A stretch of 64,000 bases of DNA. It comes from Modicisalibacter tunisiensis. Lineage in GTDB: Bacteria > Pseudomonadota > Gammaproteobacteria > Pseudomonadales > Halomonadaceae. Positions 1 to 64,000 of this stretch are shown here, in pieces; position 1 is the stretch's first letter, and each line of letters opens with the position of its first letter. Location: assembly GCF_020148005.1 (NCBI RefSeq), contig NZ_JAGXFD010000002.1, forward strand, positions 1-64,000, read 5' to 3'. The notes under the pieces were generated by a model. It searched no databases. It had not been told where the DNA came from and saw nothing but the letters and a program-made list of their open reading frames with translations. Both the position numbers and the translations under genes were made by a program.

Positions 1-166
1 TTTGTCACCGCCGTTCGGCCCGGCCGCCTTCTACCTCAAGGGCGTGGCGCCACCGGGCATCAGCCTGAAGGACATCTTCGTGTCGCTGCTGCCGTTCATC
101 GCCATCCAGCTGGTGGTGCTGTTCGGTCTGCTGTTCTTCCCCGACCTGGCCATGTGGCTGGTGTAG
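1..166 (+). CDS. TRAP transporter large permease (DctM), C-terminal end only
   Basis: Partial gene cut by the left edge; the last 54 codons are read in the frame ending at the TAG at 164-166. The visible part has a Pro-rich turn (SPPFGPAAFYLKGVAPPGI) followed by a strongly hydrophobic last helix ending in MWLV, the typical end of DctM, the 12-TM subunit of sodium-dependent TRAP transporters for carboxylates and sugar acids. The next gene starts 32 bases downstream, so it probably belongs to the same operon as the AraD1-type protein and KGSADH, pointing to a sugar acid as substrate. The substrate itself cannot be read from this fragment. Confidence 0.8.
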   Translation, partial: LSPPFGPAAFYLKGVAPPGISLKDIFVSLLPFIAIQLVVLFGLLFFPDLAMWLV

Positions 167-198
167 GTTCCCTCCTTACAACCCAAGCGGAGATCGCC

Positions 199-1197
199 AT
201 GCGACTCATCCAGTATGAACACGAGGGCCGCCCGCAGGTGGCGGTGGTGGAAAGTCCCGACCGGGTGCGTCGGGTCGCGGCCGACGAGGGCACCTACGGC
301 CTGGCACGCCGCGCCATTCGCGAGCGGCGCTCGCTGGCCGCGGTGGTCGAGTCGGCACTGACCGAGGAGCGGCTCGACTACGCCGAGCTGGTCCGCGAAC
401 ATCGCCTGCTGCCCCCGCTCACCCATCCCGACCCGGCTCACTGCCTGGTCACCGGCACCGGCCTGACGCACCTGGGCAGCGCCGATACCCGCTCGGCCAT
501 GCATGCCAAGGCCCAGGCCGACGAGAGCCAGCTGACCGACTCCATGCGCATGTTCAAGCTGGGTGTCGAGGGCGGCAAGCCAGACCCGGGCCGGGTCGGC
601 GCGCAGCCGGAATGGTTCTACAAGGGCGACGGCGACTGCGTGGTCGCCCCCGAGGCCGACATCCCGGTGCCCGCCTTCGCCGCGGACGCCGGCGAGGAAC
701 CGGAGCTGGCGGGGCTCTACGTGATCGACGAGGCTGGCCAGCCGTGGCGAATCGGCTATGCTGTCGGCAATGAATTTTCCGACCACGTCACCGAGCGCCA
801 CAATTACCTGTGGCTGGCCCACTCCAAGCTGCGCGCCTGCAGCTTCGGTCCCGAGCTGCTCGTCGGTGAGCTGCCCCACCATCTCGAGGGCACCAGCCGC
901 ATCGTCCGCGACGGCAAGACGCTGTGGGAGAAGCCGTTTCTCACCGGCGAGGCCAACATGGCCCACAGCCTCGCCAACCTCGAGCATCATCACTTCAAGT
1001 ACGCCGGCTTCCGGCGTCCCGGCGATGTCCATGTGCACTTTTTCGGCACCGCGACATTGAGTTTTGCCGACGACGTCCGCACCCGGGAGGGAGATCGCTT
1101 CGAGATCGAGATTCCGGTCTTCGGACGCCCCCTGCGCAACCCGTTGTGCTTCGAGGCCACGGATGTCGAGACCGCGACATCCGTCAACACGCTCTAA
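199..1197 (+). CDS. AraD1/GguC-type FAH-fold protein, probable 2-keto-3-deoxy-L-arabonate dehydratase-like
   Basis: 332 aa protein of the fumarylacetoacetate hydrolase fold, GguC/AraD1 branch, recognised by its LTHLGSADTRSAMH segment (near residue 90) and the AQPEWFYKGDG segment. Members next to sugar-acid genes are proposed to dehydrate 2-keto-3-deoxy pentonates to alpha-ketoglutarate semialdehyde, and the next gene here is exactly the dehydrogenase for that product (27-base gap). The start chosen is ATG at 199, with a GGAG 7 bases upstream; an in-frame GTG at 154 would overlap the end of the TRAP permease. Acidic residues in GEEPELAG are the likely metal ligands. Substrate stereochemistry is inferred from context only. 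Confidence 0.75.
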   Translation: MRLIQYEHEGRPQVAVVESPDRVRRVAADEGTYGLARRAIRERRSLAAVVESALTEERLDYAELVREHRLLPPLTHPDPAHCLVTGTGLTHLGSADTRSAMHAKAQADESQLTDSMRMFKLGVEGGKPDPGRVGAQPEWFYKGDGDCVVAPEADIPVPAFAADAGEEPELAGLYVIDEAGQPWRIGYAVGNEFSDHVTERHNYLWLAHSKLRACSFGPELLVGELPHHLEGTSRIVRDGKTLWEKPFLTGEANMAHSLANLEHHHFKYAGFRRPGDVHVHFFGTATLSFADDVRTREGDRFEIEIPVFGRPLRNPLCFEATDVETATSVNTL

Positions 1198-1224
1198 CCC
1201 AGTTCTGACTCAGAAGGAGAAACC

Positions 1225-2802
1225 ATGACCCTGGAAGGCAAGCAACTCATCGGCCAGCAGGCGGTGCGCGGCACCCGCGGCGAGATCCAGGCCATCAATC
1301 CGTCGTCCAGCCAGGGCCTGGAACCGGTCTATGCCGGCGGCACCCCGGACGACGTCGCGCGGGCCTGCGAGCTCGCCGAAGCGGCGTTCGACACCTACCG
1401 CGAGACCTCGCTGGAGGAGCGCGCCACCTTCCTCGAGACCATCGCCGAGGAGATCGAGGCGCTGGGCGATGCCCTGATCGAGCGCGCCAGCGACGAGTCG
1501 GGCCTGCCGATTCCGCGCATCGAGGGCGAGCGCGGGCGTACCTGCGGCCAGCTCAGACTGTTCGCCAATGTCGTGCGCGCCGGCGAGTGGCTCGACGTGC
1601 GCGTCGACCCGGCCCTGCCCGAACGAGCGCCGCTGCCGCGGGCCGACCTGCGCCAGCGCCACATCGCCCTGGGCCCGGTGGCGGTGTTCGGCGCCTCCAA
1701 CTTCCCGCTGGCGTTCTCGGTGGCCGGCGGCGACACCGCCTCGGCCCTCGCCGCCGGCTGCCCGGTGGTGGTCAAGGCGCACTCCGCCCACCCGGGTACC
1801 AGCGAACTGGTGGGCCGGGCCATCCAGAAGGCCGTGGCCCGCTGCGAGCTGCCCGAGGGCGTGTTCTCGCTGCTCTATGATGCCGACATCGAACTCGGTC
1901 AGGCGCTGGTCGCCGATCCGCGCATCAAGGCGGTGGGCTTCACCGGCTCGCGCCGCGGCGGCCAGGCGCTGGTCGCCACCGCCCAGGCGCGTCCCGAGCC
2001 GATCCCGGTCTACGCCGAAATGAGCGCGATCAACCCGGTGTTCGCCCTGCCCGCGGCGCTCGAGGCGCGCGGCGAGAGCATGGCCGAGGGCTTCGTCGGC
2101 TCGCTCAACCTGGGCGCCGGGCAGTTCTGCACCAACCCGGGGCTGGTGATCGCGGTCAAGGGCCCGGCACTCGACACCTTCGTCGAGGCCGCCGGCCGGG
2201 CGGTACGCGACAGCGCCGGCCAGACCATGCTCACCCCGGGCATCCATGATGCCTACACCCGCGGCGTGGACAACCTGGCGAATCATGACAGGACCCGCGA
2301 AGTGGCCCGTGGCCAGGCCGGCGAGCAACCCAACCAGTGCCGGCCGGGGCTGTTCGTCACCGCGGCGGCCGACTTCCTCGCCGACGAGGCGCTGCAGGCC
2401 GAAGTGTTCGGTGCCACGTCGCTGGTGGTCGAGTGTGCCGACGAGGCGGAAGTGCGCCAGGTCGCCGAGCACCTGGAGGGCCAGCTGACCGCCACGCTGC
2501 AGCTGGACGACGCCGACCACGACAGCGCCCGCGCGCTGCTGCCGATCCTCGAGCGCAAGGCGGGGCGGATCCTGGTCAACGGCTGGCCGACCGGGGTCGA
2601 GGTGTGCCACGCCATGGTCCACGGCGGGCCCTACCCGGCGACGTCGGACTCGCGCACCACCTCGGTGGGCAGCGCGGCGATCCAGCGCTTCCTGCGCCCG
2701 GTGTGCTACCAGAACCTGCCGGATGACCTGCTGCCGGAGGCGCTCAGGGAAAGCAACCCGTACCAGCTCAACCGCCTGGTCGACGGCCGGCGCGAGGGCT
2801 GA
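1225..2802 (+). CDS. Alpha-ketoglutarate semialdehyde dehydrogenase (2,5-dioxovalerate dehydrogenase)
   Basis: 525 aa aldehyde dehydrogenase of the NADP-preferring KGSADH group, which oxidises 2,5-dioxopentanoate to 2-oxoglutarate, the last step of non-phosphorylative pentonate and hexarate pathways. Catalytic residues are visible: Asn159 ([11 protein letters not shown]), Glu265 ([11 protein letters not shown]) and Cys302 ([10 protein letters not shown]). Start is ATG 1225 behind an AGAAGGAGA box. It follows the AraD1-type gene and ends just before a strong terminator hairpin at 2836-2863. A mutilated, almost identical copy lies at 58628-58817 next to the galactarolactone genes, so this intact enzyme may serve both modules. 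Confidence 0.92.
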
Positions 2803-2835
2803 GCGGCGCTTGAGCCGCTGAGCCACGCATGACCC

Positions 2836-2863
2836 CGACGGGACGGCTTCGGCCGTCCCGTCG
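2836..2863 (+). terminator. Intrinsic terminator-like hairpin after KGSADH
   Basis: Perfect 12-bp stem CGACGGGACGGC / GCCGTCCCGTCG with a TTCG tetraloop, followed by GCTGTTTC. It sits between KGSADH and the convergent LysR gene and could stop transcription from both sides. The same stem, with a CGAA loop on the opposite strand, recurs at 58628-58655 beside the KGSADH remnant. Confidence 0.8.
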
Positions 2864-2868
2864 CTGTT

Positions 2869-3855
2869 TCAGGGGCGCTTCACCTCCCCGCCCGACGCCT
2901 CTCCCGTCACACCCTCGAGGGGACGTGCCGCCAGCTCCCGCAGGTGCTCGATCAGTGCCCGGGCCGTCGATGGCAGCGTTTCGTCACGCCGCGTGATGAT
3001 GCCGTAATAGTCGAGCGGCTTGCCGATGATGCGTTCGAGCAGCACGTACTGGCCGCTTTCCAGCGGGCGCCGCAGCACCGAACGCGGCAGCACCGCCAGC
3101 ATGTCCGAATCCAGCAGCAGCTGCAGCGTGGTCTGGATCGAGGTGGTCTCGACCACATTGTCCGGCGAGGTCACGCCCTCGGCCGCCAGCGCCGTCTCGA
3201 ACACGCCACGCATGGGGCTGGTCAGCGGGTGCAGGATCCACGGCCAGCGCGCCAGCGTGGCCAGACTCGGCACGGCAACTCCCCGCGTCAGCGGATGATC
3301 GCGCCGCACCACGACGCGCAGCGGCTCGTCACGCAGCGGCTCGAAGTCGAACTGGTTGTGCTGGCTGACATGGGTCAGCCGGCCGATGACCAGATCGAGG
3401 CGCTTGTATTCGAGCTCGATCAGCAGCCGGTCGCTGGTCTGCTCCTGCAGGTGGATGGAGAGCCGCGGACGCTCGCGCTTCAAGCGGGCGATCGCCGCCG
3501 GCAGAATCTCCGGCGCCGCCGCCGCGATCGCGCCGATCAGCAACCGCCCATAGCCGCCCGCCCGCAGATCGTTGATGTCGCTGACCAGCCGATCGGCCTC
3601 GTTGAGCAGCCGCCAGGCATGGCGGATCACCGGCTCGCCCAGCTCGGTGGGCAGCATGGCGCGCGGCAGCCGCTCGAACAGCGCAAAACCGAAGAAGCCT
3701 TCCAGGTCGCGCAGCATCTTGCTCGCCGCCGGCTGACTCAGGTGCATGGCGCGTGCCGCGGCGTGCAGGTTGCGGCTGCGATCCAGCGTGGTCAGCAGCA
3801 CCAGATGCTTGAAGCGCAGCCAGCCCAGCAGGCCGGCGGATGACAGGGGGTCCAT
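2869..3855 (-). CDS. LysR-family transcriptional regulator (GbpR-like)
   Basis: 328 aa LysR regulator. The N-terminal winged helix is visible (LHAAARAMHLSQPAASKMLRDLE, about residues 29-51), followed by a long effector-binding domain. It is divergent from the L-fuconate dehydratase gene, so it most likely senses an intermediate of that pathway and controls the shared region 3856-4009. GbpR-type LysR proteins commonly control sugar uptake and catabolism. The start is ATG at 3855, preceded on its strand by GGGGAGCG; an upstream TTG (3879) is possible but has no clear ribosome site. Confidence 0.85.
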   Translation of the reverse strand: MDPLSSAGLLGWLRFKHLVLLTTLDRSRNLHAAARAMHLSQPAASKMLRDLEGFFGFALFERLPRAMLPTELGEPVIRHAWRLLNEADRLVSDINDLRAGGYGRLLIGAIAAAAPEILPAAIARLKRERPRLSIHLQEQTSDRLLIELEYKRLDLVIGRLTHVSQHNQFDFEPLRDEPLRVVVRRDHPLTRGVAVPSLATLARWPWILHPLTSPMRGVFETALAAEGVTSPDNVVETTSIQTTLQLLLDSDMLAVLPRSVLRRPLESGQYVLLERIIGKPLDYYGIITRRDETLPSTARALIEHLRELAARPLEGVTGEASGGEVKRP

Positions 3856-3892
3856 GGACTTCGCTCCCCGGCACGGCAACGCGTGCCATTTT

Positions 3893-3940
3893 GATAACCA
3901 GAAGAAATCGCAGAAACAAAATTTTGATTGGAAGGTTATC
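3893..3940. promoter_or_regulatory. Inverted repeat in the LysR/fuconate divergent promoter region
   Basis: GATAACC (3893-3899) and GGTTATC (3934-3940) form an inverted repeat in the AT-rich part of the 154-base gap between the LysR gene and L-fuconate dehydratase. The right arm runs into GGTTATCGCAGTTACC, a second imperfect palindrome. Location and symmetry fit a LysR binding region; no experimental support can be given from sequence. Confidence 0.45.
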
Positions 3941-4009
3941 GCAGTTACCGCTTACCTTGCCAGGAGGCTTGAGTCCCGGCGACGACCGGCAACATGGCAA
4001 GGAGCAGGC

Positions 4010-5314
4010 ATGACCACCATCACCCACCTCGACGTGCGCGACATTCGATTTCCGACCTCGCGCGACCTGGACGGCTCGGACGCAATGAATGCGGCTCCGG
4101 ACTACTCGGCCACCTACGTGATCCTTTCCACCGACGCCGGCGACGGCCGGGAAGGCCACGGGCTGACCTTCACCATCGGCCGCGGCAACGAGGTGTGCGT
4201 GGCGGCCGTGCGCTCGCTGGCCTCGCGGATCGTCGGCCAGCGTCTGGAAACCATCACCGCCGAGATGGGCCGCTTCTGGCGCGAGCTGACCAGCGGCGAC
4301 AGCCAGCTGCGCTGGCTGGGGCCGGAAAAGGGCGTGATCCACCTGGCGAGCGCCGCGATCATCAACGCCGTCTGGGACCTGTGGGCCAAGCGCGAGGGCA
4401 AGCCGGTCTGGCAGCTGCTGGCCGACATGTCGCCCGAGCAACTGGTGCGCTGCCTGGACTTCCGCTTCGTCAGCGACGCCCTGACGCCCCAGGAGGCACT
4501 GGCCATCCTCAAGCGCAACGAGGCCGGCAAGGCCGAACGGATCGCGCATCTTCGCGAGTCGGGCTACCCGGGCTACACCACCTCCGCCGGCTGGCTGGGC
4601 TACTCGGAGGACAAGATGCGCCACCTGGCCCGCGAGGCCCTGGAGGAAGGCTGGGAGCACTTCAAGCAGAAGGTCGGCGGCGACCTGGCGGAGGACCGGC
4701 GCCGGGCGCAGATCCTGCGCGAGGAGATCGGCTGGCAGCGCAGCCTGATGATGGACGCCAACCAGATGTGGGACGTCGACGAGGCGATCGCCAAGATGCG
4801 CGACCTGGCCGAGTTCGACCCGCTGTGGATCGAGGAACCCACCAGCCCCGACGACATCCTCGGCCACGCCGCCATTCGCGAGCGCCTGGCACCGGCCATC
4901 GGGGTGGCCACCGGCGAGCACTGCCACAACCGGGTGATGTTCAAGCAGCTGCTGCAGGCCGGGGCGATCGACTACTGCCAGCTCGATGCCGCGCGGCTCG
5001 GCGGGCTCAATGAGGTGATCGTGGTGCTGCTGCTGGCCGCCAAGTACGACGTGCCGGTCTGCCCCCACGGCGGTGGCGTCGGCCTGTGCGAGTACACCCA
5101 GCACATCTCGGCGTTCGACTACATCGCCGTTTCCGGCTCGCTGGAGGGCCGCCTGCTCGAGTACGTCGACCACCTGCACGAGCACTTCCTCGACCCCGTG
5201 CGCATCGAGCGCGGCCGCTACCGGCTGCCCGAGGCCCCCGGCTACAGCATCACCATGCACGCCGACACGCTCGCGCGTTACCACTTCCCCGACGGCGACG
5301 CCTGGCAGTCGTGA
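4010..5314 (+). CDS. fucD: L-fuconate dehydratase (enolase superfamily)
   Basis: 434 aa enolase-superfamily acid-sugar dehydratase closely matching L-fuconate dehydratase (L-fuconate to 2-keto-3-deoxy-L-fuconate). Visible active-site elements: K219-x-K221 (HFKQKVGG), metal ligands Asp249 (MMDANQMW), Glu275 (WIEEPTSPDD) and Glu303 (TGEHCHN), and His353 (CPHGGGVGLCEY). The N-terminal ARDIRFPTS-like capping segment (VRDIRFPTSRDLDGSDAMN) is typical of this subgroup. Start ATG 4010 follows AAGGAG. It opens an operon with a TRAP transporter and the next two pathway enzymes. No L-fucose dehydrogenase or fuconolactonase is nearby, which suggests that the acid itself is imported. Confidence 0.92.
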   Translation: MTTITHLDVRDIRFPTSRDLDGSDAMNAAPDYSATYVILSTDAGDGREGHGLTFTIGRGNEVCVAAVRSLASRIVGQRLETITAEMGRFWRELTSGDSQLRWLGPEKGVIHLASAAIINAVWDLWAKREGKPVWQLLADMSPEQLVRCLDFRFVSDALTPQEALAILKRNEAGKAERIAHLRESGYPGYTTSAGWLGYSEDKMRHLAREALEEGWEHFKQKVGGDLAEDRRRAQILREEIGWQRSLMMDANQMWDVDEAIAKMRDLAEFDPLWIEEPTSPDDILGHAAIRERLAPAIGVATGEHCHNRVMFKQLLQAGAIDYCQLDAARLGGLNEVIVVLLLAAKYDVPVCPHGGGVGLCEYTQHISAFDYIAVSGSLEGRLLEYVDHLHEHFLDPVRIERGRYRLPEAPGYSITMHADTLARYHFPDGDAWQS

Positions 5315-5397
5315 GCGCAACCGCCCGGGCATGTTCGACCAACGATCAACTCTCATCGAGCGCCGAAGTCGTGTAAGTTCAACATAGAGATCAACGA

Positions 5398-5424
5398 AAC
5401 AAACATTATTCAGCATAGTTTGTT
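5398..5424. promoter_or_regulatory. Inverted repeat upstream of TRAP dctP
   Basis: AACAAAC (5398-5404) and GTTTGTT (5418-5424) form a 7-bp inverted repeat with a 13-base spacer in an unusually AT-rich stretch of the 194-base gap between fucD and dctP. This looks like an operator and promoter that would let the transporter be expressed separately from fucD. The regulator is unknown. Confidence 0.4.
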
Positions 5425-5508
5425 CATTTGTGACCGGGTTGCGGTGTCTGCCCGCCCGGCCCACACGCCACGTGTCTTGCACACGTCAGCCACACCAAGG
5501 AGCCAAGC

Positions 5509-6561
5509 ATGAAAACAACCACAATGACCCGCGTGACTTCGCTGATCGGCGGCGCCCTGCTGGGCCTGACCGCCCTGCAGGCCAGCGCCGCCACCGAGAT
5601 GCCGCCGATCCCCGACGTCAAGGGTGATGTCGTCAAGGCCGACGGCGACTTCAAGATCAAGTTCAGCATCGGCACCACCCAGTCCGGCGCCCAGTATCGC
5701 GGGCTCGAGTACTTCGAGAAGATCGTCGAGAAGCGCAGTGACGGTCACATCCAGGTCGAACTCTTCCCCGGCGCCCAGCTGGGCGACGACCTGCAGGCGG
5801 TCAGCGCCCTGCAGTCCGGCACCCTGGAGATGACCGCACCGTCGACCTCGCCGCTGGTCAGCATGTTCCCGAAGTTCGCCCTCTTCGACCTGCCCTTCCT
5901 GTTCCCCACGCCGGAAGTCGCCGACGAGGTCCTGGACGGCGAGATCGGCCAGCAGATGCTCGAGGACGCCTCGACCAACGGCCTGGTGGCGATCGGCTGG
6001 GCGGAGAACGGCTACCGCCAGTTGACCAACAGTCAGCATCCGGTCAGCTCGCCGGAGGATCTCGACGGCCTCAAGATCCGCACCATGCAGAACCCGATTC
6101 ACCTCGACATCTGGCGCACGCTGGGGGCCAACCCCACGCCGATGTCCTTCGCCGAGCTGTTCACCGCCCTGGAGCAGGGCGTGGTCGACGGTCAGGAGAA
6201 CCCCTGGATCACCATCCAGTCCTCCAAGTTCAACGAGGTGCAGGACTACGCCACCGAGACCAACCACGTCTACACGCCGTTCATCACCCTGGTGTCGGAG
6301 CGCTTCTGGAAGCGCCTGCCGGACGACTATCAGCAGCTCCTGCGTGAGGCGGCCAAGCAGATGGGTGACTACGAGCGCCACGTCAGCCGCACCATGAACG
6401 ACCAGATCAAGCAGGAGCTGGCCGACTCGGGCATGCAGATCACCGAGCTGACCCCGGAGCAGATGAAGACCTTCCAGGAGACGGTGGCCCCGGTCTACGA
6501 CGACTGGCGCGACAAGATCGGCGGCGAGCTGATCGACAAGGTCCGCGCGGTCTCCCAGTAA
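5509..6561 (+). CDS. TRAP transporter substrate-binding protein (DctP)
   Basis: 350 aa periplasmic DctP-family solute receptor. A Sec signal peptide is evident (MKTTTMTRVTSLIGG, hydrophobic core, likely cleavage after QASA near residue 28). The family body includes GLKIRTMQNPIHLDIW and the helix FAELFTALEQGVVDGQENP, where the conserved Arg clamps the ligand carboxylate. Start ATG 5509 follows AAGGAG. It is the receptor for the DctQM pair immediately downstream; with fucD upstream and the diketo-fuconate enzymes downstream, the likely ligand is L-fuconate or a related 6-deoxy aldonate (inference). Confidence 0.9.
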   Translation: MKTTTMTRVTSLIGGALLGLTALQASAATEMPPIPDVKGDVVKADGDFKIKFSIGTTQSGAQYRGLEYFEKIVEKRSDGHIQVELFPGAQLGDDLQAVSALQSGTLEMTAPSTSPLVSMFPKFALFDLPFLFPTPEVADEVLDGEIGQQMLEDASTNGLVAIGWAENGYRQLTNSQHPVSSPEDLDGLKIRTMQNPIHLDIWRTLGANPTPMSFAELFTALEQGVVDGQENPWITIQSSKFNEVQDYATETNHVYTPFITLVSERFWKRLPDDYQQLLREAAKQMGDYERHVSRTMNDQIKQELADSGMQITELTPEQMKTFQETVAPVYDDWRDKIGGELIDKVRAVSQ

Positions 6562-6571
6562 TCACCGACCG

Positions 6572-6603
6572 GCGTCGGGCGGGCCTCGGAGCCCGCCCGA
6601 CGC
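6572..6603 (+). promoter_or_regulatory. Strong intercistronic hairpin between dctP and dctQ
   Basis: A perfect 13-bp stem (GCGTCGGGCGGGC / GCCCGCCCGACGC) with loop CTCGGA lies 10 bases after the dctP stop and 19 bases before the dctQ start. There is no U-run, so it is more likely an mRNA 3'-end stabiliser or partial terminator that gives more receptor than membrane subunit. Confidence 0.6.
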
Positions 6604-6622
6604 GCCGTATTCGGAGGGCGCC

Positions 6623-7108
6623 ATGAACGCATCCCATTCCTCACGCAGTGCGCTCGCCCTGCTCAAGACCACCCTGGAAGTCGCCGTCGGCCTGCTGGTA
6701 CTGGGCGTGGTGTTCTGCGTGGCGGCCAACGTCTTCGGCCGCTTCGTGCTCAACTACTCCTACGCCTGGGCCGAGGAACTCTCCCGCGTGCTGTTCATCT
6801 GGCTGGTGCTGCTCGGCGCCGGGCTGGGCAGCATCGACCGCGAACACGTCGCGGTCACCTACTTTCAGGACAAGGCCCCGGCGCCGCTGCGCAAGCTGTT
6901 CGCCCTGCTGTGCATCGCGGTGATCTACATCGTCTGCGTGTGCATCCTGTTCGGCTTCCGGGACCAGCTGTCGGGCTTCACCAGTGCCACGCCGATGCTG
7001 CAGATCCCCAGAAGCGTGCTCTACAGCGCCATGCCGGTGATGGCCGTGCTCACCCTGATCGCCAATACCCTGGCGCTCGTCAAGCTGTTGCGGGGGACCG
7101 CCTCATGA
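6623..7108 (+). CDS. TRAP transporter small permease (DctQ)
   Basis: 161 aa, four predicted membrane helices, with the DctQ signature ANVFGRFVLNYSYAWAEELSRVLFIWLVLLG around residues 35-65. DctQ helps to assemble the large permease in the inner membrane. Start ATG 6623 lies behind GGAGGGCG. Its stop overlaps the start of dctM by four bases (ATGA), indicating translational coupling. Confidence 0.9.
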   Translation: MNASHSSRSALALLKTTLEVAVGLLVLGVVFCVAANVFGRFVLNYSYAWAEELSRVLFIWLVLLGAGLGSIDREHVAVTYFQDKAPAPLRKLFALLCIAVIYIVCVCILFGFRDQLSGFTSATPMLQIPRSVLYSAMPVMAVLTLIANTLALVKLLRGTAS

Positions 7109-8361
7109 TTCTCTGGAGCATTCTCGTCGGGCTGGCGATCTGCATCGTCATCGGCCTGCCGATCTCGTTCGGGCTGGCAGCGATCAGCCTGTTCATCTTC
7201 TTCGCCGCCGACTACTCGCTGTCGCCGATCGTCGCCCAGGCGGTCAACGGGCTCGACTCCTTTCCGCTGCTGGCGATTCCGCTGTTCATCCTGGTCGGCG
7301 AGGTGATGAGCCAGGGCGGCATCGCCCAGCGCCTGGTGCGGCTGGCCAGCGCCCTGGTGGGCTTCGTCGCCGGCGGGCTGGGCCAGGTGGCGGTGCTGAC
7401 CTCGATGTTCTTCGGCGGCATCAGCGGCTCGGCGGTGGCCGACGCCTCCGCGGTGGGCAGCATGATGATCGAGCCCATGAAGCAGCACCGCTACAGTGGC
7501 CCGCTGGCCACGGCGATCGTGGTCGCCGCCTCGGTGGTGGGCATCATCATTCCGCCGTCGATCCCCATGATCCTGTTCGGGGTGGTCACCAATACCTCGA
7601 TCTCGCAGCTGTTCATGGCCGGCATCGTGCCCGGCGTGCTGATCACCCTGGGCCTGGCGGTCACCACCTACCTTCAGGCCCGCAAGACCGGCAAGGGCCA
7701 GCCCTTCGAGCTCCGCGAGCTGGGGCTGGCACTCAAGGATGCGCTGCTCGCGCTGCTGCTGCCGGTGATCATCGTCGGCGGCATCCTCTCCGGGGTCTTC
7801 ACGCCCACCGAGAGCGCGGCGATCGCGCTGATCTACGCCATCGCGGTGTCGATGTTCATCTACCGCAGCCTGTCCCTGAAACGCTTCTTCCGGCTGTGCA
7901 TCGCCACCGGTCGGCTGACCGGCGTGGTCATGCTGCTGCTGGCCTTCGCCAGCGTGCTGGCCTGGCTGCTGACCGCCAACATGATCCCCCAGCAGCTGGT
8001 CGTCAGCCTGTCGGCGATCACCGAGAACAAGCTGCTGCTGCTCCTGCTGCTGTCGCTGTTCCTGCTGGTGGTGGGGTTCTTCATGGACCTGACCCCGGCG
8101 ATGGTGATCCTGGCGCCGCTGATGACGCCGGTGGTGGTCAAGCTGGGCATCGACCCGGTGTACTTCGGCGTGCTGATGTCGTTCATCCTCGGCCTGGGCC
8201 TGATCACCCCGCCGGTCGGCACGGTGCTCTACGTGGGCTGCGGCGTGGGCAAGGTCGGCATGGAACATCTGGTCAAGAGCCTGCTGCCCTTCTACCTGAC
8301 CCTGCTGCTGCTGCTGGCCGCCTTCCTGCTCTTCCCCGGCCTGATCCTCTGGTACCGGTAA
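7105..8361 (+). CDS. TRAP transporter large permease (DctM)
   Basis: 418 aa, about 12 membrane helices. Family landmarks are NGLDSFPLLAIPLFILVGEVM, FFGGISGSAVADASAVGSMMI, IIIPPSIPMILFGVV and the C-terminal GLITPPVGTVLYV. It is the sodium-coupled channel of the DctPQM system in the inner membrane. Start ATG 7105 overlaps the dctQ stop; the sequence upstream in this frame belongs to dctQ. The FAD dehydrogenase gene follows after 19 bases. Confidence 0.92.
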   Translation: MILWSILVGLAICIVIGLPISFGLAAISLFIFFAADYSLSPIVAQAVNGLDSFPLLAIPLFILVGEVMSQGGIAQRLVRLASALVGFVAGGLGQVAVLTSMFFGGISGSAVADASAVGSMMIEPMKQHRYSGPLATAIVVAASVVGIIIPPSIPMILFGVVTNTSISQLFMAGIVPGVLITLGLAVTTYLQARKTGKGQPFELRELGLALKDALLALLLPVIIVGGILSGVFTPTESAAIALIYAIAVSMFIYRSLSLKRFFRLCIATGRLTGVVMLLLAFASVLAWLLTANMIPQQLVVSLSAITENKLLLLLLLSLFLLVVGFFMDLTPAMVILAPLMTPVVVKLGIDPVYFGVLMSFILGLGLITPPVGTVLYVGCGVGKVGMEHLVKSLLPFYLTLLLLLAAFLLFPGLILWYR

Positions 8362-8380
8362 CGCTGCAAAGGAGACCGCC

Positions 8381-9808
8381 ATGCCCATCGATCCCGCGCC
8401 CCTGAAGGCCTTCCTCGTCGAGCAGCTCGGCGAGGCCGGGGTCATCGACGATCCGGCCGACCTGCCCCGCTACACCACCGACTGGGCCGGCGACCGGCGT
8501 GGCGAGCCGCTGCTCGTCGCCCGGCCACGGACCACCGACGAGGTGGCGTCGGTCGTCGCCCACTGCCGTCGTCACGGCATCCCCATGGTGCCCCAGGGCG
8601 GGCATTCCGGACTGGTGGGGGGCGCCCTTCCCGACGACGCGCGTCCGGAGCTGGTGATCAGTCTCGAGCGGCTGAACCGGATCCGCGCCATCGACCCGCT
8701 CAACTTCACCATCAGCGTGGATGCCGGCTGCGTGCTGCAGACGGTCAAGGACGCCGCCGCCGACCACGACTGCGACTTCCCGCTGAGCCTCGGCGCCCAG
8801 GGCAGCTGCCAGATCGGCGGCAACGTCGCCACCAACGCCGGCGGCCTCAACGTGCTGCGCCACGGCATGATGCGCCAGCTGGTGCTGGGCCTCGAGGTGG
8901 TGCTGCCCGACGGGCGGATCTGGAACGCCATGCACGCCCTGCACAAGGACAACCGCGGCTACGACCTCAAGCAGCTGTTCATCGGCGCCGAGGGCACGCT
9001 GGGCATCGTCACCGGCGCGGTGCTCAGGCTCTCTCCCCGGACGCACAACACGCGCACCGCCCTGGTGGCCGTGCCCGACGTGGCCGCGGCGATGGCCCTC
9101 TACGGCCAGGCGCGACGCAGCTGCTGCGACCTGCTCAGTGCCTTCGAGCTGATCCCGCGCGCCTGCCTGGAACTCGCCTTCGAGGCCGATCCCTCGCTGC
9201 CCGACCCGCTGGGCAGCCCCTACCCCATCTACGTGCTGCTGGAGGTCGCCGCCAGCGGCCCGCTGGATCTCGACGCCCTGATCGAGCACCTCTTCGAGAC
9301 CGGCATGGCGGCCGGGCAGATTCTCGACGGCGTGCTGGCCGGCAGCGACACCCAGGCCGAGCGCCTGTGGCAGATCCGCGAGCGCATGGTCGAGGGCCAG
9401 CAGCTGCGCGGGGAACACCTGCGCACCGACATCGCCCTGCCCATCTCGACCCTGGCCGACTTCTTCGCGGCCGCCAGCCGCCGGATGGTCGAGCGTTCGC
9501 CGGATACCACGGTGATCGCCTACGGCCACATCGGCGACGGCAACCTGCACTTCAACCTGCTGCCGCCAGCCGGGCTCACGCTGGCCGACAAGAAGGCCCT
9601 GCTGCACGAGCTGGAAACCGAACTGTTCGCGCTGGTCGACGACCATCACGGCAGCATCAGTGCCGAACACGGCATCGGCCGGGTCAAGCAGGCCCCCTAC
9701 CTGGCCGGCCTGGCCCCGGTGGAGCGCGAGCTGCTCGAGGGCATCAAGCGGCTGTTCGACCCCGAGGAGCTGATGAGCCCGGGGCGTATCCTGCCCCGGC
9801 GTCACTGA
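8381..9808 (+). CDS. FAD-binding 2-hydroxyacid dehydrogenase (GlcD / D-2-hydroxyglutarate dehydrogenase-like)
   Basis: 475 aa flavoprotein of the VAO/PCMH family. The FAD domain is visible at RPRTTDEVASVV and VPQGGHSGLVGGALPDD, with GSCQIGGNVATNAGG. The C-terminal cap contains YGHIGDGNLHFNLLPP and SAEHGIGRVK, the metal and substrate-binding motifs of D-lactate and D-2-hydroxyglutarate dehydrogenases. No Fe-S cysteine cluster is seen. In this operon it may oxidise lactate released from the diketo-acid by the downstream hydrolase, but the family is normally D-specific whereas L-lactate is expected from L-fuconate, so the true substrate is open. RBS AAAGGAGA precedes ATG 8381. Confidence 0.8.
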   Translation: MPIDPAPLKAFLVEQLGEAGVIDDPADLPRYTTDWAGDRRGEPLLVARPRTTDEVASVVAHCRRHGIPMVPQGGHSGLVGGALPDDARPELVISLERLNRIRAIDPLNFTISVDAGCVLQTVKDAAADHDCDFPLSLGAQGSCQIGGNVATNAGGLNVLRHGMMRQLVLGLEVVLPDGRIWNAMHALHKDNRGYDLKQLFIGAEGTLGIVTGAVLRLSPRTHNTRTALVAVPDVAAAMALYGQARRSCCDLLSAFELIPRACLELAFEADPSLPDPLGSPYPIYVLLEVAASGPLDLDALIEHLFETGMAAGQILDGVLAGSDTQAERLWQIRERMVEGQQLRGEHLRTDIALPISTLADFFAAASRRMVERSPDTTVIAYGHIGDGNLHFNLLPPAGLTLADKKALLHELETELFALVDDHHGSISAEHGIGRVKQAPYLAGLAPVERELLEGIKRLFDPEELMSPGRILPRRH

Positions 9809-9823
9809 GCCCGTCACCCGGCG

Positions 9824-9850
9824 TCCCGGATGCCGCCGCGGCACCCGGGA
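9824..9850 (+). terminator. Hairpin after the FAD dehydrogenase gene
   Basis: Stem TCCCGG-A-TGCCG / CGGCA-C-CCGGGA with one internal mismatch and a CCG loop, 15 bases past the stop. There is no U-run. It may partly end the dctPQM transcript before the separately controlled SDR-hydrolase genes. Confidence 0.4.
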
Positions 9851-9989
9851 CAGGCCGTCCGTTCCGTCGTCTCCCTTTTCCCCGTTCCCGCGCGTTCCCG
9901 CATTCCCCGACGAAAAGCCAATGCCCGCCGTGCCGCCGGGTATGGCAAGTCGACGACGGCTGTACCATACTCGACGTGACAGTCAGGCT

Positions 9990-10004
9990 GTTATCCTGTC
10001 ATAC
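9990..10004. promoter_or_regulatory. Putative GntR operator upstream of KDF dehydrogenase
   Basis: The 15-mer GTTATCCTGTCATAC matches GTATACGTGTCATAC (18453-18467) and GCATACCTGTCATAC (21469-21483); the common form is GTAT-N7-ATAC, like half-site spacing of FadR-type GntR operators. It lies 38 bases before the SDR start. The likely regulator is the GntR protein at 13496-14218 (inference). Confidence 0.5.
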
Positions 10005-10042
10005 AATAAGTCAGTCAATGACACCGCCACCATGAGGCCGCC

Positions 10043-10792
10043 ATGCGACTTCGAGACAAGACCGCCCTGGTGACCGCCGCCGGTCAGGGCATCGGCAACG
10101 CGACCGCGCGACGCTTCGCGGCCGAGGGCGCCCGTGTCCATGCCACGGATATTGCCACCGACGCGCTGGAAAGCCTGGCGGACGTGCCCGGCATCGAGAT
10201 CCACCGGCTCGACGTGCTCGACGCCCGAGCCATCGCGCAACTGGCCCGGTCCCTGCCCGGGATCGACATCCTGTTCAACTGTGCCGGTCATGTCGCCAGC
10301 GGCTCGCTGCTCGAGTGTGACGAGGACGACTGGGAGCGCTCCCTGTCGCTCAACGTCACGGCCATGTACCGGATGATCCGCGCCTTCCTGCCCGGCATGC
10401 TGGAGCGGGAGCACGGCAGCATCATCAACATGGCCTCGGTGGCCTCGAGCCTGAAGGGCGTGCCCAACCGCTTCGCCTACGGCACCACCAAGGCCGCCGT
10501 GCTGGGCCTGACGAAGTCGGTGGCGGTGGACTATCTGGCCCGGGGCATTCGCTGCAACGCCATCTGCCCGGGCACCGTCAGCTCGCCCTCGCTGATGCAG
10601 CGCATCGCCGACCAGGCCGCCGCTCAGGGCCGCAGCGAGGCCGACGTCCACGCCGAGTTCATCGCGCGCCAGCCCCTGGGGCGCCTGGGCACGCCGGAGG
10701 AGATCGCCGCACTGGCGACCTACCTCGCCGCGGACGAGTCGGCCTACACCACCGGTACCTTCTCGGTCATCGACGGCGGCTGGCTGGCCTGA
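10043..10792 (+). CDS. 2-keto-3-deoxy-L-fuconate dehydrogenase (SDR family)
   Basis: 249 aa classical short-chain dehydrogenase. Cofactor motif TAAGQGIGNATA (about residues 11-22), NCAG (about 81), catalytic Ser in NMASVASS, and YGTTK with the catalytic Tyr and Lys. The stretch GVPNRFAYGTTKAAVLGLTK and the C-terminal FSVIDGGWLA are characteristic of the 2-keto-3-deoxy-L-fuconate 4-dehydrogenases that produce 2,4-diketo-3-deoxy-L-fuconate. It sits directly before the hydrolase that cleaves that product, and its own promoter carries the putative GntR operator. RBS ATGAGG precedes ATG 10043. Confidence 0.88.
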   Translation: MRLRDKTALVTAAGQGIGNATARRFAAEGARVHATDIATDALESLADVPGIEIHRLDVLDARAIAQLARSLPGIDILFNCAGHVASGSLLECDEDDWERSLSLNVTAMYRMIRAFLPGMLEREHGSIINMASVASSLKGVPNRFAYGTTKAAVLGLTKSVAVDYLARGIRCNAICPGTVSSPSLMQRIADQAAAQGRSEADVHAEFIARQPLGRLGTPEEIAALATYLAADESAYTTGTFSVIDGGWLA

Positions 10793-10848
10793 TTTCGCTG
10801 GACACTCTCGACCATGGACACTCTCTCGATCACAAGGAATACCCACGC

Positions 10849-11691
10849 ATGAAACTGCTGCGCGTCGGCCCTCCGGGCCAGGAAAAACCCGCCCTGCTCG
10901 CCGAGGACGGTACCCTTCGCGACCTGTCCGGGCAGATCGACGATCTCGCCGGCGACGTGCTGGCGGCCGCGCGACTGCGCGCGCTCGCGGCGCTGCCGAT
11001 CGACAGCCTGCCGATGATCGACGCCGATACCCGCATCGGCCCCTGCGTGGGCCGGATCGGCAAGTTCATCTGCATCGGCCTCAACTACGCCGACCACGCC
11101 GCCGAAAGCGGTGCCGAGGTTCCCGCCGAACCCGTGGTCTTCAACAAGTGGACCAGCGCGGTCTGCGGCCCCGACGACGACGTCGTCCTGCCGCGCGGCT
11201 CGCAGAAGACCGACTGGGAGGTCGAGCTGGGCGTGGTGATCGGCAAGGGCGGCCGCTACATCGAGGAAGCGGAGGCGATGTCGCACGTCGCCGGCTTCTG
11301 CGTGGTCAACGACGTCTCGGAGCGCGAGTATCAGCTCGAGCGCTGCGGCAGCTGGGACAAGGGCAAGGGCTGCGACACCTTCGGCCCGCTGGGCCCGTGG
11401 CTGGTCACGCCCGACGAGATCACCGACCCCCACGACCTGAACCTGTGGCTCGAGGTCGACGGCAAGCGCTATCAGGACGGTTCGACGCGCACTATGGTCT
11501 ACAAGGTGCCCTTCCTGATCAGCTACCTCAGCCGCTTCATGAGCCTGCAGCCCGGCGACGTGATCTCCACCGGCACGCCTCCCGGCGTGGGCATGGGTCA
11601 GACACCGCCCACCTACCTGCGGGCCGGGCAGACCATGCGCCTGGGCATCGACGGCCTGGGCGAGCAGCGCCAGCGTGTCGTGGCCGACTGA
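10849..11691 (+). CDS. 2,4-diketo-3-deoxy-L-fuconate (rhamnonate) hydrolase, FAH family
   Basis: 280 aa FAH-fold hydrolase expected to split 2,4-diketo-3-deoxy-L-fuconate into pyruvate and L-lactate. The FAH core is clear: KFICIGLNYADHAAESG, metal ligands in TDWEVELGVVIGKGG (Glu-x-Glu) and VVNDVSERE (Asp), and DVISTGTPPGVGMG. Gene context (L-fuconate dehydratase, KDF dehydrogenase, this enzyme) supplies the whole non-phosphorylative lower route. Start ATG 10849 follows CAAGGA, 56 bases after the SDR stop. L-rhamnonate-derived diketo acid is a plausible alternative substrate. Confidence 0.88.
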   Translation: MKLLRVGPPGQEKPALLAEDGTLRDLSGQIDDLAGDVLAAARLRALAALPIDSLPMIDADTRIGPCVGRIGKFICIGLNYADHAAESGAEVPAEPVVFNKWTSAVCGPDDDVVLPRGSQKTDWEVELGVVIGKGGRYIEEAEAMSHVAGFCVVNDVSEREYQLERCGSWDKGKGCDTFGPLGPWLVTPDEITDPHDLNLWLEVDGKRYQDGSTRTMVYKVPFLISYLSRFMSLQPGDVISTGTPPGVGMGQTPPTYLRAGQTMRLGIDGLGEQRQRVVAD

Positions 11692-11700
11692 ACGAGACTA

Positions 11701-11726
11701 CCGGGGCGGCGCCAGAACCGCCCCGG
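11701..11726 (+). promoter_or_regulatory. Intercistronic hairpin before the UxaA-type gene
   Basis: CCGGGGCGG / CCGCCCCGG stem of 9 bp with an 8-base loop between the hydrolase stop and the next start. No U-run; an mRNA-processing or attenuating hairpin is likely. Confidence 0.45.
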
Positions 11727-11742
11727 GACGGAGCATCCTGCA

Positions 11743-13383
11743 ATGAGCCAGACCATCATCAGCGACACCTTTCAGCGCCCCAGCCTGCGCGTGCATGCAC
11801 TCGACAACGTGCATGTGGCCCTCAAGGACCTGCCGGCCGGCACCGAGATCGACGACGACGGGCGGACCGTGCGCCTGACGGAAGCCGTGCGCCACAAGCA
11901 CAAGTTCACGCTCGCTCCGCTGGCCGAGGGCGAGCTGGTCATCATGTACGGCGTCACCGTCGGCCGGGCCACCCGGGCGATCGCCGAAGGCGCCGCGATC
12001 ACCACCGAGAACACCGAGCACTCCACCGACAGCCACCCCGCCCAGGCCCACCGCGACCACTGGAGCGCCCCGGACGTGAGACGCTTCAGCGGCATCACCT
12101 TCGACGGCTACCACCGTCCGGACGGCCGGGTCGGCACCAGCAACGTCTGGCTGGTGGTGCCGCTGGTATTCTGCGAGAACCGCAACATCGAGGTGCTGCG
12201 CCAGTGTGTCGCCGATGCGCTGGGCGAGGACCCCTATCGCGACTACAAGCGCATGGCGCGCGAGCTGCTCCACGGCGAGGCCGGTGCCGCCAGGGACGCC
12301 CCGCCCTCGCAGCCACTCTTTCCCAACGTCGACGGCGTGCGCTTTTTGACTCACACCCTGGGCTGCGGCGGCACCGACGACGACGCCCGGGCCCTGTGCC
12401 AGCTGCTCGCCGGCTACATCTGTCACCCCAACGTCGCCGGCGCCACCGTGCTCAGCCTGGGCTGCCAGAAGGCGCAGATCGAGATGCTCCGGCAGGCCGT
12501 CGCGCAGCGCGACCCGCAGGGGCTGCGCCCGGTGCACTACTTCGAGCAGCAGGCCGCCCAGGGCGAGGACGCGCTGATCCGCGAGGCCCTGACCACCATC
12601 TTCGACGGCATCAAGGAAGCCGACCGGGTCACGCGCCGGCCGGCGCCGCTGTCGGCGCTGACCATCGGCGTGGAGTGCGGCGGCTCCGACGGCTTCTCGG
12701 GGCTGTCGGCCAACCCGCTGGTGGGGGCGGTCATCGACCGCCTGGTCACGCTGGGCGGCAGCGGCATCCTCAGCGAATTTCCCGAGCTGTGCGGCGTGGA
12801 ACACGAGCTGGTCGCCCGCTGTCGCGACGATCATGTGGCCGAGCGCTTCCGCGAGCTGATGGACGCCTACCAGCGTCATGCCGCCGCCGTCGGCGCCCAC
12901 TTCTCGATGAATCCCTCGCCCGGCAACATTCGCGACGGGCTGATCACCGACGCCATGAAATCCGCCGGCGCCGCGAAGAAGGGCGGCGACAGCCCGGTGG
13001 TCGACGTGCTCGACTACACCGAGCCGACCGTGCGCCAGGGACTCAACCTGCTGTGCACCCCGGGCAACGACGTGGAATCCACCACGGCGCTGGTCGGCTC
13101 GGGGGCCAACCTGGTGATGTTCACCACCGGCCTGGGCACACCCACCGGCAACCCCATCGCCCCGGTGCTCAAGGTCGCCAGCAACAGCGAGATGGCGCAG
13201 CGCCTGCCGGATCTCATCGACTTCGACGCCGGGCCGATCATCCGCGGCGAGGCGCGGATCGGCGAACTGGCCGATGAACTGCTGCAGCTGTGCATCGACA
13301 CCGCCTCGGGACGCTATCAGCCCCGGGCCGTGCGCCTGGCGCAGCACGACTTCATTCCCTGGAAGCGCGGCGTCTCGCTGTAG
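11743..13383 (+). CDS. UxaA/GarD-family sugar-acid dehydratase (altronate dehydratase-like)
   Basis: 546 aa. The first ~100 residues form a SAF domain (NVHVALKDLPAGTEI ... GVTVGRATRAIAEGAAITTENTEH), followed by the large UxaA/GarD catalytic domain with TLGCGGTDDDA, LSLGCQKAQIEML and VECGGSDGFSGLSANPLVG. These metal-dependent enzymes dehydrate D-altronate or galactarate to 2-keto-3-deoxy acids. No uxaB, uxaC or kdgK neighbour is present, so D-altronate is not assured; in this operon another aldonate may be the substrate. It is the last gene before a strong terminator at 13423-13450. Start ATG 11743 follows GGGACGGAG. Confidence 0.82.
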   Translation: MSQTIISDTFQRPSLRVHALDNVHVALKDLPAGTEIDDDGRTVRLTEAVRHKHKFTLAPLAEGELVIMYGVTVGRATRAIAEGAAITTENTEHSTDSHPAQAHRDHWSAPDVRRFSGITFDGYHRPDGRVGTSNVWLVVPLVFCENRNIEVLRQCVADALGEDPYRDYKRMARELLHGEAGAARDAPPSQPLFPNVDGVRFLTHTLGCGGTDDDARALCQLLAGYICHPNVAGATVLSLGCQKAQIEMLRQAVAQRDPQGLRPVHYFEQQAAQGEDALIREALTTIFDGIKEADRVTRRPAPLSALTIGVECGGSDGFSGLSANPLVGAVIDRLVTLGGSGILSEFPELCGVEHELVARCRDDHVAERFRELMDAYQRHAAAVGAHFSMNPSPGNIRDGLITDAMKSAGAAKKGGDSPVVDVLDYTEPTVRQGLNLLCTPGNDVESTTALVGSGANLVMFTTGLGTPTGNPIAPVLKVASNSEMAQRLPDLIDFDAGPIIRGEARIGELADELLQLCIDTASGRYQPRAVRLAQHDFIPWKRGVSL

Positions 13384-13422
13384 GTCGCCTCACCGCGGGC
13401 CGGAAGCACGGGCCCAGCAACG

Positions 13423-13450
13423 AACAGGGGCGCCGATGGGCGCCCCTGTT
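13423..13450. terminator. Bidirectional terminator hairpin between uxaA-type gene and GntR
   Basis: Perfect 12-bp stem AACAGGGGCGCC / GGCGCCCCTGTT with a GATG loop, located between two convergent genes. Ends in TT on the plus strand and reads the same way on the minus strand. Confidence 0.75.
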
Positions 13451-13495
13451 ACCACCTGACTCCTGGACCTGACGATGTACCGGTACCGCCCCGGA

Positions 13496-14218
13496 TCAGT
13501 CCTCGTCGGACAGGCGTTCCTTCAGCTGCCGGTAGGTACCGTAGTGGCGATCGAGATGACGGCGCATCGCCGCCTCGGCGGCATCCGGATCGCCGGAGGC
13601 GATGGCCTCGACGATCTCGACATGCGCCCGCAGCGCGGCATGGTCCTCGCCCTCGCGCTGGAGTACATGGGCGCGGCGGTCGTCGAGCCATTCCGACAGC
13701 GCCTCGTGCACGGCGCTGAAGATCGGGTTGCGGGCGATCGCGGCCAGCACGCCGTGGAAGTCGTTGTCGCTGCGCTTGAAGCGGGTATCGTCGTCGAGCG
13801 CCTCGCGGTTCTCCTCCAGGGCGCGACGCAGGCTGTCGATATCCTCGGCGCTGGCGTGCTGTGCGGCATAGCGGGCCATGGAAATCTCGAACATGGCACG
13901 CGCTTCCTGGAAGTACTGCTGCCCTTCCGACTGGGCGAGCAGCTGGCGAGTCACGCCGGACAGCCGCGCCATCACGGCCTCGGCGGTGGGGCGAATGACC
14001 CGGGCACGCGTGCCGCTGTTGATGGCGATGAGCCCCAGCCGCTGCAGGTAGAACAGCGCCTCGCGCACCGCCGGCCGGCCGACGCCGAACTGCTCCATGA
14101 GCTCGCGCTCGGCGGGCAGCTGATCGTCCGCCTTGAGCCGCCCCTCGAGAATGTCCTTCTCGAGCTGCTCGGCCACCTGCTCGGACAGCGTCTTGCGTTC
14201 TACCTTGTATTTCGTCAT
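13496..14218 (-). CDS. GntR-family regulator, FadR subfamily
   Basis: 240 aa. N-terminal winged helix with LPAERELMEQFGVGRPAVREALFYLQRLGLI (about residues 34-64), followed by the all-helical FCD ligand domain with metal-binding Asp and His positions (DNDFHGVLAAI, RAHVEIVEAI, AAMRRHLDRHYG). FadR-type proteins of this group sense sugar acids. It lies upstream, in transcript order, of nothing on its own strand but beside the Ldh2/TRAP operon. Three promoters in this region carry a shared GTAT-N7-ATAC-like motif, making it the best candidate for a common local regulator. Start ATG 14218 follows GAGGAG. Confidence 0.85.
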   Translation of the reverse strand: MTKYKVERKTLSEQVAEQLEKDILEGRLKADDQLPAERELMEQFGVGRPAVREALFYLQRLGLIAINSGTRARVIRPTAEAVMARLSGVTRQLLAQSEGQQYFQEARAMFEISMARYAAQHASAEDIDSLRRALEENREALDDDTRFKRSDNDFHGVLAAIARNPIFSAVHEALSEWLDDRRAHVLQREGEDHAALRAHVEIVEAIASGDPDAAEAAMRRHLDRHYGTYRQLKERLSDED

Positions 14219-14275
14219 TCGCTGCGACTCCTCGCCAACCGTGTCTGCGCCCTATGGTACTGCATTGCCCCCCGG

Positions 14276-15346
14276 TCAGGTCAGCGGCAACGGTTCCACG
14301 TCCAGCGCCTCGGCCAGTTGCCGATAGGCCGCGACGTTGGCCGAGTCCAGCGGGATCCCCTCGGCGTCACGCTGCGCCTGGCAGCGCCACTCGCGGTCGC
14401 CCGGCGCCAGCACCTCGCGTCCCTCGACGGCGGGCTGGGCACGCAGATCCTCGAGGTAGGCCGCGATGGCACGCTCGTAGACCTCGCGTTCCACGAAGGC
14501 CCCGGGATTCATGACCAGGAAGAAGTGCCCGATGCCCCGCGGGGTGTGCATGTCCTCGCCGAGCATCGGCAGCAGCCGGAACCCGTGCAGCATGCCCGAC
14601 AGGCTGGCGCTGAGCACCTCGACCATGCCGGCCAGCGCGGCCCCCTTGAAGCCGAAGTCGGCACCGCCCAGCGGCAGCAGCGAGGCGGCCGTGTGCGGGT
14701 CGGTGGTCAGGCCGCCGCGGTCATCGACCACCACGTTCGACGGCAGGGTGCGGTCGATGGCGCGATACTGCTGGACGCGATTCCAGGGAATCGAGCTGGT
14801 CGCCATGTCGACCAGGTAGGGCTGGCCCGCGGCCACCGGCGCCGCGAAGGCGATGGGATTGGTGCCATGGAAGGCGTTGGTGCCGTCGTGCAGGTTCACC
14901 AGGGCGTCGGCGGTACAGAACGCCATCCCCATGTAGCCCCGCCGGGCGGCTTCCAGCGCGTAGCAGCCGGCGGCACCGAAGTGCGACGAGTTGCCGACCG
15001 CCACCGCCCCCATGCCGGTCTCCTCGGCCATCTCGATCGCCCGCTCGATGGCCTGGTACCCCGCCGGATGGCCGAGCCCGTCGCCGGCGTCCAGGTAGCC
15101 CGTCGCCGGCAGGCGCCGCGTGAAGCGCATGGCCGGCCGGGCCTGGATGCGCCCGCCCTGCAGCGCCCGGATGTAGTGCGGCAGCAGGCGCAGCCCGTGG
15201 CTGTCGGTGCCCATGCGCGATGCGGTCAGCAGGGCCCGGGCGACCGCCTCGGCGGCGGTCTCGTCGACGTCGCAGCGGCGCAGCGCCTCGCGCATGAAGC
15301 GCCCGAGTTCCTCCGCGGAGACGCGGGCGGCAATATCCTGGGTCAT
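14276..15346 (-). CDS. Ldh2-family NAD(P)-dependent oxidoreductase (malate/lactate/diketogulonate reductase type)
   Basis: 356 aa member of the malate/L-lactate dehydrogenase (LDH2/YlbC/YiaK) family, which is unrelated to Rossmann lactate dehydrogenases. Family motifs: ASRMGTDSHGLRLLPHYI (about residues 45-62), VGNSSHFGAAGCYAL and GTNPIAFAAP. YiaK of E. coli (2,3-diketo-L-gulonate reductase) also sits beside a TRAP transporter, so reduction or oxidation of a 2-oxo/2-hydroxy sugar acid is likely. The start chosen is ATG 15346 with TAGGAGA upstream; a TTG at 15352 is too close to that site. It follows dctM by 13 bases. Confidence 0.8.
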   Translation of the reverse strand: MTQDIAARVSAEELGRFMREALRRCDVDETAAEAVARALLTASRMGTDSHGLRLLPHYIRALQGGRIQARPAMRFTRRLPATGYLDAGDGLGHPAGYQAIERAIEMAEETGMGAVAVGNSSHFGAAGCYALEAARRGYMGMAFCTADALVNLHDGTNAFHGTNPIAFAAPVAAGQPYLVDMATSSIPWNRVQQYRAIDRTLPSNVVVDDRGGLTTDPHTAASLLPLGGADFGFKGAALAGMVEVLSASLSGMLHGFRLLPMLGEDMHTPRGIGHFFLVMNPGAFVEREVYERAIAAYLEDLRAQPAVEGREVLAPGDREWRCQAQRDAEGIPLDSANVAAYRQLAEALDVEPLPLT

Positions 15347-15359
15347 GGTCAAGAGTCTC

Positions 15360-16739
15360 CTAGCGGTAGATCAGTGTCGGCAGCCACATGGACAGCGCGG
15401 GGATGAAGGTAACCAGCAGCAGCGCCAGAAACAGCGGCACCAAAAACGGCAGCGTGCCGCGCATGCAGCGCTCGAAGGGAATGTTCGAGACCCGTGACAG
15501 CACGTAGATCACCATGCCCACCGGCGGCGTGAGCAGGCCGATCATCAGGTTGAGCACCATGATCACGCCGAAGTGCACGGGGTCGATGCCGGCGTTGACC
15601 GCCACCGGCAGCAGGACCGGCACCAGGATGGTGATGGCGGCGATCGTCTCCATGAAGCAGCCGACGATGATCAGCACCAAGTTGATCAGCAGCAGCACGG
15701 CGACCGGGTTGTCGGCGATCGGCCCGAACAGCGCCACGACCTGCTGGGTCACCTGATTGCTGGTCAGGATCCAGGCGAAGATCGAGGCCCCGGCGACGAT
15801 CATCAGGATGATCGCGGTGGTCTCGATGGTTTCCATGCTGACCTGCACCAGACGCCGCCAGGTCAGGGTGCGATAGACCACGGTGCCCAGGAACAGGGCG
15901 TACACCACCGCCGCGATCGCCGCCTCGGTGGGCGTGAACATGCCGGTGATGATGCCGCCGACGATGATCACCGGCGTCAGCAGGGAGAGGAAGGCCCGGG
16001 CAAAGGTGATCCGCAGCGTCTTCAGGGCGAAGGTGGTGTCGCGCTGATAGCCGCGGCGACGCGCCAGCACGGCGATCATCACCATCAGCACCACGCCCAT
16101 CAGCAGCCCCGGCACCAGCCCGGCCACGAACAGCTGTCCCACCGAGGCCCCGGCCATGACGCCGTAGATCACCATCGGCAGGCTGGGAGGAATGATCGGC
16201 CCGATGGTCGACGAGGCGGCGGTGATGCCGACCGCGAATTCCTGATCGTAGCCGGCGTCGCGCATGGCCTTGATCTCGATGGTGCCGAGCCCGCCGGCGT
16301 CGGCCACCGCCGCTCCGGACATGCCCGAGAAGACGATGCTCGCCCCGACGTTGACGTGTCCCAGGCCGCCGCGCATCCAGCCCATCAGCGCCAGGGCGAA
16401 GTCGAAGATGCGGTTGGTGATGCCACCGTTGTTCATCAGGTTGCCGGCCAGGATGAAGAAGGGAATCGCCAGCAGCGGAAAGCTGTCCACCCCGTTGATC
16501 ATGCGGTGGGCGACGATGATGTCGGGCACCTGGCCGCTGAGATAGACATAGAGCAGGCAGGAGCCCGCCAGGCAGATGGCGATCGGCACCCCCATCACCA
16601 GCAGCGTGAACAGGGTGGCGAAGAGAAAGCCGATGTACTGGCCCTGGAGGGCCAGCACGACACAGAAGGCCACCGCCAGGATGGCGACGACCGGGGGAAC
16701 CATGAATCGCCCGTGGCGAAGTGACAGCGTGGAGGACAT
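15360..16739 (-). CDS. TRAP transporter large permease (DctM), second system
   Basis: 459 aa, longer than the other two complete large permeases in the window because of an extra N-terminal hydrophobic segment (about residues 13-60, VPPVVAILAVAFCVVLAL and on). Typical landmarks: NGVDSFPLLAIPFFILAGNLM, VFSGMSGAAVADAGGLG, IIPPSLPMVIYGVM and GLLTPPVGMVIYVLS. It forms the channel of the second DctPQM system of this region; dctQ ends 22 bases upstream. The substrate is unknown, but the neighbours point to a small sugar acid. Confidence 0.9.
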   Translation of the reverse strand: MSSTLSLRHGRFMVPPVVAILAVAFCVVLALQGQYIGFLFATLFTLLVMGVPIAICLAGSCLLYVYLSGQVPDIIVAHRMINGVDSFPLLAIPFFILAGNLMNNGGITNRIFDFALALMGWMRGGLGHVNVGASIVFSGMSGAAVADAGGLGTIEIKAMRDAGYDQEFAVGITAASSTIGPIIPPSLPMVIYGVMAGASVGQLFVAGLVPGLLMGVVLMVMIAVLARRRGYQRDTTFALKTLRITFARAFLSLLTPVIIVGGIITGMFTPTEAAIAAVVYALFLGTVVYRTLTWRRLVQVSMETIETTAIILMIVAGASIFAWILTSNQVTQQVVALFGPIADNPVAVLLLINLVLIIVGCFMETIAAITILVPVLLPVAVNAGIDPVHFGVIMVLNLMIGLLTPPVGMVIYVLSRVSNIPFERCMRGTLPFLVPLFLALLLVTFIPALSMWLPTLIYR

Positions 16740-16761
16740 TGTCGCGCAGCTCCAGGGAGGG

Positions 16762-17316
16762 TTATCGGTCGTCGTCGCCGGCCAGCAGCTCGCTGGTGCC
16801 GTCCCGCCAGTGGCGCATCGCCACCTGCACGGCCCGCAACAGCATCAGCAGGAAGCCGGCCATGACGGCGTAGTAGAGATAGCTCTTGGGAATGTCCACC
16901 GAGACCATCATCGAGTGCGTGCGGCCGGCGAGCCCGTAGGTGATCCAGGCGGCGGCGGCGAAGAAGACGATCCGCGCCAGATCGACAAACGTCGAGAGCA
17001 GGCGCCCCATCGCCGGCGGCATGTAGCGGTAGAAGAACTCGACCATGATGTGCGAGTTGCGGCGTACCGCCATGGACCCGCCGATGAAGCACACCAGGAT
17101 CAGCAGGTAGCGCGCCATCTCCTCGGTCCAGGCGACCGAGTCGCCGAGCACATAGCGGCTGAAGAACTGGAGAAAGACATCGAGGGCGAGCACCCAGAAG
17201 ATGCCCAGGGTGACGTAGTCCTCGATTCGGTAGTCGCGCGGGTCGAACGGGGCCTCGTCGGGGGCGGCCAGGGCCTCGAGCGCCTCGCTGTCATGGGACT
17301 GGCGTTGTTCCGTCAT
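16762..17316 (-). CDS. TRAP transporter small permease (DctQ), second system
   Basis: 184 aa with a long soluble N-terminus (about 35 residues, acidic) before four membrane helices. The DctQ motif is FSRYVLGDSVAWTEEMARYLLILVCFIGGSMAVRRNSH. The start is placed at ATG 17316 with GGAGACC upstream; a longer in-frame version would run through the intercistronic hairpin at 17331-17358. It lies between dctP and dctM on the minus strand. Confidence 0.88.
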   Translation of the reverse strand: MTEQRQSHDSEALEALAAPDEAPFDPRDYRIEDYVTLGIFWVLALDVFLQFFSRYVLGDSVAWTEEMARYLLILVCFIGGSMAVRRNSHIMVEFFYRYMPPAMGRLLSTFVDLARIVFFAAAAWITYGLAGRTHSMMVSVDIPKSYLYYAVMAGFLLMLLRAVQVAMRHWRDGTSELLAGDDDR

Positions 17317-17330
17317 CGCGGTCTCCGAAC

Positions 17331-17358
17331 CCCGCCCGGGGCATGGCCGCCGGGCGGG
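17331..17358 (-). promoter_or_regulatory. Intercistronic hairpin between second dctP and dctQ
   Basis: CCCGCCCGG (17331-17339) pairs with CCGGGCGGG (17350-17358), with an inner GGC/GCC pairing in the loop. It sits where the hairpin of the first TRAP operon (6572-6603) sits, suggesting the same device for high receptor levels. Confidence 0.55.
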
Positions 17359-17391
17359 TAATGAAGGGAAGGCGGTGTTCACGCGGTGGCG

Positions 17392-18390
17392 TTACTGACC
17401 GAGTGCCTGCAGACGGTCGTAGGTCTCCTGGTCCCAGGTGGCGGCGTCCCCGTTGTGGTAGGGCATCACGGCCTCGCGGAAGGGCTTGGTATCCACCTTG
17501 TTGACGGTCACGCCCTGGTCCTCGAACCAGCTCACCAGCTCTGCCTCGGACTGGCGGACGTCCTGGGTGATGTGCTCGCCGGCCTCCTGATAGACGTCGC
17601 GGAAGATCGTCTTGTCCTCGTCGGAGAGCCGGTTCCAGAACGGCCCGCCGGCGATGGTCAGCAGCGAATCGGTGATATGCCCGGTGAGGTTGATGTAGTC
17701 CTGCACCTCGTAGAACTTCTTGGCCTTGATGGTCGGCAGCGGATTCTCCTGGGCATCCACCACGCCCTGCTGCAGCGCCAGATAGACCTCAGAGAAGGCG
17801 ATCGGCGTCGGGTTCGCGCCGACGGCCTCCGGGAACATCATGTACATCGGCGCGTTGGGCACGCGGATCTTCAGCCCCTTCATGTCCGCGGGGGTGTTGA
17901 TCGGCTTGTTGGAGGTGGTGTGACGCTTGCCGTAGTAGTTGAGCGCCAGCGGCACGTTGCCGGTCGCATCCTGGTAGCCCTTGGCGATCTCCTTGAACAG
18001 GTCACTGTGCGCGTAGGCCTTCCAGTGATCGAAATCGCGGAACATGTAGGGCGCCCCGGCGATGCCGATGGGCCCGTAGGAACGGCCGGCGAACTGGTTG
18101 CCGGTGAAGATCAGGTCGATGGTGCCGAGCGACAGGCCCTCGTTGATGTCGGCCTCCTTGCCCAGCGACGAGGCCGGATACACCTCGACCGTGTAGCGCC
18201 CGTCGGTACGCTTCTCGATCTGGTCGCCGGCCCAGACGGCCCACTTGTGATAGGGCTCGGACGTCTCGTAGACGTGCGCGAAGCGCAGCGTCTCGGCACT
18301 GGCCATGCCGGCCGCGCTGATGCCGGCCAGCAGCATGGCGGTCGAGATCCAGCGGTTGATGCGGGTGTGGCGGGTGCGCGTGTTGCCCAT
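17392..18390 (-). CDS. TRAP transporter substrate-binding protein (DctP), second system
   Basis: 332 aa. The signal peptide is visible (basic MGNTRTRHTRINRW, hydrophobic stretch, cleavage after GMASA near residue 32). Receptor core: RTDGRYTVEVYPASSLGKEADINEG is split over about residues 55-80, and GLKIRVPNAPMYMMF followed by FSEVYLALQQGVVDAQENP carries the carboxylate-binding Arg and the DctP signature. Start ATG 18390 follows AAGGGAGA. The putative GntR operator lies 63 bases upstream. Probable ligand: an aldonate such as threonate or a related acid (inference from the adjacent operon). Confidence 0.9.
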   Translation of the reverse strand: MGNTRTRHTRINRWISTAMLLAGISAAGMASAETLRFAHVYETSEPYHKWAVWAGDQIEKRTDGRYTVEVYPASSLGKEADINEGLSLGTIDLIFTGNQFAGRSYGPIGIAGAPYMFRDFDHWKAYAHSDLFKEIAKGYQDATGNVPLALNYYGKRHTTSNKPINTPADMKGLKIRVPNAPMYMMFPEAVGANPTPIAFSEVYLALQQGVVDAQENPLPTIKAKKFYEVQDYINLTGHITDSLLTIAGGPFWNRLSDEDKTIFRDVYQEAGEHITQDVRQSEAELVSWFEDQGVTVNKVDTKPFREAVMPYHNGDAATWDQETYDRLQALGQ

Positions 18391-18452
18391 TTATTGTTCT
18401 CCCTTGAAAGACATGGCAGGTCACTGCCCGGTATTGGCTCGATGGCGCAAAT

Positions 18453-18467
18453 GTATACGTGTCATAC
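18453..18467. promoter_or_regulatory. Putative GntR operator upstream of second TRAP operon
   Basis: GTATACGTGTCATAC, the most symmetric of the three related sites (GTAT-N7-ATAC), located between the DUF1537 kinase stop and the dctP start. It implies a separate promoter for the transporter operon. Confidence 0.55.
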
Positions 18468-18518
18468 CATCATAAGGAAAGCTAGCCGTCGTCGCGTCAT
18501 GGCGCAACGGCCGGTGTA

Positions 18519-19667
18519 TTATCCTCTGGTCGTAGACGCCGCCAGCAGCCGCACCAGCAGGTCGTCGTCACCGAAGCCGCCGGCCTTGGTCACCACGGGC
18601 TGGCGGCGCTCGCCCTCCAGCCAGCCCCAGGCGACCCCGGGCTCCCACTCGCCGGCCACCTCGATCGAACGCACGCCCCGATGTCGCAGCAGCGCCATGG
18701 CGGTGTCGCCGCCGGTCAGGAACAGCCAGGGCGGGGAAGCCGCCCGCGCCAGCCAGGCCTGGGCCTGCACCGCCAGGACACGGGCCACATCGTCCGCCGT
18801 CCATTCGCGGCCGACACGCCCCGGCCGCAGCAGCGTCGTCCCCTGCCAGCCCGCCGGTGGTGCCCGGTCGGCGGGCGCCTCGGCCTCCCGCCAGACGACC
18901 GGACACTCCGCCAGCTGCGCCATCTGACGGCGGGCCTGCTCGCAGCGCGACCCGACCACCAGCAGCCAGGTGTCGCCGGGCGCGGGCGTCGGCCCCTGCC
19001 CCCGGAAGTGCCGCCGCGCCAGGGCCTGACACAGGCCCGCCGCGCCCACCAGGAGGCCGGGGGCCGGCGCGGTTTCCAGGGCATCCACCAGGGCATCCAG
19101 CGCCGCCTCGTCCTCGGCATCCCAGACGATGTCGCCTGCCAGGCGTGCGTCTTCCACGCTGCGGCAGGCCACCGCCAGCCCGGCGGCCGCGAACAGCTCG
19201 GGCAGCGCCCCGTCCGGGGGGGCCGAGCGGGCATCCCGCGCGAAATCGCTCTCTGCCAGCGCCCGGCCGTGCACCTGCACCCGGCCGTGGCGCACGGTGC
19301 GTCCCTGGGACGGCACCGCCGGCGCCACGATCAGTGGGTAACCGAGCACCCGCCTTGCCGCCAGGCTCTCGGCCACCACATGACCGCGCAGGGTGGAATC
19401 GATCTTCTTGATCACCAGCGCCGGGGACAGCGCTTTCACCGCGTTGAACACCTCGGCCACCCGGGCGGCCGCCTCGGCGACCGGGGCATGGCGGGTCTCG
19501 GTGTTGACCGCCAGCACCTCGCAGTCGCCGACATCGTCCAGCACGGCGGCCAGGTCCGTGGGCGACACCACCACCCGGGTACGCGCCCCCCGGCCGGCGA
19601 ACGGTGCGGCGGCGTCGAGGGCGCCGGTCAGGTCATCGGCGACGATCACCACGCGCCATTCAGGCAT
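18519..19667 (-). CDS. Four-carbon acid sugar kinase (DUF1537 family), D-threonate kinase-like
   Basis: 382 aa. N-terminal DUF1537 domain with VIVADDLTGALDAAAPFAGRG (about residues 6-27), VNTETRH and the KKIDSTLRGHV motif; C-terminal nucleotide-binding domain with LFLTGGDTA and KAGGFGDDDLL. Family members phosphorylate D-threonate, D-erythronate or related acids at O4. Pairing with PdxA2 (the genes overlap by 8 bases) fits the D-threonate route: kinase, then oxidative decarboxylation to dihydroxyacetone phosphate. Start ATG 19667 chosen because the match begins at MPEWRVVIVADD. Confidence 0.85.
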   Translation of the reverse strand: MPEWRVVIVADDLTGALDAAAPFAGRGARTRVVVSPTDLAAVLDDVGDCEVLAVNTETRHAPVAEAAARVAEVFNAVKALSPALVIKKIDSTLRGHVVAESLAARRVLGYPLIVAPAVPSQGRTVRHGRVQVHGRALAESDFARDARSAPPDGALPELFAAAGLAVACRSVEDARLAGDIVWDAEDEAALDALVDALETAPAPGLLVGAAGLCQALARRHFRGQGPTPAPGDTWLLVVGSRCEQARRQMAQLAECPVVWREAEAPADRAPPAGWQGTTLLRPGRVGREWTADDVARVLAVQAQAWLARAASPPWLFLTGGDTAMALLRHRGVRSIEVAGEWEPGVAWGWLEGERRQPVVTKAGGFGDDDLLVRLLAASTTRG

Positions 19668-20655
19668 GCCTGCCTCCCCTCGCCAGCCGCCGGGCATAGG
19701 CCAGCGCCGCCGACAGGTTGGTGGCATCGGCCCGGCCCTGCCAGGCGATGTCGAAGGCGGTGCCGTGATCGACCGAGGTACGCTGGACCGGCAGCCCCAG
19801 GCTGACGTTGACGGTGGTATCGAAGGCGATGAGCTTGACGGGGATGTGGCCCTGGTCGTGGTACTGGGCCACTACCAGATCGAACTCGCCGCGATGGGCG
19901 CGGTAGAAGACGGTGTCGGCCGAGATTGGCCCCTGGACCGTGTAGCCCTCCTGCTGCAGGGCACTCACGGCAGGCCGGATGATGCGCTCGTCCTGATCGC
20001 CGAAGATGCCGCCCTCGCCGCAGTGCGGGTTGAGCCCGGCCACGGCGATGCGCGGATTCGCCACGCCCAGCGACTCGAGATGCGCATGGCCGGCCCGCAC
20101 AGTCTCGGCGATGCGCGCCTCGGTGACGCGCTCGATGGCCTCGGCCAGGGAGACATGGGTCGAGACATGGATCGTCGACAGCGTGGCCGAGGCCAGCAGC
20201 ATGAACGAGGACGGCGCGCCGGTCAGCGCGGCCAGCATGCCGGTGTGCCCGTCATAGAAGCGCTGTGCGGCGTGGAGCGCCGCCTTGTTGAGCGGCGCGG
20301 TGACGATGACCCCGGCCCGGCCGGCCTGCACGCATTCCACCGCCCGCGCGACGCAGCGAAAGGCCGTCTCCCCCGCCGCCGCACTGACCCGGCCGTCGAT
20401 GATGGGACCGGCGGGACGCGCGATCGACGCCACGGCGACGACATCATCGCCCGGGGCATCATCGAGCTCGCCAAAGCGCAGCGAGGCGTCGACCAGGCCG
20501 GCGGCACGCTCGAAGGTGGGGATGTCACCGACCAGCAGCGTCTCGCGGCGCTGCTCCGGTGTCATGGCGGCCAGCGCACGGCAGATGATCTCCGGGCCGA
20601 TGCCGGCCGGGTCGCCCATGGTGACGGCGAGGGGATAGAAGCGCGGCGCGGTCAT
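19660..20655 (-). CDS. pdxA2: PdxA2-type 4-phospho-D-threonate/erythronate dehydrogenase
   Basis: 331 aa PdxA-family NAD-dependent dehydrogenase/decarboxylase: AVTMGDPAGIGPEI at the N-terminus, TAPLNKAALH, and the metal and phosphate-binding AGLNPHCGEGGIFGDQDE and QYHDQGHIPVKLI. It lies between an SDR and a DUF1537 kinase, which marks the catabolic PdxA2 branch rather than vitamin B6 synthesis. Expected reaction: 4-phospho-D-threonate (or erythronate) plus NAD to dihydroxyacetone phosphate, CO2 and NADH. The start ATG overlaps the SDR stop by four bases. Confidence 0.87.
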   Translation of the reverse strand: MTAPRFYPLAVTMGDPAGIGPEIICRALAAMTPEQRRETLLVGDIPTFERAAGLVDASLRFGELDDAPGDDVVAVASIARPAGPIIDGRVSAAAGETAFRCVARAVECVQAGRAGVIVTAPLNKAALHAAQRFYDGHTGMLAALTGAPSSFMLLASATLSTIHVSTHVSLAEAIERVTEARIAETVRAGHAHLESLGVANPRIAVAGLNPHCGEGGIFGDQDERIIRPAVSALQQEGYTVQGPISADTVFYRAHRGEFDLVVAQYHDQGHIPVKLIAFDTTVNVSLGLPVQRTSVDHGTAFDIAWQGRADATNLSAALAYARRLARGGRHA

Positions 20656-21416
20656 GGCATCAGCTGCCCGCCGTTGACCTCGATCACCTGGCCGGTCACG
20701 TAGGCGCTGAGCGCATCGTTGACCAGGAACAGGTAGGCGCCGACGCAGTCCTCGGCATTGCCCAGCCGCCCCATGGGGATGGTGGCGCGCATCGCCTCGA
20801 GCTGTTCCTCGCTGGAGTAGCGCCCATGGAAATCGGTGGCGATGACGCCGGGTGCCACGGCATTGACGCGGATGTTGTCGGCCGCCAGCTCCTTGGCCAT
20901 GGCCCGGGTCAGGGTGCTCACGCAGCCCTTGGCGGACGCGTACAGGCCGACGCCCGGCCCGCCGCCGTTGCGCGCGGCGATCGAGGTGGTATGCACGAGG
21001 TTGCCGCCGCCCTGGCGCCGGAAGTGCGCCACCGCGGCGCGACTGGCCATCACCACCGAGCGCACGTTGAGGTCCATCACCCGGTCGTACTGATCGTCGT
21101 CCATCTCGGCCAGCGGCACCCGGCCCAGCAGGTCGCCGGCATTGTTGATCAGCACGTCCAGGCCGCCCAGCGCCTCGGCGGCCTGATCGACCACCGCCAC
21201 CGCCGTGGCCGAGCGGCTGACGTCGCCCCGGATCAGGTGCGCCTCACCGCCCGCGGACTCGATGGCTTCGGCCACCTGACGCGCCGCCGCCTCGCTGGCA
21301 TGATAGTGAACGCCGACCCGGGCACCCAGCGCCCCGAGACGGGTGGCCACGGCCGCGCCGATCCCCCGGCTGGCACCGGTGATCAGGATGCGTTTTCCCG
21401 CGATGGATTCGAACAT
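20652..21416 (-). CDS. SDR-family oxidoreductase (FabG-like) of the threonate-type operon
   Basis: 254 aa short-chain dehydrogenase: ITGASRGIGAAVA (cofactor), NNAGD, catalytic Ser in HTTSIAARNG, and YASAKG with Tyr and Lys. The C-terminal ends VTGQVIEVNGGQLMP. First gene of a tightly coupled SDR-PdxA2-kinase operon (ATGA overlap with pdxA2). A likely role is NAD(P)-dependent interconversion of a four- or five-carbon acid before phosphorylation; the exact substrate is not visible. The start at 21416 follows CAGGAGAAATCC; the upstream in-frame stretch contains the operator and is not coding. Confidence 0.82.
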   Translation of the reverse strand: MFESIAGKRILITGASRGIGAAVATRLGALGARVGVHYHASEAAARQVAEAIESAGGEAHLIRGDVSRSATAVAVVDQAAEALGGLDVLINNAGDLLGRVPLAEMDDDQYDRVMDLNVRSVVMASRAAVAHFRRQGGGNLVHTTSIAARNGGGPGVGLYASAKGCVSTLTRAMAKELAADNIRVNAVAPGVIATDFHGRYSSEEQLEAMRATIPMGRLGNAEDCVGAYLFLVNDALSAYVTGQVIEVNGGQLMP

Positions 21417-21468
21417 GGATTTCTCCTGGTGAAGGGGTCGCCAGCGGAAGTGGATTGCCTCACACTTG

Positions 21469-21483
21469 GCATACCTGTCATAC
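21469..21483. promoter_or_regulatory. Putative GntR operator in the divergent SDR / XylX-like promoter
   Basis: GCATACCTGTCATAC, related to the sites at 9990 and 18453. It lies in the 147-base gap between the SDR operon (minus) and the XylX-like gene (plus), so one bound protein could control both. Confidence 0.55.
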
Positions 21484-21563
21484 ATGCTGACAATGATAGA
21501 CCATCGCTTCGACACGTCAGTGCGACGTTTGTCGGCCCTCTCATCCGAACAGGAGGCTTTTTC

Positions 21564-22736
21564 ATGTCGTCACCCTTGAGCGAGCGCTATCTGCCCGACG
21601 ATCACGCGCGCGCCCTGCTGGTGGGCCGCGTCTGGCGCGACGTCCCACGTCCCGGCCCCGCCGTCGTCGCCGTTCGCGGCGGGGACGTGATCGACCTCTC
21701 CGCGCACGCCGCCACCCTCGCCGACCTGCTGGAAGATCCCCGCGCCCATGAACTCGTCGCCACGGCCGACGGCGACGTCCTCGGCAGCGTGGAGACCCTG
21801 CTTGCCAACTCGCTGCGCGATGAGCCCAGCGCTCTCTACCTGCTGGCGCCCTGCGATGTGCAGGCGATCAAGGCCTGCGGGGTCACCTTTGCCGTGTCGA
21901 TGCTGGAACGCGTCATCGAGGAACAGGCCGGCGGCGACGCCTCGCGCGCCCATGCCCTGCGCGAGGAGCTGCAGTCGCTGATCGGTACCGACCTGTCGCG
22001 CATCCGGCCGGGCTCTCCGGACGCCCAGGCGCTGAAACGCGAGCTCCAGGCCCGGGGCGCCTGGTCGCAGTACATGGAGGTGGGAATCGGCCCCGACGCG
22101 GAAGTCTTCACCAAGTCACAACCGCTTTCGGCCGTGGGGTTCGGGCAGGGGGTCGGACTGCACCCGGCGTCGCAGTGGAACAACCCGGAACCGGAGGTGG
22201 TGCTGGCCGTCGACAGCCGGGGACAGGCCCGCGGCGCCACCCTGGGCAACGACGTCAACCTCCGCGACATCGAGGGGCGCAGCGCGCTGCTGCTGGGCAA
22301 GGCGAAGGACAACAATGCGTCCTGTGCGGTCGGCCCCTTCGTGCGCCTGTTCGACGAGCACTTCACCCTGGACACGATCCGCGGGGCGCAGGTGTCCCTG
22401 CGCATCGAGGGCAGCGACGACGACTTCCTGCTCGAGGATGCCAGCGACATGCGCCAGATCAGCCGCGATCCGCTCGACCTGGTGGCGCAGACGCTGGGCG
22501 CCCATCATCAGTACCCCGACGGATTCATGCTGTTTCTGGGCACGATGTTCTCGCCGATCCTCGACCGTGACGGCGAGGGCCAGGGCTTCACCCACCACAT
22601 CGGTGATCGTGTGACCATCGCCACCCCGAGCCTCGGCGCCCTGGTCAACCACGTCGATCGCAGCGACGCCCTGCCGCCCTGGACCTTCGGCATCCGGGAA
22701 CTCTACCGTCACCTGGCCGCGACCCAGACGCGCTGA
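21564..22736 (+). CDS. FAH-family protein resembling 2-keto-3-deoxy-D-xylonate dehydratase (XylX)
   Basis: 390 aa. An N-terminal domain of about 150 residues is followed by an FAH catalytic domain (VGIGPDAEVFTKSQPLSAVG, WNNPEPEVVLAVDSRG with the Glu-x-Glu ligands, and GNDVNLRDIEGRSALLL). Size and layout match Caulobacter XylX, which converts 2-keto-3-deoxy-D-xylonate to alpha-ketoglutarate semialdehyde. The matching dehydrogenase is 20 kb away at 1225-2802; no aldonate dehydratase of the IlvD/Edd type is seen here. Start ATG 21564 follows AGGAGG. Divergent from the SDR-PdxA2-kinase operon with a shared operator. Confidence 0.75.
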   Translation: MSSPLSERYLPDDHARALLVGRVWRDVPRPGPAVVAVRGGDVIDLSAHAATLADLLEDPRAHELVATADGDVLGSVETLLANSLRDEPSALYLLAPCDVQAIKACGVTFAVSMLERVIEEQAGGDASRAHALREELQSLIGTDLSRIRPGSPDAQALKRELQARGAWSQYMEVGIGPDAEVFTKSQPLSAVGFGQGVGLHPASQWNNPEPEVVLAVDSRGQARGATLGNDVNLRDIEGRSALLLGKAKDNNASCAVGPFVRLFDEHFTLDTIRGAQVSLRIEGSDDDFLLEDASDMRQISRDPLDLVAQTLGAHHQYPDGFMLFLGTMFSPILDRDGEGQGFTHHIGDRVTIATPSLGALVNHVDRSDALPPWTFGIRELYRHLAATQTR

Positions 22737-22743
22737 AACGAAA

Positions 22744-22769
22744 AGACCCCGGTCGATTGACCGGGGTCT
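22744..22769. terminator. Bidirectional intrinsic terminator
   Basis: 11-bp stem AGACCCCGGTC / GACCGGGGTCT with a GATT loop. The AAAA on its left gives a U-run for the minus-strand cold-shock gene; it also ends the XylX-like gene. Confidence 0.8.
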
Positions 22770-22823
22770 CGCGATTCGAGATCGCTTGGGCCGACGATGG
22801 CTCGCCGGCCCCGCCATCAAGAC

Positions 22824-23027
22824 TTAGAGAGCCTTGATCTTGGCAGCCTGAAGGCCTTTCTTGCCCTGAGTCACCTCGAAGGAGACTTTCTGACCGTCCT
22901 GCAGGCTCTTGAATCCGTCTGCCTGGATTTCGGAGAAGTGAGCGAAGAGGTCGTCACCACCGTCGTCCGGAGAGATGAAGCCGTAGCCTTTGGTGTCGTT
23001 GAACCACTTGACAGTGCCAGTTGCCAT
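22824..23027 (-). CDS. Cold-shock domain protein (CspA family)
   Basis: 67 aa single cold-shock domain, an RNA/ssDNA chaperone of the cytoplasm. RNP1 is KGYGFI (about residues 13-18) and RNP2 is DLFAHF (about 26-31); the start [11 protein letters not shown] is the canonical one. It is single-gene, with the terminator at 22744-22769 and a long upstream region (23028-23280) that probably holds the promoter and a long 5' UTR, usual for csp genes. Confidence 0.95.
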
Positions 23028-23280
23028 TGTCGATTTCCTTAACTAGCTAAATATGATACCGGGTGGGCAAGACCGTCTCGCCTCGGGCCCGAAGTGCGTG
23101 GTAAGACAAGGGGGGAATGCGCACTGAAGAGTTTCGAGAATCGACAACCAACCGACGCCATTCAACTTGCTAACCTACGCAGCGGATCATGCATGATCGT
23201 TTCGAACCGTGTCAAGCTACGCTGAACTGGATCTCGCCGATCACGCCACGCCCGCAATACGCAACATAGATGGAAAAACC

Positions 23281-24123
23281 ATGCACGTCCAGAACGTCGA
23301 TTACACCTCGCCCGATGCGCCGCAACGTTTCATGACATCGCTCAAGGAGACGGGATTCGCGGTGCTGCGCAACCACCCGATCCCCTTCTCGCAGGTGGAA
23401 ACGATCTACGCCCGCTGGGAGGCCTTCTTCGCCTCGCCCGACAAATACCGATGGCGCTTCGACCCGCAGCGCCAGGACGGCTACTTTCCCCCCGAGATCT
23501 CGGAGACCGCCAAGGGCCATGGCCAGCGCGACCTCAAGGAGTACTACCATGTCTACCCATGGGGACGTCTCCCGGAGCCCCTGCGCGACGATATCCTCGC
23601 CTACTATCGTCGTGCCGAGAGTCTGGCACGGACCCTGCTCGGCTGGATCGAGCGCGAGGCCCCGGCCGAGGTGGCCGAGGGCTTTCACGAGCCCCTGTCA
23701 CGGATGATCGACGGCAGCGAGCAGACGCTGCTGCGGGTCCTGCACTATCCGCCGCTGGCCGGCGACGAGCCCGAGGGCGCGGTGCGCGCCGCCGCCCACG
23801 AGGACATCAACCTGTTGACCGTGCTGCCCGCGGCCAACGCGCCGGGGCTCGAGGTTCGCGACCGCCACGGCGACTGGCACCCGGTCCCCTGCGACCCCGG
23901 GCAGCTGATCATCAATGTCGGCGACATGCTGCAGGAGGCCTCGCACGGCTATTTTCCCTCGACCACGCACCGCGTCACCAACCCCGGCGACGACAGCCGC
24001 CATCGGGGGCGCCTGTCGCTGCCGCTGTTCCTCCATCCGCGCCCGGACGTGGTATTGTCCGAGCGATACACGGCCGACGCCTATCTGCAGGAGCGCCTGC
24101 GGGAACTGGGCGTGGTGTCGTGA
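23281..24123 (+). CDS. 2OG-Fe(II) oxygenase, isopenicillin N synthase-like
   Basis: 280 aa non-heme iron dioxygenase. The N-terminal DIOX_N-like part reads TGFAVLRNHPIP. The Fe triad is visible as HEDINLLTVL (His and Asp) and STTHRVTNP (His); the Arg for 2-oxoglutarate lies in RLSLPLFLHP. The substrate is unknown; gibberellin or penicillin names given to relatives would not apply here. Start taken at ATG 23281, where family similarity begins; an in-frame GTG at 23209 lacks a ribosome site and would add 24 atypical residues. Not obviously in an operon with the TM2 gene 67 bases downstream. Confidence 0.82.
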   Translation: MHVQNVDYTSPDAPQRFMTSLKETGFAVLRNHPIPFSQVETIYARWEAFFASPDKYRWRFDPQRQDGYFPPEISETAKGHGQRDLKEYYHVYPWGRLPEPLRDDILAYYRRAESLARTLLGWIEREAPAEVAEGFHEPLSRMIDGSEQTLLRVLHYPPLAGDEPEGAVRAAAHEDINLLTVLPAANAPGLEVRDRHGDWHPVPCDPGQLIINVGDMLQEASHGYFPSTTHRVTNPGDDSRHRGRLSLPLFLHPRPDVVLSERYTADAYLQERLRELGVVS

Positions 24124-24190
24124 CCCCGATTCACGGGCGAGCCCGACGCGGCTCGCCCTCCGAAACCGCGAAACGACCACAGGAGTTGGC

Positions 24191-24601
24191 GTGACACAAC
24201 TGGCATCCTCGAACACCCACAGCAAGGCCATCGGCTACCTGCTGTGGCTCTTCGGCTTCACCGGCGCCCACCGCTTCTACTACGGCAAGCCGGTCACCGG
24301 GACAATCTGGTTTCTGACCCTCGGCCTGCTGGGCATCGGCTGGCTGATCGACCTGTTCCTGATTCCGCTGATGGATCGCCAGGCCGACATTCGCTATCGA
24401 GCCGGGCCGATCGACTACACGGTCGCCTGGGTGCTGCTGACCTTTCTCGGCGTGTTCGGCATCCACCGCATGTACATGGGCAAGTGGCTGACCGGCCTGC
24501 TCTACCTGCTCACCGGCGGCCTGTTTCTGGTGGGCATTCTCTACGACTTCTGGACGCTCAACGACCAGATCACCTACAAGAACGCCCGTCGCGGCCTCTG
24601 A
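24191..24601 (+). CDS. Tandem TM2-domain membrane protein
   Basis: 136 aa from a GTG start (24191) with AGGAG 6 bases upstream. Two TM2 domains in tandem are visible: GYLLWLFGFTGAHRFYYGK... (about residues 14-58) and LLTFLGVFGIHRMYMGKW... (about 82-128), each a helix-turn-helix pair with the conserved G-x-H-R-F/M-Y-x-G-K turn. Four membrane segments are predicted in total. Function of bacterial TM2 proteins is not established. The ExoD gene follows 55 bases downstream. Confidence 0.85.
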   Translation: MTQLASSNTHSKAIGYLLWLFGFTGAHRFYYGKPVTGTIWFLTLGLLGIGWLIDLFLIPLMDRQADIRYRAGPIDYTVAWVLLTFLGVFGIHRMYMGKWLTGLLYLLTGGLFLVGILYDFWTLNDQITYKNARRGL

Positions 24602-24656
24602 CCGCGCACGGCACGGGGCAACGGAGCTGCCCGCCATCCACCAGGGAGGTTTCACG

Positions 24657-25238
24657 ATGGCCGAACGCATGACACTGACCCAGTTGCTCGACGGCATGGA
24701 CGAGGCCAACGCCGGGCGCACCATTCACCTGCAGGACATCATCGACACCTTCGCCTCTCGCGGCTTCGGCCCTCTGCTGGTCGCCCCGGCACTGATCGCG
24801 GCCCTGCCCACCGGCGCCATCCCCGGCGTGCCCACGCTGTGCGGCCTGTTCATCGCCACCGTGGCCGGCCAGCTGGCCCTCGACAAGCGCAGCCCCTGGC
24901 TGCCGCGCCGGCTGCGCGAACGCGGCATCGACCATGACCGCCTGCACGCCGTCGTCACCCGCCTGCGTCCCTGGACACGGCGCTTCGACCGGCTGCTCAA
25001 GGTGCGCCTACGGGTGCTGGTGAACCCGGTCTCGCGGCGGTTGATCGCCCTGCTGGCCGTCCTGCTCGGCCTGTCGATGATGCCCCTGGAGCTGCTGCCC
25101 TTCGCCGCCGCCCTGCCGGCGCTGGCCATCGTGCTCATGGGGCTGGGCCTGGCCGCCGAGGACGGCCTGCTGATGCTGTTCGGCCTGGCGGTGGTGATGA
25201 TCGGCGCCTTCGTGATCTGGCGCTGGCTGCTGCCCTGA
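24657..25238 (+). CDS. ExoD-family exopolysaccharide-associated membrane protein
   Basis: 193 aa with the ExoD pattern: FASRGFGPLLVAPALIAALPTGAIPGVPTLCGLFIATVAGQ (about residues 32-74) followed by a soluble basic loop (RSPWLPRRLRER) and three further hydrophobic segments. ExoD proteins influence exopolysaccharide production and alkaline growth in rhizobia; the biochemical role is unclear. Start ATG 24657 follows AGGGAGG. It could be cotranscribed with the TM2 gene and lysE-type gene on either side. Confidence 0.85.
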   Translation: MAERMTLTQLLDGMDEANAGRTIHLQDIIDTFASRGFGPLLVAPALIAALPTGAIPGVPTLCGLFIATVAGQLALDKRSPWLPRRLRERGIDHDRLHAVVTRLRPWTRRFDRLLKVRLRVLVNPVSRRLIALLAVLLGLSMMPLELLPFAAALPALAIVLMGLGLAAEDGLLMLFGLAVVMIGAFVIWRWLLP

Positions 25239-25265
25239 CCCTCACGCTTTCGATATGAGGCCCCG

Positions 25266-25907
25266 ATGCTGTTCGATACCCAGTTCCTGTCTTTCCTGCT
25301 GGCCATCACCCTGCTGAGCATCACCCCGGGCGTGGATACCCTGCTGGTGATCCGCAACACGGCCCGCGGCGGCGTGCGCGACGGCATACTCACCAGCCTG
25401 GCGATCTGCTGCGGCCTGTTCGTCCACGCCACGGTGTCGGCACTGGGTATCTCATTGATCCTGCTGCAGTCGGCCTGGGCGTTCAGCGCGCTCAAGCTGG
25501 CCGGGGCCGCCTATCTGGTCTGGCTGGGCCTCCAGAGCCTGCGCAGTGCGCGCCGCGGCAACCCGCTGCCGGTCGCCGGGGTGACGGGCGCGCAGCGCCC
25601 GGTCGGCCTCTGGCAACCGATCCGGGAAGGCCTGCTGTCGAACGTGCTCAACCCCAAGACCGTGGTCTTCTACATGGCCTTCCTGCCGCAGTTCATCGCG
25701 CCGGGGGATCCGGCGCTGCTGAAGTCGCTGTGGCTGGCGAGCGTGCATTTCGTGATCGCCAACCTCTGGCAGATCGGCATCGCCCTGATGGTGGATCGCG
25801 CCGGACACTGGCTGGCCAAGCGCTGGCTGTCGCGCACGCTGGATGGCGTGACCGGCTCGGTGCTGGTGCTGTTCGGCGTCAAGCTGGCGCTGGCCCAGCG
25901 CCCCTGA
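25266..25907 (+). CDS. LysE/RhtB-family amino-acid exporter
   Basis: 213 aa, six membrane helices. RhtB-type hallmarks: FLLAITLLSITPGVDTLLVIRNTARGGVRDGILTSLAICCG near the N-terminus, AAYLVWLGLQSLR, and NVLNPKTVVFYMAFLPQFI. Expected to export amino acids or homoserine-like compounds; the specific substrate cannot be deduced. 27 bases downstream of exoD. Confidence 0.88.
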   Translation: MLFDTQFLSFLLAITLLSITPGVDTLLVIRNTARGGVRDGILTSLAICCGLFVHATVSALGISLILLQSAWAFSALKLAGAAYLVWLGLQSLRSARRGNPLPVAGVTGAQRPVGLWQPIREGLLSNVLNPKTVVFYMAFLPQFIAPGDPALLKSLWLASVHFVIANLWQIGIALMVDRAGHWLAKRWLSRTLDGVTGSVLVLFGVKLALAQRP

Positions 25908-25984
25908 CCCATCAACGACGCCGCCCTCGGGTTGCATGACCGAGGCCACCACGGCCACGAGCGCGCAGTCTCTGGCGGGGCAGG

Positions 25985-26074
25985 CCCGGGAAATTATGCT
26001 ACTTATCGCTCTCGATAATAATTTTCAGTGCGAATTTGGCCAATATTTCGGTTAAAAACATATAAAAATGACTT
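25985..26074. other. AT-rich convergent intergenic stretch
   Basis: About 90 bases of strongly AT-rich sequence (contains GATAATAATTTT and ACATATAAAAATG) between the convergent lysE-type and MATE genes. No hairpin with U-run and no ORF of note was found; it contrasts with the GC-rich surroundings. Confidence 0.4.
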
Positions 26075-27409
26075 TCATGCAGTGCTTTCCACCAGCTTTC
26101 CTCGATCGCCCAGCGAGTGCCGGAACAGCGCATAGGCCAGCGCCCCCGCCAGCAGGTTGCCCAGCGCCGCCCCCCAGGCCGTGCCGACGATGTCGCCGCC
26201 CCACTGCGTGCCCAGCCACAGGCATGGCAGGTAGCAGACGAACAGCCGAGCCGCCGACATCAGCATGGCCCGCAGCGGCCAGCCCAGCGCATTGGCGGCA
26301 GACACCACGACCATGCACACCCCGAGCAGCGCATAACTGGGCAGCAGGGCCCGGATCAGCGCCTCGAGTCCATCTCGCACCTCGGGATTGCCCGACAGCA
26401 CGGCGGCCAGCCACGGGGCCAGCAGCGCCATGACCACGCCCAGCGCCAGCTGCCAGACCACCACCACCCTGAAGGCCAGCGCCATCAGCCGACGGATCTC
26501 CTGCCAGTGCCCGGCCCCGTAGCAGCGCCCGAGCCAGGGCGGCAGCGACATGGTCAGCGCCAGCACCACCATCAGCGACACCGTCTCCAGGCGGCTGGCC
26601 AGCCCCCAGGCCGCCACGCGCTCATCGCCCAGCGTGGCGACCACCGCCGTCGCCAGCATGGCCGCCAGCGGCGGCATCAGCTGGCTGACCATGGCCGGCA
26701 TGGCGATGCCCAAGAAGGGGCGTGTCGACCGGCGCGCCTCGGCGACGAGACCGCTGGCGGTCAGCCAGTCGGAACGGCCCAGGCGCCAGCCGACGATGGC
26801 CAGCCCGCTGCCGAAGGCCAGGCTGGTGGCCCAGGCCGCCCCGGGCAGCCCCAGCCCCGCCCAGGGGCCGACGCCGAAGATCAGCAGGGGGTCGAGCAGC
26901 AGATTGAGCAGGCTGGTCAGCACCATCAGCTTGCCCGGCAGGCGGGTATCGCCGTGGGCGCGGAACAGGCTGTAGCCGAAATACAGCACGGCGCCCAGCC
27001 AGGCCGCCAGCAGCTGGGGGGCCCAGTAGTCGCGAATCAGCGGCAGCAGCGCCGGGCGCGCGCCGATCTGGCGAAACAGCGGCGTCTGAGCGACATGCAG
27101 CCCCACCACCAGGCAGGCGATCAGGGCACTCCCGCCGAGCAGCACCAGTGCGCCCAGTCGTCGCGCCCGGGCCGTCTCGCCGGCGCCCAGCGCCCGGGAG
27201 ATCAGCGCGGCGATGGCGATGCCGATGCCCACCTGCACGCCGATGATCAGAAACGACAGCGGAAAGGTGAACGACTGCGCCGCCAGCGGCGCCGTGCCCA
27301 GCCGCGCGATGAAGGCGCTGTCGACCAGTTGAAAGCCCAGCAGGGACAGCACCCCGACCGCCATCGGCCAGGTCTGTCGCCAGAGTTGATGCGCCAGTGG
27401 AGACAACAC
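26075..27409 (-). CDS. MATE-family efflux transporter (DinF-like)
   Basis: 444 aa, about 12 membrane helices in two MATE halves. Landmarks: QLVDSAFIARLGTAPLAAQSF near the N-terminus and GDTRLPGKLMVLTSLLNLLLDPLLIFG (residues about 150-180); the second half contains MPAMVSQLMPPLAAM. DinF-type MATE proteins export cationic drugs or metabolites using Na+ or H+. The start is a GTG at 27409 with AGAAGAGG closely upstream, which is a weak site. Monocistronic. Confidence 0.87.
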   Translation of the reverse strand: MLSPLAHQLWRQTWPMAVGVLSLLGFQLVDSAFIARLGTAPLAAQSFTFPLSFLIIGVQVGIGIAIAALISRALGAGETARARRLGALVLLGGSALIACLVVGLHVAQTPLFRQIGARPALLPLIRDYWAPQLLAAWLGAVLYFGYSLFRAHGDTRLPGKLMVLTSLLNLLLDPLLIFGVGPWAGLGLPGAAWATSLAFGSGLAIVGWRLGRSDWLTASGLVAEARRSTRPFLGIAMPAMVSQLMPPLAAMLATAVVATLGDERVAAWGLASRLETVSLMVVLALTMSLPPWLGRCYGAGHWQEIRRLMALAFRVVVVWQLALGVVMALLAPWLAAVLSGNPEVRDGLEALIRALLPSYALLGVCMVVVSAANALGWPLRAMLMSAARLFVCYLPCLWLGTQWGGDIVGTAWGAALGNLLAGALAYALFRHSLGDRGKLVESTA

Positions 27410-27549
27410 GGCCTCTTCTGTTCAGGAAAAGCGCGCATTCTGGCATGTCCATCGATACAACCCAACACGCCCGGCAGGCATCACGCGACGGAAGCCGACC
27501 GACCGCTCCTTGTCATGCCGTGCCGGCCTCGTGCCCGGGCTGGCGGGGC

Positions 27550-28362
27550 TCAGGTGTCCCAGCTGGGGGCGAAATCGGGGTTGGCGATCCGCTCGCCGAT
27601 GTCCAGCGTCTCGATGCGCGCCATCTCGTCATCGCTCAGCGTGAGGTCCAGCGCGGCCAGGTTGGCCCGCTGATGCTCGGGGCGCGTCGAGGAGGGAATC
27701 ACCACGATATCCCGGGCGGCGACCCAGGCCAGCGCCACCTGGGCGGGCGTGGCCTCATGATTGGCGGCGATCTGCTGCAGGACCGGTTCGTGCAGGACCT
27801 TGCCCACCGCCAACGGCATGTAGCCGGTCACCTGGATGCCCTTGTCCTGACAGTGCCGGGCCAGCTTGTGATTGGCCAGGAAGGGATGTACCTCGATCTG
27901 GTTGGTGACGATATGCTCGCCGCCGGGGACCGAGAGCGCCTCGTTGAGATGGGCGATCGTGAAGTTCGACACCCCGATGTGCCGGGTCAGGCCGCGTTCG
28001 CGGGCTTCGGCCAGGGCGCCGATGTATTCGGACATGGCAACCTCGTCACCGGGAGACGGCCAGTGGATCAGCGCCAGGTCCACGTGGTCGACGCCCAGCT
28101 TGCGGACGCTTTCCTCGAGGCTGGCGATCAGCGCATCATGCTGCAGACGATCCCACCACACCTTGGTGGTCAGGAACAGCTCGTCGCGCGGCACCTCGCT
28201 GCGGCGGATCGCCTCGCCGACCGCTTCCTCGTTGTCGTACATCTGCGCCGTGTCGACATGCCGGTACCCCTGCGCCAGCGCCGAGGTCACCGAATCGATG
28301 GCATCCTGCCCCTTGAGCCGGAAGGTGCCGATACCCGGCTGCGGAATGATTGACGAGGCCAT
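27550..28362 (-). CDS. dkgB: Aldo/keto reductase (2,5-diketo-D-gluconate reductase B-like)
   Basis: 270 aa TIM-barrel aldo/keto reductase. The catalytic tetrad is visible: Asp37 and Tyr42 (DTAQMYDNEE), Lys67 (TTKVWW) and His100 (LIHWPSP); the NADPH-binding C-terminus reads VIPSSTRPEHQRANLAAL. Length and N-terminus match DkgB. It reduces aldehydes and keto-aldoses such as methylglyoxal or 2,5-diketogluconate. Start ATG 28362 with AAAGGAG upstream; the longer in-frame extension is unlike the family. Divergent from the FAD oxidoreductase gene. Confidence 0.88.
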   Translation of the reverse strand: MASSIIPQPGIGTFRLKGQDAIDSVTSALAQGYRHVDTAQMYDNEEAVGEAIRRSEVPRDELFLTTKVWWDRLQHDALIASLEESVRKLGVDHVDLALIHWPSPGDEVAMSEYIGALAEARERGLTRHIGVSNFTIAHLNEALSVPGGEHIVTNQIEVHPFLANHKLARHCQDKGIQVTGYMPLAVGKVLHEPVLQQIAANHEATPAQVALAWVAARDIVVIPSSTRPEHQRANLAALDLTLSDDEMARIETLDIGERIANPDFAPSWDT

Positions 28363-28543
28363 GCGGGACTCCTTTCGTTGCGTGGATCGGGACGCGCCGG
28401 AAGCGGCCGCCCGGTATCCGTCCTGCGGCCGAGCCTCCGGCTTTTCAAGCCCGCAGGTGCCCCGGCGGTATTCCGTGCACGAAAATCCCCCCGCCCACCG
28501 ACACAATGGTAGGTTGGTGACAAGGCTTCCACGAGACTATCCG

Positions 28544-29680
28544 ATGGACGAGATCACGCGAGTGGTGCTGGTCGGCGCCGGTCACGCCCACCTGCATCTG
28601 GCGGCGAACGTCGACCGGCTCATCGCCCGGGGTGCCCACGTCACCCTGGTGACGCCGGGCGCCTTCTGGTATTCGGGCATGGCCAGCGGCATGCTCGGCG
28701 GCGACTATCGCGATGACGAGGATCGACTCGACCCGACGGCGCTGATGCGTGCCCGGGGCGGCGACGTGGTGCAGGACCGCGTGGTGAGCATCGACCGCCG
28801 CCAGCGTCGACTGCATCTGGCCAACCACGAGCCGCTCGCCTACGACCTGCTGTCACTCAACCTGGGCAGCGAGGTCTATCGGCCATCACGCCTCGCCCCG
28901 CCGGGCACCCCCGATGTCTGGGCGGCCAAGCCCGTCCACCGCCTCTGGCAGTTGCGCCAGCAGCTGGAAAGCACCCTGGCGACGTCCGCCCCGCCGCCCC
29001 GGCTGGCGGTCATCGGCGGCGGCCCCACGGGCGTCGAGCTCACCGCCAACCTGCTGGCGCTGTTCGAGCGCTATGGCCGCTCGCCCCGCGTCACGCTGGT
29101 CGGCAACGACGCGCGCCTGCTCCCGGGGGCGCCGCGCGGCGCCGGGCGCTGGGTCGCCCGACGGCTGATGCGACGCGGCGCCCGGCTGGAACTCGCCGCC
29201 TCGGCCATGGCCTGGGAGCCGGGCACGCTGCATCTGGACGACGGCAGCCAGGTCGCGGCCGACCAGCTGCTGCTGGCCACGGGACTGGTGGCGCCCGAAC
29301 TGATCGCCACCCTGGACCTGCCTCAGGACGCCCATCAGGGGCTGGCGATCACGCCCGCCCTGCATTCGCCCGACGACCCCCGCCTCTTCGCCGTCGGCGA
29401 CTGCGCCTGGCTGGCCTCGGCGCCCTATCCCAAGCTCGGGGTGTTCGGCGTGCGTCAGGCTCCGGTGCTCCTGGCCAACCTGGAGGCCCGGCTTAGCGAC
29501 GAGCCCCTGCAGCCCTTTCATCCGCAGCGGCGCTACCTGTCGATACTCAACCTGGGCGATGGTCGCGGGCTGGCGCTGCGCGGGCGCCTGTGGTGGCGGG
29601 GGCGCTCGGCGCTGTGGCTCAAGCGCCACCTGGATCACCGCTTCATGGCGACCTACCGGGCGGAAGACGACACCGACTGA
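28544..29680 (+). CDS. FAD-dependent pyridine-nucleotide oxidoreductase (NDH-2-like)
   Basis: 378 aa two-dinucleotide-binding-domain flavoprotein. FAD site VVLVGAGHAHLHLAANV (residues 7-23), NAD(P) site VIGGGPTGVELTANLLALFERYG in the middle, and the C-terminal FAD-contact LFAVGDCAWLA. The GAGHAHLHL start resembles the oxidoreductase domain found fused to selenophosphate synthase in some bacteria, but no SelD domain is present here. Electron acceptor and substrate unknown. Start ATG 28544 chosen by homology to the Rossmann motif; the ribosome site is weak. Confidence 0.82.
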   Translation: MDEITRVVLVGAGHAHLHLAANVDRLIARGAHVTLVTPGAFWYSGMASGMLGGDYRDDEDRLDPTALMRARGGDVVQDRVVSIDRRQRRLHLANHEPLAYDLLSLNLGSEVYRPSRLAPPGTPDVWAAKPVHRLWQLRQQLESTLATSAPPPRLAVIGGGPTGVELTANLLALFERYGRSPRVTLVGNDARLLPGAPRGAGRWVARRLMRRGARLELAASAMAWEPGTLHLDDGSQVAADQLLLATGLVAPELIATLDLPQDAHQGLAITPALHSPDDPRLFAVGDCAWLASAPYPKLGVFGVRQAPVLLANLEARLSDEPLQPFHPQRRYLSILNLGDGRGLALRGRLWWRGRSALWLKRHLDHRFMATYRAEDDTD

Positions 29681-29711
29681 CGCCACTCGGGCACCCGCCC
29701 TGACACGCAAC

Positions 29712-29738
29712 GGCCCCGGGAGCCGGGCTCCCGGGGCC
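29712..29738. terminator. Bidirectional terminator-like hairpin
   Basis: GGCCCCGGGAG / CTCCCGGGGCC, 11-bp stem with a CCGGG loop, between the FAD oxidoreductase and the convergent DJ-1/PfpI gene. No long U-run. Confidence 0.65.
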
Positions 29739-29767
29739 AATCAACAGCGACGTTGTGCGGTGGCCGC

Positions 29768-30451
29768 TCAGCCGCGCAGCACCTGCAGCAGCAGTTCGGC
29801 TGTGGGGGCGCTGGAGGCCGGATTCTGGCCGGTGATCAGCAGGCCGTCGCGCAGCTGGAAGGCGGTGAAGTCGCCTTCGCTGCGCTCGAACCGGGCACCA
29901 CGCTTGACCAGCTCCTCCTCGAGCAGGTGCGGCACCACCTCGGTCAGGCCCACGGCCGCTTCCTCGCTGTTGGTGAAACCGGTGACCCGGCGTCCCTCGA
30001 CGATCGGCTTGCCGGAGGCGTCACGCACGTTGAGCAGCACGGTGGGCGCGTGACAGACCGTGGCCACCGGCTTCTCGGCGGTCAGGAAGGCCTGGATCAG
30101 GCGCTGAGAATCGGGGTTGTCGGTCAGGTCCCACAGCGGGCCGTGGCCGCCGGGGTAGAAGACCGCGTCGAAGTCCTCGGCATTGACCGAATCCAGCGGC
30201 CGGGTATGGGCCAGCTGCTCGCGCGCCTCCTCATCGGCCTCGAAGCGACGGGTCGCCTCGGTCAGGGCATCTTCCTGGGTGGAGTTGGGATCGACGGGGG
30301 GCTGGCCGCCGGCGGGGGACGCGAGGGTGATCTCGACGCCGGCATCCTTGAACACGTAATAGGGCGCGGCGAACTCCTCGAGCCAGAATCCGGTCTTGTG
30401 GCCGGTGTCACCCATGCGGTCATGGGACGTCAGCACCATCAGGATCTTCAT
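29768..30451 (-). CDS. DJ-1/PfpI-family protein (class I glutamine amidotransferase-like, Hsp31 type)
   Basis: 227 aa. The nucleophile elbow is VATVCHAPTVLL (Cys133), with YPGGHGPLWDL (about 100-108) and Glu25 of FWLEEFAAP completing the Hsp31-type arrangement. Relatives act as glyoxalase III, deglycase or chaperone in carbonyl stress. Start ATG 30451 follows AAGGAGACC. It is close to an aldo/keto reductase that could also detoxify reactive carbonyls, but the two are not in one operon. Confidence 0.87.
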   Translation of the reverse strand: MKILMVLTSHDRMGDTGHKTGFWLEEFAAPYYVFKDAGVEITLASPAGGQPPVDPNSTQEDALTEATRRFEADEEAREQLAHTRPLDSVNAEDFDAVFYPGGHGPLWDLTDNPDSQRLIQAFLTAEKPVATVCHAPTVLLNVRDASGKPIVEGRRVTGFTNSEEAAVGLTEVVPHLLEEELVKRGARFERSEGDFTAFQLRDGLLITGQNPASSAPTAELLLQVLRG

Positions 30452-30590
30452 CGAGGTCTCCTTGAATCCGATTGGCTTCAACTTCACCCCCTAGATGGAG
30501 ACGTTCCGGGAAACTTCAAGGCGCGCAGCCGATCGGCACACGCGGACGGGACGGCGCGCCCGCCACCCCGCCACGGAGCGCGCCGAATGC

Positions 30591-31787
30591 TCAGGCCAGG
30601 GCGTCGAGGCCGCGCGCCAGATCCGCCTTGAGATCGTCGAGGGCCTCGAGCCCCACGGCGATGCGGACCAGCCCCTCGCGGATGCCGGCGGAGGCCTTCT
30701 GCTCGTCGGACAACCGCCCGTGCGTGGTGGTCGCCGGGTGCGTGATGGTGGTCTTGACGTCGCCCAGGTTGCCGGTGATCGACATCAGCTGGGTGGCGTC
30801 GATCACCGACCAGGCGCCCTCGCGCTCGCCGCGGATCTCGACGCCGAGCACGGCGCCGAAGCCCGACTGCTGCTGGCGCGCCAGCGCATGCTGCGGATGG
30901 CTCTCGAGGCCGCTGTAATGGACCCGCTCCACCGCCGGATGGGCCTCGAGCCACTGGGCCAGCGCCAGGGCGTTGTCGCAATGGGCGCGCATGCGCAGGC
31001 TGAGCGTCTCGAGCCCCTTGAGGAAGATCCAGGCGTTGAACGGGCTCAGGCAGGGCCCGCAGGTGCGCACCACGCCGAATACCTCCTCGAGCTCCTTGTC
31101 GCGCCCCACCACCGCGCCGCCGATGGCGCGTCCCTGGCCGTCCAGGTACTTGGTGGCGGAATGGATCACCAGGTCGGCGCCCAGCGCCAGCGGACGCTGC
31201 AGCGCCGGCGTCAGAAAGCAGTTGTCGATCGCCAGCAGGGCCCCGTGATGATGGGCGATCTCCGCCAGCGCGGCGATGTCGACCAGCTCGGAGAGCGGGT
31301 TGGAGGGCGTCTCGGCGAACAGCAGCTTCGTACGCGGGGTGATCGCCGCCTCCCAGGCCTCGAGATTGCCGAGTTCCACGTAGCGGGTGGTAATGCCGAA
31401 CTTGCCCAGGTACTTGCTGAACAGGCTCACCGTGGAGCCGAACAGCGAGCGCGAGGCGACGATCTCGTCACCCGCCTCGAGCAGGGCCAGTACCGTGGAC
31501 AGGATGGCCGCCATGCCCGAGCTGGTGGCCACACAGCGCTCGCCGCCCTCGAGCGCCGCCAGGCGCTGCTCGAAGATCCGCACCGTGGGGTTAGTGAAGC
31601 GCGAGTAGATGTTGCCCGGCTCCTCGCCGCCGAACTTGCGCGCCGCCTCCGCCGCACTGCGATAGACGAAGCTCGAGGTAGTGAAGATCGGCTCGCCGTG
31701 CTCCTGCTCGGCGGTACGCACATGGCCGGCACGAACCGCCAGCGTCTCCAGCGACAGGGCATCGGCGTGAAAGTCGTCTTGCTGCAT
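30591..31787 (-). CDS. metZ: O-succinylhomoserine sulfhydrylase
   Basis: 398 aa PLP enzyme of the Cys/Met metabolism family, converting O-succinylhomoserine and sulfide to homocysteine. The PLP lysine is in [21 protein letters not shown] and [11 protein letters not shown] hold the phosphate and active-site Tyr region. Position downstream of purF (13-base gap) is the conserved cvpA-purF-metZ order of Pseudomonas and relatives, which supports metZ over metB or metC. Start ATG 31787. Confidence 0.93.
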
Positions 31788-31800
31788 GGTGCGGGCCCCC

Positions 31801-33318
31801 TCAGCCGTAGTCCTCGACGTCGTTGTGCAGATCGACCACGGCATGCACGCTGCCGTCCTGCGTCTTGGCCGCGTCGTTGCGCGAGGCCTCCAGGGCGGCC
31901 AGGTAGGCGTCGTCGATGTCGCCGGTCACGTACTGCCCGTCGAATACCGAGCAGTCGAAGCGCTCGAGGGCCGGGTTGACCTCGCGGCAGGCGTCCTTGA
32001 GATCCTCCAGGTCCTGGTAGAAGATCCGGTCGGCACCGATCAGCTCGCCGACCTCCACCTCGCTGCGCCCGTGGGCGATCAGCTCGCCGGCGGCCGGCAT
32101 GTCGATGCCGTAGACGTTGGGGTAGCGCACCGGCGGCGCCGCCGAGGCGAAGTACACCCGATTGGCCCCGGCCTCACGGGCCATCTGGATGATCTGCTTG
32201 CAGGTAGTGCCGCGCACGATCGAGTCGTCGACCAGCAGCACGTTCTTGCCGGCGAACTCGATATCGATGGCATTGAGCTTCTGGCGCACCGACTTCTTGC
32301 GCTGGGTCTGCCCCGGCATGATGAAGGTCCGCCCGATGTAGCGGTTCTTCATGAAGCCTTCGCGGTAGGTCACCCCCAGGTGCTGGGCCAGCTCCAGCGC
32401 CGAGGTCCGCGAGGTGTCGGGAATCGGGATCACCACGTCGATGTCGTGCTCCGGCCACTCGCGGAGGATCCGGTCGCCGAGCTTGCGCCCCATCTGCATG
32501 CGCGTGCCGTAGACGTAGGCGCCGTCGAGGATCGAGTCCGGGCGCGCCAGGTAGACGTGCTCGAAGATGCACGGCACCAGCGAGGGCCGATCGGCGCACT
32601 GCTGGGTGTGCACCACCCCGTCCATGTCGACGAAGATCGCCTCGCCCGGCGCCAGGTCACGGGCCAGCTCGAAGCCGCCGACATCCAGCGCCACCGACTC
32701 GGAGGCGATCATCACGTCCTGCCCGGTCACCGTCTCGCGGGTGCCGAACACCACCGGGCGGATGCCGTGCGGATCGCGGAACGCGACCATGCCGAAGCCG
32801 TTGATCATGGCCACCGCCGCATAGCCGCCGCGACAGCGGCGATGGACGCGGCGCACCGCATCGAACACGTCCTCGGGATTGAGATGGTGGCCCTGCTTGC
32901 CCAGTTCGTGGGCGAAGACGTTGAGCAGCACCTCGGAGTCCGAGCTGGTGTTGATATGGCGCAGATCCGTGGAGTAGAGCTCCTGCTTGAGCTGATCGGC
33001 GTTGGTGAGATTGCCGTTGTGCGCCAGCGCCAGCCCGTAGGGCGAGTTGACGTAGAACGGCTGGGACTCCGCCTCGCTGGAGGAGCCGGCCGTCGGGTAG
33101 CGCACGTGACCGATGCCCAGGTGGCCCTTGAGACGCGTCATGTGACGCGTGTGAAAGACGTCGCGCACCAGTCCATTGCTCTTGCGCAGCAGAAAGCGTC
33201 CCTCGTGCCAGGTCATCATTCCGGCGGCGTCCTGCCCCCGGTGCTGGAGCACCGTCAATGCATCATAGAGCGCCTGATTGACCGGCTGAGTGGCCATGAG
33301 GCCCACGATACCGCACAT
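31801..33318 (-). CDS. purF: Amidophosphoribosyltransferase
   Basis: 505 aa, first committed step of purine synthesis (PRPP plus glutamine to 5-phosphoribosylamine). N-terminal Ntn nucleophile Cys2 (MCGIVGLM) with a class II glutaminase domain including the SSSEAES-type loop and NGNLTN; C-terminal phosphoribosyltransferase domain with the PRPP loop [13 protein letters not shown] near residue 365. Six bases after cvpA. Length is typical. Confidence 0.97.
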
Positions 33319-33324
33319 TCCGCC

Positions 33325-33936
33325 TTACCTCGCTTGCGATGGACTCGCGGTGCCGTCGTCGGCACCGATCGATAACAGTGATTCGGCGCGGGTCGCGCCG
33401 CCGGACAGGTCGTCCGGCAGGGAAAACGCCCGCCATTCATCAAGCTTTTGGGGATGACGCTGCTGCCAGTCGCTGAAGCGCGCCACCGCCTGGTCGCGCA
33501 GCGACTCGAAGGTGGGCCGCAGTCGCGCCTGCTGCCAGGCCTGAAGCTGCATCAACGGGGTCAGGCTGATCAGCACCGTCGCCAGCACCAGGATCGCCCC
33601 GCCGCGCAGCAGGCCGAAGCCCGCACCGGCCACGCGATTGAAAAAGCCCATGCCCACCCACTCGACGGCCGCCTGGACACCGCGGATGACCATGCCGCAG
33701 AGCATAATCACCCCGAAGATCACCACCACGAAGGCCACGATCAGACGGATATCCGGCGAATCGATCCAGCCACCCAGCAGCTCGGCCACCGGCGGCGCCA
33801 GCCAGCGCGAGGCGAACAGGGCCGTGATCCAGGCGCCCAGCCCCAGCGCCTCGCGCACCAGCCCGCGCATGAAGCCGGCCAGCATCGAGGCGCCGAGCAC
33901 CGCCAGAAAGACCCAGTCCAGCCAGGTCAGGGTCAT
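33325..33936 (-). CDS. cvpA: CvpA family membrane protein
   Basis: 203 aa with four membrane segments in the first two thirds (LTWLDWVFLAVLGASMLAG, LGAWITALFASRW, LIVAFVVVIFGVIMLCG, FGLLRGGAILVLATVLI) and a soluble charged tail. CvpA family proteins are needed for colicin V production and envelope homeostasis. The start ATG 33936 overlaps the stop of the upstream SPOR gene by four bases; the next gene is purF, as usual. Confidence 0.92.
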   Translation of the reverse strand: MTLTWLDWVFLAVLGASMLAGFMRGLVREALGLGAWITALFASRWLAPPVAELLGGWIDSPDIRLIVAFVVVIFGVIMLCGMVIRGVQAAVEWVGMGFFNRVAGAGFGLLRGGAILVLATVLISLTPLMQLQAWQQARLRPTFESLRDQAVARFSDWQQRHPQKLDEWRAFSLPDDLSGGATRAESLLSIGADDGTASPSQAR

Positions 33937-34595
33937 TGCTCCTCCTGGATACGGATCAGCAGGCCCTGGAGGTTGACCTTCTTCTTGAGCTCGGTGCGCG
34001 CCTTCTCGCCCGCTTCGGAGGTGGCGAAGGGCCCCACATAGACGGAGGTCAGGTTGTTGTCGCGCGGGCGACGATAGGCGTTGAAGCCCTGGGCATCGAG
34101 CTTCTTCTCGAGCCGTTCGGCGTTGCCCGGCTCTCCGAAGCTGCCCACCTGCACCGCCCACTCGCCGGCCTTCGCCGCCGGCTTGCCCTCGTTGGGGCTG
34201 GCGGACGGCGCGCTCGCCGCCTGGCGCTGGCGATCTTCCGCATTGCGGGCCAGTTCGGCGATCGGATCGGGCTTGCTGTCGGTGCCGGTATCGCTCCGGG
34301 CGTCGCCGGCGGATTCCTGGCCGGCGCCCGCCGGCGATGCGCCGTCGGTCGTGGTGGAAGGTTGCGGCGCCGGCTCGCCGCCGGCCTGGGGCGACTGAAT
34401 CTGGCCCAGGCTCGACGGCGGCTCCGGTTCGGCCACCGGGGCCTGCTCGACCTCGACGGGCTGCTCGATGGACAGGGCCGGCTGCGGGCGCGGCTCGCGC
34501 GCCGGCGGCTCGTCGAAGAGCATGGGAATGAAGATGACCCCCAGCGCCAGCAGGATGACGGCCCCGCTGACCCGTTCGCGCATTCCGTATTTCAT
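33933..34595 (-). CDS. dedD: SPOR-domain cell-division protein (DedD-like)
   Basis: 220 aa. One N-terminal membrane helix (SGAVILLALGVIFIPMLF, residues 10-27), a long Pro/Glu/Ala-rich periplasmic linker (about 30-140), and a C-terminal SPOR domain (GEWAVQVGSFGEPGNAERLEKKL... to the end) that binds denuded septal peptidoglycan. Located between folC and cvpA as in Pseudomonas. Translationally coupled to cvpA. Confidence 0.9.
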   Translation of the reverse strand: MKYGMRERVSGAVILLALGVIFIPMLFDEPPAREPRPQPALSIEQPVEVEQAPVAEPEPPSSLGQIQSPQAGGEPAPQPSTTTDGASPAGAGQESAGDARSDTGTDSKPDPIAELARNAEDRQRQAASAPSASPNEGKPAAKAGEWAVQVGSFGEPGNAERLEKKLDAQGFNAYRRPRDNNLTSVYVGPFATSEAGEKARTELKKKVNLQGLLIRIQEEQ

Positions 34596-34630
34596 GCGTC
34601 CCTCCTCGCGGCCCGGGTGCGGGCCTCACC

Positions 34631-35920
34631 TCATGACGGGCAGCGTCCCTGCCCCCGGTCTTCGTGCCACGCCAGAACCTCGGCCACGGTCAGGAAGGAG
34701 CCGCAGACCAGCGCCTGCTCCCCGACGGCCAGCCGGCTCGCCAGCCACTCGGCGCCCTCCCGCGGCGTGCCGGCCACGTGCAGCACCGCCTGGCCGCGGG
34801 CCGCCAGCAGCGCAGCCAGCTCGTCGCCATCGCGCCCCCGCGGCCCCTCGAGACCCACGGCCACCCAGGCATCCACCTGCGAGGATAGCGCCTCGATGAC
34901 GCCCGGCGCATCCTTGTCCGCCAGCATGCCCAGCAGGGCGATGCGTCGCGGCGGGCGGGGCTGCGCGGCCAGCCGCGCCGCCAGATACGTGGCGGCGTGA
35001 GGGTTGTGGGCCACGTCCAGGCACCAGCGGTCCAGCCACTGCATGCGCCCCGGCAGCGACACGCTAGCCAGGCCATGTCGACAGGCGTCGATATCGAGCG
35101 GAACACCGGCCAGCGCGAGCGCCTGCAGGGCCAGGGCGGCATTGTCGAGCGGCAGCCCCGGATCGGGCAGCGCCGCCAGCGACAGCTCGTCGCCCCGAGG
35201 GCCCTGCCCTTCCCAGTGCCAGCCCGACGGCGCCTCGCGACGGCGGATCGTCTCGCCCAGCCGCCAGACCGGACAGCCCAGCGCGTCGGCGACCCGGAAG
35301 ACGCTGTCGGTCAGGTCGTGACCCAGCACCGCCGGGCGTGCCGGACGCAGGATGCCGGCCTTCTCGCGGCCGATCGTCTCCAGGTCACTGCCCAGGAAGT
35401 CGGCATGGTCGAGGGCCACGGTGGTGATGACCGCCACGTCGGGGTCGATGACGTTGGTGGCGTCGAGCCGTCCGCCCAGGCCGACCTCGAGAATCGCCAC
35501 CTCGGGATGGCGCTCGGCGATCGCCCACAGCGCCGCCAGCGTGCCGGCCTCGAAATAGGTCAGGCTTACCGGCGACGGCGCCAGGCGGGCCGCCTCGACA
35601 CGCTCGAAGCCCTCGACCAGCATGGCGTCCCCGGCCTCCCGGCCGTCGAAACGCAGCCGCTCGTTGTAGCGCAGCAGGTGCGGCGAGGTGTAGGTCGCCG
35701 TCGCCAGGCCGTGGGTCCGGGCCAGCGCCTCGACCATCGCCACCGTGGAGCCCTTGCCGTTGGTGCCGGCGACGGTGATGACCCGGCCGGCGATCGGCCG
35801 GCCGGTCAGCCCCAGGCGCTCGGCCACCACGGCCACGCGCTCCAGCCCCAGCTCGATGCTCACCGGGTGCTGACGCTCGAGGCGGCTCAGCCAGTCATGG
35901 AGTCGGGCGGAGGTAGCCAT
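34631..35920 (-). CDS. folC: Bifunctional folylpolyglutamate synthase / dihydrofolate synthase
   Basis: 429 aa Mur-ligase-type enzyme. The P-loop is VAGTNGKGSTVAM (about residues 49-61), followed by YTSPHLLRYNERLRFDG and EVGLGGRLDATNV; the C-terminal ligase domain contains DVAHNPHAA. It adds glutamate to dihydropteroate and folates. The ATG follows the accD stop directly, with no intervening base, so the genes are coupled. Confidence 0.95.
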   Translation of the reverse strand: MATSARLHDWLSRLERQHPVSIELGLERVAVVAERLGLTGRPIAGRVITVAGTNGKGSTVAMVEALARTHGLATATYTSPHLLRYNERLRFDGREAGDAMLVEGFERVEAARLAPSPVSLTYFEAGTLAALWAIAERHPEVAILEVGLGGRLDATNVIDPDVAVITTVALDHADFLGSDLETIGREKAGILRPARPAVLGHDLTDSVFRVADALGCPVWRLGETIRRREAPSGWHWEGQGPRGDELSLAALPDPGLPLDNAALALQALALAGVPLDIDACRHGLASVSLPGRMQWLDRWCLDVAHNPHAATYLAARLAAQPRPPRRIALLGMLADKDAPGVIEALSSQVDAWVAVGLEGPRGRDGDELAALLAARGQAVLHVAGTPREGAEWLASRLAVGEQALVCGSFLTVAEVLAWHEDRGQGRCPS

Positions 35921-36922
35921 TCAGCGCTGGTCGTCCCGCGGCGTGTCGTCGCTGGCGGCTTCCGGAGTCTCGGCCGCCGGCGCGACCTCTTCCGCCTCCG
36001 GCGCCGCGGCCGGCTCGGCGTCGACGGGCTCTGCGTGCTCCACCGTTGCTTCGGGCGCCCCCTGCACCGGCCAGCCGGTCAGCTTGCGCAGCACGCCGCC
36101 GAGGCGCTCGCGCATGTCGTGACGGTGCACGATCATGTCGACGGTGCCGTGCTCGAGCAGGAACTCGCTGCGCTGGAAGCCTTCCGGCAACTGCTCGCGC
36201 ACGGTCTGTTCGATCACCCGCGGCCCGGCGAAGCCGATCAGGGCATTGGGCTCGGCCACGTTGAGATCGCCGAGCATCGCCAGCGATGCCGACACCCCGC
36301 CGAACACCGGGTCGGTGAGCACCGAGATGTAGGGCACGCCCGCCTGCTTGAGCTTCTCCAGGGCCGCGGAAGTCTTGGCCATCTGCATCAGCGAGAACAG
36401 GGCCTCCTGCATGCGCGCACCGCCGGAGGCGGCGAAGCAGACCAGCGGAACCCCCTCCTCCAGGGCGGCCGTCGCCGCCCGCACGAACTTCTCGCCGACC
36501 ACGGCGCCCATCGAGCCGCCCATGAAGGTGAACTCGAAGGCCACCGCGATCACCGGCAGCCCCCCGAGACGACCGCGCATGGCGATCAGTGCATCGTGCT
36601 CGTCGGTGGCCTTCTGGGCCGCGGCCAGGCGATCCTTGTACTTCTTGGAGTCGCGGAACTTGAGGCGGTCGACCGGCTGCAGGTCGGCGGCGATCTCGTC
36701 GCGGCCCTCGTCATCGAGGAACCAGTCGAGGCGCTTGCGGGCCGTCAGGCGCAGGTGGTGGTCGCACTTGGGGCAGACGTTCTGGTGTTTCTCCAGCTCG
36801 GGGAGATAGAGCACCCCGTCGCACTTGGGACACTTGCGCCACAGGCCGTCCGGCACGCTGGTACGCCGGTCCTTGCGCTGAATGCGTCCCATGGACGGCA
36901 CGATCTTGTCTAGCCAGCTCAT
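35921..36922 (-). CDS. accD: Acetyl-CoA carboxylase carboxyltransferase beta subunit
   Basis: 333 aa. The N-terminal zinc ribbon is intact (Cys31, Cys34, Cys50, Cys53), followed by the crotonase-like carboxyltransferase domain ([28 protein letters not shown]). Works with AccA to make malonyl-CoA. The C-terminal ~45 residues are an acidic, Ala/Pro/Glu-rich tail (after [18 protein letters not shown]), a low-complexity extension common in halophiles. Confidence 0.96.
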
Positions 36923-36953
36923 GGTCAGAGGATATCCATTCTGCTGCGGTCAA

Positions 36954-36978
36954 GGACCCGGGCAGGCGCCCCGGGTCC
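36954..36978 (-). terminator. Hairpin between trpA and accD
   Basis: 9-bp stem GGACCCGGG / CCCGGGTCC with a 7-base loop in the 83-base gap; followed on the minus strand by TTGACC rather than a U-run, so it is a weak or factor-assisted terminator or an mRNA end hairpin for trpBA. Confidence 0.5.
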
Positions 36979-37005
36979 GACGAGTTGGTTACGAAGGGGC
37001 TGCGG

Positions 37006-37809
37006 TCACGCGTCCAGCGCCTGGCGCATCTCGCCAAGCACGCGCTTCAGCGCATCGGGAATCCGCTCGGGCTGCTCGGCATGCTCGGCGATGCGCGACA
37101 CCAGCGCACTGCCGACGATCACGCCATCGGCAACACGGCCCACCGCGGCGGCCGAGGCACCGTCGCGGATACCGAAGCCCACGCACAGCGGCAATTGGGT
37201 CAGCTCGCGCAGGCCGTCGAGCTGCCTGCCGACGGCCTCGACATCCAGCGAGGCGGCACCGGTGACCCCCTTCAGGGACACGTAGTACAGGTACCCTTCA
37301 CCGTGGTCGCATATTGTAGCGGCACGCGCACGCGAGGTGGTAGGGGCGACCAGGAAGATCGACTGCAGGCCTTGCGCCTTGAACAGCGGCGCCAGCTCGT
37401 CGGCCTCCTCGGGCGGCATGTCCACCGCCAGCACCCCGTCGACGCCCGCCGCCGCCGCCTGCTCGGCGAAGCGCTCGTAGCCGAAGCGCTCGATGGGGTT
37501 GAGATAGCCCATCAGCACCACCGGCGTCTCGGCGTCGCCACGACGGAACTCGCGGACCATCTCGAAGACGTCGGTCAGGCGCGTGTGGTGACGCAGCGCC
37601 CGCTCGCAGGCCTTCTGGATCACCGGACCGTCGGCCATCGGGTCCGAGAACGGCACGCCCAGCTCGATGATGTCGGCCCCGGCCTCGACCAGGGCATGCA
37701 TCAGCCCGGCGGTATGCGCAGGCGCCGGGTCGCCGGCGGTGATGTAGGGGATCAATGCGGTTCGGCCCTGCTCCTTGAGGGCCGCGAAACGTTGGTCGAT
37801 ACGGTTCAT
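37006..37809 (-). CDS. trpA: Tryptophan synthase alpha chain
   Basis: 267 aa TIM barrel that cleaves indole-3-glycerol phosphate. Catalytic Glu and Asp are in [19 protein letters not shown] (about residues 48-66), and the loop [14 protein letters not shown] is present. Ends at GEMRQALDA. Unusually it is separated from trpB by a 98-base gap that contains a long imperfect palindrome. Confidence 0.96.
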
Positions 37810-37824
37810 TATCTCATGCCCTCA

Positions 37825-37908
37825 AAGGCGAAAGTTCAAAGCAGCGAACGAAGGCCAGACCCGGCGAAAACGCCGTAGGGTCGAGTGCAGCCATTTGAAC
37901 TCCGCCTT
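37825..37908. repeat. Long imperfect palindrome between trpB and trpA
   Basis: AAGGCGAAAGTTCAAA (37825-37840) pairs with TTTGAACTCCGCCTT (37894-37908). An inner hairpin is centred near 37868: GGCG-AAAA-CGCC inside GACCC/GGGTC arms. It nearly fills the gap between trpB and trpA and touches the trpB stop. It resembles intergenic palindromic (REP/ERIC-like) elements; another copy was not seen in this window. Confidence 0.6.
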
Positions 37909-39131
37909 CAGAATTCGACGCCGTCGATCTTGGCGACGGTCAGGATATCCTTGTCGCCGCGCCCGGAGAGGTTGACGACGATGTGCTGGTCGGGGCGCAT
38001 GGTGGGCGCCAGCACCTTGGCATGGGCCAGGGCGTGCGCCGACTCCAGCGCGGGCATGATGCCCTCCATCCGCGTCAGCTCGCGAAACGCCTCGAGCACC
38101 TTGTCGTCGTTGGCGGCCACATACTGGACGCGCCCGACGTCCTTCCACAGGGCGTGCTCGGGACCCACCCCCGGGTAATCGAGCCCGGCCGAGATGGAGT
38201 GCGTGTCGGTCACCTGACCACCCTCGTCGGACATCAGGTAGGTACGATTGCCGTGCAGCACGCCGCGCGGCGCACCGGCGGTCAGCGGCGCGGCGTGGCG
38301 CCCGGTCTCGACCCCGTCGCCGCCGGCCTCGACGCCGTACATGGTCACGTCCTCGTCCTCGACGAACGGATAGAACAGCCCCATGGCATTGGAGCCGCCG
38401 CCGACGCAGGCCACCAGGGCATCGGGCAGCCGACCGATCTGCGCCAGCGACTGCTCGCGGGCCTCGCGGCCGACCACGGCGTTGAAGTCGCGCACCAGCA
38501 TCGGGTACGGATGCGGCCCCGCCACGGTGCCGATGATGTAGAAGGTGTCGTCGACGTTGGTCACCCAGTCGCGCAGCGCCTCGTTCATGGCGTCCTTGAG
38601 GGTCCGCGAGCCGGACTCCACGGGAATCACCCTGGCGCCCAGCAGGTGCATGCGGTAGACGTTGAGCTTCTGGCGCTCGACGTCCTCGGCGCCCATGTAG
38701 ACGTCGCACTGCAGTCCCAGGCGCGCGGCGACGGTGGCGGTGGCCACGCCGTGCTGGCCGGCGCCGGTCTCGGCGATCACCCGCGGCTTGCCGCTCTTCT
38801 TGGCCAGCAGCGCCTGGCCGATGGTGTTGTTCACCTTGTGCGCGCCGGTGTGGTTGAGATCCTCGCGCTTGAGCCAGATCTGCGCGCCACCGAGCTGCCG
38901 GGACCATCGTTCAGCGTGATACAGCGGAGACGGACGGCCCACGTAGGTCGCCAGGTCACGATCGAATTCCGCCTGGAAGGCCGGGTCATCGCGAAGGCTC
39001 AGGTAGGCCTTCTCCAGCTCTTCCAGCGCGAAGCTCAGGGTCTCCGATACGAACCGGCCGCCATACGGACCGAAATGGCCGCGGGCATCGGGCAGTCGGG
39101 TCAGGTCGCTGAACTTGGTCACGAAAGACAC
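37908..39131 (-). CDS. trpB: Tryptophan synthase beta chain
   Basis: 407 aa PLP enzyme joining indole and serine. The PLP lysine is Lys99 in [14 protein letters not shown], the [13 protein letters not shown] motif and the phosphate-binding VGGGSNAMG are present. 19 bases after trpF. Complete and of normal length. Confidence 0.97.
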
Positions 39132-39150
39132 CTCACAGGGTCGCTTGGGC

Positions 39151-39774
39151 TCAAGAGTCTTGAGACAGGGTCACTTGGTGAATGAACGCACGGAGCTTGG
39201 CGGGATCCTTGACGCCCCGCTCGCGCTCGACGCCACCCGAGACGTCGACGGCAAAGGGGCGTACCGTGCGTATCGCCTCGCCGACATTGTGCGGGCCGAG
39301 GCCTCCGGCGAGGATAACAGGTTTTGCCAGGCTTGCGGGGATCCGCGACCAGTCGAAGACCTCGCCGGTCCCACCCGGAACGCCCGGCTTGTAGGCATCG
39401 AGCAGCAGCGCCCGGGCCTCGCGATAGGCCTCGGCGGCGGCCGGCAGGTCGAGGCCGTCACGCATGCGCAGCGCCTTGATCCAGTCGCGCGGCGAGCGGC
39501 GGCACTGCTCGGGCGCCTCATCGCCATGATACTGGATCAGGTCCAGCCAGGGGGCACAGCGCTCGACGAACGCCGGATCCTGATCGACGAACAGGCCCAC
39601 GCGGGTCACGAAGGCCGGCACCCGGGCGGCCAGGTGCGCCAGGCGACCGGGGTCGATGGCGCGCGAACTGCCCGGCCAGAGCACGAAGCCCAGGGCATCG
39701 GCGCCGGCGTCGACCGCGGCGTCGACGTCCTCCTCGCGGGTGAGACCGCAGATCTTGATGCGGGTTCGCGGCAT
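39151..39774 (-). CDS. trpF: Phosphoribosylanthranilate isomerase
   Basis: 207 aa TIM barrel. The catalytic Cys is in the start motif [12 protein letters not shown] (residues 4-15); the C-terminal [14 protein letters not shown] and [15 protein letters not shown] bind phosphate and carry the Asp. Follows truA, 29 bases apart, as in Pseudomonas. Confidence 0.96.
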
Positions 39775-39803
39775 GGCGGATCTCCTTGTTGTCGAAGGCG
39801 GCG

Positions 39804-40748
39804 TCAGTCGACGCCGTTGGCGACCGCGGCCGGATGCCGGGCGCCGGCCTCGCCGCGGCGGTAGCGGACCATCGGCGTGTCCGGCAGGGGGCGCTCGCCG
39901 GTCCACTCGCCGAGGAAGGCCAGCAGGCTGGGCCCCAGCGGCTCCCTGGGCAGGTCGAAGCGCTCGTCGTAGACGGAATCGACGAAATGCAGCCCGCAGC
40001 CCGGCGCGGTGACATCGCCGCGCGCCCGGTCGCGCATGGCCAGCAGCTCGGCGAGATAGCCCTCGCCCCGGTCGCCACGCCCCACCGACACCAGCGCCCC
40101 GGCGATGTTGCGGATCATGTGATGCAGGAAGGCATTGGCCTGGATGTCGATGGCGATCAGCGGCCCGTAGCGGTTGACCTCGATGAAATGCACATGGCGG
40201 GTCGGCGATTTCGACTGACAGCCCGCCGCCCGGAAGCTGGAGAAGTCGTGCTCGCCGACCAGCGCCTGGGCGGCGGCGTGCATGCGAGGCGCGTCCAGCG
40301 GCTCGCGGCACCAGGTGGCGTTGGCGCGCTCGAGCACCGGGCGGCTGGGCTGGTTGAGAATCAGGTAACGGTAGCGCCGCGCCAGGGCCAGGAAGCGCGC
40401 GTGGAACTCGTCGGGCACCGGCTTGACCCAGCGCACCGCGACATCGCGCGGCAGGTTGGCGTTGGCCCCGAAGACCCAGGCCTTCTCGCTGCGGGGCACC
40501 GGCGCATCGAAATGCACGATCTGCCGGGTGGCGTGCACGCCGGAGTCGGTGCGTCCGCTGCACAGCACCCGCAGCGGGGCGCCGGCCACCCGGCCCAGCG
40601 CGGTTTCCAGCGTCTCCTGCACCGACGGGGCATGCTTGAGACGCTGCCAGCCGCAGTAGCCGGTGCCGTCGTACTCGACCGCCATGGCGAGACGGCCGGT
40701 CAGCGGGTGTTTTTCATCCAGGAACTCGAAAAGGGGCATGTCCACCAC
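39804..40748 (-). CDS. truA: tRNA pseudouridine(38-40) synthase
   Basis: 314 aa. The catalytic Asp is Asp68 in VLCSGRTDSGVHATRQ, with FHARFLALARRYRYLI and the C-terminal NAFLHHMIRNIAG. Modifies U38-40 of the anticodon arm. The first Met codons (40748 and 40739) are both possible; the family usually starts close to the second. Confidence 0.95.
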   Translation of the reverse strand: MVDMPLFEFLDEKHPLTGRLAMAVEYDGTGYCGWQRLKHAPSVQETLETALGRVAGAPLRVLCSGRTDSGVHATRQIVHFDAPVPRSEKAWVFGANANLPRDVAVRWVKPVPDEFHARFLALARRYRYLILNQPSRPVLERANATWCREPLDAPRMHAAAQALVGEHDFSSFRAAGCQSKSPTRHVHFIEVNRYGPLIAIDIQANAFLHHMIRNIAGALVSVGRGDRGEGYLAELLAMRDRARGDVTAPGCGLHFVDSVYDERFDLPREPLGPSLLAFLGEWTGERPLPDTPMVRYRRGEAGARHPAAVANGVD

Positions 40749-40854
40749 GGCTCGTGATTCATCGACCCGGCGCCCGCCCGTCGGGGCTCGCTCGCGGACC
40801 AGGGTGTTCGCTCACTGCCCCCGCCGCCGGCTGCCGCCCTCGCGACAGGCCGGA

Positions 40855-43029
<2,175 letters not shown>

Positions 43030-43176
43030 GTTCCCCACGCCTGGTGCGCCACTTTCACCATGAAGCAGCGTCATTATCAGGAATTAGCGTTGTGTCACTT
43101 TATCATTACCACGCCATGCCGGCGGCAAACGCCCCGACAACGCAGGAAACCGGCCCGATTTTCTTCCGGAAACGAA

Positions 43177-43198
43177 AACGCCTCCCGAAGGAGGCGTT
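43177..43198 (-). terminator. Intrinsic terminator of asd
   Basis: AACGCCTCC / GGAGGCGTT, 9-bp stem with CGAA loop, followed on the minus strand by TTTT (AAAA at 43175-43178 on the plus strand). Located after the asd stop and before fimV. Confidence 0.8.
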
Positions 43199-43232
43199 CG
43201 ATGCGCTCATGGGCCCGATGCGACGGGCAGCG

Positions 43233-44348
43233 TCACCGCGATTCGCGCAGGATCGCCAGCATCCGCTTGAGCGGCTCGGCGGCCCCCCACAGCAGCTGGT
43301 CGCCGACCGAGAAGGCGGTCAGGTACTCGCCGCCCATCGCCAGCTTGCGCAGGCGCCCCACCGGCACGTTCATGGTGCCGGTCACCGCAGCGGGCGTGAG
43401 CTCGCGCAGGGTGGCTTCCTTGTCGTTGGGAATCACCTTGACCCAGTCGTTGTGCCGGGCGATGCGATCCTCGATCTCGTCGATCGGCACGTCCTTCTTG
43501 AGCTTGATGGTGAAGGCCTGGCTGTGCGAGCGCATGGCGCCGATTCGTACGCAGAGCCCATCGATGGGAATCGGGTTGTCGCCGTGACCCAGGATCTTGT
43601 TGGTCTCGACGCCCCCCTTCCACTCTTCCTTGCTCTGGCCGTTCTCCATCGGCTTGTCGATCCACGGCAGCAGCCCGCCGGCAAGCGGCGCCCCGAAGTT
43701 GTCGATCGGGAAGCCGTCACCGCGCATCGCCGCGGAGACCTTGCGATCGATGTCGAGGATCGCGCTGGCCGGGTCGGCAAGCTCGGTGGCCACGGCATCG
43801 CGCAGCGAGCCCATCTGGTTGAGCAGCTCGCGCATGTGCTTGGCGCCGGAGCCCGAGGCCGCCTGGTAGGTCATCGAGGTCATCCACTCGATCAGGTCGG
43901 CCTCGAACAGGCCGCCCAGGCCCATCAGCATCAGGCTGACCGTGCAGTTGCCGCCGACGAAGGTCCTGGTACCCCGGGCCAGCTGGGCGTCGATCACGTG
44001 GCGGTTGACCGGGTCGAGCACGATGGTCGCGTCGTCGCTCATGCGCAGGGTGCTGGCGGCGTCCAGCCAGTAGCCCTTCCAGCCGGACTCGCGCAGCGGC
44101 TGGTAGACCTTCTCGGTGTAGTCGCCGCCCTGGCAGGTGACGACGACGTCGAGGGCCTTGAGCGCCTCGATGTCGAAGGCGTCCTTGAGCGGCGGCACCT
44201 CGACACCCACGTCCGGGCCGGGCTGGCCGACCTGGGAGGTGGTGAAGAAGATCGGCTCGATACCGGCGAAATCATTGGCCTCGCGCATGCGATGCATGAG
44301 CACGGAACCGACCATGCCCCGCCATCCGACAAAACCGACTTTCAACAT
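43233..44348 (-). CDS. asd: Aspartate-semialdehyde dehydrogenase
   Basis: 371 aa. NADP site [15 protein letters not shown] (residues 4-18), catalytic Cys135 in [11 protein letters not shown], and the [11 protein letters not shown] segment. Enzyme of the Lys/Met/Thr/diaminopimelate branch. Found downstream of leuB as in Pseudomonas, but separated from it by a 293-base gap with a REP-like element, so it probably has its own promoter (AT-rich around 44400-44450). Confidence 0.96.
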
Positions 44349-44517
44349 GAAACTGTCCTCCTGACGTTCTGGGGTTGCCCCGTGAACCGGGATAAGCGTG
44401 TGTTATTGAAAGGCATGGTAACAGATAATCTTTCGCTATGCTTGCAATCGACTCGCTGCCGAAGGGCTATTGCAGATAGCTGCAACATGACTCGAGCTGA
44501 TCCGTCGGCAGATTTGC

Positions 44518-44580
44518 GAGGGGGCGCTGTAAACCCCTCCATGGGCGCTACCTACGCCCTCCATGGCGTAGGACCCCCTC
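44518..44580. repeat. REP-like double hairpin element between leuB and asd
   Basis: Two similar small hairpins in tandem share the core CCCTCCATGG: CCC-CTCCAT-GGG (about 44534-44545) and ACGCC-CTCCAT-GGCGT (about 44554-44569). Non-coding, in a 293-base gap, and of the type that occurs as repeated intergenic palindromes in related genomes. The rest of the gap (44349-44517, 44581-44641) shows no gene; an AT-rich stretch near 44400-44450 may hold the asd promoter. Confidence 0.55.
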
Positions 44581-44641
44581 TTCAACCTGCCCCCGGCGCC
44601 CTCGTCAGAGCCAACGGCGATTGCCCTGCTCGCTGCCGCCA

Positions 44642-45721
<1,080 letters not shown>

Positions 45722-45851
45722 GCATGTTTCCTGAGTGGCTTCGGCCCTGGCGGGTCGAAGTGTCGTGAATGGGGCGCTGTCCCTGCGCGGCCGCCCGTCG
45801 ACGGTATCCCTTTTTTGCGTCCAGCGTTGTGGTTATATCCCGGCAACCGGC

Positions 45852-46499
45852 TCAGCCCGCTTGGCGGAACAGCCAGGGGCGCTTCTGCCGGTGCGCCTGC
45901 TCGAATTCGCGGATCGCGTCCTCGTGCTGCAGGGTCAGGCCGATGTCGTCGAGGCCATTGAGCAGGCAGTGCTTGCGGAAGGCGTCGATCTCGAATGTCA
46001 GCACCTCGCCGCTCGGTGTGGTCACGGTCTGCGTTTCGAGGTCGACGTCGAGCCGATAGCCCTCGCTGGCCTCGACTTCCTGGAACAGTCGCTCGACGGT
46101 GGCCTCGTCGAGGGTGATCAGCAGGATGCCGTTCTTGAACGCGTTGTTGTAGAAGATGTCGGCGAAGCTCGGGGCAATGACCACCCGGAAGCCGAAGTCC
46201 TCGAGCGCCCAGGGGGCGTGTTCGCGGGAGCTGCCGCAGCCGAAGTTGCGCCGGGCCAGCAGCACGCTGGCCCCCTGATAACGCGGCTGGTTGAGCACGA
46301 AGTCGGGGTTGAGCGGACGCTGGCTCGCATCCTGCCCCGGGTACCCCTCGTCGAGATAACGCAGCTCGTCGAACAGGTTGGGACCGAAGCCGGTGCGCTT
46401 GATCGACTTCAGGAACTGCTTGGGAATGATCAGGTCGGTATCGACGTTGGCCCGGTCGAGCGGCGCCACCAGGCCCTGGTGCTGTTTCAGTGCGTGCAT
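45852..46499 (-). CDS. leuD: 3-isopropylmalate dehydratase small subunit
   Basis: 215 aa swivelling domain of isopropylmalate isomerase. Motif [19 protein letters not shown] contains the substrate-binding loop; [18 protein letters not shown] near the N-terminus is typical. Starts three bases after leuC, and the two subunits work as a dimer. Confidence 0.97.
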
Positions 46500-46502
46500 G
46501 GC

Positions 46503-47942
46503 TCAGGCCTCCTCGGGCTGACGGTTGAATTCACGGACATCGACGAAGTGCCCGGCCAGGGCGGCGGCAGCGGCCATCGCCGGACTGACCAGGTGCGTGC
46601 GACCGCCGTAGCCCTGGCGCCCCTCGAAGTTGCGGTTCGAGGTCGAGGCACAGTGCTCGCCCGGCTCCAGCTTGTCGGCGTTCATCGCCAGGCACATCGA
46701 GCAGCCCGGCTCGCGCCATTCGAAGCCGGCCTCGATGAAGACCTTGTCGAGCCCCTCGGCCTCGGCCTGGCGCTTGACCAGGCCCGAGCCCGGCACCACC
46801 ATCGCCAGCTTGACCGAGTCGGCCACCCTGCCGCCGCGTGCCACCCGGGCCGCCTCGCGCAGGTCCTCGATGCGCGAGTTGGTGCAGGAGCCGATGAACA
46901 CCTTGTCGAGACGGATGTCGGTGATCTTCTGGCACGGCGCGAGGCCCATGTACTCAAGCGCCCGGGTGATGCCGCCGCGCACGGTTTCATCGTCTTGCGC
47001 GGCGGGATCGGGCACCTCGCCGGTCACCGGCGCGACCATCTCGGGGCTGGTGCCCCAGGTCACCTGCGGGGCGATCTCGGCGGCGTCGAGCACCACCTCC
47101 TTGTCGAACACCGCATCGGTGTCGGAGACCAGCTCGCGCCAGTCGGCCACCGCGGCGTCCCAGAGGTCGGCGCCGGGCGCGTAGGGACGCTCGCGCAGGT
47201 ACTCGATGGTGGTGTCGTCGACGCCCACCAGGCCGACGCGGGCGCCGGCCTCGATGGCCATGTTGCAGATGGTCATGCGGCCTTCCATCGACAGCTCGCG
47301 GATCGCGCTGCCGGCAAACTCGATGGCGTAGCCGGTACCGCCGGCGGTGCCGATGCGGCCGATCACCGCCAGCACGATGTCCTTGGCGGTGACGCCGTCG
47401 CCCAGCTCGCCCTCGACGCGCACGCGCAGGTTCTTCATCTTCTGGGCGATCAGGCACTGGGTGGCCAGCACGTGCTCGACCTCGGAAGTGCCGATGCCGT
47501 GGGCCAGCGCCGCGAAGGCGCCATGGGTCGCGGTGTGCGAGTCACCGCAGACCACGGTCATGCCGGGGAGCGTGGCGCCCTGCTCGGGACCGACCACGTG
47601 GACGATGCCCTGGCGGGCGTCGTTGATGCGGAACTCCTCGATGCCGAAGCTCTCGCAGTTGTCATCGAGCGTCTGGACCTGGATCAGCGACACCGGGTCC
47701 TTGATGCCGGCGTTGCCCTCGGCACGCTCGAGCACGGTGGTCGGCACGTTGTGGTCCGGGGTGGCCAGGTTGGCGTCGAGGCGCCACGGGGTGCGGCCGG
47801 CCAGGCGCAGCCCCTCGAAGGCCTGCGGCGAGGTCACCTCGTGCAGCAGGTGACGGTCGATGTAGATCAGCGCGCTGCCGTCGTCGCGCTGCTTGACCAG
47901 ATGCTGCGACCACAATTTGTCGTAAAGGGTCTGACCTGCCAT
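46503..47942 (-). CDS. leuC: 3-isopropylmalate dehydratase large subunit
   Basis: 479 aa aconitase-type [4Fe-4S] enzyme. Start [16 protein letters not shown]; cluster ligands in [13 protein letters not shown] and [41 protein letters not shown] contains the conserved Asp-Ser-His region. First gene of the leuCDB group and divergent from a LysR gene, a common arrangement for leucine regulation. Confidence 0.97.
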
Positions 47943-48113
47943 GAAACTCCTCCAGCGTGCTCGATGAGCCTTGCATCACGGGGCCTGACGCGCCCGTGGG
48001 CGACGTGTCGGCTTGCCTTGTCTGTGTTCACAGACTAAGAAGTTGCCCGCATGAAAGCAATTCATGTTATTTATTCTTCGGATTCCATAAAGGAATAGGA
48101 GGAAGGCGCCATC

Positions 48114-49007
48114 ATGGACACGCAAAGCCTGCAGGCCTTCGTCGCCGTCGCCGACCGGGAATCCTTCTCGCTGGCGGCCGAGGCGCTGTTTCTCACCCAG
48201 CCGGCGGTCAGCAAGCGCATCGCCGCCCTCGAGGACCAGGTCGGCTCGCGGCTGTTCGACCGCATCGGGCGGCGCGTCACCCTGACCGAGGCCGGCCGGC
48301 TGCTGCTGCCCCGGGCCCGCGAGATCCTGGTGATGGTCGACGACAGCCACCGGGCGCTGGCCAACCTGTCCGGCGATGTCGGCGGCAGCCTGACGCTGGC
48401 CACCAGCCACCATATCGGCCTGCACCGCCTGCCGCCGCTGCTCAAGACCTACACCCGGGCCCACCCGGAGGTGCGCCTGGATCTGCGCTTCCTGGACTCG
48501 GAACAGGCCTATCAGGGCGTGCTGGATGGCGAGCTGGAGCTGGCCGTGGTGACCCTGGCCCCCTCGCCCGACCCGCGACTGACCGTGGTGCCGGTATGGA
48601 TCGACACCCTGCACTTCGTCTGCGGAAAGGACCATCCCCTGGCCGGGAGCGCGTCGCTGCCGCTGAATGCCCTCACCGACCACGATGCCGTGCTGCCGGG
48701 GCCGCTGACCTTCACCCGCGGCATCGTCGTCGATACCTTTGCCCGCGAGGGGCTGCAGGTCCGCGTGGCGCTGTCGACCAACTATCTGGAAACACTGAAG
48801 ATGATGGTCGCCATCGGCCTGGGCTGGAGCGTGCTGCCGGCCTCGATGATCGACGGTGACCTGCACGTGCTGCCGATTCCGCACCGCCCCATCGAGCGGC
48901 CGCTGGGCTACCTGTTTCACAAGAGCCGCACCCTGTCCAACGCGGCTCGCTCGATGATCGCCATGCTCGACGAAGCCCGAACGCACGACGCCCGCCGACG
49001 TCGGTGA
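48114..49007 (+). CDS. LysR-family transcriptional regulator divergent from leuC
   Basis: 297 aa. N-terminal helix-turn-helix (LAAEALFLTQPAVSKRIAALEDQVGSRLFDR, about residues 22-52), then the LysR substrate domain. RBS AGGAGGAAG precedes ATG 48114. The 171-base divergent region contains AT-rich sequence around 48057-48096 with a small inverted repeat (ATTCC/GGAAT at 48082-48096). Likely regulator of leuCDB, since this arrangement is conserved in Pseudomonas and relatives; ligand unknown. Confidence 0.87.
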   Translation: MDTQSLQAFVAVADRESFSLAAEALFLTQPAVSKRIAALEDQVGSRLFDRIGRRVTLTEAGRLLLPRAREILVMVDDSHRALANLSGDVGGSLTLATSHHIGLHRLPPLLKTYTRAHPEVRLDLRFLDSEQAYQGVLDGELELAVVTLAPSPDPRLTVVPVWIDTLHFVCGKDHPLAGSASLPLNALTDHDAVLPGPLTFTRGIVVDTFAREGLQVRVALSTNYLETLKMMVAIGLGWSVLPASMIDGDLHVLPIPHRPIERPLGYLFHKSRTLSNAARSMIAMLDEARTHDARRRR

Positions 49008-49019
49008 CGGGCGGGCGTC
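48987..49019. terminator. Hairpin between convergent LysR and phaC genes
   Basis: 10-bp stem GACGCCCGCC / GGCGGGCGTC that spans the LysR stop codon; loop of 13 bases. Acts for both directions by position; no U-run. Confidence 0.5.
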
Positions 49020-49040
49020 GCGTGCTCGCTGGGCTCGGCG

Positions 49041-50879
49041 TCAGTCGTCGACGCCCTGCTCGGCCAGCACCTCGGGAATGCTCTGCCTCACGTAGCGCCC
49101 GGGCGCCGGCTCGATGGGTGCGAGCTCGCCGTCGCCGGGCAGACGGGCCGCTACCATGCGCTCGGGGTCGGCGTACTTGTTGTCGATCATCCAGGCCTGC
49201 CAGTGCGGCCACCAGGATCCCTCGTGCTGGGTGGCCCCCGCGAACCATTCCTCCGGCGTGTCCGGCAGGGAATCATTGGTCCAGTAGCCGTACTTGTTCT
49301 TGCTCGGCGGGTTGACGATCCCGGCGATGTGGCCGGATCCGCCGAGCACGAAGGTCACCGGCCCCTTGGGATACCGGGTGCCGTAGTAGGTGGAGGTCCA
49401 CTTGGCGATGTGGTCGTCGCGGGCCGACACGAAGTAGCTGGGGGTGGCGATCTTGCGCAGGTCGATGCGGACGCCGTCGAGCTCGATGCCGCCGGGCTCG
49501 ATCAGGCGGTTGTCCAGATACATGTGACGCAGGTACCAGCCATGGGTCGCCGCCGGCAGGTTGGTGCCGTCGGTGTTCCAGTAGAGCAGGTCGAAGGCGG
49601 CGGGTGTCTCGCCCTTGAGGTAGTTGTTGACGTAGAAGGACCAGAACAGGTCATTCTCGCGCAGCAGGTTGAAGCTGAAGGCCATCACCCGGCCGTCCAG
49701 ATAACCGTCGGCCTCGAGCTGGCGCTCGATGCCCTCGAGAACCGGCTCGTTGATGAACACGCCGATCTCGCCGGGATCGCTGAAGTCCTGCAGCGTGGCC
49801 ATGTAGGTTACCGAGCGGACCTTGCGGCCACGCCGGGTGCTGGTCAGGTAGGCCAGCGTGGTCGCGGCCAGGGTACCGCCCACGCAGTAGCTGAGCAGGT
49901 TCACCGACTTCTCGCCGCAGGCCTGCTCAATCGCTCCCATGGCGGCGATCGGCCCCGACTGCATGTAGTCGGCCCAGGTCAGGTCACGCTGCTCGGGCCC
50001 GGGATTGCGCCAGGAGATCAGGAACACCGTGTGGCCCTGATCCACCAGCCACTTCATCAGCGAATTGTCCTGACGAAGATCGAGGATGTAGTACTTGTTG
50101 ATCCAGGGCGGGATCACCAGCAGCGGCGTCTTGAACACCTGCTCGGTGGTGGGGGCGTACTGGATGAGCTGAATCAGCTCGTTCTCGTAGATCACCTCGC
50201 CGGGCGTGACCGCGATATTGCCGCCCACCTCGAAGGCCTCGCGATCGGTCATCGCCACGTTGACGCCCTCGGCCGAGTTGGCCAGATCGTCACGCAGCCG
50301 GGAAAGCCCATCGGCCAGGTTCTGGCCACGGGTCTCCTGGGTCAGGCGCATCACCTCGGGATTGGTGGCGATGAAGTTGCTCGGCGCCAGGGCGCTGACG
50401 ATCTGCCGGGCATAGAAGCTCAGGCTCTGCCGGCGCGACTCGGGCAGGTCATCGGTGGCGGCCAGCAGCTGATCGACATAGCGCGAGAACAGCAGGTACT
50501 GCTGCAGGACGTGGCGATAGTAGGGATCGCGCTGCCAGGCATCGTCCCGGAAGCGGCGATCCCGGGCGTCGGGCTCGACCACCGGCTCTCCCGGTTCGCC
50601 GCTCAGGTCGCCGACGGCCTGCTGCCAGAGCCGCAGCTGGTCCTGGAACCACTGCTGTTGCGTACTCTGCAGCGCATCGGGGCGCAGCGCCAGCGCCTCG
50701 ATACCAGCCAGCAGGCTGCGCTGCATGTCGCTGTACACGGCGGCCGCTGCATCGCTCGGCCAGATCCGGGTCAGCATCTCCTGCAGCAGACTGTGATAAT
50801 CCTGGCCGATGGACTCGAGCCGTGCGGCCAGCTCCGGATCGACGGACACATCCAGATCGTTGGGCAACTCCGAGGTCAT
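49041..50879 (-). CDS. phaC: Polyhydroxyalkanoate synthase (class I-like)
   Basis: 612 aa poly(3-hydroxyalkanoate) polymerase acting on granule surfaces. The catalytic Cys332 is in the lipase-like box SYCVGG, where the usual first Gly is Ser; the Asp and His of the triad are in VSARDDHIAKW and LGGSGHIAGIVNPP. Other family hallmarks: PPWINKYYILDL, LISWRNPG. The phasin gene is directly upstream (127-base gap). Start ATG 50879 follows AAGGAGGGG; an upstream in-frame alternative at 50930 has no good ribosome site. Confidence 0.95.
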   Translation of the reverse strand: MTSELPNDLDVSVDPELAARLESIGQDYHSLLQEMLTRIWPSDAAAAVYSDMQRSLLAGIEALALRPDALQSTQQQWFQDQLRLWQQAVGDLSGEPGEPVVEPDARDRRFRDDAWQRDPYYRHVLQQYLLFSRYVDQLLAATDDLPESRRQSLSFYARQIVSALAPSNFIATNPEVMRLTQETRGQNLADGLSRLRDDLANSAEGVNVAMTDREAFEVGGNIAVTPGEVIYENELIQLIQYAPTTEQVFKTPLLVIPPWINKYYILDLRQDNSLMKWLVDQGHTVFLISWRNPGPEQRDLTWADYMQSGPIAAMGAIEQACGEKSVNLLSYCVGGTLAATTLAYLTSTRRGRKVRSVTYMATLQDFSDPGEIGVFINEPVLEGIERQLEADGYLDGRVMAFSFNLLRENDLFWSFYVNNYLKGETPAAFDLLYWNTDGTNLPAATHGWYLRHMYLDNRLIEPGGIELDGVRIDLRKIATPSYFVSARDDHIAKWTSTYYGTRYPKGPVTFVLGGSGHIAGIVNPPSKNKYGYWTNDSLPDTPEEWFAGATQHEGSWWPHWQAWMIDNKYADPERMVAARLPGDGELAPIEPAPGRYVRQSIPEVLAEQGVDD

Positions 50880-51006
50880 AGCCCCTCCTTCGACACCCTC
50901 ACCCCACGCTGACGACCCGGCTACCGCCATGAGCGGTACCCGAGTCGCCGTCTTCCTCTACCCGCTCCACTCGGACCGGGCAAGACATTTCATGTACGCC
51001 GACAGG

Positions 51007-51540
51007 TCAGCTCGACTTGCCGCGCGAGGCCTGACTGCTGGACCGGGCCGGCTGGGCACTGTCCTTTTCCTTCTCCTTGCCGGCTGTCGCAGAGGCGCCC
51101 GTCGACTGTCCGGCGGCCTGACCTGTCGTCTTCTCGGCAGCCTGGGTGGCCTGGCCTGCCGCCTTCTCGGCGGTCTGCGTGGCCTGGTCTGCGGCTTCCG
51201 TGGCCGCCGCGGAGAGTTCGCCGAAGGCGGACTCGAGCTGCGAGCGGAACGTCAGGCTCAGCTCGGTCATCGCCCGGGCGTCCTCGATCATCTGCCGGGA
51301 CAGCTCGTTCATCAGTTCGGCCTGACGCGCGGCGAAGTCACGCATGTCGTCGGCGTTCTGCACGTCCGCCGCCGCCCGCATGCGCTCGGTGCCCATCTGG
51401 GTATAGCGCTTCATGGACTCGAGCTGCTGCTGGGTCAGCTTTTCCAGGTTGTTCAGCATCAGCCCGTTGAGCTTGCGCATGGGCTCGAACAGGCGTTGTG
51501 TCTGGTCGGTGAAGGCATCGAACATCGGATCCTGTGGCAT
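51007..51540 (-). CDS. phaP: Phasin family protein
   Basis: 177 aa, alpha-helical PHA granule-surface protein. The N-terminal amphipathic part (FEPMRKLNGLMLNNLEKLTQQQLESMKRYTQMG, about residues 18-50) is the phasin domain; the C-terminal ~60 residues are a low-complexity Ala/Thr/Gln/Lys-rich tail with repeats of TAEKAAGQATQ type, like the flexible tails of other phasins. Immediately upstream of phaC. A TGCAGT/ACTGCA inverted repeat lies 54 bases upstream of the start. Start ATG 51540 follows GGGAGGAA. Confidence 0.9.
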   Translation of the reverse strand: MPQDPMFDAFTDQTQRLFEPMRKLNGLMLNNLEKLTQQQLESMKRYTQMGTERMRAAADVQNADDMRDFAARQAELMNELSRQMIEDARAMTELSLTFRSQLESAFGELSAAATEAADQATQTAEKAAGQATQAAEKTTGQAAGQSTGASATAGKEKEKDSAQPARSSSQASRGKSS

Positions 51541-51593
51541 CACGCATTCCTCCCTTTGGAAACGGCGTGGAGATGACAATAGCGCACTTTTGC

Positions 51594-51615
51594 TGCAGTG
51601 CAAAAAAATACTGCA
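51594..51615. promoter_or_regulatory. TGCAGT/ACTGCA inverted repeat upstream of phaP
   Basis: TGCAGT (51594-51599) and ACTGCA (51610-51615) flank an A-rich 10-base spacer. TGC-rich palindromes are known targets of the PHA regulator PhaR in other bacteria; no phaR gene is in the window. Confidence 0.45.
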
Positions 51616-51645
51616 CCGCGCCCTGTCCGGCAACCGCTTGCCGAA

Positions 51646-52014
51646 TCACTCCTTGGGGCGGCGAGACTGACGCGAGGTGGCCCGGGCGCTGCCTTCCTTC
51701 TCCCGGGACGGCTCCCGGGACGATGCGGCACTCTCGTCCCCCGACGACCCCGCGGACTCGGGGCGCGCGCTGCCGGCGCGACGCAGCAGGTCGAGCATCA
51801 TCTGCTGGTAGTTGCCGAAATGGCTCATCCCCTGAGTCACCCCCTGCTGGAAGAAGGGCTGCATCAGGCTCCAGGGATCGTAGCCATCGACCCCGGCTTC
51901 CATCTGCTCCTGAATGCGCGCGAGCATCTCGCGCTGAAAGGCATCGACATCGGGCAGCCCCAGCGCCTGGCGAAACTCGGCGGGGGTCAGGTCGAATTCG
52001 ACATTGATCTTCAT
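51646..52014 (-). CDS. DUF6489-type small protein associated with PHA genes
   Basis: 122 aa. N-terminal half matches a small conserved family: MKINVEFDLTPAEFRQALGLPDVDAFQREML, then QPFFQQGVTQGMSHFGNYQQMMLDLL; the last 45 residues are Ser/Arg/Glu-rich and disordered. Function unknown; the phasin and PHA synthase genes downstream on the same strand suggest a link to granules. Start ATG 52014 where similarity begins. Confidence 0.75.
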   Translation of the reverse strand: MKINVEFDLTPAEFRQALGLPDVDAFQREMLARIQEQMEAGVDGYDPWSLMQPFFQQGVTQGMSHFGNYQQMMLDLLRRAGSARPESAGSSGDESAASSREPSREKEGSARATSRQSRRPKE

Positions 52015-52113
52015 GGCATGACTCGGTCGCTTCGGATTGCCCTGAGTGTAGCAGGCTCGCCACGGCGGTTGGCGCGCGACCGAATGGCGTATAACGGGAA
52101 GAGGGTCGGGAGC

Positions 52114-52137
52114 GGACCCGGTCGCACGACCGGGTCC
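52114..52137 (-). terminator. Terminator-like hairpin after aroC
   Basis: 10-bp stem GGACCCGGTC / GACCGGGTCC with a GCAC loop (11 bp counting the flanking C-G pair), 9 bases downstream of the aroC stop on the minus strand. No U-run. Confidence 0.6.
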
Positions 52138-52146
52138 GGCCATCGT

Positions 52147-53232
52147 TCAGCGCAGGCGGGGGGTGGCGACCTCGACATCCAGGTTCTGGGCCCGATGGCG
52201 CAGCAGGTGATCCATCAGCGTCAGAGCCATCATCGCCTCGGCGATCGGCGTGGCGCGAATCCCCACACAGGGATCGTGGCGCCCCTTGGTGACCACCTCG
52301 ACGGGATTGCCGTCGACATCGATCGAGCGGCCGGGCACGGTGATGCTCGAGGTGGGCTTGAGCGCGAGATGAGCGATCAGCGTCTGCCCCGAGCTGATGC
52401 CGCCCAGCACCCCGCCGGCGTGGTTGGAGAGAAAGCCCCCGGGAGTCATCTCGTCGCGATGCTCGCTGCCGCGCTGGCTGACCGAGGCGAAGCCGTCGCC
52501 GAACTCGACCCCCTTGACGGCGTTGATGCTCATCAACCCGTGGGCCAGCTCCGCGTCCAGGCGATCGAACACCGGCTCGCCGAGCCCCACCGGCACCCCT
52601 TCGGCGACCACGCTGATCCGCGCGCCCACCGAGTCCTGGTCACGACGCAGCTGGTCCATGAAGGCCTCGAGCTCGGGCACCCGTTCCGGGTCCGGGCAGA
52701 AGAAGGCGTTGTCATCGACGGCCTCCCAGCTCTTGAAGTCGAGGGTGATGGGGCCGAGCTGGCTCATGTAGCCACGCACCACGATCCCCCGGCTGGCCAG
52801 GTACTTCCTGGCGATGGCCCCGGCGGCGACGCGCATCGCCGTCTCGCGGGCGCTGGAGCGGCCACCGCCCCGGTAGTCGCGCCGGCCGTACTTGTGATGG
52901 TAGGTGTAGTCGGCGTGGGCCGGGCGAAAGCGATCCTTGATCTCGGAGTAGTCCCTGGAACGCTGGTCGGTATTCTCGATCAGCAGGCCGATCGCCGTGC
53001 CGGTGGTCTCGCCGTCGAAGACCCCGGAGAGGATGCGCACCTGATCCGGCTCGCGACGCTGGGTGGTATGGCGCGACGTGCCCGGCCGCCGGCGATCGAG
53101 GTCGCGCTGCAGGTCGGCCTCGCTGAGGGGCAGGCCCGGCGGGCAGCCGTCGACGATCGCGCCCAGCGCCGGGCCGTGGCTTTCGCCGAAGGTGGTGACG
53201 GTAAACAGCTTGCCGTAGGTGTTGCCGGACAT
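52147..53232 (-). CDS. aroC: Chorismate synthase
   Basis: 361 aa FMN-dependent last enzyme of the shikimate pathway. Motifs: [18 protein letters not shown] near the N-terminus, [21 protein letters not shown] (about residues 115-140) and the [17 protein letters not shown] near the end. Part of the conserved prmB-aroC pair (20-base gap). Confidence 0.97.
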
Positions 53233-53252
53233 TCAGCGTTCCTCGCAATCGA

Positions 53253-54206
53253 TCAGACGAAACAGGCGGCGTGGTCGTCGAGTTCCCGGGCGGTCAGCGC
53301 GAACACGCCGTGCCCGCCCCGCTCGAACTCCAGCCACAGAAACGGCACCTCGGGATAGGCGGCCTCGAGGTGCGCATCGGAGTTGCCCACCTCGACGATC
53401 AGCACGCCCTCGTCGGTGAGATGCTCCCGCGCCTCGCGCAGCAGACGACGCACGATGTCCAGGCCATCCGTGCCGGCGCCCAGCGCCAGGGCGGGTTCAT
53501 GCCGGAACTCGGCGGGCATGGCGGCCAGATCGCGGGCATCCACATAGGGCGGGTTGGCGACGATCAGGTCGTAGCGCTGCCCGGCCAGGCCCTCGAACAG
53601 GTCCGAGGCCACGGCGCGCACCCGCGCGCCCACGTCGTGACGGGTGATGTTGACCTTGGCCACGGCCAGCGCCTCGGGGCTGATGTCGGCCAGGTCGACC
53701 TCGGCGGTCGGCAGGTGCAGCGCGGTGGCGATGCCGATGCAGCCCGACCCGGTGCACAGATCCAGCACCCGTGCCGGCGGCTGCTCGGGGAACCAGGCCG
53801 CGAAGTCGTGCTCGATCAGCTCGGCGATCGGCGAGCGCGGAATCAGCACGCGCTCGTCCACCGTGAAGGGGTAGCCGGCGAAGAACGCCTCGCCCAGCAG
53901 GTAGGGCAAGGGCGTGCGGGTCTCGATGCGCGAACGCACCAGCGCCACGATCCGCGCCCGCTCCACGTCCAGCAGCCGGGCGTCGAGGACCGCGGGATCG
54001 ACATCCCAGGGCAGGTGCAGCGCCCCCAGCACCAGCGCCACCGCCTCGTCCCAGGCACTGGCCGTGCCATGACCGAAATGCAGCCGGCCGACATGAAACT
54101 CGCTGGTCGCCCAGCGCAGGCAGTCGCGCAGGGTCAGCAGCTGGTCGGCCAGGCGCTGGTCGTCCAGCGTCAGGGTGGAAGCGGCGGGGAGCGGGGAAAC
54201 AGCCAC
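53253..54206 (-). CDS. prmB: 50S ribosomal protein L3 glutamine N5-methyltransferase
   Basis: 317 aa class I SAM methyltransferase of the HemK/PrmB family. SAM motif [16 protein letters not shown] in the middle and catalytic [10 protein letters not shown]. The long N-terminal helical domain (about 120 residues) and the position before aroC, with divergent smrB, identify PrmB rather than PrmC. Confidence 0.93.
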
Positions 54207-54342
54207 GGAATAGAACCTGTCGGGGTGCCAAGAGTGAACGGCGATTGTAACCGCCCGCCGGCGCGCTTCACAGTCGCGTGTCAGCCGCTATACTGGAGCG
54301 CCGTTCGAGCAACCGTTCCCCCGGCTGGAAAGAGAGGGTCGC

Positions 54343-54915
54343 ATGAGCCGTCGACGCGGCACGCCAGATGAAGAGGTATCGCTGTTTCGCCAGGCCCTGC
54401 AGGAGGCCGGTGTCCAGCGCCTGTTCAGCGATCGCGCCGACCCCGGCACGCCGCGTCGCGACGATCCGCAACGGCTGGCCGCGCGCCGCGATGCCGCCGT
54501 CTCCGCCGCGACCGATGCCGGCCACAGCCGCACCAGCGACGGGCGCGTGGAGCCGCTGCGCCCCAGCACGCCGCTCGACTTCGCCGTGCCCGACCTGCCC
54601 TACCGCACCCACAGTGCCCTGAAACGCGGCCGCATCGCCTGGGAAGCCGGCCTCGACCTGCACGGCTACACGCTCGAGGAGGCCCGGGCACAGCTCGAGC
54701 AGTTCCTCCACGATGCCCGCCATCAGCGGCAGCGCTGCGTGCTGGTGGTCCACGGCAAGGCCTGGACCGGCATGGCCGACTACCCGGTGATCAAGAGCCA
54801 CGTCAACGCCTGGCTGCGCGAGTGGCCGAGCGTGCTGGCATTCTGCTCGGCCACCGATGCCGACGGCGGCACCGGCGCGGTCTATGTCCTGCTGCGCCGC
54901 CGCGGCGGCGAGTGA
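54343..54915 (+). CDS. smrB: Smr-domain endonuclease SmrB-like
   Basis: 190 aa. C-terminal Smr domain with GLDLHGYTLEEARAQLEQFL and VLVVHGKAWTG (conserved DLHG and HGKG-like motifs). SmrB cleaves mRNA at collided ribosomes. N-terminal half is a basic linker. Divergent from prmB (137-base gap). In this copy the usual HGKG reads HGKA, a conservative deviation to note. Confidence 0.88.
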   Translation: MSRRRGTPDEEVSLFRQALQEAGVQRLFSDRADPGTPRRDDPQRLAARRDAAVSAATDAGHSRTSDGRVEPLRPSTPLDFAVPDLPYRTHSALKRGRIAWEAGLDLHGYTLEEARAQLEQFLHDARHQRQRCVLVVHGKAWTGMADYPVIKSHVNAWLREWPSVLAFCSATDADGGTGAVYVLLRRRGGE

Positions 54916-54921
54916 TCGCCG

Positions 54922-55956
54922 TCAGTTGGCCGGCTTGCCGGTGGGCGGCTCGCTGACCATCACCTGCCCGCCCTGGGCATGTCCGTAGCCGGGGCGTTCG
55001 TAGCGATCCAGCGCCTGGGCAGCCAGATGCCGCCCCAGACAGATCAGCGCATTGGCACGATGAAACTCGTAGGCGCCGCAGACCGTCTTGGGAATCTCCA
55101 CCAGCACGTCCGGCGGGTAGCCGGCCACCTTGTACTTGGCCAGCGCCGCCTGGGTGATCTCGAAGGAGGTGAGCATGATATCGAGCTTGCCCCAGGCCCG
55201 CACGCTGTCGCGTCCCGGCGGCGCCTTCTCCTCGTCCCAGCTCGCTTCGCTGCCATTGCCGTTGCCGAACATCTTCTGGGCCCGGTCGCGCACGCCGTTG
55301 AACCACTCGCCGAGCCCCCGGCCCTCGGCCTCCAGCCGCGCCTCGCGCTCGCGTTCCTCGGCCGCCTCGTCGTCGGGCAGCAGCTCCTCGAGCGAGACGG
55401 GCTGGTGGGTCTGCGCCGTGGCATTGACCGCCAGGATCAGGTCGGCGTGCGAGGCCACGGTGGGAATGATCGGCAACGGATTGAGCAGCCCGCCGTCGAC
55501 CAGCACCTGGTCGCCCTGATGCACGGGGGTGATCAGGCCGGGCACGGCCATGGAGGCACGGATCGCCCGCAGCAGCGAGCCCGTCTGGAACCAGACCTCG
55601 CGCTGACGCTTCAGGTCGGTGGCCACCGCGGTGAAGGGAATCGGCAGGTCCTCGATCTCGCGCTCGCCGATCAGGCCGCCGAGCCGGGCCATCACCTTGC
55701 TGGCCCGCATCGCGCCCATCGGGCTCCAGGTCACGTCCACCAGGCGCAGCACGTCGAAGTAGTCCAGCTGAGTGACCCATTCCCGATACCCCTCCAGCTG
55801 ACCGGCCGCATGGACGCCACCGATCACCGCGCCCATCGAGCAGCCGGCGATGGCCACGATCTCGTAGCCGCGCCGTTCCAGCTCGTCGATGACGCCGATA
55901 TGCGCATAGCCCCGGGCGCCTCCGCTGCCCAGCACCAGTGCGACACGCTTGCTCAT
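54922..55956 (-). CDS. Patatin-like phospholipase (RssA-type)
   Basis: 344 aa. Oxyanion hole GSGGARGYAHIGV (residues 10-22), nucleophile Ser40 in the GCSMG elbow and catalytic Asp in VDGGLLNPLP. A positively and negatively charged insertion rich in Glu/Arg/Asp (about 200-245) lies before the C-terminal third. The start ATG 55956 begins the RssA-like match; no signal peptide. The alpha/beta hydrolase gene lies 20 bases upstream. The natural lipid substrate is unknown. Confidence 0.87.
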   Translation of the reverse strand: MSKRVALVLGSGGARGYAHIGVIDELERRGYEIVAIAGCSMGAVIGGVHAAGQLEGYREWVTQLDYFDVLRLVDVTWSPMGAMRASKVMARLGGLIGEREIEDLPIPFTAVATDLKRQREVWFQTGSLLRAIRASMAVPGLITPVHQGDQVLVDGGLLNPLPIIPTVASHADLILAVNATAQTHQPVSLEELLPDDEAAEEREREARLEAEGRGLGEWFNGVRDRAQKMFGNGNGSEASWDEEKAPPGRDSVRAWGKLDIMLTSFEITQAALAKYKVAGYPPDVLVEIPKTVCGAYEFHRANALICLGRHLAAQALDRYERPGYGHAQGGQVMVSEPPTGKPAN

Positions 55957-55976
55957 GACCGCCTCCTGCCAGCTGC

Positions 55977-56843
55977 TCAGGGCGACGCCACGATCGAGTC
56001 GATGATGGCCGCGGCGACGGCATCGACTCGCTCCGGCTCCAGGTGCAGGTGATGGCCGCCCGGCATCACGCACCGTGTCAGGCTCGTCACGGCCTCCCGC
56101 GCCCGGCGCGCGAAGGCCCGCTCCGCCAGTATGCCGCGATCGCCCTCGATCAGCAGCACCGGCGCCTCGATGCTCGCCAGCAGCCCCAGCGCCTGCCCGG
56201 GACTGAAGCGCACCAGCGAGGGGCGCATCAGCCGTGAATCGGTGCGCAGCCGATAGCCGCCCTCGGTCAGCGGCGCCAGATTGCGCGCGACCAGCGGCTG
56301 CGCCGTCGCCGCATCGATGGGCGTCACGCCGCCGGCGACCCGTGCCGCCACGGCCTCGTCGAGTCCGGCGTAGGCGGGCACGCCCCGGGGCGGCCGGCGA
56401 TGCCCCAGCAGCCCGCGACGCAACTGGTCGGCGGTGGCCTCGTCCGGCGTGGTCAGGGTGCCCAGGCCATCGAGCAGGATCAGCCGCGTGACCTTCTCGG
56501 GCAGGGCCGCCGCCATCAGCCCGGCGACCCCGGCCCCCATGGAATGCCCGACCAGCACGGCGGACTCGAGCGTCAGATCGGCCATGGCATCGAGCACATC
56601 GTGCAGGTAGTCCCAGATGGCATAGTCGCTCCCCGCCGGGTGATGGCGGGAGTGGCCGTGCCCGGAGAAGTCGAGGGCGACGAGCCGGATGTCCAAGGCC
56701 TCGGCCAGGCGAGGGGCGAGCCGCGTGAAACTGGCCGCATTGTCCAGCCAGCCATGCAGGGCCAGCCACACGGGCGCGCCGTCGCGACCCCAGCTCAACG
56801 CCGCCAGGCGGCCGTCGGCCAGACTCAATTCCTCGCAGATCAT
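55977..56843 (-). CDS. Alpha/beta-fold hydrolase
   Basis: 288 aa. Catalytic nucleophile Ser101 in VGHSMGAG, the oxyanion segment LHGWLDNAASF, and the C-terminal MPGGHHLHLEPERV with catalytic His. A lipase/esterase-type family member of unknown substrate. Probably cotranscribed with the patatin-like gene. Confidence 0.85.
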   Translation of the reverse strand: MICEELSLADGRLAALSWGRDGAPVWLALHGWLDNAASFTRLAPRLAEALDIRLVALDFSGHGHSRHHPAGSDYAIWDYLHDVLDAMADLTLESAVLVGHSMGAGVAGLMAAALPEKVTRLILLDGLGTLTTPDEATADQLRRGLLGHRRPPRGVPAYAGLDEAVAARVAGGVTPIDAATAQPLVARNLAPLTEGGYRLRTDSRLMRPSLVRFSPGQALGLLASIEAPVLLIEGDRGILAERAFARRAREAVTSLTRCVMPGGHHLHLEPERVDAVAAAIIDSIVASP

Positions 56844-57008
56844 GGCATTCTCTCAGTCGGCAGTACACGATCGTCGAGGCCGCGTCACGCCGCTGGAAAG
56901 CGCTGGTGACGGGCGTCGACTGGGTTTAGCAGGCTATCGGGTTTATCATGGGCATGCCAGCGCACGCGCCGGCCCCTCGTCGTTTTCGCATCCACCCAGG
57001 AGTGCATC

Positions 57009-57104
57009 GTGCCCCGAGCCCCCCGCCCTACCCGCCTGCGCAATACCCTGTTCATCGCCACCGTCACGGCAGCCCTGATCGTCGGCTTCTGGCTGGTTCG
57101 CTAG
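57009..57104 (+). CDS. Very small predicted single-span membrane protein (31 aa)
   Basis: GTG-initiated ORF with a good AGGAG (56998-57002) 6 bases upstream and a stop 11 bases before the AEC transporter start. Translation: a basic N-terminus (MPRAPRPTRLRNTL) then one hydrophobic helix (FIATVTAALIVGFWLV) ending in Arg, so orientation inside-to-outside is predicted. No family recognised. Spacing and RBS favour a translated leader or small membrane peptide coupled to the AEC gene. Confidence 0.5.
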   Translation: MPRAPRPTRLRNTLFIATVTAALIVGFWLVR

Positions 57105-57115
57105 GAGGCGGCTCG

Positions 57116-58063
57116 ATGAATCTTCTCGGGGTCTTCCTGCACACCCTCGATGTCACCCTTCCGGTCTTCGCCATGGTCTTCCTGGGCGTACTGTTCAAGC
57201 GCATCGGCTGGATCGACGCCCAGTTCGTCTCCACCGCCTCGACGCTGGTGTTCAAGGCCACCATGCCGACGCTGATCTTTTTGAGTATCGTCCGCGCCGA
57301 CCTGGATGTCGCCTTCAAGCCGGACGTGATTCTCTATTTCCTGGGATTCTCGGCGTTCAGCTTCTTCCTGGCCTGGGGCTGGGCCATCCTGCGCTGCCCG
57401 TTCGCCGATCGCGGCGTGTTCGCCCAGGGTGCCTTCCGCGGCAACTGCGGCATCGTCGGCCTGGCGCTCGCCGCCAGCCAGTACGGCGACTACGGCCTGT
57501 CGCTGGGCGGCATCCTCGCCGGCGGCATCATCATCGTCTACAACGTGCTGGCGGCGGCGATCCTCGCCTACTACAGCGCCAGCGCGAAATCCGGGATCGG
57601 CTCGATCCTCAAGCACATCGCCAGGAATCCGTTGATCCTGAGCGTCCTGCTGGCCATTCCCTTCGCCTATTTCGGCATCGACCTGCCCTCCTGGCTGATG
57701 ACCTCCGGCGACTACTTCGGCGCCATGTCGCTGCCCCTAGCCCTGATATGCATCGGCGGCACCCTGTCGTTCACGTCGGTCAAGCGCGGCAGCCGCCTGG
57801 CGCTGGACGCCAGCCTCTGGAAGATCGTGTGGATCCCCCTGCTCGGGGTGCTCGGCGCCCTGGCCCTGGGCTTCCGCGGCGCCGAACTGGGCATCCTGTT
57901 CCTGTTCCTGGGCAGCCCCGGCGCCGCCGCCAGCTTCGTGATGGCCAAGGCGGTGAACGGCAACGCCCAGCTCGCCGCCAACGTCATCGTCATCACCACC
58001 CTGGCGTCGCTGTTCACCATCAGCGCGGGCGTCTTCCTGCTCAAGGCCGCCGGCCTGATCTGA
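57116..58063 (+). CDS. AEC (auxin efflux carrier) family transporter
   Basis: 315 aa, about 10 membrane helices in two inverted halves. Family features: FAMVFLGVLFKRIGWID near the N-terminus, AFRGNCGIVGLALAASQYGDYG, and the C-terminal LFLGSPGAAASFVMAKAVNGNAQLAANVIVITTL. Bacterial AEC proteins move carboxylates such as malate or malonate. Start ATG 57116 with TAGGAGG. Confidence 0.88.
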   Translation: MNLLGVFLHTLDVTLPVFAMVFLGVLFKRIGWIDAQFVSTASTLVFKATMPTLIFLSIVRADLDVAFKPDVILYFLGFSAFSFFLAWGWAILRCPFADRGVFAQGAFRGNCGIVGLALAASQYGDYGLSLGGILAGGIIIVYNVLAAAILAYYSASAKSGIGSILKHIARNPLILSVLLAIPFAYFGIDLPSWLMTSGDYFGAMSLPLALICIGGTLSFTSVKRGSRLALDASLWKIVWIPLLGVLGALALGFRGAELGILFLFLGSPGAAASFVMAKAVNGNAQLAANVIVITTLASLFTISAGVFLLKAAGLI

Positions 58064-58176
58064 GCCCGGCCCGGCCACCGGATTGCGTTGAAAAGGCCAT
58101 TGCCCGATTTCGCATCCAGCAGCCACACTGGGAGTGTCATTGGTGGATACTCTCGCAAGCCGCAAGGAGCACAGGC

Positions 58177-58602
58177 ATGTTCAAGAAGATCCTGGTGCCA
58201 GTGGATCTCGCCCATTTCGACGTGATCGAGCCCTCGCTGCAGGTGGTCGCCGACCAGGCCAAGTTCTACGATGCGGAAGTCTGTTACGTGGCGGTCGCCG
58301 CCAACACCCCGGGGGCCGTGGCGCGCACCCCCGAGGAGCATCAGCAGAAACTCGACGCGTTCGCGCAGGAGCGCGCCGAGGTGCATGGCCAGCCGGTCAG
58401 CACGCGCCTCATCATCTGCCCGGACCCCATCGCCGACCTGGACGACCGGCTGATCGACGCCATCGACGAATCCGGGGCCGACCTGGTGATCATGCCGACG
58501 CACCCGCCGAAGCATCTGGATGTGGTGATCCCCTCCCACGGCGGCAAGGTCGCCACCCATACCCGGGCTTCGGTGTTTCTGGTACGCCCTCCCCGGGACT
58601 GA
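58177..58602 (+). CDS. Universal stress protein (UspA family)
   Basis: 141 aa. Starts FKKILVPVDLAHFD, with the nucleotide-binding core: MPTHPPKHLDVVIPSHGGKVATHTRASVFLVRP at the C-terminus. TRAP transporters in Halomonas are regulated by the UspA protein TeaD, but here the gene is 13 bases of spacer-free distance from no TRAP gene: its only neighbours are the AEC transporter and the KGSADH remnant. Start ATG 58177 follows AAGGAG. Confidence 0.88.
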   Translation: MFKKILVPVDLAHFDVIEPSLQVVADQAKFYDAEVCYVAVAANTPGAVARTPEEHQQKLDAFAQERAEVHGQPVSTRLIICPDPIADLDDRLIDAIDESGADLVIMPTHPPKHLDVVIPSHGGKVATHTRASVFLVRPPRD

Positions 58603-58627
58603 AGCCGGCGACGCGCCCCCGGAACAG

Positions 58628-58655
58628 CGACGGGACGGCCGAAGCCGTCCCGTCG
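58628..58655. terminator. Terminator hairpin matching the KGSADH one
   Basis: 12-bp stem CGACGGGACGGC / GCCGTCCCGTCG with CGAA loop. Same stem as at 2836-2863. It serves as terminator for the UspA gene and is also the 3' end of the KGSADH remnant on the minus strand. Confidence 0.75.
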
Positions 58656-58676
58656 AGGTCATGGTGGCTCGGCGGC

Positions 58677-58817
58677 TCAAGCGCCGCTCTCGCGGGTCTT
58701 GTCATGATTCCAGACCGGTTCCAGGCGCTGGCTGGACGACGGATTGATGGCCCGGATCTCGCCGCGGGTGCCGCGCACCGCCTGCTGGCCGATGAGTTGC
58801 CTGCCTTCCAGGGTCAT
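58677..58817 (-). pseudogene. Internally deleted remnant of the KGSADH gene
   Basis: A 46-codon ORF remains. Its first ~35 codons are nearly identical at nucleotide level to the start of KGSADH at 1225 (3 differences in about 106 bases: residues K6R, Q22R, G31R). It then jumps to a short piece like codons ~353-358 (NHDRTRE) and next to the 3' end of the gene; downstream, the KGSADH 3' UTR and its terminator continue (58628-58676). So two deletions removed most of the gene, including Cys302 and Glu265. It can make at most a short peptide; an RBS (GGGAGAGG) is still present. Confidence 0.85.
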
Positions 58818-58848
58818 GAGCCTCTCCCGTGTCGGTGAAAAATGAAGG

Positions 58849-59583
58849 TCATTGGCGATAGGAGGCGTAGTTGTCGCGAGCCCGCGTCAGGTGATAGCGC
58901 ATGGCCTCGCGGGCTGCCTCGACCCGCCGCGCGAGGATCGCGTCGAGAATCTCGGCGTGCTCCTCGCCGACCCGCTCGAGATAGCGTCGCGTGGCCTCGA
59001 CATCCAGCTCGACGTCCAGCAGCTTGGCCCGGGGAATCGCCCCCTGGTCGAACTGCTCGTAGAAGGTGGCGAAGGCCGGATTGTGCGTGGCGCGGGCGAT
59101 CGCGAAATGAAACACGAAGTCTTCCTCGCGTGCCTGGGAGTTGTCCCGGCATGCCGTCACGAAAGCCTGATGCGCCACCTCGAGGCGACGGCGATCCTCG
59201 GCATCGTGACGGGCCGCCGCCAGGGCCGCCGCCTCGGGTTCCAGCGTCAGGCGCAGCTCCAGGATATGCAGGATGTCCTCGACGGTGGTCAGGCTGATGC
59301 GCTTGGCCGGCAACGCCTCGAGCGGCGTCGCACGCAGCACCCGGGTGCCGATGCCGCGCCGCGTCTCGACCAGCCCCAGCGACTTGAGATGCGTGATCGC
59401 CTCGCGGACCACGGTGCGGCTGACCCCGAACATCTCGCACAGGGCATTCTCCGGCGGCAGCTTGTCGCCGACGGCGATGCGCTGCTCGCGGATCAGCTGC
59501 TCCAGCTGCTTCGAGACCTGGCCCGAAAGACTGCCCGACTGCGAGACACGTGAGACACCGAGCTGATTCATTGCTTGTTCCAT
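58849..59583 (-). CDS. GntR-family regulator, FadR subfamily, beside the galactarolactone operon
   Basis: 244 aa. Winged helix at about residues 25-90 (LPPENALCEMFGVSRTVVREAITHLKSLGLVETRRGIGTRV pieces), followed by the FCD domain with the metal-binding DFVFHFAIA and VGEEHAEILDAI / AMRYHLTRA. Likely sensor of an aldarate or uronate for the upstream genes. Start taken at ATG 59583; ATG 59571 is equally possible. Separated from udh by 165 bases, so its own promoter is probable. Confidence 0.83.
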   Translation of the reverse strand: MEQAMNQLGVSRVSQSGSLSGQVSKQLEQLIREQRIAVGDKLPPENALCEMFGVSRTVVREAITHLKSLGLVETRRGIGTRVLRATPLEALPAKRISLTTVEDILHILELRLTLEPEAAALAAARHDAEDRRRLEVAHQAFVTACRDNSQAREEDFVFHFAIARATHNPAFATFYEQFDQGAIPRAKLLDVELDVEATRRYLERVGEEHAEILDAILARRVEAAREAMRYHLTRARDNYASYRQ

Positions 59584-59748
59584 TGCCTGTACCGGATTCC
59601 AACCCCTGTCATCTGCTCTGCCCGACCCGACCGGGAACGCTGTCCCCCGGTTGCCCAGATCCGACGCCCCAGTATCGCATGTCAGGCACCGCTGCCGTTG
59701 TCCATCACCCGGTCTTCCAGGGCTCCCCTGACCCGCCACCCGGTTGCT

Positions 59749-60549
59749 TCAGGCATCATCGGGATGCCCCGCCGCGGCGAACTTGCCGCCCTGGTAGACA
59801 ACGACCGGGTCCTGCGGGTCCAGGCCGGTGTCCCGGGCCTCGACCTGCGCGCGCCAGGGCTCCGAGCTGTCCCGAGGGCGCCAGCCGAGGAAGCTCGACT
59901 TGCGGTTGTCCCACCACGTCTCGCTGTTGTCCGAGACCCCGTAGATCACCGTATTGCCCAGCTTCGGCGTGCAGAAGGCGCGCTGCAGCAGGGCCACGAA
60001 GTCATCGACACTCATCCAGGTGGCCATCATCCGCGTATCCGCGGGTTTGGGGAAACAGGAACCGATGCGCACGCTCAGCGTCTCGACCTCGAACTTGTCG
60101 AAATACAGGCTGGCCAGATCCTCGCCGAAGCACTTGGAAACGCCATACAGTGAATCGGGCCGGTGCGGCACCTCGGTGTCGAGGGTCTGCGTGCGCGGGT
60201 AGAAGCCGATAGCGTGGTTGGAGCTGGCGAACACGATGCGGGGCCGGCCGGCATGACGAGCCGCCTCGTAGAGGTTGTACGTGCCGACGATGTTGGCCTG
60301 CAGGATGTTCGCCCAGGGCTTCTCGACGGACATTCCGCCCAGGTGCACGACCGCCTCGCAGCCCTCGACCAGCGAGCGCACGGCCGACGCCTCGGCCAGA
60401 TCGCAGGCCACGGCCTCCTCGTGCTCGCCGAGGGGGTCCACCTCGACGATGTCGGAGACCCGCACCCGCCTCGCCAGGCGATGCAGGTGCGGACGGATGG
60501 CCTTGCCGACGCCGCCGGCGGCCCCCGTGACAAGAATTCGCTTGAGCAT
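59749..60549 (-). CDS. udh: Uronate dehydrogenase
   Basis: 266 aa NAD-dependent epimerase/dehydratase-fold protein. Cofactor motif VTGAAGGVGKAIR (residues 7-19), catalytic Tyr135 and Lys139 (SLYGVSKCFGED) and SSNHAIGFYPR, which match characterised uronate dehydrogenases that oxidise D-galacturonate or D-glucuronate to the aldarolactone. Last catabolic gene of the minus-strand operon with galactarolactone enzymes upstream. Start ATG 60549 follows AAGGAGGA. Confidence 0.9.
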   Translation of the reverse strand: MLKRILVTGAAGGVGKAIRPHLHRLARRVRVSDIVEVDPLGEHEEAVACDLAEASAVRSLVEGCEAVVHLGGMSVEKPWANILQANIVGTYNLYEAARHAGRPRIVFASSNHAIGFYPRTQTLDTEVPHRPDSLYGVSKCFGEDLASLYFDKFEVETLSVRIGSCFPKPADTRMMATWMSVDDFVALLQRAFCTPKLGNTVIYGVSDNSETWWDNRKSSFLGWRPRDSSEPWRAQVEARDTGLDPQDPVVVYQGGKFAAAGHPDDA

Positions 60550-60603
60550 GTTTCCTCCTTGCAACTCGGTCAGGAAAGCGGCCGGTACCCACCGACCGAC
60601 GGA

Positions 60604-61467
60604 TCATTCGAAGCCGTACAGGGCCGCCGGATTGTCGACCAGGATCCGCTGCCGAGCCTCGGCATCGGCCCAGTCCAGCAGTATGTCCAGCTGTTCGGCA
60701 TCATCGGGATACTCGGCGCGGGGTACTCCGACATGCGGCCAGTTGCTGCCCCAGATCACCCGCTCCGGCGCGTGGCGAATGATCCGGCGGGCAATGGCGC
60801 CCACATCCGCGTAGTCGGGCCCGCCGGTGACGCTCGCCTCGTAGCCGCCGCAGATCTTGAACCAGGCGTTGCCGCGATCCAGCAGCCGAACGATGGCGTC
60901 GACGCGGTAGTCGTCGGCGGGTACCGGTGGCATGAACTTGCCGATGTGATCGATGATGTAGTCGCCCTCGAGACGCTCGAGGCCGTCCCGGTAGGTATCC
61001 AGGTGACGGCCGTTGAACTGCACCATCAGGTGCCAGCCGAAGGGCCGGATACGCCGCTCGACGGCGGGCATGTCGGCATGGGTGACGGCGCCGCCGGGCA
61101 GGTTCATGACCCGCGCTCCGCGCACTCCCCGGTCGTGCCAGTCACGCAGCTGGGTCGACGGAGTCTCGGGCGTGACCGCCGCCACGCCGCGAGCCGTCTC
61201 GCCCAGCCGGTCGAGCGAGGCCAGCAGGGCACCGTTGTCCTGCTGATAGGCATTGGACTGGGTCACCACCACCCGCTCGAGTCCCAGGCGCTGCTGGACA
61301 CGCCGGTAGTCCTCGACGGTGCCCAGCTCGGCGATGGCGGGCCCGCCGGGCCGGGAGGGAAAGCCCGGCGGATAGAGGTGAATGTGGCAGTCGGTCGCCC
61401 CGGCCGGCGCCGTCAGCCGGGGTGGCGGCCCGTCCAGGGGCCGGGTATTGGCGGGAATCGCGATCAC
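60604..61467 (-). CDS. Amidohydrolase, D-galactarolactone isomerase-like
   Basis: 287 aa TIM-barrel amidohydrolase of the 2-pyrone-4,6-dicarboxylate lactonase-like group. Metal and active-site motifs: DCHIHLYPPGFPS near the N-terminus and VIWGSNWPHVGVP with the catalytic Asp region. Location directly after the cycloisomerase matches the Agrobacterium GLI-GCI pair; GLI converts the 1,4-lactone to the 1,5-lactone or the reverse for GCI. The start is a GTG (61467), two bases after the gci stop, with AAGGAGG upstream. Confidence 0.78.
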   Translation of the reverse strand: MIAIPANTRPLDGPPPRLTAPAGATDCHIHLYPPGFPSRPGGPAIAELGTVEDYRRVQQRLGLERVVVTQSNAYQQDNGALLASLDRLGETARGVAAVTPETPSTQLRDWHDRGVRGARVMNLPGGAVTHADMPAVERRIRPFGWHLMVQFNGRHLDTYRDGLERLEGDYIIDHIGKFMPPVPADDYRVDAIVRLLDRGNAWFKICGGYEASVTGGPDYADVGAIARRIIRHAPERVIWGSNWPHVGVPRAEYPDDAEQLDILLDWADAEARQRILVDNPAALYGFE

Positions 61468-61469
61468 CG

Positions 61470-62606
61470 TCAGGCCTCCTTCAGCGCGTGCCGGCGCAGC
61501 GCATCGTGGTTGATCTCGATGCCCAGCCCCGGGCCGTCGGGGATCGTGACCACGCCCTCGACATGCTCGAGGGGCGAGGTCACCACCGCCTGACGGAAGG
61601 GGTTGCGGGTGCGATCGAACTCGAGAATCGGCTCGATAGGCCGGCGCCGCGGCGGGTTGGGCGGCAGCGCCGCCAGGAACTGGAGGCCCGCGGCGATGGC
61701 CACCGCCGTTCCCCAGACATGCGGCACCAGCCGCACGCCGTGCATGGCGGCCATGTCGACGACACGCCGGCTCTCGGAAAACCCGCCGACGCCACAGACA
61801 TCCGGCTGGATGATATCGACCGCCCGTGATGCCAGCGGCTCCTGCATGGCATAGCGGCCATGCCAGTTCTCGCCGCTGGCCACCGGGACCGGCTGCCCCT
61901 GGCGCACGGCACGATAGGTATCGATCTGCTCGGGCAGCACCGGCTCCTCGAACCAGTCGACGCCGAGCTCGGCCGCCCGTCGCCCCACCTCCAGCGCCTC
62001 GAGCAGGTCGTAGCCGTGATTGGCGTCGATCATCAGACGGCACTCGGGACCGATCGCCTCGCGGGCGGCGGCGATGACCGCCATGTCTTCCTCGACGCCG
62101 AAACCGATCTTGATCTTGACGCCGTGAAAGCCTTCCCGGACGTAGCCGGCGACCTCCTCGGCGACGTCCTGCACCCGGTCGACGCCGTCGCGGCGAAACG
62201 AGCCGGTGGCGTAGGCCCGCACGCGGTCACGAAAGCGTCCGCCCAGCAGCTCCGAGACCGACGCGCCGTAGTGCTTGCCCTTGATGTCCCACAGGGCGAT
62301 GTCGATGCCGCTCAGCGCGGTCATCGTCACGCCGCGCTGCCCCTGGTCGCGCAGCCGGTTGTAGAGTTCGAGCCAGCGCTTCTCGGTCTCCAGCGGGTTG
62401 CTGCCGATCAGACCGGCCGCGTAGGCCCGGACGATCACGGCGTTGATCGTCGCCGGGCCCAGGCACTCGCCCCAGTCGACGGTTCCATCCTCGCAGACGA
62501 TCTCGACGAGACAGTGCTGGCGCCGCTCGAAGCGCATCGAGGCGCTCTCGAAGGCCTGATCGAGCTTGTAGTCGAGAATATGCGTATTTACGGCGGCAAT
62601 TTTCAT
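61470..62606 (-). CDS. gci: D-galactarolactone cycloisomerase (enolase superfamily)
   Basis: 378 aa, closely similar to Agrobacterium GCI as far as recalled (MRFERRQHCLVEI, GVTMTALSGIDIALWDIKGKHYGASVS, RAYATGSFRRDGVDRVQDV). Active site: Lys-x-Lys in FHGVKIKIGFG, Asp in MIDANHGY, Glu in WFEEPVLPEQ and GENWHG, and His in VPHVWGTA. Converts galactarolactone to 3-deoxy-2-keto-hexarate. ATG 62606 chosen (378 aa, as in the relative); another in-frame Met is 7 codons earlier. Four genes of TRAP and lactone metabolism form one minus-strand operon. Confidence 0.9.
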   Translation of the reverse strand: MKIAAVNTHILDYKLDQAFESASMRFERRQHCLVEIVCEDGTVDWGECLGPATINAVIVRAYAAGLIGSNPLETEKRWLELYNRLRDQGQRGVTMTALSGIDIALWDIKGKHYGASVSELLGGRFRDRVRAYATGSFRRDGVDRVQDVAEEVAGYVREGFHGVKIKIGFGVEEDMAVIAAAREAIGPECRLMIDANHGYDLLEALEVGRRAAELGVDWFEEPVLPEQIDTYRAVRQGQPVPVASGENWHGRYAMQEPLASRAVDIIQPDVCGVGGFSESRRVVDMAAMHGVRLVPHVWGTAVAIAAGLQFLAALPPNPPRRRPIEPILEFDRTRNPFRQAVVTSPLEHVEGVVTIPDGPGLGIEINHDALRRHALKEA

Positions 62607-62637
62607 GGCACTCGAATTCCTGGTCATGAGTTGTCGG

Positions 62638-63918
62638 TCAGCCCAGCATGCCGGGTAGCGTCAGGGAGATCGCCGGGATATAGGTCACCAGCATCAGCAC
62701 GGCGAACAGCGCCAGATAGAACGGCCAGATCGTCTTGACCGCATGCTCGATCTTGACCTTGCCGATCACGCTGCCGACGAACAGGCAAGAGCCGACCGGC
62801 GGCGTGCACAGCCCCAGCCCCAGGTTGATCATCATGATGATCCCGAACTGGATGGGGTCCATGCCGAACTGCTCGGCGACCGGCAGGAAGATCGGCGTGC
62901 AGATCAGGATCAGCGCCGCCATGTCCATGATCATGCCCAGCCCCAGCAGCAGCAGGTTGAGCAGCAGCAGGATCACGTAGGGATTGTCGGAGATCTTCAG
63001 CAGTGCATCACTGAGCAACTCGGGCACGCTGTACAGCGCTAGCAGATAGGAAAACGCCGAGGCACAGCCCACCAGGATCATCACCAGCGACGTCGTGCGC
63101 ACCGACTGATAGACCGCCTGCTTGAACGGTTCCCAGCGCAGTTCCCGGTAGACCAGGCCGGTAATCACGATGGCGTAGATCGCCCCGAAGGCCCCGGACT
63201 CGGTCACCGTGAGAATGCCCGAGAGCACGCCGCCGACGATGATCACGGCGGTGAGCAGGCCCGGCAGCGCCGCCGCGAAGCTGATGATCAGCGCCCGCCA
63301 GCCCGGGAACGCTTCCCCGGCATACCCCCGCTTGACCGCCACCACGTAGGCCGCCACCGCCAGGGCCAGGCACATCAGCACCCCCGGCACGATGCCCGCG
63401 ATGAACAGCTTGGTCACCGAGATGCCACCCCCGGCCGCCACCGCATAGAGAATCATGTTGTGGCTGGGCGGGATCACCACGCCGGCGATGGACGAGGTGA
63501 CCGTCACGTTGACCGCATAATCCCCGTCATAGCCTTTTTCCTTCATGACCGGGATCAGGATCGAGCCCAGCGCCGAGGTATCGGCGACCGCCGAGCCGGA
63601 AATGCCGCCGAACAGCATCGAGGAGGTGACGTTGACCAGGCCGAGCCCGCCGCGGACTCGCCCCACCGCGGCCGATGCCAGGCGCACCAGGCGCGTGGAG
63701 ATGCCGCCATGCAGCATCAGCTCCCCGGCGAAGATGAAGAAGGGAATCGCCAGCAGCGAGAAGACCGAGATTCCCGAAAGAATGCGCTGAAAGCCGACGA
63801 ACAGGGGCAGCCCTTCATGGATGAAGGTGACGACCGCCGCCAGCCCCACGGCAAAGGCCACCGGCGCACCGACGATCAACCCCAGAAAGAACACGCCGAA
63901 AAGAATCATCAGGCCCAT
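62638..63918 (-). CDS. TRAP transporter large permease (DctM), galacturonate operon
   Basis: 426 aa, about 12 membrane helices. Landmarks: ISVFSLLAIPFFIFAGELMLHGG, MLFGGISGSAVADTSALGS, VVIPPSHNMILYAVAAG and GLCTPPVGSCLFVGS. Start ATG 63918 is four bases after the dctQ stop. With Udh, GLI and GCI downstream, the substrate is probably a hexuronate, or possibly an aldarate (inference). Confidence 0.9.
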   Translation of the reverse strand: MGLMILFGVFFLGLIVGAPVAFAVGLAAVVTFIHEGLPLFVGFQRILSGISVFSLLAIPFFIFAGELMLHGGISTRLVRLASAAVGRVRGGLGLVNVTSSMLFGGISGSAVADTSALGSILIPVMKEKGYDGDYAVNVTVTSSIAGVVIPPSHNMILYAVAAGGGISVTKLFIAGIVPGVLMCLALAVAAYVVAVKRGYAGEAFPGWRALIISFAAALPGLLTAVIIVGGVLSGILTVTESGAFGAIYAIVITGLVYRELRWEPFKQAVYQSVRTTSLVMILVGCASAFSYLLALYSVPELLSDALLKISDNPYVILLLLNLLLLGLGMIMDMAALILICTPIFLPVAEQFGMDPIQFGIIMMINLGLGLCTPPVGSCLFVGSVIGKVKIEHAVKTIWPFYLALFAVLMLVTYIPAISLTLPGMLG

Positions 63919-63922
63919 GATG

Positions 63923-64000
63923 TCACTTCCTCCCGTGCTGCATGAGACGCTGGACGATACTGGTGCCGGAAAAAAGCACCATCAGGGCCCCGCAGATCGC
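63923..64000 (-). CDS. TRAP transporter small permease (DctQ), partial at the right edge
   Basis: Only the last 25 codons are in the window, ending at the stop 63923-63925; the visible end is a hydrophobic helix followed by RLMQHGRK. Identity is inferred from position just before dctM and the membrane character; the body lies beyond the window edge. Confidence 0.6.
   Translation of the reverse strand, partial: AICGALMVLFSGTSIVQRLMQHGRK

Follow-up and report, generated by a model that had tools for sequence, protein, structure and literature searches.

Genes and features of the locus

The window, i.e. the whole 64,000-nucleotide stretch that was analysed, belongs to one strain of the Halomonas family (genome G000) and carries two places related to a single aldehyde dehydrogenase gene (Table 1). 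At one place the gene is intact and follows a gene of the AraD1 family; at the other only a relic is found, on the minus strand, directly behind a GntR/FCD regulator gene and facing a convergent Usp-like gene, a name that is to be taken loosely (26 bits versus an NCBIfam cut-off of 166). Upstream of the relic, the regulator is preceded by a uronate/galactarate cluster, which presumably also includes a TRAP transporter and which continues just beyond the window into the gene of KdgD.

Table 1. Coordinates of the relic, its intact paralogue and the accompanying genes.
Feature	Position	Strand	Remarks
AraD1/GguC family protein	199..1197	+	Upstream of intact paralogue; NCBIfam GguC, 545.9 bits versus cut-off 340
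Intact paralogue, probable alpha-ketoglutaric semialdehyde dehydrogenase (KGSADH)	1225..2802	+	Aldehyde dehydrogenase family, Pfam Aldedh
3′ fragment of relic	58607..58689	-	Corresponds to gene 2801-2884 (last two bases of stop codon plus 3′ UTR); 77/84 identical, one gap
Hairpin, 12-bp stem with TTCG loop	58628..58655	-	Between relic and convergent Usp-like gene; no T tract
46-codon open frame of relic	58677..58817	-	5′ 35 codons of the gene, in-frame middle fragment and TGA of the old 3′ UTR; by translation
Middle fragment of relic	58690..58711	-	Corresponds to gene 2279-2300, codons 353-358 plus parts of 352 and 359; 20/22 identical
5′ fragment of relic	58712..58818	-	Corresponds to gene 1224-1330; 104/107 identical
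GntR/FCD regulator gene	58849..59565	-	Directly upstream of relic; Pfam GntR and FCD
Probable uronate dehydrogenase	59749..60549	-	Pfam Epimerase; putative name, no curated NCBIfam cut-off reached
Amidohydrolase	60604..61467	-	Pfam Amidohydro_2
Enolase-superfamily enzyme, probable galactarolactone cycloisomerase	61470..62609	-	Pfam MR_MLE domains; putative name, below NCBIfam cut-offs
KdgD	65580-66452 (just beyond window)		Same cluster; 400 bits versus cut-off 374

The intact gene affiliates with PF00171 (2.1e-47), and among proteins of solved structure only 3v4c and 1eyy were related to it at E up to 1e-20. It scored below the cut-off of NF042993, the NCBIfam model of alpha-ketoglutaric semialdehyde dehydrogenase (87.1 versus 770 bits); as other KGSADH types exist, the name given here rests on pathway context, and the names uronate dehydrogenase and galactarolactone cycloisomerase are likewise putative assignments. 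The product of KdgD is alpha-ketoglutaric semialdehyde. KdgD dehydrates and decarboxylates its substrate, as described in the accessible part of PMC5114784. In the searched sequence of the genome, the gene at 1225 was the only close full copy, and the others were the relic and aldehyde dehydrogenases of 27-30% identity. The cell would therefore rely on the distant copy at 1225, as the earlier note had supposed, and the uronate/galactarate cluster has here no intact dehydrogenase of its own from this family, which matters for pathway annotation.

The two ends of the contig (window 1-165 and C2 306582-306744, L202) are inverted copies with 95% identity over 163 bases. We take them to be the last part of a TRAP transporter gene, lying before the AraD1-family gene at one end and before a galactonate-dehydratase-like gene at the other; this near-identical pair may have broken the assembly.

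The relic consists of three ordered fragments of the dehydrogenase gene

By pairwise alignment, three pieces of the intact gene matched the minus strand of 58607-58818 in their original order, with the similarity starting 1 base 5′ of the start codon. From the letters alone, the earlier note had recognised the same three parts, namely the first ~106 bases with three differences, a short internal piece around 2276-2300 and the 3′ end, and the alignment bore out all of them (Table 1); its span of 58628-58817 covers the aligned core, while the homology reaches about 58607. A two-sequence BLAST comparison gave E-values of 3e-49, 3e-30 and 8e-6, the match with 8e-6 comprising 52 columns that begin in the middle piece.

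The middle piece was compared with 2,000 random sequences from a first-order Markov model of the gene interior, among which the best agreed at 16/21 positions versus 20/21 of the piece itself. Scanning the whole window on both strands with up to 3 mismatches returned the two expected sites only (expectation 0.00 from 100 shuffles), so the match is not due to chance similarity, the weak point that the earlier note had named for its own reading. Furthermore, the middle piece reads AAG..GAG and the intact gene AGG..GAA; the copy in G011 has the same codons AAG..GAG, and AAG is also found in most other copies displayed at this codon. Matching the relatives rather than the intact paralogue, the middle piece appears to be the fossil of a genuine copy.

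The 5′ and 3′ pieces are 92-97% identical to the intact gene, with 3 differences in 107 positions of the former and 7 in 84 of the latter (not clearly different, Fisher p 0.11). In the 5′ piece, each of the three single-base differences alters an amino acid, too small a number to read selection from; two of them are derived in the relic and one in the intact gene. In intact-gene coordinates, ~948 bp (1331-2278) and ~500 bp (2301-2800) are missing. The first loss preserves the reading frame and the second breaks it, so that the open frame of the relic spans 46 codons and closes with a TGA derived from the former 3′ UTR. The relic thus lacks codons 36-352 and about 359-525, which presumably hold the catalytic residues of the family. 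As aligned, the second join shows at most one shared base, hence nothing that would point to a deletion mediated by repeats; since the parent copy of the relic is lacking, the junctions are accurate to a few bases, and the first join is not exact. The two missing stretches agree with the two deletions proposed in the earlier note, and would have been lost in two separate events.

Downstream of the frame, the exact 20-base core of the hairpin occurs at two places only, the relic locus and the intact-gene locus, in the genome outside contigs C4-C8 (10,873 of 3,550,803 bases, which were N where examined). The earlier note had called this stem a terminator; the stem is there, but it lacks a T tract and the terminator scan did not call it.

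A function of the relic was also considered: its short frame could be a genuine peptide gene, or its transcript an RNA that has its 5′ end in common with the dehydrogenase mRNA, such as a decoy for a regulator of that mRNA. The start codon with the purine-rich stretch before it is retained, 46 codons are open, the hairpin is kept, and the folding of the segment 58600-58700 surpasses that of 200 shuffles (z -3.27), all of which would suit such a role. However, a fold is expected here anyway, because the intact gene has the hairpin in common; the 46 amino acids matched no Pfam or NCBIfam family at E up to 0.001, and Rfam gave nothing at E up to 1 for the locus spanning the relic (L001). The short form was also absent from all relative copies readable beyond the deletion point; a conserved short ORF in relatives is what the earlier note had named as speaking against decay. 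A functional peptide or RNA from the relic lacks support, and we regard either as very improbable. The same holds for the more particular idea that a transcript ending the GntR operon, with the 5′ coding end of the dehydrogenase and the 3′ hairpin, would titrate a regulator or an RNA of the intact gene, which we consider highly unlikely.

The same locus in other genomes of the genus

The locus was compared in 13 other genomes of the genus, discarding protein matches of ≤33% identity. The uronate dehydrogenase-GntR cluster was seen in five of them (G002, G004, G006, G008 and G009). G006 has a full dehydrogenase at this place. In the nearest relative, G002, the cluster dehydrogenase is open over 279 codons up to the contig end, and in G008 over 38 codons, likewise to a contig end. 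In G004 and G009 the GntR gene is followed ~50 bases on by a convergent permease gene, with no dehydrogenase between (L209 and L210); the gene was either lost there or gained in the other genomes. The full gene that the earlier note expected at this place in relatives was therefore found in G006 and, as far as the contigs reach, at no fewer than 279 and 38 codons in G002 and G008, but not in G004 and G009.

The flanks of the relic are well conserved in G002: the GntR side aligned at 90% over 1,290 columns, including the 5′ piece of the relic, and the Usp side, located on a different contig, at 93% over 658 columns, with a 96% match of the Usp-like gene. The G002 dehydrogenase copy ends with its contig and the remainder was absent from the searched assembly, so that G002 may or may not have lost the gene; an AraD1-family gene was not found in G002 at E 1e-40. 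Both ends of the G002 contig C45 (L023 and L024) partly match elsewhere in the genus, being partly interspersed repeat. One repeat, whose conserved edge spans 42 bases, is scattered across several genomes of the genus (L088, L090, L092, L095, L096 and L098, as well as both ends of C45); the copies displayed hold a palindrome close to TTTGCCATCCATGGCAAAGG, and no Rfam match was obtained at E up to 1 for the three loci L088, L095 and L023.

Beyond the cluster itself, a dehydrogenase behind a GntR gene of any kind was found in 8 of the 13 genomes (G001, G002, G004, G006, G008, G009, G010 and G011). In G011 the gene, of at least 186 codons up to a contig end, follows a GntR close to the window's, and the uronate dehydrogenase was not found in the 6 kb read; in G010, 172 codons up to a contig end follow a GntR of the G006 type; a more distant GntR (56-60% to the window's) precedes the gene in G001, G004 and G009 as well as at a second site of G008. 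Taking all eight as the same place was rejected, as the GntR genes of G001, G004 and G009 are distant (56-57%) and G004 and G009 also have the cluster without the gene. No dehydrogenase match was obtained in G003, G005, G007 and G012 at E 1e-100, and at the dehydrogenase locus read for G013 (L152, which agrees with the G013 contig in length and over a 100-base match) no GntR stands beside the gene.

The short form of the window was unseen in any relative copy readable beyond the deletion point; the G009 copy behind the other GntR stops before this point, and the G008 cluster copy ends three codons after it. A candidate short relic behind a GntR in G009 was rejected, as a 10-base N gap follows 33-34 codons there and the GntR is not that of the uronate dehydrogenase cluster.

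The regulator of the window is 93% identical to that of G002 and 87% to that of G011, and only 61-63% to the cluster GntRs of G006, G008, G004 and G009, so that this place has had no simple history; the GntR may have been exchanged at the cluster. The GntR genes of the window, G002 and G011 form a group of their own with 85-93% identity.

Gene copies lie at contig ends or at an N gap in G002, G004, G008, G009, G010 and G011, and a mis-join of two nearly identical copies in the assembly could be thought to have created the relic as well. The breaks elsewhere are contig ends or an N run, though, and the relic is an internal join with bases of its own in all three pieces, which makes an artefact of this kind hardly credible. 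Because the dehydrogenase pair coincides with contig breaks in several drafts, copy counts from drafts may be low.

Homogenised pairs of dehydrogenase copies

G006 carries the pair at the same two loci as the window, and its copies are 99.2% identical to each other and both ~80% from the window's. The G011 pair is 99.5% identical over 558 nt. In G004, the second copy being behind a different GntR, the pair is 94.3% identical and uneven, with 35-codon blocks that range between 75 and 100%. The pairs of G006 and G011 are more alike than copies between genomes, third positions included, which stand at 74-94% in the table of comparisons (G014, of the same family, included), with the exception of the window's intact copy versus the GntR-linked copy of G002 (95%). 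In a tree of 90 copies, the G006 pair and the G004 pair each join with a support of 1.0. The same tree places a dehydrogenase copy of Pseudomonas sp. (L182) with the window's copy (support 0.993), which may reflect horizontal transfer.

For the window's own pair, the comparison of paralogues is limited to the short relic. Here, the relic has the base of the intact gene at three positions (20, 39 and 86) at which a different base is common to G002 and the two G011 copies.

Outside the genus, 80 named loci were compared (the best 80 of at least 551 relatives from one scan of genome contigs), with protein matches below 38% identity discarded. Among these 80, a GntR gene stands directly upstream of the dehydrogenase in 24 loci, 12 of which also have the uronate dehydrogenase, i.e. 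full dehydrogenase, GntR and uronate dehydrogenase in a row, and 7 of which have a convergent permease gene downstream; an AraD1-family gene stands directly upstream in 22. Both settings are thus widespread in the family and probably old. Fourteen species have two or three copies in these best 80 of at least 551 loci, and in three of them (zhangzhouensis, niordana and aerodenitrificans) the copies of the pair are closest to each other. The pairs of other species are as low as 67-70% identical, and the two settings are at 70% in Vreelandella sedimenti and V. zhanjiangensis. Homogenising is seen in some lineages, and conversion is not general.

History of the relic

The likeness of relic and intact gene probably stems from gene conversion between older copies rather than from a recent duplication. 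We propose that the relic is a pseudogene remnant that arose by gene conversion in this lineage followed by two deletions in the GntR-linked copy, as an ordinary case of gene decay, and put the probability of this reading at about 0.91. The starting state would be two dehydrogenase genes 56 kb apart and inverted, one behind the AraD1-family gene and the other behind GntR, the latter closing the uronate/galactarate cluster. After the split from G002, gene conversion would have made both copies nearly identical; deletions of ~948 bp and ~500 bp, probably as two events, would afterwards have stripped most of the GntR-linked copy, leaving a frame of 46 codons plus the hairpin at the 3′ end. Semialdehyde from either pathway would presumably be oxidised by the intact copy.

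Alternatively, the lineage of the window and G002 could have received a recent copy of the 1225 gene behind GntR, which later decayed with no conversion involved. The 5′ ends being 97% identical is what a recent copy would give, and the cluster in G004 and G009 without the gene allows a gain of the GntR-linked copy. Three points count against it. The gene occupies the uronate dehydrogenase-GntR place in G006 and G008 as well as in the 12 named loci, of several genera, among the best 80 of at least 551; the G006 pair, alike within its genome and remote from the window's, would call for the gene to have been inserted there once more, independently; and relic and intact gene have bases in common that are absent from G002 at the same place. 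We therefore consider a recent copy improbable, if somewhat less so than a functional relic or a mis-join. The earlier note had left recent duplication and conversion side by side; conversion is now favoured, by the pair identities, the tree and the common bases. Altogether, the earlier note is right on the sequence and largely right on the history.

Relation to known systems

The relic is an ordinary pseudogene with a good record of its steps, and gives a small, clear case of a gene pair that was probably homogenised by conversion before one member was lost. Similar stages can be seen side by side: the full pair in G006, the relic in the window, and the cluster without the gene in G004 and G009. 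Among the titles listed in a literature search none names the relic, which is no proof of its being unpublished. In the main text of PMC6053082, aldehyde, dehydrogenase, Halomonas and pseudogene are not mentioned.

Bacterial pseudogenes arising where a redundant paralogue has undergone deletion resemble the relic in their truncated frame, their fragments in order and an intact homologue elsewhere in the genome, and also in the longer copy of a relative whose flanks align. There is no difference in kind, except that the 5′ and 3′ fragments of the relic are 92-97% alike to the intact gene, probably from the earlier gene conversion. As to the preceding step, gene conversion and concerted evolution of prokaryotic paralogues are described, in the accessible part of PMC6053082, as making copies within a genome more alike than those between genomes. 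The pairs of G006 and G011 behave as described there, whereas homogenising is seen here in some lineages only.
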